Origin: Mucor racemosus
Taxonomy: Eukaryota; Mucoromycota; Mucoromycetes; Mucorales; Mucoraceae
Reading direction: 5' to 3'
Assembly (NCBI GenBank): GCA_027405735.1
Contig: JAPEHQ010000022.1
Span: 806,001-870,000, forward strand
DNA: 64,000 bases
Every line of letters starts with the position of its first letter. Within the stretch, counting starts at the first letter, position 1. The position numbers were made by a program, and so were the translations under genes. This document shows positions 1 through 64,000 of this stretch, one piece after another. The notes below the pieces were generated by a model. That model ran no database searches. It was not told where the DNA came from and was given only the letters and a program-made list of their open reading frames with translations.

Positions 1-2733
1 ATAGGATCCTAGTTAGAAGCACTACACCAGTGCGAGATATTAGCTTCCATCCTAATGGATCCAAGCTTGCTATTGCTTCAGAGTGAGTGGATTTCTTTTT
101 GTATATTTATCTGTATATTAACATGAGTTCTTTGCTAGTGAGAATGAAATTCGTATCGTGTTATGTGCTGACAACTCTAAAATCGTTCGACTTGAGGGAC
201 ACAAACATATTATGAAATCAGTGGACTACGATTGCTTTGGTAATCATATTATTTCATCTGATGTTCAGGGCAATATTCGTATTTGGAATGTATCTCCTGA
301 AGAACCAGTACCCAAATGTGTTAAAGTGTTGACAGATTACAGTTACCAAACAGATGTGGATTCTATTTTACAAACAACAGTAAGATGGAGCCCCGATGGC
401 AGTTGTTTTGCATTTCCTGGTACAAAAAGTGATATCCGTATATTTAAATCAGATATTTGGACACCTTATTACGCATTAGAAGAGCAACATTCAGCCAATG
501 TCATCACATTAGCTTGGTCTCCTAATGGCTACTATTTAGCAAGCTCTGCCGAGGACAATACATTTGTTGTTTGGGACACAAAGACCAAGGCAAAAGTTCA
601 TATCGAGATTACATCAGCACAAATTACAGGCATTGCATGGCATCCAACTGAAAATGAGATATTTTTAACCGATGTTCATGGATCTCTCAGAGTTTGGAAA
701 GACGTTATTCCTACTGATGACAGCAATTATCCACACCCAGCCCTCATGCGTAAAAAGCCTTCCTCTGGTGTTTCCGCTTCTCAGCAAGTATTCAAAGTCG
801 AAAAGAATATTAGTAGTAGTGTCCCACCACTTAGTTCAAGTCTTTTTGCTGACGAGGCCGAAGACGATGATGAAGGAGATGATGTTGATATGATGGATGA
901 ACTTGGCGAAGAAGTTGAAGATGAAGAATTGGGTGAGAATGATATGGGTGATTTTGTAATTGACGATGATGGTGCTGGTTATGTGGAAACCCCCGAACAA
1001 GCGAATGAAAGAAAGCAACAATCAAGATTGAACATGTCAAATGGTGGTGTTGGTAGTGGCGGTGGATCAGGAGTAGCTAATTCTGTGTTAGTTCAACGCC
1101 AACGTAAAATAGAATCAGCTTTTAATCCCCCTACTTCATTTCAACCTGGAGAAACACCTTATCATAAACCTGAAGCTGATAGCACATTTGCGCCTAAACA
1201 AGGTGAAAGGCGTTATATGGCATATAATTTGGTTGGTGCTATTTCTACGATTTATGAAGAGGGACATTCTATCATCAATGTTGAATTCCACGATCAATCA
1301 GAATATCGCAATTTCCATTTTACTGATGTACTGAATTTCACAATGGGAGCAATTAGTTCGGCAGGCACAATTTATGCAGTAGAAGGTAAAGAAGCTGTGA
1401 AAAAAGTCAAGCGTAGAGGGTCCAATGGAGATGATTTGGGTGATTCAGATGATTCAGATAATGACGAAGAAGAAGCTACACAAATCAATTCAACATTATA
1501 CTTTAGACCTAACAACTCTGGGTCCGAGAAAGACTGGACACATCATATGTTACCAGGAGAAGATGTTGTTAGCATAGCCATTAATCGTATTTCTGTTATT
1601 GCAACTACTTCATTGGGCTATGTGCGTATATTCTCTATTTCTGGTGTACAAAGATACGTTTTCTCGTTGGAAAATGTTGTGTCTGTAACAGCAATGACAG
1701 ATCTCGCGTTGATTGTATATTCCAATGGACCAGCATTTGGACAACAACAAAATTTAGATTTTATGCTTTTGAATACAGAGACAAATGAAGTATTGCAAAA
1801 AGACAAGATTCAATTAACAACAGATAGTGAATTGAATTGGATTGGATTTTCAGAAACAAATCAAGCTGTTACATTTGATTCTGCTGGTGTTTTACGTTTA
1901 CTATATCATCAACGTCGTCCATTCCAAGGTCGTTGGATTCCTGTATTTGACAGTAAATCATATGCTTCAGCAAATGAAAGAACTGAAAAATACTGGCCAG
2001 TTGGTGTATTACGTGATAGATTAATGTGTGTCATTCTTCGTGGTAGTAATACATATCCATTTTTCCCTCGTCCACCTGTAAAGGATATTCCATTACAATT
2101 ACCATTATTAGAGCAATCAACAGAAGTTGGCCAATTAGAGGAGAGTATTTTACGAATTCAAACATGTAATGCTCATGAAAGGGATGAAGCCGAAGCAACC
2201 AACACAGAGGAAGATTACGCAGACACCTTTAATGAATCAGATGCGGAAATGGATATGGCTCTTTTAAAATTGATTAATATTGCATGTAAAACTGAAAAAG
2301 TGTCCAAAGCCTTAGATTTAACATATATTCTTCATACATCTGATTCAATTGATAAAGCTATCAAGATTGCTGTATTTTATCGTTACACTAGTTTAGCAGA
2401 GAAAATGACCAACCTCAAGCAGGTAAAGTTAATATTTTAATGTGCATATTTAATATTATATATTAAACGTGGAATTCTTAGGCTAAATTCATTAATGAAT
2501 CATTACCAACACCATCTACATTAGCTGATTCTTTAGCGGCATTACCTAGTATTTATCAATCTACACAACCAACATTAGAAGGCGATCTTTCTTTTGTTAG
2601 AAGAGAGAAAGGTAAAGAAAGAGAATCAAGCAACAAAAGAAGTATTGCTTATTCTGATGATGAAGATGTTTCAATGTTGGATACACCATCAAGTAAAAAA
2701 TCAAGACCATTTCAATTTTCTACACAACGCTAG
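1..2733 (+). CDS. Ctf4/WDHD1/Mcl1-like replisome adaptor, 5' end outside the window
   Basis: Exons 1-82 (partial), 139-2422 and 2482-2733; stop TAG at 2731. Ctf4/AND-1 proteins link the CMG helicase to DNA polymerase alpha and other replisome clients in the nucleus. What is visible: WD40 blades (SFHPNGSKLAIAS, VQGNIRIWN, SAEDNTFVVWD) up to about nt 700, a very acidic linker at about nt 850-970, then a second beta-rich domain (about 1200-2070) typical of the SepB/Ctf4 family, and a helical C-terminal part with a basic, Ser-rich tail. The intron at 83-138 joins TCA-GA to T-GAG in frame, and the intron at 2423-2481 keeps phase 0. No C-terminal HMG box is present, as in fungal rather than animal members. 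The upstream WD40 blades and the start codon are missing only because the window begins inside the gene. Confidence 0.88.
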
Positions 2734-2837
2734 ATAAATAAATACTGCTGTTAATGTTACACTTGATGATTTGACGTACTATATATCTCTCCTTAATTTT
2801 GTAATAGTATGATTATTATTATGATACAGTACATGTA

Positions 2838-2921
2838 CAGTTTATATATATATATATATACATACACACGCTCCCTCTTTCCCTTTCTTTCTCTTTCTCT
2901 TTCTCTTTCTCTTTCTCTTCA
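2838..2921. repeat. (TA)n and CTTT-rich microsatellite in a promoter
   Basis: A TA run at about 2838-2860 is followed by a pyrimidine tract of repeated CTTT/TTTCTC at about 2871-2921, directly upstream of the ATG at 2954. Pyrimidine tracts just upstream of the start are common in filamentous-fungal promoters. I see no other regulatory motif I can name. Confidence 0.7.
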
Positions 2922-2953
2922 ACTTTTTTTTTATTTTTATTTTATACATATAA

Positions 2954-4213
2954 ATGCCTGTCAATAAAAGTAATTTTCAACCAAAAGATGCCAGAGCTAT
3001 TAGCATGTCTTATAGAGATGAAGATGAAGACGATATGAGTGATTTATTTCCAAATGAAAAATCATCGCCAGCAGATGGCAGGAAAATGATGACTGGAACC
3101 CAAGCATTAGTTGAATTTCTAAAGACTACAAGTCCAGAAGAATTCCAAAGAAGTACGCCAGAAAGATCAGTAAATAATTTATTCTCTAGAATAAGAAAAC
3201 CTAAAAGAAATACAGCACCACCACCACCACCACCAGCAGCAGCAGCTACAATTATTCCAACGCCTTCAATGTCAAGTCGTTCCGTTCCTTCTAGCACTGC
3301 CTCCTTACCCGTGACACTTGCTTCTACTCTAACAGCGCCAACATCTTATCATGGTAGTGATATTATCAATAATCATACAATTCATAGAAAGAATTATATT
3401 GAAATTGTACCTCAACAACATCATAAAATGGCGACAAAAAGTGCTGGAAATAGTCGATCTCCTTCTTTTGATACAACTTCAATCCAGTCATTTGTGTTAC
3501 GTAACAATAATACTAATACAAATAATAATAATAACAACAACAACAACAACAACAGGGCAGGCGAACCAATCTTGCCAAATAAAAAGAGAGAATCAAGTCT
3601 ATACAGTGGCTCTCTTCGTCATTCTGTATCCATTAAATCTCAACTTAGTACTGCAACTTCAAATCGTACAAGACCATTAATAAGAGATAGTAGTCAAAGA
3701 TTAGATGCCAAAGCTACAGAAGAGTATTTAACTATGGCTGATGGGATGGATTCAATTGAATCTGCTTTATTACAAAGATTGGAAAGGATCCGCATAATTG
3801 ATGCTGATATTCCAAGTGATCAAGTAGCTGCTGGTTTAGCTACAGAACATGTCAGAGCTTTAGGTATAACTCATACATTGGATAATCAATATCATTTAGA
3901 TAATGATAAACGAAAAGTGAGACATATGCAAGTTCAAACAGAAAATACTTGCATTAGCAGTAATGATTATATCAATAATAATACCATTCAACATGCAAAC
4001 TTACACGAATCAAACTCACAAGAAGACCCAGAAACAAGAACACGAAGAGCTGAAGTGGCTTTGGAAGACGCCTTGGATCATTTTGAGGTGATTAGTGGAT
4101 TAGCGTATAAAAAATTAAGAGAATTATGGGAAGAAAAAATGAGATGGGAAAACGCTTGTATGGAACTAAGAGATAGACTTGTAGTTATGGAGCAAAGACG
4201 TTTTCCATTTTAA
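2954..4213 (+). CDS. Unrecognised coiled-coil, low-complexity protein (about 419 aa, possibly longer)
   Basis: Single open frame from ATG 2954 to TAA 4211-4213. The N-terminus is acidic (DEDEDDMSDLFPNE), followed by a short predicted helix (ALVEFLKTT), a basic patch, then Pro-, Ser/Thr- and Asn-rich disordered stretches (about residues 90-250). The last 60 residues form a likely coiled coil (ALDHFEVISGLAYKKLRELW). No catalytic motif is seen and I cannot name a family; a cytoskeletal or polarity scaffold would fit but is a guess. The TAA is followed in the same frame by 45 more sense codons: a Gln run, then an acidic tail ending with TAG at 4349-4351. The true C-terminus may therefore lie at 4351, through a 36-nt intron ending TTTTAACAG at 4217, a recent nonsense change, or readthrough. 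Confidence 0.7.
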   Translation: MPVNKSNFQPKDARAISMSYRDEDEDDMSDLFPNEKSSPADGRKMMTGTQALVEFLKTTSPEEFQRSTPERSVNNLFSRIRKPKRNTAPPPPPPAAAATIIPTPSMSSRSVPSSTASLPVTLASTLTAPTSYHGSDIINNHTIHRKNYIEIVPQQHHKMATKSAGNSRSPSFDTTSIQSFVLRNNNTNTNNNNNNNNNNNRAGEPILPNKKRESSLYSGSLRHSVSIKSQLSTATSNRTRPLIRDSSQRLDAKATEEYLTMADGMDSIESALLQRLERIRIIDADIPSDQVAAGLATEHVRALGITHTLDNQYHLDNDKRKVRHMQVQTENTCISSNDYINNNTIQHANLHESNSQEDPETRTRRAEVALEDALDHFEVISGLAYKKLRELWEEKMRWENACMELRDRLVVMEQRRFPF

Positions 4214-4351
4214 CAGCAACAACAACAACAACAACAGCAAAACCAGAATAATGATCATGGCCATGGTATAATGTGTGATGATTATTTCTTGGAAGAAAAT
4301 GAGGAAGAGGATGAATTGGGTTTATCAGAGTTTCCTTGTAGTGAAAATTAG

Positions 4352-5459
4352 TTTTTATTTATTTATTTATTTTTATTGAATAAAGGCCTTCTAAAAAGTG
4401 TAGAGTACTCATACATGCTTATGTATATACGTTCATGTAATGCAAAAGTAGTTTTCTTTAAAATTTATTATATTTTCAAATGAGGAACGCCTGTTTATCA
4501 CATTTGTTGGTGCCTGAAAGAAAACAGCTAAAACAGTCGGAGATAAATAAAGCCAAAAATGAAAAAGGCAGACCTGTACAAAAGCGAGCCAAATCGTCAA
4601 TTTTCTAGCGTTAATACAAAAACAAAAAATATAGAGTATAAATAAAACATGCTATAAACATAATCAATGCTTAAACACCTTTTTTAAAGCTTTCCAGAGC
4701 CTAAAAAATGCTTTAAAGATGTAAAATTTACAATTTCAGTATTTAACATCCAGCCAATTCCTCCTTTTTTTTTTTTTTTTTTTTTTTTTTCATGAAAAAA
4801 TGGCGAGAGCATGACATTAATCAACAATTGTATAATTGTGAAAGTAATCTAAATCAAATATAATATAACAATGATAAGTGTATTAGAATTATCAGTTGCA
4901 TCTCACACTGAAAAAAGAAAAGTTTTCGTATTGGTTTATCTTGTATTTATAATTTTCAAGTGGTGGTGGCACCAGATCATTAATTAGTAGGTCTGTGATA
5001 TGTACTTGCATCATACATATCGCAAAACATTGATACATATGCAGTGTGTATTGCTATAATAATTTACAAACTATTACAAAGTACTTTTTTTTTTTTAATT
5101 GAATTGTAATATAAATACTCCTTAGTCTTTCTTATTAATATGATCTGATAATGGTCAACCTAAAATTTCAAATACGAATTCCATCTAAAACTGACTTCTA
5201 ATGTACGAATGAATAAGCTTATTTGGAAAGAATAATATTTATAAGGGTTCCTTCCTTTCTTTTTCCTTAAACCTTTTCTCCTCACTCCTGTCCTCTCCTT
5301 TATAGTCAATAGAAAATTGTCGATTGAATGTGACAATGATTGAACATTGTAAACTCATCTTTATGCAATATTTGAAAAAGCAAGTTCTTGACCTAATTCT
5401 TATTTAAGTAAGAAAGTTCAATTAACATTTTGTATAGCTTCTTTTACCTTCCTTTTGTT
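4352..5459. other. Intergenic region, no gene seen
   Basis: AT-rich spacer between two + strand genes. It contains a T run of about 26 at 4767-4792 and a shorter one near 5086. No open frame with coding character and no RNA gene was recognised. The last 200 bases are presumably the promoter of the gene starting at 5460. Confidence 0.6.
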
Positions 5460-6282
5460 ATGAATGACAATCATTTATTCACTGTTTTGAATATCTTGTT
5501 TTGCAATTATCTCGGTAACAAATCCACTTATTTAATTTTCTTTTATTTTACTTTATTGACACACATACACACATTATTCTAGATTTTTTAATAACAATTT
5601 ATTACACACAATACCCATTCTATATTACACCACTAAAAGATATCAACAATGATACCTTAATCAAAAAAACCAATAGTGAATCTACTCTTGTCCCAAAAAA
5701 ACCAGCTTTATTAATTGATACAAATGTTTGTGCAACCAACAAGGACAACAATAAAAGCAACATCCAATTCAGTAAAGTTCGACACAACACATTTTCATCA
5801 TCTTATAATGACTATTGTCATCACAATCATGCTCAATCAGCTTACCCTGATGTGATGCCTCAACTCCTTTTTTCTCCAACTTCCTCCGTTTCCTCCTTTG
5901 GTAGTTATAATTGGAGCCCTGATGAAAACACTGGTAAAAGATCAAAAGTGGAAGACATGATAAACTTATTTGAAAATGGACATCATTACATGGAGCAACA
6001 TAGACGTTATAGCGTAGATTCGCATTTAAACTGTCATAAAAAAGCATATATTCGTGAACGTAAATATGAATATCATCCAATAGTTGGTGAATGGAAGAAA
6101 CGTGTAAACGGCGACTTTTCGATACATTTATCTGAATCAAAATCAACGTAAGTAGTATTAGTTGTGCATGTTAATAATTATTAAGTTTTACTTTTTATGT
6201 TTATTTTTATAATAGACCTATTCAACGATCAAAAAGAAAAATAACACCTATAATGGAAGCAAGTAAATCTATTTGGGCTTGA
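5460..6282 (+). CDS. Unrecognised three-exon gene (about 228 aa)
   Basis: Exons 5460-5514, 5583-6147 and 6216-6282, total 687 nt, stop TGA 6280-6282. The introns (GTAACA..CTAG and GTAAGT..ATAG) each preserve frame, the main reason I accept the model; the middle exon alone has no good start. The first exon is hydrophobic (LFTVLNILFC), so a membrane anchor or signal-like segment is possible. The middle is Ser/Asn/His-rich and low complexity. The C-terminal 80 residues look folded and conserved in style: KRSKVEDMINLFENG, YHPIVGEWKKRVNG, then a basic segment and MEASKSIWA. I do not recognise the family and assign no function. Confidence 0.55.
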
Positions 6283-8839
6283 CAACAATATCAACAACCT
6301 CTTTTGTATTTATATTTTTCCGTCTTGGCAATCATCCATAATAATTCTTAATTTTCTTAATAAATAAATATTGTACATTTCTTTATACACACATTATTTT
6401 CATGTTGTAGGTACGATATCTAAATCCAATTATTATAAAAGTTTAGCTGTTTGACATTAGAGAATCATTTGGTTATATAGAACGACGCAAATATGAAAAA
6501 TGGATTCCGTGTATACAAATAAATATGCAGGGTCATCGCAGATACTCATGTCTTTCTTATCGTCGTATACTACTCCCCACAAAAAGTATCCGGACAATAT
6601 TTCTAATTTTAGGTACAGCACAGTTTGACACGTACAGCAGTTTATGAATAAATCATATTTCCATGTTAATGTAGCCAAAGGATTTATAAATATATCACCA
6701 TCTAGAGCCGAGATCCATGAGAAAAAGTATATTTAAATCAGGTTCTATGAGACTTTATACTCATATCATCACACTCTAGAGCTGACGTCCATGAGAAAAT
6801 TACAATTAAACTAGAATTCTTAGGTTAAGTACGGAAGTAGTTTTTGATAACACCAGCAAGAGTATGTAGTATAAATACGTCCTCTTTTTTTTTTATTATA
6901 ATCAATTATTTTGTTCATCATTATTTTTCTTATACACATTTACAAACTATATAAAGCATATACATTTTATCCTACAAGACCTTAACTATTCAAGAGTCTC
7001 TTGATGTTGCTCATGCCGATTCCTTGCCCAGGATGCCTGGTGCGACTACTCCCAACTTTAGTCCTAGGCCATAGACTATTATGGTGATGACTACCCCAAA
7101 TATATATAATTTGGTTTCTTTATTCATAATTTATATAGTTATACAAATCAAAACCAAAGAAAAGGCTATACCAAAGAGTTTGTTTCCAGTTCTGGTGCCA
7201 AGTCTAACCCTCCCTTCCTCTTCTTAGCACATCAAGAAAAAGGCTGCCATTATCCTAACCACTCCCACACAGTTACCGCCGTCTGATATCAATATATATA
7301 TTTATTTTAAATCAATAGCAATGTATTAACCTTTTACTTTCCATATTTCTCTATATTCATCTTCTGTTATTAATTTCGTTCATATATTTTTTACTTGAAT
7401 TTTAATTTTTGCTTATATATTAATTTTTAATTTTTGAAAACTCGGATATTTTACAAATAAAGTGTTTAACAGTAATTTATGGAATATAAATAATATAGTT
7501 AGACAGTGACTTATTGAAGAGAATATAATAGCGAGTATTTATGCTAAGTATATAATAATTAGATTTTATAGAATTTTTCCAAAATTATCTGAAACAACCC
7601 ATACAAAATAAATAAAAAAAGTGGGCGTTTCCATTTCTCCACTACCACAGCAACTCAGGGACGCTAAAACTTTACAAATATGTGGATATATTTTAGACAT
7701 AACTACAATTGTAACAGGAGCTCATTCGAATCCATATTCATAGAGAACTGATGTGTTTACTGTCCTTAGTAGGTTTAAATAGCAGGTAACTAACTTGTTT
7801 TCCCTATATTTTCAGGTTTGATAAATAATACTTGAAAAAGAATACAATTAAAAAATAGTGAGTAATGAATCAGTTCTTCAACTGTATAATAAAAACAAGA
7901 TATTGTTTATTTAGATATAAAAGTATGGTCTTTTATGTTGATTTGACATTGAGATCCTGAAATGTAATTTAAGGCACTATTATTGAACCATTAGATCTAT
8001 TTGGTAGTAATCTATGGATTAAAATGGATCAATCATAATTTAACCGTGCTTGCAGAGCTTACAGAGCTTGTGAGTTGCCTTGTTTCAATGCTGCGTTAGA
8101 TGTGCTTGGATGTTGATTTGATAGCTACTTGATTGATTAACCGCTGGGATAAAATAATATGGTGCCATAATTGAGGTCCAAGCGTTCTTGGTAATTACTG
8201 TATTAAACTTAGTACGCTAGGAGTTTCTTATATCCGATATCAAGACTTTGCACTTCAATACATGTCGTAGTTAATAGATTGTAAGATGTATTGATACTGT
8301 AGAAGGTGATAACGTATGATACTAGGTGGCATACAACAGGTCTAAAGCCGATATCTACCTGCAGAAAAATTGGTGATTATAAAAGTATGTATAGTGCTAA
8401 CTTGATTTGAATGAATGAATGAATAAACTCATGTTAATCTATTTAGTTTCTAAAAAATATTTGTTTATATTTAATGACCAACAGCCAAGAAAAGGAAAGC
8501 AAGATGCTGTCTTGTATACCACCACTACCAACTAGCATTGGTATCGAGCCGAGTTTTGCCAGCCAAATTTACTAGTATAATCTGGGATCGACAACATCCC
8601 TACTACCAACTATCAAAGGTACACCATAATCATTACTTATTAGCTTGTTAATTGATTTTACTAATAAAGCAAATTTTATAGGTCAAAAGTAAAGGCATAT
8701 TCAGTCTAAATCGCTTGAAACAATTCAATTATTATGCTAATTTATATGATTTATTATCTCTTGCTCATTTAGTTGCTATATTTGATCTTAATATTTTGTT
8801 CATACTGCTGGTCGACTCGTTCGTTTATCAGAGTTATAC
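6283..8839. other. Repeat-rich intergenic region without an intact gene
   Basis: About 2.5 kb outside the left arm. It holds two similar short blocks containing TCCATGAGAAAA (near 6715 and 6790), a promoter-plus-exon fragment shared with 34.6-34.9 kb (separate entry), and from 7795 a stretch repeated in diverged form inside the arm (7795-8340 resembles 11612-12145; 8341-8640 resembles 12625-13080). No intact coding region is seen. Confidence 0.6.
6788..7060 (+). repeat. Copy of a promoter-plus-exon fragment (inverted partner at 34.6-34.9 kb)
   Basis: This block matches the reverse complement of about 34596-34870 at roughly 85-90 percent by eye. Both contain TATAAATACGTCCTC, a T run, a pyrimidine-rich leader and then an open stretch reading KTLTIQESLDVAHADSLPRM, with PGATTPNF after it. 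Neither copy has an ATG in front of that frame. The left copy stops soon after NF; the right copy stays open for about 25 further codons. This looks like a duplicated 5' gene piece or part of a retroelement. Confidence 0.5.
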
Positions 8840-9429
8840 TGTATTAACTCACTATCCTTGATTAGCGTATCTATAATAACGGTCCATTATTAGTTTATGG
8901 TTTGCAAAACTATTAAAAGGGGTCATCTAATCTCAAATTTATCTGATGATTCAACTGCTGATGCTAAACTAGTATCACATTAGTTGTGCTAACTCACAAT
9001 AAAGTAAAGCGTTTTATGAAGTACAATGTTGGCGTTCAATGTATTTCAGTTAAATTGAACAGATAGAGATGTGGTTCATGCAAAGATTTTTGAATGTGTG
9101 AGAGAGCTCAGATCTACTGTATGAACCCAAAAAAATAATCCAAATTGTGTTGCTTCTTCGTCGACCTGTACGAGATTTTTTTTGTGGTGATATCTGGTGC
9201 CTCAAGTGCAATTTAGGCATTTAATTGTCAAATGTATTGAATCAAGATAAAGCTGGTTGATTGATATAACGGATAATAAGTACAATGTCATTTATCGAAT
9301 GGGTAAATGCAAATGTATAAAGCATAAAGCAAAACTTACTTTTGAATGAAAGTACTAATTATACTGATATTCTAATTATTAGCATCAGTTGTTTCAAAAA
9401 GTATAGTTAAGTGCAATCATTGCTACTAA

Positions 9430-9677
9430 TGTTATGTCAATATTATATCCTAGGTTGCACATTCAAGGTCGCAGTCAATATTCGGTATTATAGTAAATCA
9501 ACAGGTGTACACGTTGATTCACATGCGTCTTAGTAAATTGGTGTTATGTCCTTAGATAGTAATTCTGTGTGATTGTTGTAATGAAAAATATATAAATACA
9601 TCCTCCTCTGGATGTATTGTTAATAAAAAGTGTAATATTTTGGCAAGATTATTTCTTAAGGCCGTTTTGACATTTCA
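9430..9677 (+). mobile_element. 248-bp solo-LTR-like unit with ACTAA target duplication
   Basis: The unit begins TGTTATGTCAA and ends TGACATTTCA, so it has TG..CA ends. It is flanked by identical 5-bp repeats ACTAA at 9425-9429 and 9678-9682. Inside are a TATAAATA box and a TTAATAAA polyadenylation-like signal about 35 bases later, as in an LTR. No retroviral-type coding region is nearby, so it would be a solo LTR or a non-autonomous relative. Confidence 0.65.
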
Positions 9678-10084
9678 ACTAAATCGTATAATTTGACATG
9701 CAGAAAACTCTTGAATCATTCACTCTTTTTTTGGTAATGCTACAAATCATCGTTCAATATGACTGAATATTAATGGATTAGAGAAAACATAACTGGTAAA
9801 AACTGATACCCAATATGCATCGAAGTCGAGATTGGTGAAAGGTACATTCATTATGTAGTGGAAATCGCAACATTTTGATGAATAATAGAAATTACAGGAT
9901 CAAGACGCTGTATTTGCCTCAGGATTTTTAAAAGGGTTTAAAAGGATACTTCATAAAACTTACTTAGATGTTAAGTACTCACCGTACGCTATTAGTATCA
10001 TCTTGTTTTTTATTTAATTGCTGTATCATTAAAAACCAAGTTTTTCATAGTCTTATAACAATGATAATGGGATGTTTTTGATTT

Positions 10085-10318
10085 TAAATTGACATTTATC
10101 ACAAGGCAGGCTTATGATACTTTTGATACTACTGTAGATGGAAGCAGTCAATTTTACTTATGAAATTTGAAGGCAAATACCGAGGAACCATTTATAAATA
10201 CTACTTAAGTTGGTTCTGGTAAAGCATTAAATAAATTGGCTTGGGACAAAGAGGTTAAAAAGGCAGCAATAGGTTTCAATGATGGCCATGTTTATGTTTA
10301 TGATATTGGAGAGGTAAG
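10085..10318 (+). pseudogene. Decayed fragment of a dynein intermediate chain gene
   Basis: Broken reading frames give TVDGSSQFYL, then in another frame LKANTEEPFINTT, a stop, and GSGKALNKLAWDKE, followed by GFNDGHVYVYDIGE at the exon end before GTAAGAC. These match the last WD40 blades of cytoplasmic dynein intermediate chains (VDG..FDLWNLN, GSGKALNKLAWDKEGKKAA, GHVYVYDIG). At least one frameshift and one in-frame stop break it. An LTR-like unit follows 5 bp into the apparent intron. The same relic is repeated in the right arm and, diverged, at 38.9-39.1 kb. Confidence 0.6.
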
Positions 10319-10323
10319 ACTAA

Positions 10324-10571
10324 TGAAATGTCAAAACGGTCTTAAGAAATAATCTTGCCAAAATATTACACTCTTTATTAACAATACATCCAGAGGAGGA
10401 TGTATTTATATAATTTTCATTATAACTATTACACAGAATTACTATCTAAGAACATTACACCAATTTACTAAGACGCATGTGAATCAACGTGTACACCTGT
10501 TGATTTACTATAATACCGAATATTGACTGCGACCTTGAATGTGCGACCTAGGATATGATATTGACATAACA
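10324..10571 (-). mobile_element. Second 248-bp solo-LTR-like unit, inverted, same ACTAA duplication
   Basis: Reverse-complement copy of the unit at 9430-9677, of identical length, flanked by ACTAA at 10319-10323 and 10572-10576. The two units face each other across about 645 bp that includes the dynein chain relic. Differences between the units are a few per cent, so they are not one recent duplication. Confidence 0.65.
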
Positions 10572-13132
10572 ACTAAAACTCAATGTAAATCACTTTAAGC
10601 GCAGTAATTATAAAGTAAGAGTATATCATCATCAAATAAACTACCACACAATATTAATATGTATAAATATTTACAGTAATAAGTTTGAACCAAGTGGATA
10701 CAACATCGTAAATTCTTGAAAAGTTCACAGATATTATAAAATCTCTTATTTTTAAGACTAACAAGGCTTATAAGCGGAATATTAATTTTGAAAATTATTC
10801 TTGTCCAGATCATCAATTTTGACATTTTTTAATTTTTTTTTTCTGGTTTTGCAAATCTAGAGTTAATTCTACTACCAATTATAAAAAAAAAAGTATACAC
10901 ATGTACAGAATTTAGCGCTCTATTTGCTCAATAAAAAATAATAAACATTTTTATTGCAAAATATTACATGAAAATCCTTTAATCAAAAAACCGTTTTTAG
11001 GCCAAAAATGCTATGTTTCATTACTTGACATTTGATATTAAGCTTTTATAAAGTGTGTATTAGCTATGGCTACAATCTTCTTTCATAATATAGTATATTT
11101 AAACGTTGATTTTGGTTTCAAAACTTGATTTTTCTGTTTTTTGATATAAATCATGAGTGTTAGTAAGGATAAAATGAGCCCCGAAAATGTCCGCTACAAA
11201 GTCTAAATTTTCAGACCGTATGTGGTTAAGTAAAAGAAAAGATGAAAAAAAATACTTTTTTATTTAAAATTTAGATATACCGATACATGATAGTATAAGA
11301 GACTTAGCCGTTCAATCTTGCTATGCTCAATTACGGCGTTGCTCTACGGGCTCGTTTTGACAATTTTTTAATGAACGTATGATATTACAGACAATTTTTT
11401 AGTAGAAAATGCGTGTTTTTATGATAACAGTTATTGTCTATTTTATTTAGTTTATGGTTCATCACTATGGCCAAACTATGCTTCCCATGGGCATAATGAT
11501 CTGCACAGATAGGCAGAATAAAAAATTTTGTGCAGATCACGCAGCCCAGATGAGCAGAGCAATGAGACCAAGGTTTTTTAGTCAATTTACTAAAGTATAT
11601 CAATCATAATATATGTCGTATATTTTCAGGATTGATAAATAGTACTTAAAAAAGAATACAATTATAAAAGAATGAGTAATTAATCAGTTCTTCAACTGTA
11701 TAATACAAACAAGATATCGTTTATTTAGATGTAAAAGTATGGCCTTTTATATTGATTTGACATTGAGATCCTGAGATGTAATTTAAGGCACTATTGAACC
11801 ATTGGATCTGTTTGATAGTAATCTATGGATTGAAATGGATCAATCATAATTTAACCGTTCTTACAGAGCTTGTGAGTTGTCTTGTTTCAATGCTGCGCTA
11901 AATATGCTTGGATGTTGATTTGATAACTACTTGATTGGTTAACTGCTGGGATGAAATAATGTGGTGTCATAATTGAGGTCCAAGCGTTCTTGGTAATTAC
12001 TGGATTAAACTTGGTACGCTAGGAGTTTCTTATATCTGATATCAAGACTTGCGCTTCAATACATGTCGTAGTCAATAGATTGTAAGATGTATTGATACTG
12101 TAGAAGGTAATAATGTATGATACTAGTAGGTGGAATACAACAATATAATTAATAACGAAGATCATTTGAATGGTTTAAAGCAGATGTGAGTTACTCTGAT
12201 TCAACAGAATTGCCCTATTGACAAGATACTGTATATCAATTTGAAATTTGGGGTTTAAAAGGGATCCGCCCATGTTCTTCTTTCGGGAACCAAATGGGAA
12301 CAACGACAACAACCTGTTTGGTAACACTAAGAGTATTTATGCCTTTGTAAATTCCTGTTTGTAACACACAATTTTTTTTTCTTCTCTACTCTTTCCTCGG
12401 CTCTTTTATTTACGTATAAAACTACAACAAAAAGACTAATATTTTTTTATAAACTGAAATCAAGTAGTAGGTACATGTAAATGTTTTTTATATTGTTTAT
12501 TTAGGAAAGAATTATTAATTGTTAATGTTAGGGTGCGTTATAATATCTTTCTCGGACAAAAAAAAGCATACAAGACTTAGTCATTTTGTTCCATTACCTA
12601 CGTTATAGTCAATGCTTTTTTGGTCTAAAGTCGATATCTACGACGGATATCTATAATTTTCACATCTTTTTAATTTTCTATATATATCCTATTTTTTTTT
12701 GTATATCTTCAGATTTCATATTTTTATAACTTTCTTTATGAATTAAAATGATTATTAAATATAATAAACATTATCAAGAAGGCAACTGTTCCATTTTGCA
12801 TGAAAAAGCAACATTATATTTATGCTTTCTCTTAAGATACATACTAACTTCATATAAGATAAGATATCCGTCTACCTGGAGAAAGCTGGTGATTATAAAA
12901 GTATGTATAGTATTGACTCAATTTGAATGAATGAATAAATTCATGTTAGTCTATCTAGTTAGTTTCTAAAAAGCATTTATTTCTATTTAGTGGCCAACAG
13001 CTAAAAAGAGGAAAACAAGATGTTGTCTTGTATATCACTACCAACTATCAAAGGTACACCATGATTATTACTTATTAGCTTGTTATTAATAATTAATTTT
13101 ACTAATAGATCAATTTTTATAGGTCAAAAGTA

Positions 13133-13190
13133 AGTTTGTTCTGGTAAAGCATTGAATAAATTGGCTTGGGGCAAAGAGGGTATTGAGTCG
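13133..13190 (+). pseudogene. Second short dynein intermediate chain fragment
   Basis: After a GTAAGT-like start, the sequence reads SGKALNKLAWGKEG in one frame, the same motif as the relic at 10.2 kb with small differences. It is too short to be a gene. Its reverse complement is at about 21138-21195 in the right arm. Confidence 0.45.
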
Positions 13191-14221
13191 AACTATGTGA
13201 AATCCTCAACGACAGTGTATTTTTCCTCTATAGGCCATTGATATATGCCCGAAAAAGAAAAGTTATTACCAGAATATAAGCGCATTATTGCCCTAACATT
13301 GATCACAAAATTGATCGAAAATCGATTATAAAAATTAAGTACTTAAATTAAAATATTAATTTTTTGCATTTACACGATAGGTTCAATTGAAAACTACTGC
13401 CCATTTTTTGTTTCAGCGAAAAATGTTAATTTTTCGTCGAGATAATCAAAAAAATAGTTTATATTGCAGCTTAAAGCCTATTATAACTGAGTTCTGGGTT
13501 CCAAAATCGATTCGTAAAATCCATCGAGAAATGATTCAAAAAATAAAATTGTTTCATAGCTCATGAACTACAGAGTAAGTTGAAATAGTGTATTAAATGG
13601 TTTTTGTACAGTTTTAAATTCTGCATCCATCTAAATAAAATTTAAAAAAATGTTTCACGTAAAATTTTGCGCAAAATGCAATTGAAATTTTGAAGGTTTT
13701 TTGAAGATATAGAACACTTTTTATAAGCATATTTTAAATTTAAATAACGGAGATGATGCACAGAAAAATAATCTATTGATCGAGCTATTATTTAATCTTT
13801 TAGCTGCATTTTTCGTAGAGAAAACAAGATTTTTGTTCAATTTTTTTTGAAATTCAGAATTTGGGATGAGGGTATACAAGGGGAAAATCGAGGTTAGAAA
13901 TGAGGGTGTCTCTTTGTACACATTTTTGAGGATATCTCCACGAAAAATCAATATTTTGAAAAAAACTAAATTGGGTCTGAGAGAGCTCAATGAGCTTGAT
14001 GACATGAATGTAAAAAAAAAAATGTTGTTCAATTTAACCAATGTTTTGAAATCTACTATAGAAATGCCAAAAAAACGAAAAAAAAAATAAAAATGCTCAG
14101 AATTTTTTCATACTAAAATATATTATAGAGTACTTTAAAACAAATAAGTTTTATTATTAAAAAGCGTTAGTATAGCTTAATTTGTTACAGAGATACGAAG
14201 CCTCAAAGTTTTTAATTTTAT

Positions 14222-14659
14222 TTTTTTTTTTATAGGGTGTACCGTAGTGGGTATACATTATTTTTTATTTAACGATTGGCTTAATATTTATAAAACTCCT
14301 ACGTAACGTGTATAAAGCAAAGTGTAATCAAACAAGGAAAAGGGACTAAGAGGCCAATCGAGTGGGCTCGAAGAGTTGAAGAATTTATCCGGAGTTCCTA
14401 ACAGCGTACCCACCGGGGAATACGCCGAAGAGTGCGAGATTGGGAAAGTTAGTTCGACCGGAGAGGGCTGCGTCCAGAGCAGAGCACATGATGCGGCTTC
14501 ATTGTCATCGCAGTACGTCTGATAAACAACTAAACACCAAAACGGGAAAGACAGTATCCACACACTGCATACCAAAATTCTTGCTTCCAACGAGGTTCGA
14601 ACAGAGGATCTTACGTTTGGCAAACGTATTTTCTACCATTCAGCCCAACCACCAGGGGC
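14222..14659 (-). mobile_element. tRNA-Gly-derived SINE, left-arm copy
   Basis: Reverse complement of the element at 19669-20106, with which it is identical as far as I compared. It is flanked by the same 15-bp direct repeat (complement of TAAAATTAAAAACTT) at 14207-14221 and 14660-14674. It is noticeably richer in GC than its surroundings. See the right-arm copy for details. Confidence 0.75.
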
Positions 14660-15388
14660 AAGTTTTTAATTTTAGCAGTGAAATACCAGTAAAAATCTGA
14701 AACATTAACATTGCAAAAGTTATACCAACAGTCAGAGATAGGATATTTCCGGATACTTGTTTTTGGATTAAAGTTGAGCATCTCAGGTACATTGTTATAT
14801 AATTGTTTTCTAGAGTTATTTAGTGAGAAAAAAAGTTGGGCAGGGATGAAAAGTGAGACTCAGTTTTCAAGGAGAAAGCAGTAAATTTTACCTGTTTTTA
14901 GATCTTTTGTGAGATATAAAATAAATGTAGAGACAAGTAGCATAATGCGATCAATTCATATTTATTTTGTAATGTCGAAGGTCTATCTTGAAATCGTTCA
15001 GTACATATGAGACGGGTTATTAGAAAAAGTGGGGCAACACGATTTCGAAAATTAGAAACGTTATGAAAATGGCCTACAAAATGAAACTATTATTACGAGG
15101 AAAGATATATTTATAACCGTGTATAAGCATACAAACAACAATAAGCTACAAAGTAGAGTATCTAATTAATTTTTCAAAGGTGCTACGATGTAATTGATAA
15201 ATATATGGTAAGAAAACTGAATGTTTTATTATTATTATTATACGCAGTATATTAAATATTGAGCTAATCACATCAAGTGAAATAATTTGTTCTATAAATT
15301 TCTATTAAAAATCACAAAAATATTTGTGTTCATGTACAAGATCAAGTGGAAAGTGCGAAACCAGTCGCTAAATATACCAGTATATTAT

Positions 15389-15772
15389 TTAAAGAGACCA
15401 AGTAATAGGAATACGACCTTGATCGAGCGCACCGAGTTGCTTGAAAGCAGCTTCACTCATATCAACGTCACCCTCAGAACAACCAGGGCAAGTATCAACA
15501 ACCTTGAGAGTAACAGAGCCAGAAGAAGACTTGACGGTAATGGATTTACCACATAAAGCACTATTGGAACCACCCATTAATGAGCTAGACAAAGCGGCAA
15601 CCATGTCTGAATCAGAGTTGGTACCACCACAAGAACCTAAACCAACAGCATAATAAGTAGCATCACCAGACATGGAGCTACGAGCTTGAATATTGGAAGA
15701 AGGAGCAGCTTGAGCTGTCATGACAAAGGCAGCAGCCAAGATGGAAAGAACGGCAGAGAAAGAAGTTTGCAT
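15389..15772 (-). CDS. Small secreted double-psi beta-barrel (expansin/barwin-like) protein
   Basis: Intronless 127-aa gene. Residues 1-22 form a signal peptide ending AQA-AP. The rest matches the RlpA-like double-psi beta-barrel family of small secreted fungal proteins: GDATYYAVGLGSCG, four further cysteines (CGKS, DTCPGC) and VVDTCPGCSEGDVDMSEAAF, where the Asp before TC is the usual conserved acidic residue. Such proteins bind or loosen cell-wall polysaccharides without proven catalysis. There is no carbohydrate-binding module; length is typical. A TATA-like TTTATACA lies about 50 bp upstream of the ATG, suggesting strong expression. Codon use is more GC-rich than the flanks, also consistent with a highly expressed gene. 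It sits alone in the spacer of the inverted repeat. Confidence 0.85.
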   Translation of the reverse strand: MQTSFSAVLSILAAAFVMTAQAAPSSNIQARSSMSGDATYYAVGLGSCGGTNSDSDMVAALSSSLMGGSNSALCGKSITVKSSSGSVTLKVVDTCPGCSEGDVDMSEAAFKQLGALDQGRIPITWSL

Positions 15773-15936
15773 TTTGAAAGTTGAGTAGATACTTGATTGG
15801 TTTGTGTGTAAAGAAATGTATAAACGGCCTGCGTTTATTGTGTTGGTTATAGTAGTGTGATAATTATAATAAAAAAAAAAAGGAAATGTGAATAAAATGC
15901 CTAGTATTTATATTAAATCCCAAGATTAATATAGTG

Positions 15937-15976
15937 GAGGGTCTGAGACCTGACGATCAGGTATTTATGGACCCTC
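15937..15976. other. Nested hairpin upstream of the secreted-protein gene
   Basis: GAGGGTC (15937-15943) pairs with GACCCTC (15970-15976), and CCTGA (15949-15953) pairs with TCAGG (15957-15961) inside it. It lies about 165 bp upstream of the start codon at 15772. It may be an operator or a leftover of a small palindromic repeat; function unknown. Confidence 0.4.
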
Positions 15977-16760
15977 GTATTGAACTTCAATGCTCAAGAA
16001 ATATAGAAAAACGGCTAAATTAAGTTGATGTTCTGGAGCTAAAATGAGATTCAGTTTGATAGCATTTGCTTATATGGTAATTTGATTTAAGAGCTTTATG
16101 GCGGAGATCATGGTATAAAATGGAGTCAAAACGTTTCGCTCTCACAGTAATGCCATTGTATCGGGATTATTGTTCATGTAAATCTTTGTTTTCATGTTTA
16201 AACACATGTTTATACCTGTAAAGGTCATCATTTACATAGTAGTTGACAAGAGCTGAATATATTAACGTTGTTTTCACTAATTTAGTAATCGCAATTATGT
16301 ACTAGTGTTGCTAAATCGTAAGTTTGTTCATTTATAATACACGGTTTCCAATGAAAATGGTAAAACTGCCAAATATTGTACATTTTGTCCAAATGGAGTT
16401 TTTTCTCTCTGATAAAAATGACAGATCTCAATGGAAAAAGGAAAAGATTGATGTCTATTAAATCATCAGGCCTGGGGCTTCCCATATTTAAAAAGGTGCA
16501 TATCAACCAGATCATAGATTTCAGATTAATATACTGAAAAAGGAAATTACTTTGTTTCAGGGCACTCGGTGGCATTTTTCATTTGACAACTGTCTTTGAA
16601 GCATATCGGAGAACTCGTCATTCAACTTACAGAAAAAGAAGCATTTGTTGTGATTCTATACGTTGTTTCCTAGCACCCTTTCTACTCAACGTAGCATATA
16701 CTACGTTCAGGACAACGAATTATATTCAGTAAGCTGAATATGTGTTAAACTAAATAATAA

Positions 16761-16796
16761 CGAGCTGGTCAACACCGCTACGCGGTGTGCAGCTCG
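16761..16796. other. GC-rich nested palindrome
   Basis: CGAGCT (16761-16766) pairs with AGCTCG (16791-16796), and ACACCGC (16772-16778) pairs with GCGGTGT (16782-16788) around the loop TAC. Such a GC-rich double stem stands out in this AT-rich DNA. It is not followed by a T run that would suggest a Pol III terminator. Confidence 0.5.
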
Positions 16797-17082
16797 TGCT
16801 GCCGCATGCCTGTTTTACTTAATTATAAGAAGCTTTTCATCATGCTGTACCAACAATTAGAAAATATACATAACTGTTATTTTCAAAGATATACTAACAG
16901 TAACTGCGTATGTTGTCTCTTGCTTTTCCATAATCATCAGTTTTTTTTTTACAAAATATAATAAAAGAATATTAAATTACTCCTAAAATGACTACCCTAC
17001 GCATCCATCATTTGTATATAAATACAGGACATTTCAACATCTCACCTTCTCATTCATATTTATATTTACACCAATAACAAAC

Positions 17083-17320
17083 ATGCAAAAGCCCTCTCAA
17101 AATGGTTCCCTGCTGTCTGTAAGCAGCCCATGCTCGACTGGAAAACCCCAAAGACCCAGAGTTCTCGTCCCTTCTCTCCTCCATTCGATTGACTATTATC
17201 CTTGTAAGTAATAACAACTCATAAATGAAATTCTCGTCTAATATATCGCTTTTTATAGCGAGATCAGCTTTACAAACAAACTCACCAAAAATCTTCCAAA
17301 GTGGTTATCGCTATTCTTGA
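17083..17320 (+). CDS. Possible small two-exon gene (60 aa)
   Basis: Exons 17083-17203 and 17259-17320, joined across GTAAGT..TTATAG, stop TGA 17318-17320. Support comes from the context: TATA box at 17015-17024, a pyrimidine-rich leader with CACC and CAAACATG around the start, a clean fungal intron and Ser/Pro-rich coding style (STGKPQRPRVLVPSLLHS). A further GTAAGTAC at about 17350 could mean more exons. I do not recognise the product; it could also be the 5' remnant of a longer gene cut by the T run at 17414. Confidence 0.35.
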
Positions 17321-17411
17321 TCAATCAATGTCAGGCCCGGCTTTTGTAGGCATAAGCTGTCGTAAGTACATTTAATAGTAATGCAAAGACAAGTTATTAA
17401 ATAATTGTACC

Positions 17412-17413
<2 letters not shown>

Positions 17414-17448
<35 letters not shown>
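17414..17448. repeat. Poly-T tract (about 35)
   Basis: A nearly uninterrupted T run. Apparent open frames across it (Phe runs) are artefacts. It lies between the small gene at 17.1 kb and the 3' end of the Pol III C34 gene. Confidence 0.8.
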
Positions 17449-17449
<1 letters not shown>

Positions 17450-17703
17450 TATATTCTTATTTTCCTCTTCCTTCTTCTCTTTGGTCGTTCTTCTTCATTC
17501 TCTTTGTTTGGGTATGCGTTATCGTTGTATGATTCCCTTTTTTTTTATTTAAATTATTGCATTTATTTAATTTTGACTGTAAAATACGATCATATGGTTT
17601 TAAAAATAAAGTGATAAAGATATTCATCTGAGCCATTTTATTCTTGTTATTATTTTTCTCTAAACTATTTACAACGAAAATCAACAACTATTGACACTAT
17701 TCA

Positions 17704-18946
17704 TCACCAATCCAACCAAGTTTTGAAATATTCACAGTTCATTGGAGAAATGGGACCATCCTCGATACAAAATGAAAACACAGGACATTTACCACAAGGA
17801 ATCTCTGTAAGTGCTTCTGTAGGTAAACGACTGGCCACTTTTCTAATAGCTTTATATGACCACTGCACAGACCCATCATCGCCATCATCCTCATCATCAC
17901 TAAAATCTTCCATGCCTGCCATAAAAGGAAGCTTTTTTTCCACAACACCATCATAAACCAAAACGTCAAGTAAACTAGTGATATCTTTTACAGATAAATC
18001 AATTGATGAAATACGAGATTCTGTGATGAAACGTCTAACTTCTGTAGCGGTGGGGTAATGCTCATGATCAGCTCCAAAGACAGCGTCAGACACTCCTTCA
18101 ATTCTGGGAAAACTCTATATACCATGATTTAGTATACACAAAAATCCCAACATTTCTAGAAGAAAACTTACTCTAGACATAATATATTTCAAACAAGCAG
18201 CCTTTAAACTATCAATGAAATCGGTATCCAATTCTTGATCTGTATACCATGCACCACCAGTAACTTCACTTGAAGGGGATAAATTGAATAACATGTAAAT
18301 CTTACGAGTAGGGTATTTAACATGCTTTACGGCTTTAATTTCTTGTTTTTGCTCCAAAGATTTGAGTGTACGATTTAAAACAATAGTATGAAGGTTTGTT
18401 TTCTTTTTCAAATCTTTTGTCCAAATACCGTTATTACCGGCAGATCGAATGGTATTATATACTAAACGTGCATCATCGTTCAATTTGCTTGCCCTGTTTA
18501 AAAAATTATTAATAAATATTTCAATATACATTAACTAAATATACATTTACTTTTCAGCATCTCTCAAATCAATTGCCTTCAACATATTTTCTCCATTCAA
18601 AGAAATAACTTCCAAAGTATTCTATGAGTCCAGCGAGAAAAGAAAAACTAGATCAGTTATTATGTTCTTGATATATTCTCGACGAAATGGTGGATCTTAC
18701 CTTCTTTAATAGAGAGTTCATAGCTAAATAAGATTCTTGTACGTCCATATCATCAGGGCGATCTGTAAATTTGACACCCTAATGAACATAATTGAGTTAT
18801 ATGTTGATACTTTTTACTGTCAAATTAGTTACCTTGACAGAATTGCGAACAAATTGATAGAATTTCCATTCCCCAGTCGTCAAACCAAATGGTGCTTCTT
18901 CACCGTTGGTAGCTTCTCCCATTGCTGTATCGCGTAAGTCATCCAT
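17704..18946 (-). CDS. RPC34: RNA polymerase III subunit C34 (RPC6/RPC34)
   Basis: Five exons: 18833-18946, 18701-18778, 18551-18621, 18172-18493 and 17704-18114, giving 331 aa against about 317 in yeast and human. C34 joins C82 and C31 in the heterotrimer that recruits TFIIIB and opens promoters for tRNA and 5S genes. Visible: N-terminal winged-helix region, then LNDDARLVYNTIRSAGNNGI and WTKDLKKKTNLH (second winged helix), VKYPTRKIYMLFNL and the WYTDQELDTDFI segment, all hallmarks of the family. The C-terminus carries the cysteine pattern CGKCPVFSFC followed by a fourth Cys (PMNC), the iron-sulfur cluster motif of C34. An acidic insertion (EDFSDDEDDGDDG) precedes it. All introns are 53-79 nt and keep frame. 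It lies inside the spacer of the large inverted repeat and appears intact. Confidence 0.93.
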
Positions 18947-19668
18947 TTCCAAGAATTATAGTGTAAGAAACAAAGAAAAAGGATCTCGAACTTTCAGTGA
19001 TGGTTACGAAGGTTCAAAAAGAAGAAGAAAAAAAAAGCAAGGCATTTTTAAAAAGTCACGAAGGGCTTTGTTTGCTTTTTGAAAAAGAGGAGCCCTCAAA
19101 TTTGCATACAATTCATCATGGAATCACATCACTCTATACATTCTTCATTCATGAAAAAACAATCGATTAAATAGTGGCTCTGTATATAATAAATCTGTCA
19201 ATTAGAATTGAGTTGATTTAACATGCTGATTCAAGGCATTCAAACACCTTTAGGATAATTGGTTTTCAAAAGCTGCCAGTCTTCAAAATCGGGGTGTCCG
19301 ACTTTTTCCAATAACTAGCTTTATACTAAATACTTTTTAGGATATATCTTAGGTACTATAAAATAAATATGAATTGATCGCATTATGCTACTTGTCTCTA
19401 CATTTATTTTATATCTCACAAAAGATCTAAAAACAGGTAAAATTTACTGCTTTCTCCTTGAAAACTGAGTCTCACTTTTCATCCCTGCCCAACTTTTTTT
19501 CTCACTAAATAACTCTAGAAAACAATTATATAACAATGTACCTGAGATGCTCAACTTTAATCCAAAAACAAGTATCCGGAAATATCCTATCTCTGACTGT
19601 TGGTATAACTTTTGCAATGTTAATGTTTCAGATTTTTACTGGTATTTCACTGCTAAAATTAAAAACTT

Positions 19669-20106
19669 GCCCCTGGTGGTTGGGCTGAATGGTAGAAAAT
19701 ACGTTTGCCAAACGTAAGATCCTCTGTTCGAACCTCGTTGGAAGCAAGAATTTTGGTATGCAGTGTGTGGATACTGTCTTTCCCGTTTTGGTGTTTAGTT
19801 GTTTATCAGACGTACTGCGATGACAATGAAGCCGCATCATGTGCTCTGCTCTGGACGCAGCCCTCTCCGGTCGAACTAACTTTCCCAATCTCGCACTCTT
19901 CGGCGTATTCCCCGGTGGGTACGCTGTTAGGAACTCCGGATAAATTCTTCAACTCTTCGAGCCCACTCGATTGGCCTCTTAGTCCCTTTTCCTTGTTTGA
20001 TTACACTTTGCTTTATACACGTTACGTAGGAGTTTTATAAATATTAAGCCAATCGTTAAATAAAAAATAATGTATACCCACTACGGTACACCCTATAAAA
20101 AAAAAA
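19669..20106 (+). mobile_element. tRNA-Gly(GCC)-derived SINE with 15-bp target duplication
   Basis: Flanked by TAAAATTAAAAACTT at 19654-19668 and 20107-20121. The head (19669 to about 19742) resembles tRNA-Gly-GCC: GCCCCTGGTGGTT, an A-box-like GGCTGAATGGTAGAA, a perfect anticodon arm TACGT-TTGCCAA-ACGTA and a B-box-like TGTTCGAACC. The T stem no longer pairs fully, so it is not a functional tRNA. A unique GC-richer body of about 290 bp follows, then an A-rich 3' end (ten A). Head, body, A tail and long target duplication together are the standard SINE layout, implying mobilisation by a LINE not seen here. Confidence 0.8.
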
Positions 20107-23100
20107 ATAAAATTAAAAACTTTGAGGCTTCGTATCTCTGTAACAAATTAAGCTATACTAACGCTTTTTAATAATAAAACTTATTTGTTTTAAAGTACTC
20201 TATAATATATTTTAGTATGAAAAAATTCTGAGCATTTTTATTTTTTTTTTCGTTTTTTTGGCATTTCTATAGTAGATTTCAAAACATTGGTTAAATTGAA
20301 CAACATTTTTTTTTTTACATTCATGTCATCAAGCTCATTGAGCTCTCTCAGACCCAATTTAGTTTTTTTCAAAATATTGATTTTTCGTGGAGATATCCTC
20401 AAAAATGTGTACAAAGAGACACCCTCATTTCTAACCTCGATTTTCCCCTTGTATACCCTCATCCCAAATTCTGAATTTCAAAAAAAATTGAACAAAAATC
20501 TTGTTTTCTCTACGAAAAATGCAGCTAAAAGATTAAATAATAGCTCGATCAATAGATTATTTTTCTGTGCATCATCTCCGTTATTTAAATTTAAAATATG
20601 CTTATAAAAAGTGTTCTATATCTTCAAAAAACCTTCAAAATTTCAATTGCATTTTGCGCAAAATTTTACGTGAAACATTTTTTTAAATTTTATTTAGATG
20701 GATGCAGAATTTAAAACTGTACAAAAACCATTTAATACACTATTTCAACTTACTCTGTAGTTCATGAGCTATGAAACAATTTTATTTTTTGAATCATTTC
20801 TCGATGGATTTTACGAATCGATTTTGGAACCCAGAACTCAGTTATAATAGGCTTTAAGCTGCAATATAAACTATTTTTTTGATTATCTCGACGAAAAATT
20901 AACATTTTTCGCTGAAACAAAAAATGGGCAGTAGTTTTCAATTGAACCTATCGTGTAAATGCAAAAAATTAATATTTTAATTTAAGTACTTAATTTTTAT
21001 AATCGATTTTCGATCAATTTTGTGATCAATGTTAGGGCAATAATGCGCTTATATTCTGGTAATAACTTTTCTTTTTCGGGCATATATCAATGGCCTATAG
21101 AGGAAAAATACACTGTCGTTGAGGATTTCACATAGTTCGACTCAATACCCTCTTTGCCCCAAGCCAATTTATTCAATGCTTTACCAGAACAAACTTACTT
21201 TTGACCTATAAAAATTGATCTATTAGTAAAATTAATTATTAATAACAAGCTAATAAGTAATAATCATGGTGTACCTTTGATAGTTGGTAGTGATATACAA
21301 GACAACATCTTGTTTTCCTCTTTTAGCTGTTGGCCACTAAATAGAAATAAATGCTTTTTAGAAACTAACTAGATAGACTAACATGAATTTATTCATTCAT
21401 TCAAATTGAGTCAATACTATACATACTTTTATAATCACCAGCTTTCTCCAGGTAGACGGATATCTTATCTTATATGAAGTTAGTATGTATCTTAAGAGAA
21501 AGCATAAATATAATGTTGCTTTTTCATGCAAAATGGAACAGTTGCCTTCTTGATAATGTTTATTATATTTAATAATCATTTTAATTCATAAAGAAAGTTA
21601 TAAAAATATGAAATCTGAAGATATACAAAAAAAAATAGGATATATATAGAAAATTAAAAAGATGTGAAAATTATAGATATCCGTCGTAGATATCGACTTT
21701 AGACCAAAAAAGCATTGACTATAACGTAGGTAATGGAACAAAATGACTAAGTCTTGTATGCTTTTTTTTGTCCGAGAAAGATATTATAACGCACCCTAAC
21801 ATTAACAATTAATAATTCTTTCCTAAATAAACAATATAAAAAACATTTACATGTACCTACTACTTGATTTCAGTTTATAAAAAAATATTAGTCTTTTTGT
21901 TGTAGTTTTATACGTAAATAAAAGAGCCGAGGAAAGAGTAGAGAAGAAAAAAAATTGTGTGTTACAAACAGGAATTTACAAAGGCATAAATACTCTTAGT
22001 GTTACCAAACAGGTTGTTGTCGTTGTTCCCATTTGGTTCCCGAAAGAAGAACATGGGCGGATCCCTTTTAAACCCCAAATTTCAAATTGATATACAGTAT
22101 CTTGTCAATAGGGCAATTCTGTTGAATCAGAGTAACTCACATCTGCTTTAAACCATTCAAATGATCTTCGTTATTAATTATATTGTTGTATTCCACCTAC
22201 TAGTATCATACATTATTACCTTCTACAGTATCAATACATCTTACAATCTATTGACTACGACATGTATTGAAGCGCAAGTCTTGATATCAGATATAAGAAA
22301 CTCCTAGCGTACCAAGTTTAATCCAGTAATTACCAAGAACGCTTGGACCTCAATTATGACACCACATTATTTCATCCCAGCAGTTAACCAATCAAGTAGT
22401 TATCAAATCAACATCCAAGCATATTTAGCGCAGCATTGAAACAAGACAACTCACAAGCTCTGTAAGAACGGTTAAATTATGATTGATCCATTTCAATCCA
22501 TAGATTACTATCAAACAGATCCAATGGTTCAATAGTGCCTTAAATTACATCTCAGGATCTCAATGTCAAATCAATATAAAAGGCCATACTTTTACATCTA
22601 AATAAACGATATCTTGTTTGTATTATACAGTTGAAGAACTGATTAATTACTCATTCTTTTATAATTGTATTCTTTTTTAAGTACTATTTATCAATCCTGA
22701 AAATATACGACATATATTATGATTGATATACTTTAGTAAATTGACTAAAAAACCTTGGTCTCATTGCTCTGCTCATCTGGGCTGCGTGATCTGCACAAAA
22801 TTTTTTATTCTGCCTATCTGTGCAGATCATTATGCCCATGGGAAGCATAGTTTGGCCATAGTGATGAACCATAAACTAAATAAAATAGACAATAACTGTT
22901 ATCATAAAAACACGCATTTTCTACTAAAAAATTGTCTGTAATATCATACGTTCATTAAAAAATTGTCAAAACGAGCCCGTAGAGCAACGCCGTAATTGAG
23001 CATAGCAAGATTGAACGGCTAAGTCTCTTATACTATCATGTATCGGTATATCTAAATTTTAAATAAAAAAGTATTTTTTTTCATCTTTTCTTTTACTTAA

Positions 23101-23754
23101 CCACATACGGTCTGAAAATTTAGACTTTGTAGCGGACATTTTCGGGGCTCATTTTATCCTTACTAACACTCATGATTTATATCAAAAAACAGAAAAATCA
23201 AGTTTTGAAACCAAAATCAACGTTTAAATATACTATATTATGAAAGAAGATTGTAGCCATAGCTAATACACACTTTATAAAAGCTTAATATCAAATGTCA
23301 AGTAATGAAACATAGCATTTTTGGCCTAAAAACGGTTTTTTGATTAAAGGATTTTCATGTAATATTTTGCAATAAAAATGTTTATTATTTTTTATTGAGC
23401 AAATAGAGCGCTAAATTCTGTACATGTGTATACTTTTTTTTTTATAATTGGTAGTAGAATTAACTCTAGATTTGCAAAACCAGAAAAAAAAAATTAAAAA
23501 ATGTCAAAATTGATGATCTGGACAAGAATAATTTTCAAAATTAATATTCCGCTTATAAGCCTTGTTAGTCTTAAAAATAAGAGATTTTATAATATCTGTG
23601 AACTTTTCAAGAATTTACGATGTTGTATCCACTTGGTTCAAACTTATTACTGTAAATATTTATACATATTAATATTGTGTGGTAGTTTATTTGATGATGA
23701 TATACTCTTACTTTATAATTACTGCGCTTAAAGTGATTTACATTGAGTTTTAGT

Positions 23755-24002
23755 TGTTATGTCAATATCATATCCTAGGTCGCACATTCAAGGTCGCAGT
23801 CAATATTCGGTATTATAGTAAATCAACAGGTGTACACGTTGATTCACATGCGTCTTAGTAAATTGGTGTAATGTTCTTAGATAGTAATTCTGTGTAATAG
23901 TTATAATGAAAATTATATAAATACATCCTCCTCTGGATGTATTGTTAATAAAGAGTGTAATATTTTGGCAAGATTATTTCTTAAGACCGTTTTGACATTT
24001 CA
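23755..24002 (+). mobile_element. LTR-like unit, right arm (mirror of 10324-10571)
   Basis: 248 bp with TG..CA ends, flanked by TTAGT at 23750-23754 and 24003-24007. It is the duplicated partner of the left-arm unit. Confidence 0.6.
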
Positions 24003-24011
24003 TTAGTCTTA

Positions 24012-24243
24012 CCTCTCCAATATCATAAACATAAACATGGCCATCATTGAAACCTATTGCTGCCTTTTTAACCTCTTTGTCCCAAGCCAATTTATTTAAT
24101 GCTTTACCAGAACCAACTTAAGTAGTATTTATAAATGGTTCCTCGGTATTTGCCTTCAAATTTCATAAGTAAAATTGACTGCTTCCATCTACAGTAGTAT
24201 CAAAAGTATCATAAGCCTGCCTTGTGATAAATGTCAATTTAAA
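24012..24243 (-). pseudogene. Dynein intermediate chain relic, right-arm copy
   Basis: Reverse-complement duplicate of 10085-10318, with the same broken frames. Confidence 0.55.
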
Positions 24244-24647
24244 ATCAAAAACATCCCATTATCATTGTTATAAGACTATGAAAAACTTGGTTTTTAATGA
24301 TACAGCAATTAAATAAAAAACAAGATGATACTAATAGCGTACGGTGAGTACTTAACATCTAAGTAAGTTTTATGAAGTATCCTTTTAAACCCTTTTAAAA
24401 ATCCTGAGGCAAATACAGCGTCTTGATCCTGTAACTTCTATTATTCATCAAAATGTTGCGATTTCCACTACATAATGAATGTACCTTTCACCAATCTCGA
24501 CTTCGATGCATATTGGGTATCAGTTTTTACCAGTTATGTTTTCTCTAATCCATTAATATTCAGTCATATTGAACGATGATTTGTAGCATTACCAAAAAAG
24601 AGTGAATGATTCAAGAGTTTTCTGCATGTCAAATTATACGATTTAGT

Positions 24648-24895
24648 TGAAATGTCAAAACGGCCTTAAGAAATAATCTTGCCAAAATATTACACTTTTT
24701 ATTAACAATACATCCAGAGGAGGATGTATTTATATATTTTTCATTACAACAATCACACAGAATTACTATCTAAGGACATAACACCAATTTACTAAGACGC
24801 ATGTGAATCAACGTGTACACCTGTTGATTTACTATAATACCGAATATTGACTGCGACCTTGAATGTGCAACCTAGGATATAATATTGACATAACA
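24648..24895 (-). mobile_element. LTR-like unit, right arm (mirror of 9430-9677)
   Basis: 248 bp, flanked by TTAGT at 24643-24647 and 24896-24900. It is the duplicated partner of the outer left-arm unit. Confidence 0.6.
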
Positions 24896-25485
24896 TTAGT
24901 AGCAATGATTGCACTTAACTATACTTTTTGAAACAACTGATGCTAATAATTAGAATATCAGTATAATTAGTACTTTCATTCAAAAGTAAGTTTTGCTTTA
25001 TGCTTTATACATTTGCATTTACCCATTCGATAAATAACATTGTACTTATTATCCGTTATATCAATCAACCAGCTTTATCTTGATTCAATACATTTGACAA
25101 TTAAATGCCTAAATTGCACTTGAGGCACCAGATATCACCACAAAAAAAATCTCGTACAGGTCGACGAAGAAGCAACACAATTTGGATTATTTTTTTGGGT
25201 TCATACAGTAGATCTGAGCTCTCTCACACATTCAAAAATCTTTGCATGAACCACATCTCTATCTGTTCAATTTAACTGAAATACATTGAACGCCAACATT
25301 GTACTTCATAAAACGCTTTACTTTATTGTGAGTTAGCACAACTAATGTGATACTAGTTTAGCATCAACAGTTGAATCATCAGATAAATTTGAGATTAGAT
25401 GACCCCTTTTAATAGTTTTGCAAACCATAAACTAATAACGGACCGTTATTATAGATACGCTAATCAAGGATGGTGAGTTAATACT

Positions 25486-28228
25486 ATGATTCAATAGTAG
25501 CATGATGATAGACGCATGGAATATGACCTTGCTTGACTTGCATGTTGAAAATCATGGTTTGACAGATGTTCTAAATTGGTAATTCGGTAATTCCTAATTC
25601 TGATAGATCAGAATTATTGCAACTGCGATTTTATGAGCAGGAGTTTTGGAATATATTGTTAATGTAAAATAAGTAAAGCTTTATATCATAGATGTCATGT
25701 TGTAGAAGGTTATATTTTGGTCAGGAATACTTCCTTTTACAGGCACCAGCAATGTGGAGTTTTCTCATTATGCTTGTTGGGATTCGATTGGAACTCAGTC
25801 ATTATGGAATGAGATTCAGGTACGAATCGAGATCAATTATTCGTTTGAAATGACAAATAGCAACTTTGGCCTATAAATGGCGTCATTTTATTGCAGCATG
25901 TTTTTATATGTTCTTATTGATTTATAGTATAGATTAGAGATTGTTTATAATTAAAAGGACATCTTCCTGTCAGAGAAGAAGAGTCAATTAAGTTTTATTT
26001 GATAATAAAACCCTAACTTTATCTAGTCAAATTCCTATTGTTTTTTTATACTTTTTTCCCATAAATATCTCTGCAGTAAAATAAGCGGGTAAAAAAGCGA
26101 TAAAATAATAATGTTAAAATCTGTAATGATCTGTAATTTTGGACTAACAACAAAGGTGGATAATGTGCTTATCAATATTATTCTTGTTATTATAAATTGG
26201 TAATCACTGGATTGATGAAGGTTGGTGTTCTTATTTGTAGTTTAGATATTTATTAGTAAATAAATAAAAGTAAAGGGAGTGTAACAAGACAGATAAATCT
26301 ACAAGGGATCATGTAATGATTTCCTTGTAGTATTTATATAAGGAATGAGACAAGGTTTTGCATGAATGAAACTGAAATGTTTGGATCATTACAATTCAGA
26401 TGAAATAAAAGAATATCAGTGCAGTAAAATATGGGTGTAAAAAGCGATAAAGAATACTGTTAAAATCCTCCTTTATTAAAATATGGATAATGTGCAATAA
26501 AATGGATATTCTACGTCTCTATTTTATTATTTGGTAATTATTTACTATCTGGCAATTGTATTGCAATTGGTAATGATTCCATTACTTTTGAGTATAAATG
26601 TTGGTTTGTTTGGTTATAGATTTGGTGGATCAAGAGCGATGCTTTAAATATATTTTGTCAATCATATACTTTCAGAACAGCCTTTACTCTATTTGATAAG
26701 CACGTACTTTTTATGTTTTATTTGCGATACTCCACATTATTTTAGTATTTTAACATCTCTTATTCGATTATTGTCCCCTTATTATCTTCATACAATTGTC
26801 TATTTACTATACAGTCTTATCTTTGATAGCATGGTGCAAATGAGACGACATTTAATTTAGGTATTTTATGATGGAAATCTAGCTTATTAGTTCACTTCAA
26901 TCTTTACCTATTATTCCACACACTAAAACTAAAAAAAATTATTATAAGATCAAAATATCTTCTTTTATATTCATATTCTCTACTTATGTAATTAATCTAA
27001 AATGGGTCTATTTATATATATGTATATATAATTTCCAATCAAGTCAGATATTATTTGAAAATTTTTATAAAATTATTAAATAATAATGGTTCAAAATCAA
27101 ATTTTGAAGTTGCATTTAACGTGCAGTAAATATTACGAATAACATAATATCTTAATTTCATTAGCTAACAGCTGTTCTTGAAGGAGCTTAACATAGATTT
27201 TTAAATGAAACCTCTCTTCCTCGGCTTAAAAAAAAATAAAGCAACAGAAAAAATGCCTGGAATCAATGAATATTGACCCAAATGGGTCGAAAATTTCAAA
27301 ATATATACTACAGCTGTAACGGCATCTAGAATTAAAATTTATCATTTTATTGATTTGCTGGTTAAATCGTAGGGGTCAAAACCCCAGATTTTTCAAGTAA
27401 GGTTTGTGCCTTAGTAGGCCGTTTCAAATTAGAATAGCGCTAAATCAATCAAAACCAGTATATATGGCAATGACAACTACCGAAATTAGTAAGTAAACAT
27501 TCTTTTTATGCATAATCAAAGGTGTAGTGCCATTTATCTTACATCTGTTTTTCTTATTATAAAAACTTCGAGTATCCAATATACATTGATTTATGTACCT
27601 GAACATGAAAAACTATCATAGTAAAAGTGCATGAACATTTGTTATTTAACCCAATTGTAAAACAAATAGTCAATAGCTAATAACAAAGCACAATTGGACA
27701 ATTTCATCTGTAGATATTTCGAACTTTTTTATAAAAAATAGGTTCAGAATGATGAATGAGCTAAAAAATTCGACTCTGGATCAATTTTGACTTTCATCGT
27801 TTAGTCGTTCGCAGTGCTTCAAAGATTCTCTCTCGTGTATACACTTCCTTATCTCAAGTTCACATTGCACCTATTGTGAAAGTAACTGTGCCAATCCTAT
27901 TTCGATTATATAATATATAGTGTATATTTCACAAACATGACGTTTGAGCTCAAATAAACCAGATCTTTAATAATAAACAAATTAAAAATGTTGATTAACG
28001 GACGAGTAATATAAAGTAAATAGTTTGAATTAGCTACACAACACTTCACCCACCCTTGTTTTTCTGATAGCTGATGTAACAAAGATTTCTGTCGTAATCT
28101 GGAAGTATACCGTACATGTACAGTATCCACTGTGACGACCGTGTTTATTTTGTAATGGCGGCAACTCGCGTGTAAAGCGCGCCTGCTATTTTTAAAATTC
28201 CAAATCCTTTTATCATTGCACAACCAAT
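25486..28228. other. AT-rich intergenic region with an LTR-like element
   Basis: No coding region recognised. It contains the LTR-like element at 26122-26393 and, around it, two similar stretches (GCAGTAAAATA..GGGT..AAAAAGCGATAAA at about 26073 and 26422). The last 100 bp before 28229 contain GC-rich motifs (ACTCGCGTG, AAAGCGCGCC) unusual for the area. These could be cell-cycle promoter sites of the replication gene that follows, but I cannot match them exactly to a known box. Confidence 0.5.
26122..26393 (+). mobile_element. 272-bp LTR-like element, copy 1
   Basis: Begins TGTAATGATC and ends ATCATTACA, so the ends form a short inverted repeat. It is nearly the same as 39837-40107. No 5-bp duplication is visible here (AAATC against ATTCA), so this copy may have recombined or come from a nested insertion: the sequence before it recurs in diverged form after it. 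Confidence 0.55.
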
Positions 28229-29706
28229 ATGAACGACGAATTTGATGATATTTTATTAGATGACTACAATATCGATACTCTTGATAAAAGACAACCAAAT
28301 GAAGTAGCTTCTGATGATGCAAATGATGAAGTCGAGGCATCAAACATCAAAAAGAAACCTAAAAAATTTGATGATAACTTGTAAGCACTAAAGTCTAAAC
28401 TATAAAAATTAAACAAAACCTAATGCGTGTAAAATAGATTACTTGAACCCAAAGGAATACATCTATTAAAAAATGAAACTCAATATCTAAAGTTTTCAAA
28501 GAAAAAGGGACAGGAGGTAACGACTACCAAGCTATGATGAAAAAGAAATTTTAACACTTACTGCTATCATTATCAGGATCAAGATTTGAGCAAATTAATG
28601 ACCTATTATACAATTTGGGCCAATAATCTATACCCGAGCCTTCGATTTAAGGACTTTTCAAGAAGAGTATTAACGCCAGCAAAATCTAAATCAGTAAGAA
28701 GTGTAATGGATAACTGGAGTAATGAGTATCGTGATAGAAGACAAATTAGATTAGATGTCAGAAACGAATTATCAGGAAAAACAGTGGGAGGTAAGCTTGA
28801 TTTTGCGTCAATTTTAAGGTTGCAAACTAACGATGTTGAATAGATGAAGATGACGCTGAGGAAAGTCAACCTGTTCCAGCCGATGAAGAATCATCAGAAG
28901 ATGATAATAGGCCACTTTTCTTTCCAATTACAAGTACAAATAAATCCAATGTAGCTGCTCAAAAGAAACAAGCTAAATCAAAACCTAAATCAAAGCCGAA
29001 ATCTAGAGAAATTCCCAAACCAAGGACAAAAGCTGCAATAAATTCAGATGATGATGAAAATGGAGATGAACAGCCATTATTTACACCTTCCCAGCAACAG
29101 AATAAGCGCAAAATTGTCTTGGATGATTCATCTGACGATGAAGATACATATAACATGAGTCGCTCAAATGCTTTAGCATTGATTATTGAAAGAAAGAGAA
29201 AGAGAGAGCAAGCACAAAAAGAAGAACAAGAGAAATTATCAAGAACTAGTCGACCTATTATTGAAAATTACGACGAGGATATTGATGAGGATGATAAAGT
29301 GAACGATACAACACTTTTTGATAATCAAGATCAGAATTCAGATGTTGAGTTGGCATTGTCTGATAATGAACTTTCTGCTCTTGACCTCCCTGTACATAAA
29401 CCAATTATTTTAAATGATGAAATGGACAATGATAGAGCAGTTCGAAATGATGATATTGAATTGGCCTTATCTGATAATGAGCTTTTGGCATTGGGCTTAC
29501 CTATCAATAAATCAACAACACAAAACGATCCAAATGACAGCATTAATAAAAAAGCTCAAGCTATTGAATTGGATCTGCCTGATAATGAGCTGTTATCCTT
29601 AGGTTTATCCACTACAACTGCTGCTACCACTGATAGTGCAATTAAAGATACACAATTAGATGACGAATTCTCAGATAACGAATTATTCGACATTAAAGAA
29701 GCTTAG
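28229..29706 (+). CDS. CSM3: Csm3/Swi3 (Tipin) replication-fork protection protein
   Basis: Exons 28229-28380, 28438-28516, 28577-28790 and 28844-29706; 435 aa; stop TAG at 29704. Csm3/Tipin pairs with Tof1/Timeless to stabilise paused forks and signal to the S-phase checkpoint. The Swi3 domain lies at about residues 50-150: GIHLLKNETQYLKFSKKKGQ, then DLSKLMTYYTIWANNLYPSL and RFKDFSRRV, the family signature of a short helix bundle with the LYP and F..R motifs. After it comes a long acidic/basic tail with Lys/Pro-rich and Asp-rich stretches. The tail holds a repeated motif (ELALSDNELSALDLP, ELALSDNELLALGLP, ELDLPDNELLSLGLS, then EFSDNELFDI). All introns (57, 60 and 53 nt) keep frame. The stop is 10 bp from the convergent ClpX stop. 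Confidence 0.9.
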
Positions 29707-29716
29707 ATTTATTTAT

Positions 29717-31666
29717 TTACATAACCGTAACTTGTTGTAAACCTTCGTTTGCATTTGTATCCTCATCATCATCTTCTGCAATGATTTTATCACTCAAATG
29801 CTTTTGATCTTTTCCCAAATAAATGGCTTTTTTGTCACCAGAAACCACTTTACTGTTTATAATAACTTGCTCAACACATGAAGCAGGTGTATCATACATT
29901 GGATCTAGTAATAAATTTTCCTATATATAATTGTATACATCAAAAATAGCTCCAAATAGTATTTCAATATCAAATTTACCATAATACGACGTAATCCTCT
30001 TGCACCTGTTTTCTTTTCCAACGCTAATTCAGCAATTTTTCGCAATGCAGTTTTACTAAATCTAAGATTAACTTTACTCAATGCAAACAAGCCTTGATAT
30101 TGTTTTAATAATGAATTCTTTGGTTCAGTTAATACTCGAACCAGATCATCTATTGTCAGATTTTCGACAGAAGCAATAACGGGTAATCGACCAACAAATT
30201 CAGGGATTAAGCCATACTTTACAAGATCTATCGCAAATAATAAAGTGTTACAACATGCATATCAAGTTGACAGCAATTCTATACATACCTGTTGGTTCCG
30301 TTAAACTTAATGGATGTAAAAATTCCTTTTTTCCACCTAATTGATTTGACACAATTTGAATTTTATCTTCATCAAGGGCTCTCATCAAGGCATTGAATCC
30401 AATTGACTAAAAGATAATAAGAATCTACATAATTTCAAGTGATATATACATACGCCTTTATTCATTCTGTCTTGAATGGTTTTATCTAATCCAACAAATG
30501 CACCACTTAAAATAAATAATATATTGCTTGTATCTACTGCATAAGTTTCTCCTTTTCCACTTGCGCTACTTCCACTTCCAGCACTACTTCCACTACTACT
30601 ATTACTTCCAATAGAACTGCCTGACATTCCACCACGTCTACTATTGCTTTGAGAACTACTACTACCACCTTTATCAGTAACATTAATAATTGTTCCTTCC
30701 AACATGCGTAATAATGATTGTTGTACACCTTCACCAGATACATCTCTTGAGGCAGACATTGAATCTGATCGTCTTGATATTTTATCAATTTCATCAATAA
30801 ATACGATACCAGTTTCTGCTCTTTTAACATCATAATCACAAGATTGAAGTAATCTTTGAATGACCAACTCAACATCTTCACCAACATAGCCTGCTTGAGT
30901 AAAAGGGGTTGCATCAGACATTGAAAACGGAACTTGCAATATCTGAGCCAGTGTTCTAGCTAATAATGTTTTTCCTGAACCAGTTGGACCTATAAGCATG
31001 ACATTACTTTTATCATAAACTGTAATATCTTCTAAAGGTAAATTTTGTTTCTTTTTCAACTCTTGGGGTTTATTACGATTTACTGTAGTTGTTGTAGGTG
31101 GATTTTCCCAATTACGACGTTGTTGTTGATGATAATCTCCATTTGAACTAATTCTTTCTGCAGGAACTAGATCAAGTCCCACGCTTTGAATAGATGTGTC
31201 ATTAGGTAAAGAAGGATGGTGATGCTCAGCGTGTGGTTTATCTTCATCAAATTGTTCTTGCTCCATTTGCTGTTGTTCCAACTGATAAAGTAAGTTTGAA
31301 CGTACTCTACTGTAATGATTGAATACTGCAACTGCTAAAGTCTTTTTTGCTCTATCTTGCCCAATAACATAATCATTTAAATGCTTTACAATCTGTGATA
31401 ATATGTTAATAATTTCCATTTATACAAACTCTATAGTATAATATACTCACTGTTCTAGGATCTGATACAATAGTTGAATCAAGATGATTTTGCCAATCTG
31501 ATAAGCAACTTGATGACGAATTCGATGATGATGATGATGATGATGATGACGAAGAATCGCCAAAATCAATGCTACTGTTATAACTACGTTTTATAATAAA
31601 GCTAGCTGATAATGTTCTCAAATTGATTGATTGGATTATTAATCTAGTATTATATTTATATAACAT
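29717..31666 (-). CDS. MCX1: Mitochondrial ClpX-type AAA+ unfoldase (Mcx1)
   Basis: Exons 31451-31666, 30454-31392, 30289-30406, 29980-30227 and 29717-29920; 574 aa. ClpX unfolds matrix proteins and, in fungi, also promotes heme synthesis. The N-terminus is a mitochondrial presequence rich in Arg/Ser (residues 1-30), followed by a Ser run. There is no zinc-binding domain. Visible motifs: [14 protein letters not shown], Walker A GPTGSGKT (about 207-214), AGYVGED (239-245), Walker B VFIDEIDK (about 269-276), [16 protein letters not shown], and sensor-2 GARGLRRIM. Two low-complexity inserts (Gln/His-rich before Walker A; Ser/Gly-rich after the Walker B helix) lengthen it. The C-terminus is acidic. 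An IGF tripeptide sits at the exon 2/3 junction, where ClpP-docking loops lie in bacterial ClpX. Confidence 0.92.
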
Positions 31667-31754
31667 GGTTTTATTTTATGAAAATATGAGAAGAAGAAGA
31701 AGAAGAAGAAGAAGGAGAGAGGAAACTATGAGTTAATACAAATATCATGCCCCT

Positions 31755-32911
31755 TTATCGTATGACTGGAGGAATATTCAAGTCTCGCACCTTCAATCTA
31801 ATTTTGGCAACAAATGTAAGTTTCTCAAGCATTTTACGCAAAGCTCCTTCTTTGCCTTTATGAAATTCCTTTAACCAATCCGGACCATATAATTCTTCTG
31901 CTGCTAATATAATATCTCTACATGATTTAAGGCTTTGATCGTTATCATCATCATCGTATGTTGCTGCCGCAAAAATAGCTAATGTTGGATTGAATTCGCC
32001 ATTTGGATCTAAATAACGTTTCAAGTAATCATCTGAGCAATGGCTATATTGAAATGTAATTAAAGCTAATAACGCCAAGGTAGATTGCTTTTTGTTATTT
32101 GTATTATCTGTTGATAACACTTCTTGTAAATCTTCCAATCCTGCTTCTAATAACTTGTTTGCTTCCTCTTCCTCTTCATCGTCTTGTTCATTATTATCAT
32201 CGTCTTCATCACTGGTATCACTGCTATATAGTCTGCTTCTTCTACTTCTTCTTAATCTTAAAAAACCACCCAAATTATCATTACTATTGTGGAATACACG
32301 ATATATTGCATTGATTTGTCGAAGTATTCTTATAATGGCTGCTAAATCTTCCAAAATTTCACTATTTGTTCTTATTGCAAGTCGATATATATCGACTCGT
32401 GATCTTGAGAAAGATTCTGTGATTGTATCGTCATCTTCATCCTCTTCATCCTCTTGGTCTTGATTATTACTAGATATCATAATGTTTTCACCACTATTGC
32501 TACTTGCTAGATTAAAGCCTTCGCCATCTTGGTCATCGTCATCGTTATCGTCATCATTTTCGTCTTGTTCCTCCTCGTCCTCCTCGCCTTGTTCCTCTTC
32601 TTCTTCCTCTTCCTCTTCTTCGTCTTCGTCTTGCTCGTTTTGATTCATTTGTCTTTGTAATAATGGTTGTAATAATGTTCTTCTGTTGAATCTTTGTCTT
32701 CTTCTTAACGAACGAGGATCCAAAACTGAGAAATCACCTTCATCATATTCTGAAAAATAATCAAATCTCGATGTTCTACTACTTGCATTATTTATCTGTT
32801 TTTTTTTGTTTTTTTTTTGTTTTAAATTGTTAGTTTTGCATATGAATTTTTTGTTTAAAATATTACATTTTCTTGATTTGATGTAGAATTTGTTGCTAAT
32901 ATAAGAGGCAT
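31755..32911 (-). CDS. Unrecognised acidic low-complexity protein (about 361 aa)
   Basis: Exons 32867-32911 and 31755-32795. No ATG opens the long frame directly. A 45-nt first exon (MPLILATNSTSNQEN) joined across GTAATA..AAACAG gives a phase-correct start, which I prefer. The protein has an Arg-rich patch (PRSLRRRQRFNRRTL), Glu/Asp runs at about residues 75-150, RSRVDIYRLAIRTNSEI, and a better-folded C-terminal 110 residues (LALLALITFQYSHCSDDYLK, EELYGPDWLKEFHKGKEGAL, ending PPVIR). I recognise no family. It lies 88 bp upstream of the ClpX start on the same strand, so its terminator and the ClpX promoter must be compact. Confidence 0.65.
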
Positions 32912-33110
32912 TTTCACTTTTTCTCAATGAAAATTGAAACAAATTATACAAAAAGGAGAGAGAAATGAGATTTAAATTATTTTATTTTATTTACACTAGA
33001 AAAAAAAAGAAGGTTACTGTAAACAAATTGCATAAAAAAGCCGGATAAAATGTTTGAGATTGATGCGTTTTGTAAATGAGAAATTAAAAAAAAGGTGGTT
33101 TGATGTCTAT

Positions 33111-33982
33111 TTAATAACCACCACGGCCACGTCCTCCACCAAATCCACCGCGACCTCCACGATCACCGCCAAATCCACCACGGCCACCACGGGATCCACC
33201 TCCAAATCCACCACGGCCTCCACGATCACCGCCAAATCCACCGCGAGATCCACCACGGCCTCCACCGAATCCACCACGGCCACCACGATCACCACCGAAT
33301 CCACCGCGGCCACCGCCACGAGAAGATCCACCACGACCGCCGCGGGCAGAACCACCACGGCCTTGTTGACCAGTTGGCTTACCAACTAATACAAAAATTA
33401 TTCAATATTTATGCAACAATAGATCACAAAGTTCAAACATTTACCTTTTCCAGCAACTGTAGGCTTGGGTAAGAAACGCTCAAGAGGTAAAAGTTTATCA
33501 GTACCAATGAAGACCTTATCATCAGCCTTGAAAGATTTAGCAATCATGCCCTCTTGCATCTTAACAGTGAAATAAACTTCATTCAAAGGACCTAAAATTT
33601 CATCAACTTTGCCAATTTGAGACTTATTTTCGAGGAAAATAGGTGCATTAAAGTAAGGGATCTTGGGATTGATTGATTTGCAAACCATTTCACCTTCACA
33701 TGCGTGAACAAAAGCGCCCATAGCTATATAAAAATATCAATGTCAATGCCATTCTATATTATGAAAATACATTTCACTTACGAACAACTTCAGCGGGGGG
33801 GCCTTGATTGAATCCGCCTCCACCGAAACCACCACGGCCTCCACCACGACCTGTCAAAAAATAAAAAATGTCAATTAAACATCTGAATGAAAATTTTTCT
33901 TATAATTTGATTTATTACCTCCACGGAAACCACCACGAGCACCGCCACGACCACCACGTTCTCCAAATCCACCTTTACCCAT
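33111..33982 (-). CDS. GAR1: GAR1, H/ACA snoRNP core protein
   Basis: Exons 33919-33982, 33782-33850, 33445-33723 and 33111-33385; 228 aa. GAR1 binds Cbf5 in H/ACA particles that pseudouridylate rRNA in the nucleolus and support telomerase. The central Gar1 fold (about residues 44-135) reads [51 protein letters not shown] and [17 protein letters not shown]. It is flanked by an N-terminal Gly/Arg domain and a long C-terminal Arg-Gly-Gly domain of imperfect [13 protein letters not shown] repeats. Exon joins were fixed by the EVV-P-MGAF and AGK-V-GKP boundaries. The antisense frames over the RGG repeat are artefacts. Confidence 0.94.
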
Positions 33983-35273
33983 TTTTAATAATGTATTTGA
34001 TGAAAAGTTTGAAAATTGGGAAAATATACAAAAGAAATGAAAATATTTTTTTTTACATCGACATCTTTAGCCAGTTCGCTCGCTTCAATTGGCTGCCCAT
34101 CAACATTTGCCCTATTTCTACATATCAATATTGCACTTGCTCGGCCAAGCCTCATAATCGTCACTTTATACGGTCACTGCGACATTTGCTTTAGGCTTCT
34201 TTCTTTCAAATTGATTCTTATGCCAAAAAATATGCAAAATGTTTATAGCATTTCAGCATCTCTAGATGCCCTTGGAGTATTTTATTTAAACTTTGAGTAC
34301 TTTGGCAAAAAAATGAACTTTAAAGTTTACCATTTATTACAAAAGTTTCAAAGAAAGCAGCAGCAATTGGGGAATAAATACATCGATCATCTTTTTTATC
34401 CTTTTTTTTTTTTTTTTTTTTTCCGAGAGTGTCATTTTCAACACTATGATAAGGATAAGAAAATAAATATATATAATATTAATATTTTTGGGTTTTTCAA
34501 GCACAATTTCAGGTATTTAAAAATAATGTATGTCATATTTGAATAGTCTAGATGCAGTGCCTTTATCGAAAATCTTTAAAAAGCTTTCAAAAGTCGTAAA
34601 GTTGGGAGTAGTCGCACCAGGCATTCTGGGCAAAGAATCGGCATGAGCAGCATCAAGAGGCTCTTGAATAGTTAAGGTCTTGTAGGATAAAATGTATATG
34701 CTTTATATAGTTTGTAAATGTGTATAAGAGAAATGATGATGATGAATAAAATAATTGATTGTAATGAAAAAAAAAAAAAAAAGAGGACGTATTTATACTA
34801 CATACTCTTGCTGGTGCTATCAAAAATTACTTCTGTATCTAATCTGATTTAATTATAATTTTCTCATGGATATCAACTATAAAGTGGGATATCCTCGTTT
34901 AAATATATCTTTTCTTAAGGATCTCGGTTGTAGAATGTAATATAACATGTTTGAGGAATTGTTTTTTTTTATGATCAAGCAGAATACTAAGCTATTTTTT
35001 TTTTTTTTTTTGGTTTGCCAAGGCTTCAAATCATGTTCTTCGTGCCTGTATTTTTTCTTTTGTATCTCGTCTACATTTACTCTGTCATAATCTATTTGAG
35101 AAATAAAATATTTTAAAAATAGCATGTCTGAAGCATAATATACTTGACCTTTACTATATACTTGCTTTCCCATTAATATTATTATGATGCAGGACAATAA
35201 CGTTAAAGACTCAAAATAGCTTTGATTACCTGCTTAAACTTTCTCCGAGTAAGTTTTAATCTTTGGCCGGACT

Positions 35274-35305
<32 letters not shown>

Positions 35306-35375
35306 CTGGGAAAGCTATTTGAATTTCTCGAAAATGTGAATCATTAAATTCCCCCTCTTATTATCCTTATTCATA
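33983..35375. other. Shared promoter region of GAR1 and eL43, with an inserted fragment
   Basis: Divergent intergenic region of 1.4 kb. It holds T runs (about 34401, 34991, 35280) and the promoter-plus-exon fragment at 34544-34870. Open frames seen here lack coding character. ATCC tandem repeats lie inside the first eL43 intron at about 35392-35407. Confidence 0.5.
34544..34870 (-). repeat. Promoter-plus-exon fragment, fuller copy
   Basis: On the minus strand it has TATAAATACGTCCTC, an A/T run, a leader, then an open frame KTLTIQEPLDAAHADSLPRM, continuing PGATTPNFTTFESFLKIFDK and reaching a TAA near 34544. No in-frame ATG precedes it. It shares about 275 bp with 6788-7060. It could be the 5' end of an unrecognised small gene whose start lies in another exon, or part of a repeat family. 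Confidence 0.45.
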
Positions 35376-35847
35376 ATGGTAAGTTACAACATCCATCCAT
35401 CCATCCATGTACTCGTATATTAATCATTATCATCATACTATTATCAATAGGCTAAGCGCACAAAGAAAGGTAAGATTAGACGAAATGAATATTTGGATTT
35501 CAATCGATATTAACATGAATTGTTACTTAGTCGGAATCACCGGTAAATACGGTACCCGTTATGGTGCCTCTCTCAGAAAGACCGTAAAGAAGATGGAAAT
35601 CACTCAACATTCCACCTACACCTGTACCTTCTGTGGTAAGGATGCTGTCAAGCGTACTGCCGTTGGTATCTGGAAGTGCAAGGGTTGTAAGAAGACCATG
35701 GCTGGTGGTGCTTACACTGTCTCGTAAGTTATTTTTTCTTTTTTACTGAATATTCTTATTTTATTAACATGCTTTTCCTCTAGCACTACTGCTGCTGCCA
35801 CTGTTCGTTCTACTGTCCGTCGTCTCCGTGAATTGGCCGAGATCTAA
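35376..35847 (+). CDS. RPL43: 60S ribosomal protein eL43 (L37a)
   Basis: Exons 35376-35378 (ATG only), 35451-35469, 35531-35723 and 35784-35847; 92 aa. It begins [20 protein letters not shown] and carries the zinc ribbon of the family with CTFCGK and CKGC, followed by [20 protein letters not shown] and RRLRELAEI. Length and sequence match the highly conserved eukaryotic eL43. An intron directly after the ATG is a common arrangement in ribosomal protein genes. Codon use is GC-richer than in neighbouring genes, as expected for high expression. Confidence 0.97.
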
Positions 35848-36976
35848 ATTAGTTTTACATCTTTACTATTACTTACAACAAACGACAGTATTATTTGAAT
35901 AAATGTATTGGACGAACAAATTATCTAAAAATCGCTTTGAGAAAAGAAATTTTATTTTTCATTACTTTTATTGTACGAGGGAAAGAAAGAGAGGATGACT
36001 TGCTGAGATTGTATGATTCTGCGTTAAAGTGAAAGTGGATCGACTTTAAAAACGTTTAGCGTGAATGCGCGTATATTTGGTTTATGCTACATATTAGCAT
36101 TTTGCATATTTGTCAATAAGCTGAAAAATCACACTATAAGCATTGGCATAGGCTATGATTCGCATTTATGAGACCTAATACATATTTAGCCTTTGATTAT
36201 TTTTTTTTGTAAATTCATCATATCTGCTTTTGATGAACGGCAATTGCAATATACATCATTTTGAAAATGTAATGTTTCGTGATCAGAATCTAAGTATAAT
36301 TGAGTATTAGCTTTATTCTTGTTAACGTTATGCTGTATAAGGCCACTCAAGTTGATACTAATGCATTGAAGCGGTGTAAAGTAATTAAACATGCAGCTTA
36401 TTATAGTGTAGCACGCATGTTTTATTTACATGTCATAACGCAATAATATTAATACCAGAGATGTCGTTTATTCAGTTAGATATTCATTCGAATCTGTTAA
36501 AGGTCAATGGCGCCTTTAGATCAGAGCAAGTGTGATATTACCTGCTTGCATATCTTTATTTTTCATGTGGCATAATTATGGAGGCTATTGATGCCCTATG
36601 ACGCATAGTATCACATTATTAGCAGTGATAAGCTATCGTTTCAAGCACTTGAATATGATTTTCTTTTTGAATTTTATTTTAAAATACACGATCTTTAGGG
36701 TCTATAGCTTTGATTCGAACGCGCAAGGTTTTGCCGGCCAAATTTACTAATATCATAGTTGCGAAGAATGAACCAATAACGCAATTTTACTGAATCTTTC
36801 ATACAAATAAATATCATTTGCAAACCGTACAAAGAATGAAAAAGAGCATACAAAGGCTTTTTTTTCATCATTGAGTTTATACAATGTAAAAGTTGTTTGT
36901 TTAAGATTTACGAAGCATACACTTCTAACTTGATTTCCTTTCAATAGAGCCACAATAGTAAATCAAAGTTTCTCTG

Positions 36977-37159
36977 TTATTTAGAACAATTATTCGCAAC
37001 AGAGGACAAAAAGAGAATGCCAATAAAAAAAGATGCACCATTTACATTATCATTAGAATCATCACTGGCAACAAAAAAAAAAACGCTATCTTTGGTACCT
37101 ACAGTACCATCAATAACGAATATATCGTTATGAACAGCAATCCCACGATTGATTTCTGG
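36977..37159 (-). pseudogene. Possible terminal exon of a kelch-like or membrane protein
   Basis: After an acceptor-like TTTTGTAG the frame stays open for 60 codons to TAA. It reads PEINRGIAVHNDIFVIDGTV, then a Ser/Asp-rich stretch and a hydrophobic tail SFFIGILFLSSVA. The first part resembles the last blade of kelch-repeat proteins and the tail resembles a membrane or GPI-type anchor. No upstream exons were found, so it is either a relic or chance. Confidence 0.25.
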
Positions 37160-37194
37160 CTACAAAATGATAAAAAGATATATAAAAAATCTTT

Positions 37195-37835
37195 AGATTC
37201 TTGAAAAAGTTCTCAAATATCGTAAAATCCCTTATTTTTAAGACTTGCAAGGCTTATAAGCGGAAAATTAATTTCAAAAACTAGCCTTGTCTAGATCATC
37301 AATTTTGACACTTTCCGTTTTTTTTTTCTGATTTTGCAAATTTAGAGTCAACTAAAAAACTAATTATAAAAAAAAAATTACATACATATACGAAATTAAG
37401 CGCTCTATTTTGTCAATAAAAAGTAACAAACATTTTTATTGTAAAATATTACATGAAAATCCTTTAATCAAAAAACCGTTTTTGGGACAAAACTACAAAT
37501 TTTCATTACTTAACATTTAATATTAAGCTTTTATAAAATGTGTATTAGTTATGGCTACAAGTTTCTCTCACATTGTAGTATATTTAAACGTTGATTTTGG
37601 TATCAAAATTTGATTTTTCTATTTTTTGATCAAAATCATGAGTGTTGGTAAGCATAAAATGAGTTCCGAAAATGTACGCTACAAAAACTGAATTTTCAGA
37701 CCATACATGGTTAAATACAAGAAAAGTCGAAAATGAAATACTTTTTTATTTAAAACTTGGATATATCATAGCACAAGAGAGTTAATAGTTCAATTTCGCT
37801 ACTTTCAATTACGGTATCGCCCTACAAAATTTTTT
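37195..37835 (+). repeat. Diverged copy of the arm segment at about 10715-11370
   Basis: Long shared stretches with the arm are visible, for example AAGGCTTATAAGCGGAA, CTTTAATCAAAAAACCGTTTTT and ATTTAAACGTTGATTTTGGT, in the same order and direction, at perhaps 85 percent identity. It shows that the arm sequence is a dispersed repeat and not unique DNA. Confidence 0.7.
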
Positions 37836-38954
37836 ATTGTGCAATCTATTGTATACAATTGCTTTTTAATCTCGCTACACTTGTTTTTGCAATCTTCCTT
37901 TTTTTATTTTTATAATGAAAGTATTATAATACTTATAAATAAACGTTTGATGTCGCTATACTCTTGCACTTTATCTATAACTAATGTGCTTTATATAGTG
38001 GATATTTTGTCTCGCTACACTCGTTTCTGTAATTTGCTTTGTGATAAATGCTTTATATTAATAGCCTTTTGATCTCGCTGCGCTAGTTTTTGCAATGTGA
38101 ACTATATGATTAGGTATTACAAATAGCCATCCAATCTCGCTGTGCTCGATTTTGACAAAGACATCACACCATGGGCTCTTTTTTTAAGCTTTTTCTTGAA
38201 TAATTAACGTATTATATATGATAGACGTATAATCTCGCTATATTCGATATAACAAAAATATGCTATGTATTCCTCAAGTAGCTAGTAGGAGTTGATTCCA
38301 ATTGGATGAACATAACAAATCTCGCTGGAAGTTGAAATGCAATACTAGGAGGCTCATGATATTGATCGAATTGCTCTGAAGCATCTTGGACAAAAATTCG
38401 TAATATGTTTTATGATAGTATATAATCAAGTATTTAAATTGTTTTTATTGTTTCCAGAAGGCTGCAAAATGCGTTTAAAATTAGTGCGGCAATCTAAAAG
38501 AAGAATACAAAGAATTTCCCTACGGGTTGCCACAATGGTTTGCTTGGTAAAAATGCAGTTGCAAAGGATATTAGAGTATGAACATACAAGTGTACTGTGC
38601 TTACACTTACCTATTTTCATAAATAGCTTTATGATATATTACTGAAACAATATCATCCTGCCTACTACCTAAAGTACATGCAAAAGATGCTCTATCAACA
38701 AAGCATCTCCAATCATGTAGTGGGAATTTGTCGTCTCACTAGGATAGAGACCAAAGTAGTACTTGGGATGCCCCATGGCAGGCTAAAGAAGTACCTCACA
38801 AAGTCCTATTAGAACTTGCAGCCTTTTTATCGTCTTGTAAGTGATCAAGCCATTGTAAGCGATGCGTAAAAGGGTAACAAAAAAAAAAAAAAATTGGTTT
38901 GCTGTCTGATATACAGGTTTACAGACGACGCATTCAAGAACACAATCGGTCAAG

Positions 38955-39350
38955 AGTTTGATTTTTTACTTACAAATTGTTCCTCGGTATTTGCATAAAT
39001 TAAACTGACTTGTTCCATCTACCGTACAGTAGTATCAAACATATCATCAGCACGCCTTATGATAAATGTCAATCTAAACTTAGAAATATCCCATTGTCAT
39101 TGTTATAAGCTATGAAAAGCTTGATTTTTAATAATACAGCAATTAAATAAAAAACAAGATGATACTAATAGCATATGATGATTATTTAAAATCCAAGTAA
39201 GTTTGATGAAGTATGCTTTTTTTTTAACCCTTTTAAAAACACTGAGCCAAACACAACATCTTGGCCCTGTAATTTCTATCCATCAAAATGCTGCGATTTC
39301 CACCACACAATAAATACACCATCTTTTATCAATCTTGATCTCGATGTAGT
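38955..39350 (-). repeat. Diverged arm copy including a dynein intermediate chain relic
   Basis: Matches 24130-24480 (equivalently the reverse complement of 9840-10195). GTTCCTCGGTATTTGC, TTCCATCTAC and CAGTAGTATCAAA are shared. The relic part is at 38955-39110. It is more decayed than the arm copies. Confidence 0.6.
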
Positions 39351-39836
39351 GGTCGAACTTTTATAAAGTTGGAATTTTCTCTCAAACTAGGAGTATCTCT
39401 GTCTTGTCCACAAAAATTCAAAAACGCCATATTCGTCCTGAAATCAGACTTACATTGAAGAAAATTCTTTTCTGAGAATTGCGCTAAAGACTGGAATTTC
39501 GAGGAGTATTCTCGCTACAACTAAGCAGAAGCAGATTCCTTAAATTATAAAACACTAATGATGTGGTTCAAAAATGATTTAGATTGGTTATCTCTGCATG
39601 AGTTACCCCGAAGCGTAAAGTTCTATATATCAAAATTAAAAGTAGGCATAGGCTCGATATAACGAAAGATATTCGATCAAACTAACATGTGTAAAATTGG
39701 TCAACAGAAGGATGCACTTCAGAATAACAGTTGTTCTGACTCATCAAGTAGAAGAATGATTTTCGTAAGTAATTATAAAGGAACGTGGTTAAATTTTGCT
39801 GGTGCTAAATTTATGTCTAGGAAAAAGCTACCACCC

Positions 39837-40107
39837 TGTAATGATCTGTAATTTTGGACTAACAACAAAGGTGGATAATATGCTTATAGATATTATTCTT
39901 GTTATTATAAATTGATGATCACTGGATTGATGAAGGTTGGTGTTCTTATTTGTAGTTTAGATATTTATTAGTGAATAAATAAAAATAAAGGGAGTGTAAC
40001 AAGACAGATAAATCTACAAGGGATCATGTAATGATTTCCTTGTAGATTTATATAAGGAGTGAGGCAAGGTTTTGCATGAATGAAATTGAAATGTTTAACT
40101 CATTACA
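39837..40107 (+). mobile_element. 271-bp solo-LTR-like element with CACCC duplication
   Basis: Begins TGTAATGATC, ends ACTCATTACA, and is flanked by CACCC at 39832-39836 and 40108-40112. A TTATATAAGG TATA-like box lies in its 3' half. It closely resembles 26122-26393. A 5-bp duplication and TG..CA ends fit a retrotransposon LTR left after recombination. Confidence 0.65.
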
Positions 40108-40489
40108 CACCCAATACTCACAAATCGTGTCAAACACAGTTATCGACGAGGCAAGAGAGTTTTCAGCGTAAGTAATACTTAAATTATATTTTATGCGCGC
40201 ATCACAATTTGCAGCTGTTGAATATGGTTATCATTAATATAGTCAAGTTTCCGACAGTCATGGCAGAAGTAAGAAGGAGGAAGACTGTAGTGTTTATCGT
40301 AACATTATAGCTAATTCAGTTTCGATTCAGCTTTTTAAAGCTCTCCGATCCGGGTATTTCATAAGACTCGGACCTAGATATCTGAAATATTGTAATATAT
40401 AAAACATGGATCAACAGAAATGAATACTCTTTAATCGTCTTGTATCCCTCGGGTTAAATCGTTACTTGCGACATCCATCTATTATAATC

Positions 40490-40924
40490 ATGTCTGCCGA
40501 ACTTGCTGTTGTCTATGCCGCTCTCATCCTTCAGGATGATAACGTTGAAATCACTGTAAGTGTGAATAATGGACAATGATGGATGAATTTGTATCTAAAT
40601 TTTTAAATTTACAGGCTGATAAGCTCCAAACTTTGGTCGCTGCTGCTGGTGTTGAGGTTGAACCCATCTGGTTCTCCCTTTATGCTAAGGCTCTCGCTGG
40701 TCAAGACCTCAGTGCTCTTCTCTTGAACGTTGGTGCTCCCGGTTCCGGACCTGCTGCCTCTGCTGGTGCCGCTGCTGGTGGTGCTTCCGATGCTCCTGCT
40801 GAGGAAGAAAAGGAAGAGGAAAAGGAAGAGTCTGATGATGATATGGGCTTTGGTAAGTTGACTTGATTCTGATTTAGAGAAGATGTAATTAACCAGAAAT
40901 TATTTTGCAGGTCTCTTTGATTAA
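40490..40924 (+). CDS. RPP1: 60S acidic ribosomal protein P1
   Basis: Exons 40490-40555, 40615-40852 and 40911-40924; 105 aa. P1 forms heterodimers with P2 on the ribosomal stalk and recruits translation factors. It starts [20 protein letters not shown], continues [20 protein letters not shown] (the P1 helices), then an Ala/Gly hinge, and ends in the invariant acidic tail [13 protein letters not shown]. The last intron splits GFG and LFD, so the last exon has only 14 nt. Length and tail are diagnostic. Confidence 0.97.
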
Positions 40925-41344
40925 TTTTAATCACAACTGATCCATTGTATTTAACAAAAATTTAATAAATATTTTTTATTTTTGTTACCCAATATTCCAC
41001 AAGTTTATGGATAAAGTGAGAAGAGGGTTGTCATTGTGTCAATTTGTTGATATTTGATGATTCAGCATTGCTTTTAAATATGGATATTTGAAATGTTGTT
41101 CAGTAGTTAAAACCCCGAGTATAAGTTATTACAGCAACAACATTGTAATCTTGGAGATTAACAAGACAGTATTTATTTTGGATGGATAAAAAGAAAATAG
41201 AGAGACAATCGCGACATGTTAGAGAGTGTATCAATGATGCCAGCTTTTCGATTTTGCATATTAAATTCTTGCAAAGAATTCTTTAAAACGTTCAATATGG
41301 ATGTTTTAATGTCAATCAAAAAAAAAAAAAAAGGGGGGAAGGCT

Positions 41345-42897
41345 TTATTCAATTTTATTATATTTTCCTTGTACTTTTCTTTGAGTTAATAATAACCATA
41401 AACTGCTTAAGAATTGCAAAACTTGAAATATGATCATTTGCTGTGGCAGGATTGATTTATGTTTAGCAAATTCGATAACACCGCAAACCAGCACAGATCT
41501 TATGAATTCGCTTTCGATGGCAAATGATTTAAGATCAAATATCCAGCCAAATACAGTTAATGTAGAGAAAATATAGGTTGTTGTTGTTAAAACAATTGAA
41601 AAGTCCAGCTGTCCAGGATTAAAGTCCAAAATCAAGCCATTGACCACGATCAACACTGCAAAATTGAACACAACGTACATATTTACGCCAAATGAAACTG
41701 AAGGATCGTATTTTTGGGGAGGTATATCTTTAGCAATTGGTGGGATTTCCTCTAATAAACCAGTTTTTGGTGTATCATCATGCCATCCAGGTCCATAAAA
41801 TAACACTTTGAATTTGTTTTGGACTCCCTTTGTTGACCAACATGTCTTTAATACATGTGAAAGATGATGAAATTGAATAGTAAATGGATCAAATGTATTG
41901 ATAGGATGAGTCAATCCGAAAGCTACGGGTTCGATGTCATTCTTTTCCAATGGAGGTGTGCGTTCTAATTCAAATGTACCAAATAATATATCCCAAATAA
42001 TCAATGTTCCGGCGTAATTTTTATCAATGCAATATTGGTTTCTTCCATGATGAACTCTATGTGCCGAGGGTGTATTGATAATGTATTCAAGTGGTCCTAA
42101 ATTACCAATCACTTCGGTATGAATCCAATATTGAAATAATGTGTTGAATTGCTTGTGCATTACATACAATGGTGGAGGTAAAAATAAAGCACTTGGTAAA
42201 TCAAATATCCAAGAAGTGTACGATTGCAAAATGCTTTGACGTAAGGCTGTTGTTTGATTGTAGTATTCAGATGAATGATGTACCTGAGAAAAAGTGTTAG
42301 CTCTTGTAGACCAAAAAAACCACATACATGCTTACAACATGAGCTGCCCAGAACAAATTGATTTCATGTGCTCCACGATGAAACAAATAATAGCCGAGAT
42401 CAATTACAAAAAAACCCAGAATCCAAACCCACAAATTGCTAGGATCGAGATCAACAAGTCGAAAATTATTGTATACATACAAATAAGAATTGAGCGACAT
42501 GTTGTATATGAAAAATTTGCTCAGTTGTTGCAGCATGCCTGCCTGTTATTACCATACCAATCCAATTAATACGTATTCGATGTAAACCACTGAATTATAA
42601 ACTTACGCCAACGCTTCCAACGACATCATTGACAGAAAACCTGCTTGCATCCCAAAGCCGTAACTTTTTCAGACCTTTTCCTCCATCTTTGAATACCAAT
42701 GTTAAAAATTCCAAGGTAATTGTCATTACAAAAAATGGAATTGATTCTGCAATATAATCAGGTACTTGTTTATAATGAGAAAAAGTCGTTTCATTTGGTG
42801 AAACAACATAGAATAACCTTCCAACACCCCTTGCTATGTATTTCAAGACATCAATTGCTGAAAATTGTAGAGTATCCACCGTACTTGTTGAGTTCAT
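41345..42897 (-). CDS. Alkylglycerol monooxygenase-like fatty acid hydroxylase superfamily protein
   Basis: Exons 42607-42897, 42336-42542 and 41345-42283; 478 aa (human AGMO about 445). AGMO is an ER membrane di-iron enzyme that cleaves ether lipids using tetrahydrobiopterin. Visible: hydrophobic helices (VWILGFFVIDLGYYLFH), then the histidine clusters in order HRGAH, HHSSE and HRVHHGRN, plus WAAHVVHHSSEYYNQTTALR and the AGMO-specific FQYWIHTEVIGNLGPLEYII and YAGTLIIWDILFGTFE. Downstream are more hydrophobic segments and a Lys-rich C-terminus. The histidines needed to bind two metals all appear present. Plant/fungal sterol desaturases share the fold but not the IHTEVI..LGPLEY stretch, so AGMO is the better call. 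Substrate use is inferred. Confidence 0.85.
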
Positions 42898-43337
42898 TAT
42901 TATAAGAAAGATGTAGTTATTCTTGAAAATAATTGAATGAAAAAGTCGCTTTTATACTTGTTTATTTATGGTTCCTGGTAGAATTCTTGTGTGATTGTCA
43001 AGTGCGTTGTGCTACATGAAATTTTCTAATAGCATTGTACTCTTCTATGCTTATATAATGCTCATTTCTTACAAAGAAATTCAAAAGTGATTACTGAAAT
43101 CAATAGCCCTTGAATAGACGTATATATATTTATGCGTATATTTTATTTATTTATACTCTGAATTGATATTCATGATACAAATAAACAGTTTTCCTAATTA
43201 GGACATATAAAAATCATGTAATCTTTATGCCAACAATTGTAAGATAGTTGCACAAATGCCTGCCAGCCTTTTTTTAATCTAATAAACATTACAACTAAAC
43301 TTGCTTTATATGGCCATTTTGCGGTCATCTTTTTTTT

Positions 43338-43357
43338 TTTTTTTTTTTTTTTTTTTC
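43338..43357. repeat. Poly-T tract next to the phosphoesterase 3' end
   Basis: The T run at about 43331-43357 lies 10 bp beyond the stop codon at 43368. No other structure is seen. Confidence 0.6.
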
Positions 43358-43367
43358 TTTCTATCAT

Positions 43368-45496
43368 CTAATCATCTACACGAACGATTCTTCCTTCGAC
43401 AACAGGAGAGATACTAGCCCATCGTTTGACCCAAGAGATATCATTACCTTTATTGTATTTATCTTGATCTTCTTCCTCTTCAGCATCAATACAACTGGGA
43501 TGACCTTTACTTGAATCTACAAATGCATCTTGGATACCTTGCTTAGAAATGTGGTAATTGGCACGTTCCGCAATATCACTGTTGAGGAAAGATTGACCAT
43601 CTTGACTACTCGTTTCACAATCACAGCTACGACCATCATTTGGGTGGTTATGTCTTTTGAACTGAAATGATAGATCACGCCAATGTGCTGCAGCTGAAGC
43701 TACTATTTTATGAATGCGTTCTTTACGATGCACGTTTTTAGCTTGGTATTCTCGGAAAGCATTGATATATTTGAGACCCAAGAAGAATTTACGATACATG
43801 GTTGATATCAAAACACCTGATTCCTCGTCAATAATGATTCTGTCTTCAGGCACCTTTAATGAAGTATATCCATCATAGCCACCAATCAAGTAAGCACGAG
43901 TAGCAACAACATAATCTCTGTTCATATCAAGTGGATCCATGTTTTCAGGATGATATTTATCTCCAGGATCGATCATATGAGGAAATGTCAATGAACGACG
44001 ACGAGCATTGGGAGCAAATTGCGCCCCCTTTCTCACAGTGTATACTCTACGTACTCTATTTCCAGATGGTGCATCTGGATTCCATTCAAGACGAACGCCG
44101 GATAGTTGGGGAAACCTTCCTTCTTGTTTAGGATATTCAGAAACACTGTTTTCTAATGCTTCCCATAATTGCTTTCCCGTAATGCGAATAACAACAACAG
44201 GATCAAGAAATGGAAATGCTATAAGAATATCTCCCAATGTAATCTCACCAATTTCAATAATACTATCATTTCGGATAGTTCCACCTACACAAAAACCAAC
44301 ATCCACAGGGGGACAGGAGGTAGCTCTGTGATAACCCACCATTAAATCAGCTGTTAAATTTCCAAGATTTGTTTCCTCTGATCTAACGGACATACTACGG
44401 CCATCCAATGGAATAGTTGTATATCCAATTGGTGTAGCTGTCTTGGATGCAATTTGATTTGTAACATCTTGTACTAGGCGTTCTGTTTCAGGATGTGGAG
44501 TAATATCAGAAGTAACGATTTCTCTTTGAGCTGTCATATGATGAATATATTTCTGTCCATTTAAATTAGTTTCAATGTCCAACTTTAACCATGAAAACTC
44601 TCTAAAATCAGTGCCACTCTTTACAACACGAATTGGGAAATCGACACGTTCTTCTTCAGGGTCAAAGCCAACATCAACTAAATTCTTTTCTCGACTCCAA
44701 TTATCTCCAACAATATCAATAGACTTTGAAATATAGTAAAAGTGATCATGTCTACAAGCGATGTTAGTATATGCTTGTTGCTCGTATAATCCCACTTTAC
44801 CCTCCTAATATCAAATCAATTTCTTGTCGGCATGCTTTTGCTAATTTTACGTCATTAGGAACTCGCATATGCGTGAGCGCAATCACCAAATCTACTCGAT
44901 AAGGCCCATTTGGGTCTCTTAACTGTCTTGACAAGTCTTGAGCCACCTGTACAAAGTCGTAATATGTCAACTCGGGAGGAAATGATGGGATTGTCTCGAT
45001 CCATTCTTTTTCTACTAGTCCAATAATTCCAAGACGTAGCCCAGTTTCTGGTTGTTCTGTTATAATGAATCGCTTTACTTTATCTGAAGAAGCACTTTTA
45101 TCACCGTTAAGAACATTAGATAGTAACCATGGAAAGTTGGTGTGTCCTATCAGCTTTTCTAATTGTGGCATACCAAAATCAAAATCATGATTTCCGACAC
45201 ATGCTGCCGTAATATGGCATTGGTTTAAAATTCCTGGACTAAATTTTATTAGCTTTTCTTTTCAAGGATATCAAGTTTATAATACATTACATATGAGCAC
45301 CACGAGTAATGGTTCCTTCTAAACTAGGGTTGAAAGCATCGCCAGAAAACAAAACGATAGGCTTATCTTGCGCGGTAGATTCTGTCAAAACTTGGTTCAC
45401 TTTACTAACAAAACGTGATGAGCCACCAACAGGTTCTTCTTTGGCTGGCGATACATGGTAGACATCGTTAAAATGTAAAATCTCTAGTTCTACCAT
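43368..45496 (-). CDS. 5'-nucleotidase/UshA-family metallophosphoesterase
   Basis: Exons 45291-45496, 44801-45238 and 43368-44751; 675 aa. The start ATG at 45494-45496 puts MVELEILHFNDVYHV at the N-terminus, as in fungal relatives; no signal peptide, so probably cytosolic. The calcineurin-like metal motifs occur in order: HFNDVYH, FSGDAFNPS, GNHDFDFG, LTHMRVPND and GGHDH. The last is split by a 49-nt intron, which explains why it is interrupted in the raw reading frame. The 5'-nucleotidase C-terminal domain follows: NLTADLMVGYHRA, VDVGFCVGGTIRND, ILIAFPFLDPVVVIRITGKQ and QLSGVRLEWNPDAPSG. The last 100 residues are a family-specific tail with Asp/Glu runs. Exact substrate is unknown; nucleotide or polyphosphate hydrolysis is the family role. 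Confidence 0.87.
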
Positions 45497-46575
45497 TTTA
45501 TATCGAGGAATAAAAGGTTTAGAATTAAAACGCACTCATTCCTAGGAGTTATAATTAGCAATGAAACAAGATGTAGTCATGCTAGGAAGGTAACACGAAT
45601 TTCTCATAAAACTGGGTTATTTTAGACCCTTTTACTTGGTTAGTTGATGAATTTGAGACGCGTTATTATACAAACATATATACTAGTACATCACATTAGC
45701 TCTCTGATATTGCTTGTCTATCAACTACAAATCAAGAGCAGATGTGAGCGATGTATCAGCAGAACATAAATCACATTTAAAAATATAAGGCTATGATAAT
45801 AGACAAGTTTAATTAATAAATGTATAAAAATTCACACAAATCAAGTATATGCTGTGATTGATACTTGACGAGATACATAAACAAAACCTTCTTGATTATT
45901 CTAATTAAATACGTTTTTTTTATTATTATTAAAAGGGGAGAGATAAAAGGCTGGATATTGTTTCTTGTTTTTATTATGATGATGGATTGCTTTCAAACTT
46001 GCTTGCATTTCCATATTCATTCCTTGATCAAGATATTAACCCCAACATTTTATCTAATTTATGAATCAAGAATCCTCTGCTCTATAATAGTTAATAAATG
46101 CAATCAGAGAAGGTGTAACTACAACTGTAGATGATGATGCAGATGATGTTGATAGTATTATAGTATCTGGCATCTCCATAGGAGTCAAATACTCCTCCTC
46201 CTAAATAATTATCTTGGTGATGTAGATATCTTTACTGAGCAACGCACCTATTGTACGGCATACGATATTTGCATCCGAGTAATACTTTTGGTGGTTACAA
46301 ATGGTCTAAATAATGAGCAATCAAATTATAGTTGATATATAATGTTGTATTTGCATATATAAATGTACCTGAAATCGTAGTTTAAATATGGAGATAAACT
46401 ATGCCTTGACATATTTAGCATGTGTCATATAAACATTTAAATGATTACCCTGATAATCACATAAACTAAGTTCTGATAATCTAGATTATAACGAAAGGTA
46501 GACAATAAAGACTATTCATAATTAGTGTTGTCAAGAACAACTAAAGATTTTAGGCTGATCATCTATACCTGAATA
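45497..46575. other. Intergenic region with a gene relic
   Basis: Upstream of the phosphoesterase. It holds the SRCR-like relic described separately; otherwise AT-rich DNA without recognised features. Confidence 0.5.
46098..46305 (-). pseudogene. Possible SRCR-like (scavenger receptor Cys-rich) exon relic
   Basis: Two exon-like blocks, 46248-46305 and about 46098-46200, join across GTGCGT..ATTTAG in frame. The product contains TICNHQKYYSDANIVCRTI, then GGGVFDSYGDARYY and a Cys-rich end SCSYTFSDCIY. The pattern C..DANIVCR..G..F resembles SRCR domains (DANVVCRQLGFGG). The preceding sequence has an in-frame stop and no clear start, so it seems decayed. The match is short and the call tentative. 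Confidence 0.3.
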
Positions 46576-48479
46576 CAGCCGTGATTCGATTTAGTGGGCT
46601 CAAAAAGAAGGGATTTTCGATTTAAGGGATACTTTGAAGTCTCCCAGTCCACTATATTAGTAAAATATAAATACCATTGGATATGAGAGTTTATGGATAC
46701 ATACAATCTTATTGATAGAAAGAATAATAATAAAGATTAGTAACATTTATCATGGAGAACGTAGGCTTTATTACTAGAAAAACTAATGGTAAAAGAAAGA
46801 ACCCGGAGCTTCTAGGTCTTGGTTTAAAAGACTATTTATAAGAATTACATTTCAATATGAGTCAGAAATGGAATTGGCTTCAAAATTGGCTGTTTAATAT
46901 CATCGAAAACCGACAGGATAAAACTGTATTTAGCCGGTAGTAGCTTGATCTAGTAGCCATGAAATTAGATGAAATATGGAGAGTAACCAAATCACGTGCC
47001 TAATTTACCTCAGTTTTTTATTAAATTTCTTATTATCCTCTGCTTAATTCCGTTGCACGAATGTAAAAAGCCTTTATTAACAGTACTATTTAATACTATA
47101 AACTAGTAATGCATTTTTATTCTCATTTTTTGATCCAATATTACGGAAAATAATTTATTCAATTTAGTGGAAAACTCGATTTAGTGGACGCTTTTCTCCC
47201 TCCCAACAATTCTGATGTATCACTCTTAAACCGGATCATGTCAAATCCAAAAAAGTAAACAATAACAGATCCGGAACCGGAAGTTCCTTAATTAAATATT
47301 AACTATACAATGCTCCTAAAAGCATGGTATAGAAGCATGGTACAAAAGCATAATACGCCAGTGCGATATTCCAACATGATATAACGTGCCACCAGCTTTA
47401 AACCTGCACAAATTTTAACTTTTTTTAAGAGCTATCAACTCACCCAAAACTAACGATACAATAAAAAAAATCCATAACAATCATTATTTAAACCTTTGTA
47501 AACAATTGTTATGGCTCGAATACTTAATTTTACTATAAAATCATTCTGTTGATAGCCCTTGAAAATAGACGGTATTTCAAAATTTAAGCTGTGTGCTCTT
47601 AGGTGAGGGTAACTTTTGAAACAAGGATACTCTGTGACACATAACCTCCTTACCTTAAACCCAGCTTACGTAAGCAATGCGTGAAATCAGCATTTTCGCT
47701 ATCAACTTTCCGAAAAATAAAGATATAATAAATCAGAGCCATAACAATCATTATTTAAACCTTTATGAACAATTATTATGACTTTAATAGTTATTTTTAT
47801 TATAAAATCATTTTACTGATACCCAAAGTACCATTGCGAATGCAATTGGATCAAAATGTACTGTGGTGCTGCCAAGAGGGAAGCTCGTTTGCGATGTGAC
47901 TATACATTCAAGTCTCTGGAGAAAAACATCCATTCTTTTCTGGATACCTCTGGTAACCTGACTCAAATCAGACATTATTTCAGAAGGTCGATGGACTACA
48001 TCGAAGCTTATAGCAAATGTAGAGAAGTTGTCCAAGAAGTTAAGAAATTTGTCAAAAAAAATATTTATCTCACAGAAAATTTAGAATTCCTAAAGATTTG
48101 TTATAAAAATAAAATGTTTGTTTAAACTTATTATACTTCTCAATCTCTCAAATAACAAATGAGCTACATTATCTGCCATGAGATGCCTCCAAAAAAAATA
48201 TATATATTGAAATGACGGAGTTCCAAAATAAATAAAAATTGAAACAAAATTAAAGTTTACACAGATTTAAAGCTGGTGGCACGTTACCAACATGACACAT
48301 TACTATTAAATAACATCTAAACTACCTTACCACACCATTAATTCCCCAAATCAAATAGTATATAAACCCTATTAATTTCATTCCAATAAACGATATCTCT
48401 TTACTTGATTAAATTTCTAATTTTATTTAACCTAAACATATTTTGATAAATCAAATTCCACAAAATCGAATCACGACTG
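46576..48479. mobile_element. 1.9-kb Tc1/mariner/pogo-like non-autonomous element
   Basis: The left end CAGCCGTGATTCGATTTAGT and the right end (reverse strand) CAGTCGTGATTCGATTTTGT form inverted ends of about 25 bp. TA dinucleotides flank both ends (46574-46575, 48480-48481), as expected from the TA target of this superfamily. A further GATTTAGTGGA block occurs inside at about 47179. No transposase frame is visible. A second element (47380-48286) lies inside it. Confidence 0.6.
47380..48286. mobile_element. 0.9-kb nested element with inverted ends and 9-bp flanking repeat
   Basis: Inverted ends TAACGTGCCACCAGCTTTAA (47382 onward) and its complement (ending 48286) extend about 40 bp with mismatches. 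CCAACATGA flanks both sides (47371-47379 and 48287-48295). Inside are a roughly 130-bp direct repeat (about 47445-47575 and 47700-47825) sharing CCATAACAATCATTATTTAA, and an 89-codon open frame from ATG 47856 to 48125 whose product (YCGAAKREARLRCDYTFKSL and following Lys/Glu-rich helix) I do not recognise. The duplication length would fit a hAT- or Mutator-like origin. Confidence 0.5.
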
Positions 48480-48617
48480 TATAATTATAATGGCATAAGT
48501 AAGGATTGACACTAAAATTTAGTATGAAAACACTGTTCTAGACAGGTGCGTAAGCAATCCTTAAATCAAATATAAATAGCAGTAGACTGAAATGTCAAAA
48601 GAGTCTATATAAATAAC

Positions 48618-49798
48618 CTGTACTCATCTTTTCGTAAATGACTACTTATTGTTACTCCTCGGTTTGAAAACATACTCCTAAAACATACTCCTCAAAAAAT
48701 AGCGTACGCTATTTTTTAATTTCTCGGTATTATGAATATTGAAATTAATTTTGGAAACTTTAGAGGGCTTTCTGGTATGAACATGCACCTACATTTGAAA
48801 GGATGAGTTTTTTTAACCATTTTTGTTTGAGAAATACTTAGCAAAGTAAAACATACTCCCAACAATTAGTCATTTCAGATACCGTTGTCCCACATACTCC
48901 TCATAAAAAAGACATGCTCCTCAAATACAGTGTACTCTATTTTTTAATTTCTCGGTACTATGAGTATTGAAGTTGATTTTTAAAGCTTTAAAGTGCTGTC
49001 TGATATGAACATGCACCTATACTTGAAAGGATTAATTTGTTTAAGCTTTTATACTTGAGAAATGCTCATCAATGTAAAACATACTCCCAAGATTGAGTCA
49101 TTTCAGATGCCGTTGTCCAATATACTCCTCATAAAAAAGACATGCTCCTCAAAATACAGTGTACTCTATTTTTTAATTTCTCGGTATTATGAGTATCAAA
49201 ATTGATTTTTAAAGCTTTAAAGTGCTGTATGATATGAACATGCACCTATATTTGAAAGGATTAATTGTTTTAAGCATTTTTGCTTGGGAAATGCTCAACA
49301 AAGTAAAACATACTCCCAAGATTGAGTCATTTCAGGTACCGTTGTCCCACATACTCCTCATAAAAAGACATGCTCCTCAAAATACAGTGTACTCTATTTT
49401 TTAATTTCTAGGTACTATGAGTATTGAAGTTGATTTTTAAAACTTTAAAGTGCTGTCTGGTATGAACATGCACCTATATTTGAAAGGATTGATTTTTATA
49501 AGCATCTTTGCTCGAGAAATGCCCACCAAAGCAAAACATACTCCCAAAAATTAGTCATTTCAGATACCGTTGTCCAACATACTCCTCAAAATATAGCGTG
49601 CTGTATTTTTTAGTTTCTCGGTACTATGAGTATTGAAATTAATTTTTAAAACTTTAAAAAGCTGTCTGATATGAACATGCACCTGCACTCAAAAAGATTA
49701 GTTTTTTTAAGAATTTTTGCTTGAGAAATGCTCAACAAAGTAAAATATACTCCCAAGATTGAGCCATTTCAGATACCGTTGTCCAACATGCTCCTGTA
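48618..49798 (+). repeat. Tandem array 1 (about 5 units of 205-233 bp)
   Basis: Each unit contains ACATACTCC, a palindromic core such as AATAGCGTACGCTATT (about 48699) or AATACAGTGTACTCTATT, then TTTTTTAATTTCTCGGTA, GATATGAACATGCACCTA and TCATTTCAGATACCGTTGTC. Core positions are near 48700, 48927, 49155, 49382 and 49590. The array is bordered on both sides by TCTTTTCGTAAATGACTA (near 48629 and 49804). The short open frame over a unit at 49222 is repeated in array 2 and is not a gene. Confidence 0.85.
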
Positions 49799-49854
49799 CT
49801 CATCTTTTCGTAAATGACTACCTGTAACCAGTATTATGTAAATGACTATCCATA

Positions 49855-49876
49855 CCTTCGCCTCGGCGAAGGTAGG
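49855..49876. other. Perfect hairpin TACCTTCGCC/GGCGAAGGTA
   Basis: Ten-base stem around a 2-base centre, directly in front of the 36-bp minisatellite whose first bases (GGCGAAGG) match its right half. Confidence 0.55.
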
Positions 49877-49884
49877 CGAAGGTG

Positions 49885-50208
49885 GGCGAAGGTTTTGAGT
49901 TTAAAAATGACTTGTTGGAGGGCGAAGGTTTTGAGTTTAAAAATGACTTGTTGGAGGGCGAAGGTTTTGAGTTTAGAAATGACTTGTTGGAGGGCGAAGG
50001 TTTTGAGTTTAGAAATGACTTGTTGGAGGGCGAAGGTTTTGAGTTTAGAAATGACTTGTTGGAGGGCGAAGGTTTTGAGTTTAGAAATGACTTGTTGGAC
50101 GGCGAAGGTTTTGAGGTTAAAAATGACTTGTTGGAGGGCGAAGGTTTTGAGTTTAGAAATGACTTGTTGGAGGGCGAAGGTTTTGAGTTTAGAAATGACT
50201 TGTTGGAG
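49885..50208 (+). repeat. 36-bp minisatellite, 9 copies, 12-residue coding periodicity
   Basis: Nine tandem copies of GGCGAAGGTTTTGAGTTTA plus 17 further bases. As 36 is a multiple of 3, + strand frames stay open across it; one reads GEGFEFRNDLLE nine times. I see no convincing start or gene structure, so I call it a repeat. It ends 54 bp from the stop codon of the convergent zinc-finger gene. Confidence 0.85.
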
Positions 50209-50262
50209 GGTGAAGGTGGCCCGCTGTATGCTGATACCTTCGCTTTACTACATTATGAACTT

Positions 50263-52526
50263 TCAATGCCATCAGTACAGTCAGACATATTATCGTCTGT
50301 ATGGCCAGACATATAATCGTCTGTTACATGAGTAGAATCAGAAGCATTATCAACATGGTCGCCTTCGTCAATAACAGTTTCTTAATTTTTTTATTAATTT
50401 TTTTTTTTATTAATTTTTTAAAAACAAGTATAAAACAAACTACTATATTGAATCATGTCGCTTACCTGAATTTCCAAAGTCAAACATTCCTTCGTTCAAG
50501 AATATCCCATACACAATGGTAGCCCTAAAACAATAGACCATGATTGCATGTATTTTTGTTAAATCTTTTAGATTTTTAAAACTGCCATCATTCTTCAGAA
50601 AAAAAAAGTTGGAGTATGCTGTTGAGGGCAATTTTTGCGGTATTCCAGCAATTACATCGGTTGGCAATGGATTTTGACAACAAACAATGCTCATGTTCAG
50701 GTCAAGCAACAAAATTTCCATAAATTTGCTGTCTGCATCCTCATTTGAAGCCTCATTAAGCAGTTTCATCAACTTGTCCTTCTGGTTTGTGTTTATGAGT
50801 CTGAATCTTTTCAAAAACCAGAATTCAACTGCATCTGTTTCCTCACTTCTTGAATATACAGTTCTAGCAAGCATGATAATCATGTTTGCCCACTGATTGG
50901 AATATTGTTTTAAGGTTCCTGGTTGTAGTGATCCTAATCCACGAGTTGATAGACTATATGTAATAATGTTATGTTATATGTGCAATTTCAGTATCGTCCA
51001 CTGCATCTACTTACTTTTCGCCAAGTCTTAATGTTTTGGATTTTTGCCGCCAAAAATACCCTTCAGATGATTTTATCATCATGCTATTCAGCCTATAAAA
51101 AAAGTTATGAACTGTTTTACGAATGTTGTCATATGCTGGGCACACTTTTTCGATTTCGCGAGCAGCAAATTTGTACAGGATTTTTCTCAGCTGCATGGAA
51201 CTTTGTTGGGTTTCGTCCAAAGTCCTGAATCCTTCATAGAATTGATGCAATTTAAAATGTTCCATAAACGAGTTGTTCAGCTTGTCACGATGATCATACA
51301 GATTTGTATCATCACCATACTGATTTACATTCATGACACTTTTAGCATTTGGATTACTAGCAAAAAAAATGTCTTGCTGTTGTTGGCCAGTTGATGAAAG
51401 TTGCACTCCTAGTTGTTGAGTCTACTCAAAAATGGTTATATGGATCCAATGACATGTTGTATAATGCTACCTACTTTAATACAATAATATTTGGCTCTAT
51501 TGTTACCAAATACTGTTTGCAATTTTCGACTGAATGTGTTATTTTCAGACCAAAACTCTGGGTGAGTTGTTCTGAAATGGTGCTTCATTGTTAAATCAGA
51601 GGCTGTTGCGTAAAATACGTCCATTTCATCACAAATAGTACATACAAGCCCATCGACAATAGAGAGTACAGTGATGCAGTTTAATTCATCTTTTGATGGA
51701 TGAGTATAGTATCCCATATCTTCCCCTTTGTTTCCTCCTTGTTCCAAAAGTTTTTCTAAAAAATCAGCTTTTGTAATTTTCGGGGAGTTGTTGCGAAAAA
51801 AATGCCCATTTCTCTTTAAATGACTGAATACTACCTTTGGTTCGATTGCTTGCTGGCAGTACTGACAGATAATTGCGCCTGATTCTCTGTGAATCAGTAA
51901 CCCCAAATCCTTGTAAAAACTAACATTGAAGTCGCTGTCTAATAATAATAAAAAATATATATATATATTATAATGTAAACTCTGTCTCTTTGCAAATGTG
52001 TCTTACTGAATTGTGTGATTTGGGTCTCCCCATCGTAAGTGGTTTCGTCCATATCCACTCCCACATCCTCATCCTCAACCTCGCCTTCTTCTTCTTCTTC
52101 TTCTTCTTCTTCTTCTTCGTTTTGGTTACTAGCCTCATTGATGAGTGGGGCAGGACTTTGATTGGTACCTTGTTGAGTATCACTACTCTGATTCGCGTCA
52201 TGAAGGTTTTGAGCTTGTTTAGCTCGCTCAATATCAGCGGCTAGGGTGCAGTTTTTTACATGATTCGAGATGTTTTTTGTTGATGCTCTTGCAAACTCAC
52301 CACATGGGCAATGGAATTTGCCATCTTCCTTTCTTTCCAAGCGAAATTTAGCTATTTTTTTTTTTTGCAAAATATTTTATAAACAGCTTTCCACTTTAAA
52401 AAGTTTACTTACGATTGAATTTGGTTGTCATAGTAACGTCTTCTTGATGAGCATCTCGTACATGTGTCTTGCGTTTCTTGGCATCTGTGAACGATTTATC
52501 GCACTGAGTACAGTTGAATGATTCCA
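50263..52526 (-). CDS. Zinc-finger protein with OrsD-like Cys/His module, copy A
   Basis: Six exons: 52412-52526, 52007-52351, 51475-51938, 51015-51421, 50466-50953 and 50263-50390; 648 aa; every junction keeps phase. An N-terminal C2H2 finger (C6, C9, H22, H27: NCTQCDKSF..THVRDAH) is followed by a second Cys/His motif (HCPCGEFAR..NHVKNC), a Glu run and a third module at 166-199: GLLIHRESGAIICQYCQQAI..HLKRNGH. The third resembles the start of the OrsD/DUF3505 family of ascomycete proteins. The rest is helical (RTLDETQQSS, IEKVCPAYDNIRKTV, LLLDLNMSIVCC) with an acidic C-terminus. It is divergent from the helicase at 52741, with 214 bp between starts. The partial paralogue at 63187 has the same three motifs. 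A DNA-binding role is likely, function unknown. Confidence 0.72.
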
Positions 52527-52740
52527 TATTGATTTGAAAATAAAAAAAGTATAAAGATAGAGATAAATTGAGAACGAATATTTTATTATTATACTCGAGT
52601 GGCCAATGTTTTGCCTGTGATATGATGCAAGCCATATATGGTCATAAAAAACAACGCCCCTAATTCATGTACTTTTTTAATAGTATTATTTTTTCAATTA
52701 TTGATTCAAATTTAAACATATACAACAAGAATCCTGAAAT

Positions 52741-53626
52741 ATGCCTTTATCTTCAGGGACAAATAACGATCGCTTGCAGCAATTAATTCAAGACGTACAA
52801 CTTGAGAATGGTTTAGCTGCAAGAGAGAATATGCAGCAATCCCGTTCAGAGGGATACAATGATTATTTCTATTGGCTACAGGATAATCAGAATACAGCAT
52901 TCAATAGCCATATTGCTGCTCTTCGACTTGGAAGAGAAATCTTGGCCGATGACTCTGTTATTCCCAACATTATTTGGGACAATGACAACAGGTTTGAAGG
53001 CTTAACTTGCAACGGGGTGCGTTTTTCATTGGATAAACTGCGTAAGCTGGTTATTGATCTGTCAAACCTTGCCCATAGTATCATGGTTAATAAACTTTTG
53101 TTTGGATCAGCGTTACCACAATTGCTTGATGCGTCAAATCCAAATGAAACCGAATTCACAGATAAGATGCAAAATACACAAACTGGCTATTCATTTCAGA
53201 ACGATTTGTCAAACCCAACGTTGACAGCTAAAAAAACAAGAATGTATATCCTGGATATAATCCACAACGACCCTACTTTGTGCATCAAGTTCTTTTCTGG
53301 AAATGGCACTCCTAATCCTATCGCTTTTGGTGCTTGGTTGAAAGACTGTGGTAAATTTGTTAGAGTGTTGCTACTCTTGGTACACTTGACTTCAGGTCAG
53401 CCAAGTAGAATGTCTGAACTCACCGAGGCTAGTACCATCTGTAATCCCCATGAGGGAGGAACCAGAAGTTTATATTTTGTGCATAACACTATTATGTTGG
53501 TTCAAAGTTACAACAAGTCAAAAGCCATAACTGGTCAAGAAATGTTGGTGGCAAGATTTTTGCCAAAGTATCTTCTTCCCATGTTCCTAACTTACTTGGT
53601 CTGTGTTAGACCAATTGAACAGTGAG

Positions 53627-53666
<40 letters not shown>

Positions 53667-54127
53667 ATTTGATTATGATTGGAGTGATTTAACAATTTTG
53701 TTCCTAGATTATGCGTGGACTATGTTTATCCTAATATGTCTGATGTAGAAAGAAACAAGATAAAAGCAAACTATAGAGATATGCTTTTCGTTGAAAATGG
53801 TAAACTACTTTCCACTACTCAAGTAACTAATACTTTAGCAAGGTAAATTGGTTTGAATCACACTGCGTTTGAAAAAAAACAAGTATATACTAATCAACAT
53901 GTATGCTTGTTTAGATATTCGGCAAGATTTATTAATGCACGAATCACAGTTTCAATGTACAGACAAATAGCTGTATGCTTGATGTGGGTTTGGATTGCCC
54001 ACTTTGATAGGATTACTGGTCATACTCTCACCGAAGAAGAATCACAAGAGCTCACAGAATATGCAGATATGAGACAAGCAAGAGAAATTGACGGTTTAAT
54101 GTATAATGAACAGGTATATTGTTGTGG

Positions 54128-54165
<38 letters not shown>

Positions 54166-55593
54166 TGACTTGATAAAACTGATTCAATCTTTCTTTGCAT
54201 ATGCAGTCTGCTCATAGCAGATCTGTTGGCAACCGTTTTTACGGTTATTCTACCAGTGATTTCAGACACCTTGGCAGAGAGGCACTCCATAACTTTTGGC
54301 TTTGCTCTAAAGAATGGGGATTATTGTTGAGTAAGTATTTCATGTATATACTAAAACTTGATTTGCTCATCAGTTGAATAGACCTTCCTTATGCTGCATC
54401 AGATATTCCAACAAAATCAAGCACTGTAATCAAAAGAGTCAATTTGCATGATATTGAAAGTGATCGGCCCTTTTCCAAACGTAATTATAATACAATAGTT
54501 ACTAGTTAATCCTTGAATACTAACAATATCGTTTTTTTTTTTCTAGTTCGTTGTGATAATGAATCCCGTTCAAATCAAGCTCTGACAATTGTCAATAACT
54601 TTGCAGTTGAAAACAATGTCATTATAAATGCTCCAAATGTCAATTATGCTGTCGCAGGTAAATATTTGAACATTTTCATGTATTTTCCATCCTAACGCAT
54701 GTGTAAACAACCTAGCTCCTATTTCATTTGCACTTTTGGCAGAATTGCGTAGTTTCTTAAAAGACAATAATGCTAAATTCTCTTGCCCAGAGCAAGCAAT
54801 CGCGATTAATGCAGTTTTAAATATCAAGAAGGATATGTTGATTGTGCTACCAACTGGGGCGGGGAAAACCCTTGTGTATATGCTACCAATTTACATTTAT
54901 AAAAAGAATCCTGCTCGTCGCATGATGACAATTGTCATTGTCCCTCTTGTGGCATTGACATTTGATCTGAAACGGCGTTGTCAGGATTCCGGAATCACAT
55001 ACACTACGTGGAAAGGTATTCTTTTTTTTTTCTATTTATTTACAGAAACACAAAGACTTACACTGGCTTGTATCATGTTAGATTATGCTGATAATAGTGA
55101 TAGAAATGCCGATATCTTGTTTCTGGCTATAGAACAGTGAACTGACCTGTCTCTATTGGCTTTTATAGATGAAAAGTATCAAAGCAACGAAATCACTGCC
55201 ATTTTTGTGGAAGAGGCACATTTGATTATATCTTGGAGTGACTTTCGCCCTCATTTCAATGATTTACCATCGTTCAGAAGATATAATTCAATTCCATGGA
55301 TTTTACTCTCTGCTACCGTGCCATACTATCTCGAGCAAGAACTATCCAAAATGTTTGGTAATATGTCAGTTGTTCGCAAAAACTCCAACCGCCCAAATTT
55401 GGTATTCTATTGTAAATTGATTGATAACAATATCGAGATCACCAATTATGTTTGGGTTTGGATACAAAAACATTGCTTGCGACAACGTAAACCCACTATC
55501 GTATACGTTCGAGAGATCAAAGATATCGATAATCTGGTTTTTCATTTAAACAAATTGTCCACACAAAGCCTGTACTCATCTTTTCGTAAATGA
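52741..55593 (+). pseudogene. Broken recombinase-like/RecQ-like helicase gene, copy A
   Basis: Exons 52741-53621, 53708-53842, 53915-54113, 54207-54330, 54382-54480, 54547-54657, 54716-55015 and from about 55051 on mirror those of the intact paralogue at 58953-63061. Lesions: in-frame TGA at 55138-55140 where the paralogue has Cys (LAIEQ-stop-TDLSLL against LAVEHCTDLSLL); Walker B DEAH is EEAH (FVEEAHLIISW); and the frame runs into tandem array 2 at about 55570 (after KLSTQS), losing helicase motifs V-VI and the Cys-rich C-terminus. Walker A (LPTGAGKT) and the recombinase-like residues (GQPSR, YNK, YRQ, AHS, FYGY) are intact. The upstream part may still be expressed as a truncated protein of about 590 residues. 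Confidence 0.75.
53631..53660. repeat. Poly-A tract inside an intron of copy A
   Basis: About 29 A within the intron 53622-53707. A T run of about 32 lies in a later intron (54130-54162). Both introns in copy B lack such long runs. Confidence 0.7.
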
Positions 55594-57360
55594 CTAGCTA
55601 TTGTTACTCCCCGATTTGAAAACATACTCCTAAAACATACTCCTAAAAAAATAGCGTACGCTATTTTTTAATTTCTCGATATTATGAGTATTGAAATTGA
55701 TTTTTAAAACTTTAGAGGGCTATCTTGTATGAACATGCACCTACTTTTGAAAAGATTAGTTTTTTTAAGCATTTTTGCTTGAGAAATGCTCAACAAAGTA
55801 AAACATACTCCCAAGAATTAATCATTTCAGATACCGTTGTCCAACATGCTCCTCAAAATACAGCGTGCTGTATTTTTTAATTTCTCGGTTCTATGAATAT
55901 TGAAATTAATTTTTAAAGTGTTAAAGTGCTGTCTGATATGAACGTGCACCTATATTTGAAAGGATTGATTTTTATAAGCATCTTTGCTTGAGAAATGCTC
56001 ACCAAAGTAAAACATACTCCCAAGAATTAGTCATTTCAGATACCGTTGTTCAACATACTCCTCGAAATACAGCGTGTTGTATTTTTTAATTTCTCGGTTC
56101 TATGAATATTGCAAATAATTTTTAAAGTGTTAAAGTGCTGTCTGATATGAACGTGCACCTATATTTGAAAGGATTGATTTTCATAAGCATCTTTGCTTGA
56201 GAAATGCTCACCAAAGTAAAACATACTCCCAAGATTAAGTCATTTCAGATACCGTTGTCCAACATGCTCCTCAAAATACAGCGTGCTGTATTTTTTAATT
56301 TCTCGGTTCTATGAATATTGAAATTAATTTTTAAAGTGTTAAAGTGCTGTCTGATATGAACATGCACCTATATTTGAAAGGATTAGTTTTTTTAAGCATC
56401 TTTGCTTCAGAAATGCTCAACAAAGTAAAACATACTCCCAAGATTGAGTCATTTCAGGTACCGTTGTCCCACATACTCCTCATAAAAAGACATGCTCCTC
56501 AAAATACAGTGTACTCTATTTTTTAATTTCTAGGTACTATGAGTATTGAAGTTGATTTTTAAAACTTTAAAGTGCTGTCTGGTATGAACATGCACCTATA
56601 TTTGAAAGGATTGATTTTTATAAGCATCTTTGCTCGAGAAATGCCCACCAAAGCAAAACATACTCCCAAAAATTAGTCATTTCAGATACCGTTGTCCAAC
56701 ATACTCCTCAAAATATAGCGTGCTGTATTTTTTAATTTCTCGGTACTATGAGTATTGAAATTAATTTTTAAAACTTTAAAAAGCTGTCTGATATGAACAT
56801 GCACCTGCACTCAAAAAGATTAGTTTTTTTAAGAATTTTTGCTTGAGAAATGCTCAACAAAGTAAAATATACTCCCAAGATTGAGCCATTTCAGATACCG
56901 TTGTCCAACATGCTCCTCAAAATACAGCGTGCTGTATTTTTTAATTTCTCGGTACTATGAATATTGAAATTAATTTTTAAAACTTTAAAGTGCTGGCTGG
57001 TATGAACATGCACCTATATTTGAAAGGATTAGTTTTTATAAGCATCTTTGCTTGAGAAATGCTCACCAAAGTAAAACATACTCCCAAAAATTAGTCATTT
57101 CAGATACCGTTGTCCAACATGCTCCTCAAAATACAGCGTGCTGTATTTTTTAATTTCTCGGTTCTATGAATATTGAAATTAATTTTTAAAGTGTTAAAGT
57201 GCTGTCTGATATGAACGTGCACCTATATTTGAAAGGATTGATTTTTATAAGCATCTTTGCTTGAGAAATGCTCACCAAAGTAAAACATACTCCCAAAAAT
57301 CAATCATTTCAGGTACCGTTGTCTCACATACTTCTCATAAAAAGGCATGCTCTTCTATTT
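55570..57360 (+). repeat. Tandem array 2 (about 8 units of 205-233 bp)
   Basis: Same unit and direction as array 1. It starts with TCTTTTCGTAAATGACTA (near 55582), abutting the truncated helicase. Palindromic cores are near 55655, 55860, 56076, 56278, 56505, 56714, 56924 and 57130. The block 56453-56917 is almost identical to 49331-49795 of array 1 (one difference noticed), so part of one array was recently copied from the other. It ends near 57360, 130 bp before the next gene. Confidence 0.85.
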
Positions 57361-57489
57361 TTTATTTGTAGCGTTTTCTTTTTCTGATATTTCTTTTTAA
57401 ATATTAAAATACGCACTTCAACTCTAGTAAGGATCGATATATATATTATAAAGATATTACATATTAACCGACAACATATACTTTAGATT

Positions 57490-58416
57490 ATGGAATCATA
57501 CAGAAGAATTTTTGCTAAATTACGCGAAAAAGTAGAGGATGATCCGTTCTATAATCATGAAAACGAGGTGGAGCTCGCGTTTCAAATAATATCAGCGTTT
57601 GAAGCAATTTCTACGTGTAAGTCTGGCATATGTTTTTTATATGAATTGAACTAAAATGGCATTAATCTACTAGATACTGTAGGAATACAGTTAAAAAATG
57701 ATATTGTTGACGCATTTAGAGAGATACAAAATGATATGAACAAAGAAGCTACTTCAGTTATTAGTATCGAAGAAAGTGATGAAGATGTCTTTGAAATTCC
57801 AGAACTTGCAATGATGAGACCAATACAAGGGATGGAAGAGGATGAAGAGCAAAGTATAGTTGAAGATGATGGCAACGATATTATTGTAACTCATGAACGA
57901 ACATTGAAAAGACCTAGAAAAAGAGTTCAAAATAAAAATAAAAAGCAACATATCAACATGGGCTGGATTAAAAACAGACTATCAAATCATGCATATAAAA
58001 GTAAGCATATATAACATTGCTCAACTCTACATGTGTCTCATCCACAATTCTATTTAGACTTTCATTTGTTTTTTGGAGATGAGGAGAAATTAAGAAAAGT
58101 CGTAAAGGAAAGGTTTACTTTAATCCTTCAAGCCAGTAATAGCTTAGAAAATAGAGATGTTGCTAATATAGTGGATCTTCAAGGAATACCCATTGATTTG
58201 CAGGATGCAATTGTTTGCTATTTGGATGCCACAACTAAAAAGACTACCGAAAATTTTAGAGCATACAGCATTGCAAAAACAATAGCAGATAAGGTGGATA
58301 ACGCTAATAGTGGATTCGACACATTAGAGAGTAAAAGAAAGCAGATCAAGCATATTTATGCAATATTGAGAAGTACTAAAAATGCATTGCTGCTAAAGAA
58401 ATACATAGCAACTTAA
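57490..58416 (+). CDS. Unrecognised gene between the two helicase copies (270 aa)
   Basis: Exons 57490-57616, 57674-58000 and 58058-58416, all phase-correct, stop TAA 58414. The N-terminal helix reads ESYRRIFAKLREKVEDDPFY, followed by an acidic stretch (SIEESDEDVFEIPE), a basic nuclear-localisation-like patch (KRPRKRVQNKNKK) and a helical C-terminal half (FGDEEKLRKVVKERFTLILQ, IPIDLQDAIVCYLDATTKKT). I recognise no family. Its position next to the array and the helicase module suggests it could be an accessory gene of the same element. Confidence 0.55.
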
Positions 58417-58426
58417 CACTATTGAT

Positions 58427-58760
58427 ATGATAGAATCTTTCAAAACCCCAGGTGAAGGAACTAATTTTGGTCTGCATTGCAAAAAGTGTAAGATACTGGC
58501 TGATAGAGTGGGATTGTTTGCTTTGGTAATTCCAGAAGTGTTTTCAAAAGATTTTATTTTAAAGGTAACGAAGGGTGTATGGATTTATGATGATGGAATG
58601 AGATATACGAGCACTCATTATTTTGTTTTCTCTTTTTTATAAGAATGTCAACGAGGAAAATGTAGAGAACATCTATAATGTAGCAGAAAGTCAATTAGCT
58701 GATAAGCTAATGGATGCTGCAATTGTAGATGGTATATATGTTATAGAAGGAGAAGAATAA
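58427..58760 (+). CDS. Small unrecognised two-exon gene (84 aa)
   Basis: Exons 58427-58564 and 58644-58760, joined across GTAACG..TATAAG in phase 0, stop TAA. It contains FGLHCKKCKILADRVGLFAL, a C-x-x-C pair in a helical context. Its ATG is 10 bp after the stop of the preceding gene, so it may be a further part of that gene (through another splice form) rather than separate. It ends 192 bp from the convergent helicase stop. Confidence 0.4.
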
Positions 58761-58952
58761 AATAAACAATATGTAAAGTAGTGGTATACTGCTGGGTGAT
58801 GATGATTGAAATACATTTTTGTTTGATGGATTTTAAAAGGATAGAAGAGGAATTGCTGGATGATATTATACTTGAGAATCATTTATTACATTAGCTGTTG
58901 TAGTAGGAAACAATTTATTTATTGATGTTAGAATATAGTTTGATGGTTTCGT

Positions 58953-61900
58953 TTAAATTTCTTTGAGGTAAAAATACTTGAACAAAAAGCCAACAAGGAC
59001 AAGATAGTTATATATGACATACTTTGAGTTCTTTGAAAAGAGCCATTCATCAAATAAATTGTCGTTGGTAGGACAATCAACACTGAAGTTATGGAAAATA
59101 GGATTATTACTGTTGCGAAAGTACCACCAGCAAACAATTATATATTTATCCTTGAGATACCGAACGTTGCAGTTCCTAATAGTACTGTTTGTATGGAGAG
59201 CAATGCCTTCAATACTTTCATTTGGCATAAGACAACCATAGCATATTTCATATGGTGCGAAGTATTTACGTAAACTGATGGTTTTTTTTTTTTTTGCTGA
59301 TTAGATAAAACACTATTAATATCAATCTGAATTGAATTACTTACTTCTTTTTATATTTGCATTCTCTTGAGCCACAACCTGAATGAAAGCATTGTAAACA
59401 GAGGCTGTCATTTTGAATAATAGGGCAATGAGGCAATGCATGTTGATTATTTTCAATTGAAACACTGTCGCTTTCCAACGATTTGTTAAAAAAGCAAAGA
59501 GAACAAATGTCAAAGGCAAATTGGCTGTTATAGTCTTGCAATGCAATTAATAACGCCTTTTTTTCTATCAAATTAGCATTAATAGCAATAGTTTTTCTTG
59601 TAATTGATACAGAAATAGAATTTGAAAATTGCAGTGACTCTAAAAAGTGGGATTCCCTGTTGTTTGATGGTACAGTTAATACAGAAAGACTTGGATTTTC
59701 TCTATCGTGTTATTATTATCAGTATCTTCAAATGTGAATTTTTGTGGTTGTATCTTACTTTTGCTTATAGCATACATCACATAGCTCATTTGAGAGGTCA
59801 CTGAAACAACTAATTGCTACCTGATCAACAAGAGAATTGAGACCAAATCGTCTGCACTGTTTGTCATTCTATCGAGAATAGTTAGTAAAAGTTGATTTAA
59901 TGCAATTTGATTCATATATATATACATACTTTGAGAACATTCAAGTATCTTTTTAGCTGGTCTTGAGCAATGGAAAATTGCAAACTATTGTCATTACTAG
60001 GACGATAGCTGCCAAGTTTATCCAAATCTCTTTGGTTGGTAAAAGTGATGTAATAGGCCTTCTGGCCATCTCTACCAGCTCTTCCACCCATTTGAATGGC
60101 CTCTGGGCCACTATAGCTAGCACCAGCTTGAATTACAAATCGAACATTGCTCTTGTCGATTCCCATACCAAAGCTGGAAGTTGCAACAACGATAGGAGCC
60201 TTGTCATTCATAAATGCCATTTGGCTATTTTCCTTTTGCGTCTGATTCATTTTGGCATGATAGCCAACAGCTTGAATAGTGTCTGAGAATTCATTGATTT
60301 TTTTTACAAGTTCATCAACTTGGTCAATATATCTAACATATATAATTGTAGCATGTTTTTGAATGATGCATTTTGATTTCAAAAGATTCAAGACAGCTAA
60401 ATTAATGTCTTTTTCAAAATGGCACGTATAACTCAAATTTGGTCTATTACATGATTTTCGGATAACATTAATATTACCAAACATTTTGGACAACTCTTGC
60501 TCCAAATATACCGGGACAGTCGCCGACAGAAGAGTCCACGGAACTGACGCATAACGTCTGAATTGGGCCAAGTTGTTGAATTCTGTTCTGAAGGACCCCC
60601 AAGTGATACAAAGGTGAGCTTCATCCAGAACTATTCGAGCTATCTCATTTTTTTTATGCTTAACATCTAAAAAAGCCAGAAGACTTAAATCAGTACAATG
60701 CTCTACAGCAAGAAACAAAATATCAGCGTTTTCGTCGGTATTATCAGCTCCTAGTTTATTGGGAATAATATTAAGTGAGTTTTTATGATCTAATATTGAT
60801 GTGAATGATAAGCTACCTTTCCAAGTTGTGTAAGTAATATTTGACATGTTGCATCTGTTTTTCAAATCAAAAGTCAAAGCTACCAAAGGAACAATAACAA
60901 TTGTCATCATACTTTGGCTCACATGTTTTTTTTCAATAAACACAGGTAGCAAAAAGACAAGCGTTTTTCCAGCACCAGTTGGGAGGACTACCAACAGATC
61001 TTTCTTCGCATTCAATACCGCATTTACTGCGCTTGCTTGTTCCGAGCATGAGAACTTTGCTTCAGGATCCTGAAGAAAAGACTGTAACTCTTGTAACAAA
61101 GCATACGAGATGGGTTCTTGTTGAGAAAAAGATTAGACGTTATACATTGATGATAATATTTAAAGTTTACCTTCGACAGCAGTGTTTACATTTGGAGCAT
61201 TGATAATGATATTATTTTCAACGGCGAAATTGTTTACTACTGTAACTGATTGACTAGCTACATTATGAGAAAAACGACCTAGATAGGATGAGTAAAAGAT
61301 GCAAAATATGAATAAAGAACGAAATCAACCAAGTACATATAAGTATATTTACTTTTTGAAGCAGGAAGAGTATTATCATCATCACCATCATCATTGATAT
61401 TGATTCTTTTAATAGAGATTGATGTTGATGAAATTTCAAAATCAGAATATGGCAAGTCTATACATTATTTGATCAATTAGTAAATAGAATTCTAACAGCC
61501 AATATAATATACACTTACTCAATAATAAAGCCCATTCTTTGGAGCAAAGCATAAAATTGTGTAAATGCTCTCTACTCAAGTATCTGTAATCTTGGTTACT
61601 ATAACCGTAGAATCTAGTGCCGATGTTTCTACTATGTGCTGCCTACATTTTGTAAAAAAAAAGTGTTTTTTTTAAGAAAAGGCTAATATGTTTGAGAAGA
61701 GACGCCAACTTACTTGCTCATTATACAAAAGACCTTGATTGTCTCGTGTTGTACGGATATCTTCAAATCCTAGAACTTCATTCTCTTCTTCTTGAGAAAC
61801 AATATTATCAACAGCTATATTGAAGTGCTTGATCCAAACCCACATGAAACAGACAGATATTTGTCTATACATGGAAACTGTGAGGGTAGACCCAATAAAT

Positions 61901-63061
61901 CTTAAAGAATATCTGTACATGTACATGTTAGTAAAATGCTTTTTACATGCAGAAAATATTAAAAAATAAAATGAAAATACTTTGATAAACTGTTTGTTAG
62001 TTGAGCAGTAGTAAGAATTTTGCCGTTTACAACAAAGAGCATATCCCTATAGTTTGATATTCTCTTTTTTCTTTCTTTTTCAGAAAGTTCAGAATACAAT
62101 AAATGAGCACAAAACCTTTTACAAACTTGTTAAAGCTGTGATTTTACGAGGGAAAAAGGATCACTCTACAATATTATACTTACTTTTCCATTGGCCTTAC
62201 ACATACCAAATAGGTAAGGAAGATTGGCAATAAATATTTTGGCAGAAATCTTGCAATCATCATATCTTTTCCAGTTCTACTACGAGATTTATTGTACGAT
62301 TGGACAAACATCACCGTATTGTGTACCCAATACAAGCTTCTTGGCCCAGATTCAGTGTTACAAATGGAACTGGATTCCAACAGTTCTGTACCTCTGCTAG
62401 GTTGTCCACTTGTAAGATGTATGAGGATAGTCATAATCTTTACAAACTCGCCAGCATCCTTCATCCAACTTCCAAATGCAACCTTGTTTTCGGATGCTCC
62501 ATCACCGAGGAACTTGACACTTAAGTCAAAATCATTGCAAATGATGTTCAAAATATAAGATCTTTCCTCTTCTCGAGTTAATGAAGGATTAGATCTATCA
62601 TTGTAGAAAGAATAGCCAAACTTTGTATTTTGCATTTTTTCGATGAAATTTGTTTGCATTGGATTCTCTGGATCCAATAAATTGGGCAAAGGACGACCAA
62701 AAAGTAGCTTCTTCACCATTATATCAGTAGCAAGATTTGACAGGTCGGCTATCAATTTTCGCAATTTAGCTAGAGAAAAATGCTCGCCGTTGCATGTCAG
62801 ACCCTCAAATTGGTTATTGCTATCCCAAATAATGTTGGGTCGGGGAGCGTCTTCAGCAAGAATAGTTTTTCCCAACCGAAGGGCAGCAATATGGTCATAA
62901 AATGGTGTATGATTATCTTCATAAAGCCAATATAAATAATCGTTATAATTATTTGATCGAGAAGCTCCAATGTTATCCGATGCAATTTGGGCATGATTTA
63001 TTTGCAAGGTATGAATTAACTCTTGTAAATAATCGGGATCGGATTGTATAGATGAAGACAT
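58953..63061 (-). CDS. RecQ-like helicase with N-terminal tyrosine-recombinase-like domain, copy B (intact)
   Basis: Ten exons: 62184-63061, 61981-62115, 61714-61912, 61519-61642, 61353-61457, 61171-61278, 59930-61116, 59759-59868, 59345-59701 and 58953-59274; 1174 aa, no lesions. Helicase core: LPTGAGKT (Walker A, about 561-568), VPLVALTFDL, TTWKG, VLDEAH (about 679-684), LLSATVP, ATIIYVR, VVATSSFGMGIDK and QMGGRAGRDG (about 858-867). The C-terminus is Cys-rich (KQCRR, ELCDVC, ICSLC, CLQC, ICYGC), as in telomere-linked RecQ-type helicases. The N-terminal 430 residues carry GQPSRGTELL (R223), SYNKS (K258), SMYRQ (R354), AAHS (H407) and RFYGY (Y416/418), in the order and style of tyrosine recombinases. 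Starts 125 bp from the divergent zinc-finger gene. The recombinase reading is inference. Confidence 0.78.
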
Positions 63062-63186
63062 ATTTTCAGGTCAAACAATTAGAGATTACAGAGCATGAAA
63101 TAATACACGTATGGCACAGTTATTTAAAAACTATTTATAGTGGTCACCTAGTTGAGTTTTTCAGTAACCCTTTTAACTTTTATAAT

Positions 63187-64000
63187 ATGGAATTTGTTGA
63201 TTGTAAGGTCTGCGGCGAAGCATTCAAAAGCGAATATTTACGCAAGAATCATCATCGAATTATACATCAAATAGAATTGCAAGTCAAAACAATAAATAGT
63301 ACGTACAAAATAGAGTTAACATCAATGTCAATATTGATTTATTGATTTAATAAACTTTTTCCTTTAAAAATAAAACACAGATGAAAATCTTCAATTATTT
63401 AGAAAGGAAGATGGATGTTTTCATTGTCCATGTGGGTTTGCAAGACAATTACCCAGAAATGTGTCTAATCATGTCAGAAGCTGTCAAAGGCTTGTTTATA
63501 ATAAACAATCTGAAAACAGTAACGACAATGCTGCAATGCAGGCTGGTAGTAATATCAACCCAGAAGCAGATTTATTAGTTGAAAGCAATTTCAATCAAAA
63601 TATGCCAATGACGAACAATGAGCCAATGCCCCAAGAACTAGACGAAGAGGATGTTGAAAATATGGAGGAGGATGAAGACAATGCTGAGGAGACGATCAAT
63701 TTCCAGGGTGATACCCAAATATCTCGATTTAGTGGGTTTAATTTAACGGAAACACAAATATTGTACTAAATAATATTTCAATAGATCAAGATTACATTCT
63801 TAATTTCTATAACGACTTTGGTTTGCTTATCCATCGCAAATCTGGTGCGATTATATGTCTTTTATGTAGAATTGCAATTGAACCAAAAGCAACTTGGACC
63901 CACATGAAAAAAAATGGGCATTTCTTTGAAAAAAAATCACGTACTATATCCAGGATGGATTTTTTAAAAAAAATAAAGGATGCTGGTGCTATTGATAGAG
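63187..64000 (+). CDS. Zinc-finger protein with OrsD-like module, copy B (3' end outside the window)
   Basis: Exons 63187-63298, 63381-63731 and 63785 to beyond the window. The N-terminal finger has the same spacing as copy A (C6, C9, H22, H27). The second motif reads CPCGFARQLPRNVSNHV with a final Cys, then an acidic stretch (DEEDVENMEEDEDNAEE). The third motif, FGLLIHRKSGAIICLLCRIA followed by HMKKNGHFF, aligns with copy A. Exon lengths differ slightly but intron positions agree. Sequence identity to copy A is moderate (roughly half by eye), so the two modules are old paralogues. The divergent partner is the intact helicase. Confidence 0.7.

Follow-up and report, generated by a model that had tools for sequence, protein, structure and literature searches.

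Telomere-linked helicases occur in several fungal groups and, to our knowledge, the reason for their location at chromosome ends is still open, with no clear role having emerged for decades. A locus of Mucor racemosus that carries two copies (A and B) of a RecQ-like gene raises this question within a single stretch of 64,000 nucleotides (the window). According to the original prediction, made without database searches, the helicase is preceded by a tyrosine-recombinase-like domain and is paired with a divergent OrsD-like zinc-finger gene, the pair forming a transposon-like or telomere-associated module.

Gene organisation

58930..63061 (3' end approximate), minus strand: copy B gene, predicted tyrosine-recombinase-fold domain plus RecQ-type helicase (GT-AG splicing by eye, Pfam, homologue profile)
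63061-62184, 62115-61981, 61912-61714, 61642-61519, minus strand: exons 1-4 of copy B, borders by eye
61457-61353, 61278-61171, 61116-59930, 59868-59759, minus strand: exons 5-8 of copy B, borders by eye
59930..61116, minus strand: helicase core exon of copy B (DEAD and Helicase_C, Pfam)
63187..64000, continuing past the window to ~65249, plus strand: copy B OrsD-like zinc-finger gene, divergent to the helicase
63187-63298, 63381-63731, 63785-64245, 64304-64701 (GC donor), 64762-65249, plus strand: its exons, the last parts outside the window
52741..55571, plus strand: copy A recombinase-helicase gene, interrupted within the helicase at CCT
50443..52527, minus strand: OrsD-like gene of copy A, divergent to its helicase gene, limits set by eye (PF12013 at C22:857559-857888)

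The copy B gene comprises at least eight exons; further 3' exons carry Cys clusters, and their borders are not fixed. When the minus strand is spliced from 63061, about 445 residues precede the DEAD/Helicase_C helicase, and a profile built from database homologues scores the protein at 318 bits (residues 64-947). DEAD and Helicase_C reach 71.1 and 61 bits, over the Pfam cut-offs; the assignment to RecQ, rather than to another superfamily II helicase, is taken from homologue names alone. Copy A is broken within its helicase, and a relative on another contig (C24) continues past the break point.

The divergent partner of copy B is an OrsD protein, as proposed (PF12013, 33.2 bits against a cut-off of 26.6), encoded by a gene that extends beyond the window, and PF12013 lies over the cut-off at 13 of the 14 genome places listed. 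Since relatives are known in which an OrsD domain and RecQ form a single polypeptide, and eight divergent recombinase-helicase/OrsD pairs were seen in this genome, a chance neighbourhood was rejected as the origin of the two-gene layout.

Predicted active site and fold of the N-terminal domain

61607..62395, minus strand: recombinase active-site stretch of copy B (homologue alignments; fold of one homologue)
62395-62393, minus strand: R223, in SGQPSRGTEL
62386-62384, minus strand: E226
62290-62288, minus strand: K258, in YNKS
61866-61864, minus strand: R354, in TVSMYRQ
61636-61634, minus strand: H407, in AAHS
61609-61607, minus strand: Y416, in FYGY, which also holds Y418

The motifs and residue numbers originally proposed (R223, K258, R354, H407 and Y416/Y418) are exact in the spliced copy B, and copy A carries identical residues at the aligned positions, as had been claimed for its five catalytic positions. 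Homologues retain them too. In an alignment of 127 homologues and the two window copies (129 rows, gapped rows omitted column by column), the expected residue occupies 96 of 98 rows at R223, 95/95 at E226, 93 of 94 at K258, 84/84 at R354, 80 of 81 at H407 and 79 of 83 at Y416, while all six are present in each of 55 homologues hand-selected from the 127 for coverage of the core. Because the spacing from H to Y is nine, equal to that of XerD, lambda Int and Cre, Y416 was singled out over Y418.

Other features depart from the classical pattern. The HxxR box opens with a residue that varies among relatives (P, S, A, L, T, I and Q among others; column 393 of alignment A4) and is S in both window copies (S351 in copy B, by counting), so that the histidine or lysine of the classical R-H-R-Y tetrad is missing, and for this reason the domain is best labelled as a recombinase-fold domain whose active site is a variant rather than as a classical member. 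The gap between R354 and H407 in copy B is 53 residues, compared to 22-23 in XerD, lambda Int and Cre.

The fold itself, by which the original prediction was to stand or fall, was borne out on the model of one database homologue (23% identical to copy B across the core), together with the conserved R, K, R, H and Y. This model has a mean pLDDT of 87.5, with values below 50 in segments 787-789 and 791-804, which hold the counterparts of H407 and Y416. On structural re-alignment of the model, tyrosine recombinases rank above all unrelated entries among 50 rows; topoisomerase IB is missing from these rows, which excludes nothing. Foldseek alone gave no match at E <= 0.001 among 217 PDB matches, and no tyrosine recombinase among the 50 listed.

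Profile searches of the N-terminus, on the other hand, recognised no recombinase in Pfam, PHROGs or PDB sequences. Neither PF00589 nor another integrase profile matched the domain, and of the PDB sequence searches one was without matches and another gave six weak, unrelated ones. A PF00589 search of the own genome returned a single sub-threshold match, on C7, and a search of IMG/VR with protein P0002 returned none. Comparison with 81 XerD sequences by hhalign aligned the R, K, R, H and Y of the domain with those of the XerD active site, at a score (18.7) within those of column shuffles (mean 16.4, sd 2.8, maximum 24.1, n=100) and below those of the reversed profile (19.0) and of another slice of the same protein (20.6).

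The silence of sequence profiles and Foldseek is what would be expected if the region were no recombinase at all and its motifs coincidental. This reading is barely credible and largely refuted already by the structural re-alignment and by five residues that are invariant, in order, in the hand-selected 55. Random placement reproduced the residue pattern in 0 of 200000 trials, a crude test with criteria set afterwards, which the 53-residue gap of copy B would fail. A tyrosine recombinase/topoisomerase IB fold of the N-terminal domain, as modelled on the homologue, is therefore well supported, and the domain would presumably be catalytically active.

Head-to-telomere modules

48617..48644, plus strand: head II opening an older truncated array
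49793..49820, plus strand: remnant of head II, interrupted at CCT by head I
49821..49848, plus strand: head I, CCTGTAACCAGTATTATGTAAATGACTA
49821..55571, plus strand: A-type module from head I, its telomere side cut off by the B-type module
49849..50289, plus strand: 36-bp tandem array after head I
55569..55596, plus strand: head II, CCTGTACTCATCTTTTCGTAAATGACTA, adjoining the broken helicase A at CCT
55569..64000, on to contig position 875469 (5469 bases beyond the window), plus strand: B-type module, head II to telomere, 13.9 kb
55597..57416, plus strand: 209/228-bp tandem array after head II
57491..58416, plus strand: small spliced gene within the B-type module, no Pfam match at E <= 0.1

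Both copies belong to larger units, here called modules, which extend from a 28-bp head (CCTGTA-N11-GTAAATGACTA) outward to the TTAGGG telomere. The 13.9-kb B-type module is present almost identically on C6, and the two contigs diverge exactly at the head. A dyad in the head is expected of a classical recombinase site; when the heads were tested for one, 179, 35, 13 and 22 of 500 shuffles reached the observed score.

Genome-wide, 80 head matches were found at two mismatches or fewer (12 in the reversed control). The 55 exact heads all lie within 21 kb of a contig end and in a single polarity; ten of the 25 inexact matches sit inside contigs and resemble chance. Heads adjoin many unrelated flanks. 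All 45 distinct joints collected share an identical head start on the donor side, a constancy partly built in, since joints were located by the head. Eleven of them have no unbroken homologue among the loci compared, and 28 of the 34 with a known unbroken target fall on CCT, a joint being scored as CCT when at least one of the three most frequent unbroken continuations of the upstream 20 bases (two mismatches or fewer) starts with CCT; one of the 28 depends on the third most frequent continuation only. The other six comprise three in which a (CAAG)n repeat leaves the break position ambiguous, one with a CAT target, where the joint reads CATGTA, and two in head-III stretches. Many of the 45 joints lie in repeats; we read the list as about 20 independent contexts with CCT and one with CAT. 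The target sequence distal to the joint did not reappear farther along any of the ten ends checked (C1, C4, C25, C22, C44, C11:8814, C18, C9, C15 and C2).

Of 85 candidates for the recombinase-helicase, 48 were scored; the 92 matches listed are all no further than about 17 kb from a contig end, and telomere repeats were read at ten of 14 end stretches, and also at C22 and at C9, C12 and C15. The proposed telomere-associated, transposon-like module thus emerged stronger than expected from the mapping of the genomic copies and their termini, with a fixed inner end and a telomere at the outer one. It is well supported that these head-to-telomere modules replaced the distal parts of other chromosome ends at CCT.

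An unlikely alternative is that the protein is a host factor for telomere maintenance or heterochromatin, whose fold only binds or relaxes DNA in the manner of topoisomerase IB, the end exchange being ectopic recombination among repeats. R-K-R-H-Y without the HxxR histidine is the topoisomerase IB pattern too, which the active-site set fits, and identical blocks are shared by several chromosome ends, as ordinary homogenisation would also produce. However, homologous recombination leaves unexplained both the joints of 3-bp homology at one fixed donor base and the sequence identity that ends exactly at the head.

Proposed mechanism

The best explanation is probably that of mobile modules that end in a telomere and encode a recombinase-helicase by which chromosome ends are exchanged at CCT. 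The recombinase, with Y416 as the nucleophile, would nick or cut two CCT sites, one in the head and one in a target at a different chromosome end, and exchange their strands, so that the target chromosome gives up its original terminus and receives the module with its telomere. Three base pairs would be a short overlap for a tyrosine recombinase. The helicase may open or migrate the joint, and the OrsD zinc-finger protein—the front part of the same polypeptide in some relatives—may position the recombinase-helicase on DNA. Head-to-telomere units that are too short to hold these genes would ride along as non-autonomous elements. Head type matches gene type, which could result from linkage alone.

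It is rather unlikely that another nuclease cuts chromosome ends exactly at the head and that the freed telomere fragments are captured by broken ends via CCT microhomology, with the recombinase-helicase as passenger or helper. That CCT alone is common to the targets resembles microhomology, and the loss of the distal target on the ten ends fits such capture; but the constant head start, partly built in as it is, calls for a site-specific enzyme anyway, the module itself encodes an enzyme predicted to have the right fold, and the scanned module proteins included no other recognisable nuclease.

Comparison with known systems

Like Magnaporthe TLH, S. pombe tlh1/tlh2 and Ustilago UTASa with UTASb, the gene is RecQ-like, multicopy and subtelomeric, as telomere-linked helicases are defined. 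In the accessible text of the sources, Ustilago UTASa (RecQ) lies close to UTASb, which can carry an OrsD domain (PMC10532341), and truncated TLH regions are reported in Fusarium (PMC12857005). The accessible parts of the TLH literature searched name no recombinase domain, fixed inner joint or CCT target for these genes.

Since the fold matches tyrosine recombinases, KDZ transposons were set aside. Cryptons are likewise mobile DNA encoding a tyrosine recombinase and using short target homology. In the Crypton paper, 4-6 bp direct repeats are described, the elements are proposed to move as circles and carry short repeats at both ends, and the word 'helicase' is absent (PMC3212892). Crypton recombinases use R-H-R-Y and, unlike internal insertions between short direct repeats, the present modules have one fixed end only, the other being a telomere, with the distal target lost. 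One-ended and without a Crypton-type profile match, they are distinct from ordinary Cryptons, as originally proposed, and this identity was rejected.

Starship elements, with a DUF3435 captain, are also fungal and tyrosine-recombinase based in the descriptions available, but DUF3435 is missing from the list of 25 families for 21 homologues. Starships sit inside chromosomes. Bacterial integrons, as far as the available accounts go, likewise combine a tyrosine recombinase with arrays at a conserved site; here, in contrast, whole chromosome ends are exchanged, with no sign of cassettes moving between two sites.

HeT-A elements are telomere-directed, in uniform orientation and with nested truncated copies, as are terminons and MoTeR/FoTeR in the descriptions available. 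Retroelement-like end addition, with a chromosome 3' end that reads CCT serving as the priming site for an RNA whose own 3' end is fixed, would give the same fixed centromere-facing end, variable truncation opposite and uniform polarity. Such elements, however, use reverse transcriptase and join at telomere repeats, whereas the modules join at CCT and retain introns in both divergent genes. Of 429 RVT_1 candidates, 150 matches were scored (hence a lower bound), and none of these falls in a stretch from a head to its chromosome end; the closest of them, at C11:17542, lies beyond the heads of that end. End addition of this type is very unlikely and was rejected for modules with introns kept and no reverse transcriptase among the matches scored.

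Significance

The replacement of one module by another at a fixed 28-base joint suggests a new way of moving or remodelling chromosome ends. It is about as likely as not that telomere-linked helicases serve a new class of mobile elements as their enzymes. Such a chromosome-end transposon would be bounded on the inside by a recombination site and on the outside by the host telomere, and its tyrosine-recombinase-fold/RecQ protein would swap whole chromosome ends at CCT; the fused OrsD-recombinase-RecQ proteins of Ascomycota would act likewise. With defined heads, a CCT rule for targets and Y416 as the putative nucleophile, the mechanism is testable with oligonucleotides and one purified protein. 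The predicted recombinase fold, together with base-precise head-to-telomere modules, implies that telomere-linked helicases may be enzymes that move chromosome ends, which, if true, would allow rapid subtelomere turnover independent of both reverse transcription and long homology, and might also provide backup re-capping of broken chromosomes.

Architecture of the paired genes

The two recombinase-helicase genes of the window, copy A and copy B, are each divergently paired with a gene for an OrsD-like zinc-finger protein (PF12013):

58930-63061, minus strand: copy B recombinase-helicase gene, spliced, encoding a DEAD/Helicase_C helicase with ~445 residues in front of it
from 63187, plus strand: copy B OrsD gene, divergent, with a 603-residue product as spliced here and the OrsD domain at residues 172-279
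52741-55571, plus strand: copy A recombinase-helicase gene, laid out as copy B, with a break inside the helicase
about 50443-52527, minus strand: copy A OrsD gene, partner of copy A

The N-terminal recombinase fold proposed in the original prediction is very probably real, as judged from the predicted structure of a homologue. There is purifying selection (dN 0.33 against a saturated dS of about 2.8). The window spans positions 806001-870000 of its contig (C22), which is closed by TTAGGG repeats at position 875469; this places copy B roughly 12 to 17 kb from the contig end, with its OrsD partner nearer to it. A small spliced gene (57491-58416, plus strand), found in B-type modules and in their deleted derivatives, gave no match in a Pfam scan.

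Relatives in the databases

The 127 homologues (P0001-P0127) were collected with three queries in turn, namely copy B, P0002 and the alignment A2, with about 8000 candidates scored per search. Most carry no species name; the named ones belong to Aspergillus, Pyrenophora, Talaromyces, Pseudogymnoascus, Hortaea, Trichoderma, Penicillium and further genera of Ascomycota. P0021, from Penicillium, clusters with the window copies (support 0.93). According to precomputed Pfam assignments, P0010, P0020, P0077-P0079, P0082-P0085 and P0088 hold both OrsD and helicase in a single chain of 1414-1642 residues, and among the fused proteins with an organism name P0079 is from Plenodomus and P0080 from Pyrenophora. 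Since the profile of these homologues matches both the copy B helicase gene (318 bits, residues 64-947) and its OrsD partner (33 bits), the two divergent genes are best read as two halves of one architecture. The three-part set is not universal among the relatives: many lack the helicase and have just OrsD plus the middle domain, and these frequently come from short contigs. Numerous database entries that bear no functional name combine OrsD with the recombinase-fold domain, some including the helicase and some not.

Modules running from a head to the telomere

The genes lie in modules that extend from a fixed 28-bp inner end, the head, out to the telomere. Head I precedes A-type genes and head II B-type genes (7/7 each, in a table compiled by hand), and head II or a variant also precedes all six B-type copies without helicase. 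The C22 module matches that of C6 from its head (window 55569) to the telomere, listed as 100% identical up to window 64000 and 99.2% identical over the last 5.6 kb (5 mismatches, 34 gap openings), and the DNA ahead of the two heads is unlike. C19 has the same module (91.7% over its last 5.7 kb), and a 6.6-kb stretch is common to C22, C6, C19, C11 and C44 at about 100%.

In this genome of 54 contigs (53.2 Mb), tblastn with copy B gave at least 92 matches (48 of 85 candidates were scored), none of them farther than about 17 kb from the end of its contig. A genome search located 55 exact heads, which are spread over 21 contig ends and reach no more than 20.9 kb inward. The heads share one polarity: 53 of the 55 show it when assigned by nearest end, and for the exceptions the C41 telomere is on the right and C44 follows the C22 gene order. 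We are highly confident that mobile head-to-telomere modules exist.

Shorter forms also occur. Terminal units of 942-1136 bp, from head I to the telomere and too short for the genes, are found on C1, C9, C12 and C15. Six B-type copies, at the ends of C2, C13, C14, C17, C18 and C25, have one 4.2-kb internal deletion in common (junction at window 59123/63340, overlap about 2 bp), which takes out the first OrsD exon and nearly all of the recombinase-helicase gene; they look like non-autonomous derivatives. Weak module fragments (51-72% identity) occur at C17:1228500-1230354, and at one locus (L009, 4100-7300) kilobases of degenerate AT-rich telomere-like DNA separate the genes from the TTAGGG array.

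Joints between targets and heads

The truncated copies inspected (C1, C4, C25, C22 and C44) end at CCT, followed by one of two related 28-mers. Among 45 distinct flank-head joints, 34 had an unbroken homologue among the loci compared, and CCT stood at the joint in 28 of these. In one of the 34 the target has CAT and the joint reads CATGTA, so that the first three bases derive from the target. Heads are themselves interrupted at CCT by later heads. Target sequence sought farther out on the same end was not found on C1, C4, C25, C22, C44, C11:8814, C18, C9, C15 or C2.

A third head family, CCTGTACTCATCTAATCGTAAATGACCC, is present in several subtelomeres (e.g., L091, L104 and L107), frequently as short stacked stubs together with CCTGTACCCAA units. 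A 317-bp piece of helicase B (C11:10788-11104) is bounded at both sides, which simple end replacement does not explain.

Proposed mechanism

At Ustilago telomeres, RecQ-like sequences paired with OrsD sequences have already been described (PMC10532341). Passages of that paper and of PMC4522978, PMC12857005, PMC6431247, PMC3212892, PMC3627910 and PMC8381367 place no recombinase in telomere-linked helicases. In the literature searched, which covers papers free of subscription, no paper joined "telomere-linked helicase" with "tyrosine recombinase", and among the papers listed by word searches on related topics no title or opening of an abstract described such a system. This scope means that the absence of reports is not proof of novelty; as far as could be searched, what is new is a recombinase domain in these helicases and modules that run from a head to the telomere.

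The donor joint is base-exact, as expected if an enzyme of the recombinase family acted there. The observations available are the fold match, residue conservation, purifying selection and module geometry. In the proposed mechanism, strands would be exchanged at CCT between a head and a target at a different chromosome end, RecQ activity would help to expose or migrate the joint, and the target chromosome would gain the module together with its telomere. On balance, we favour the recombinase-fold protein as the driver of this movement.
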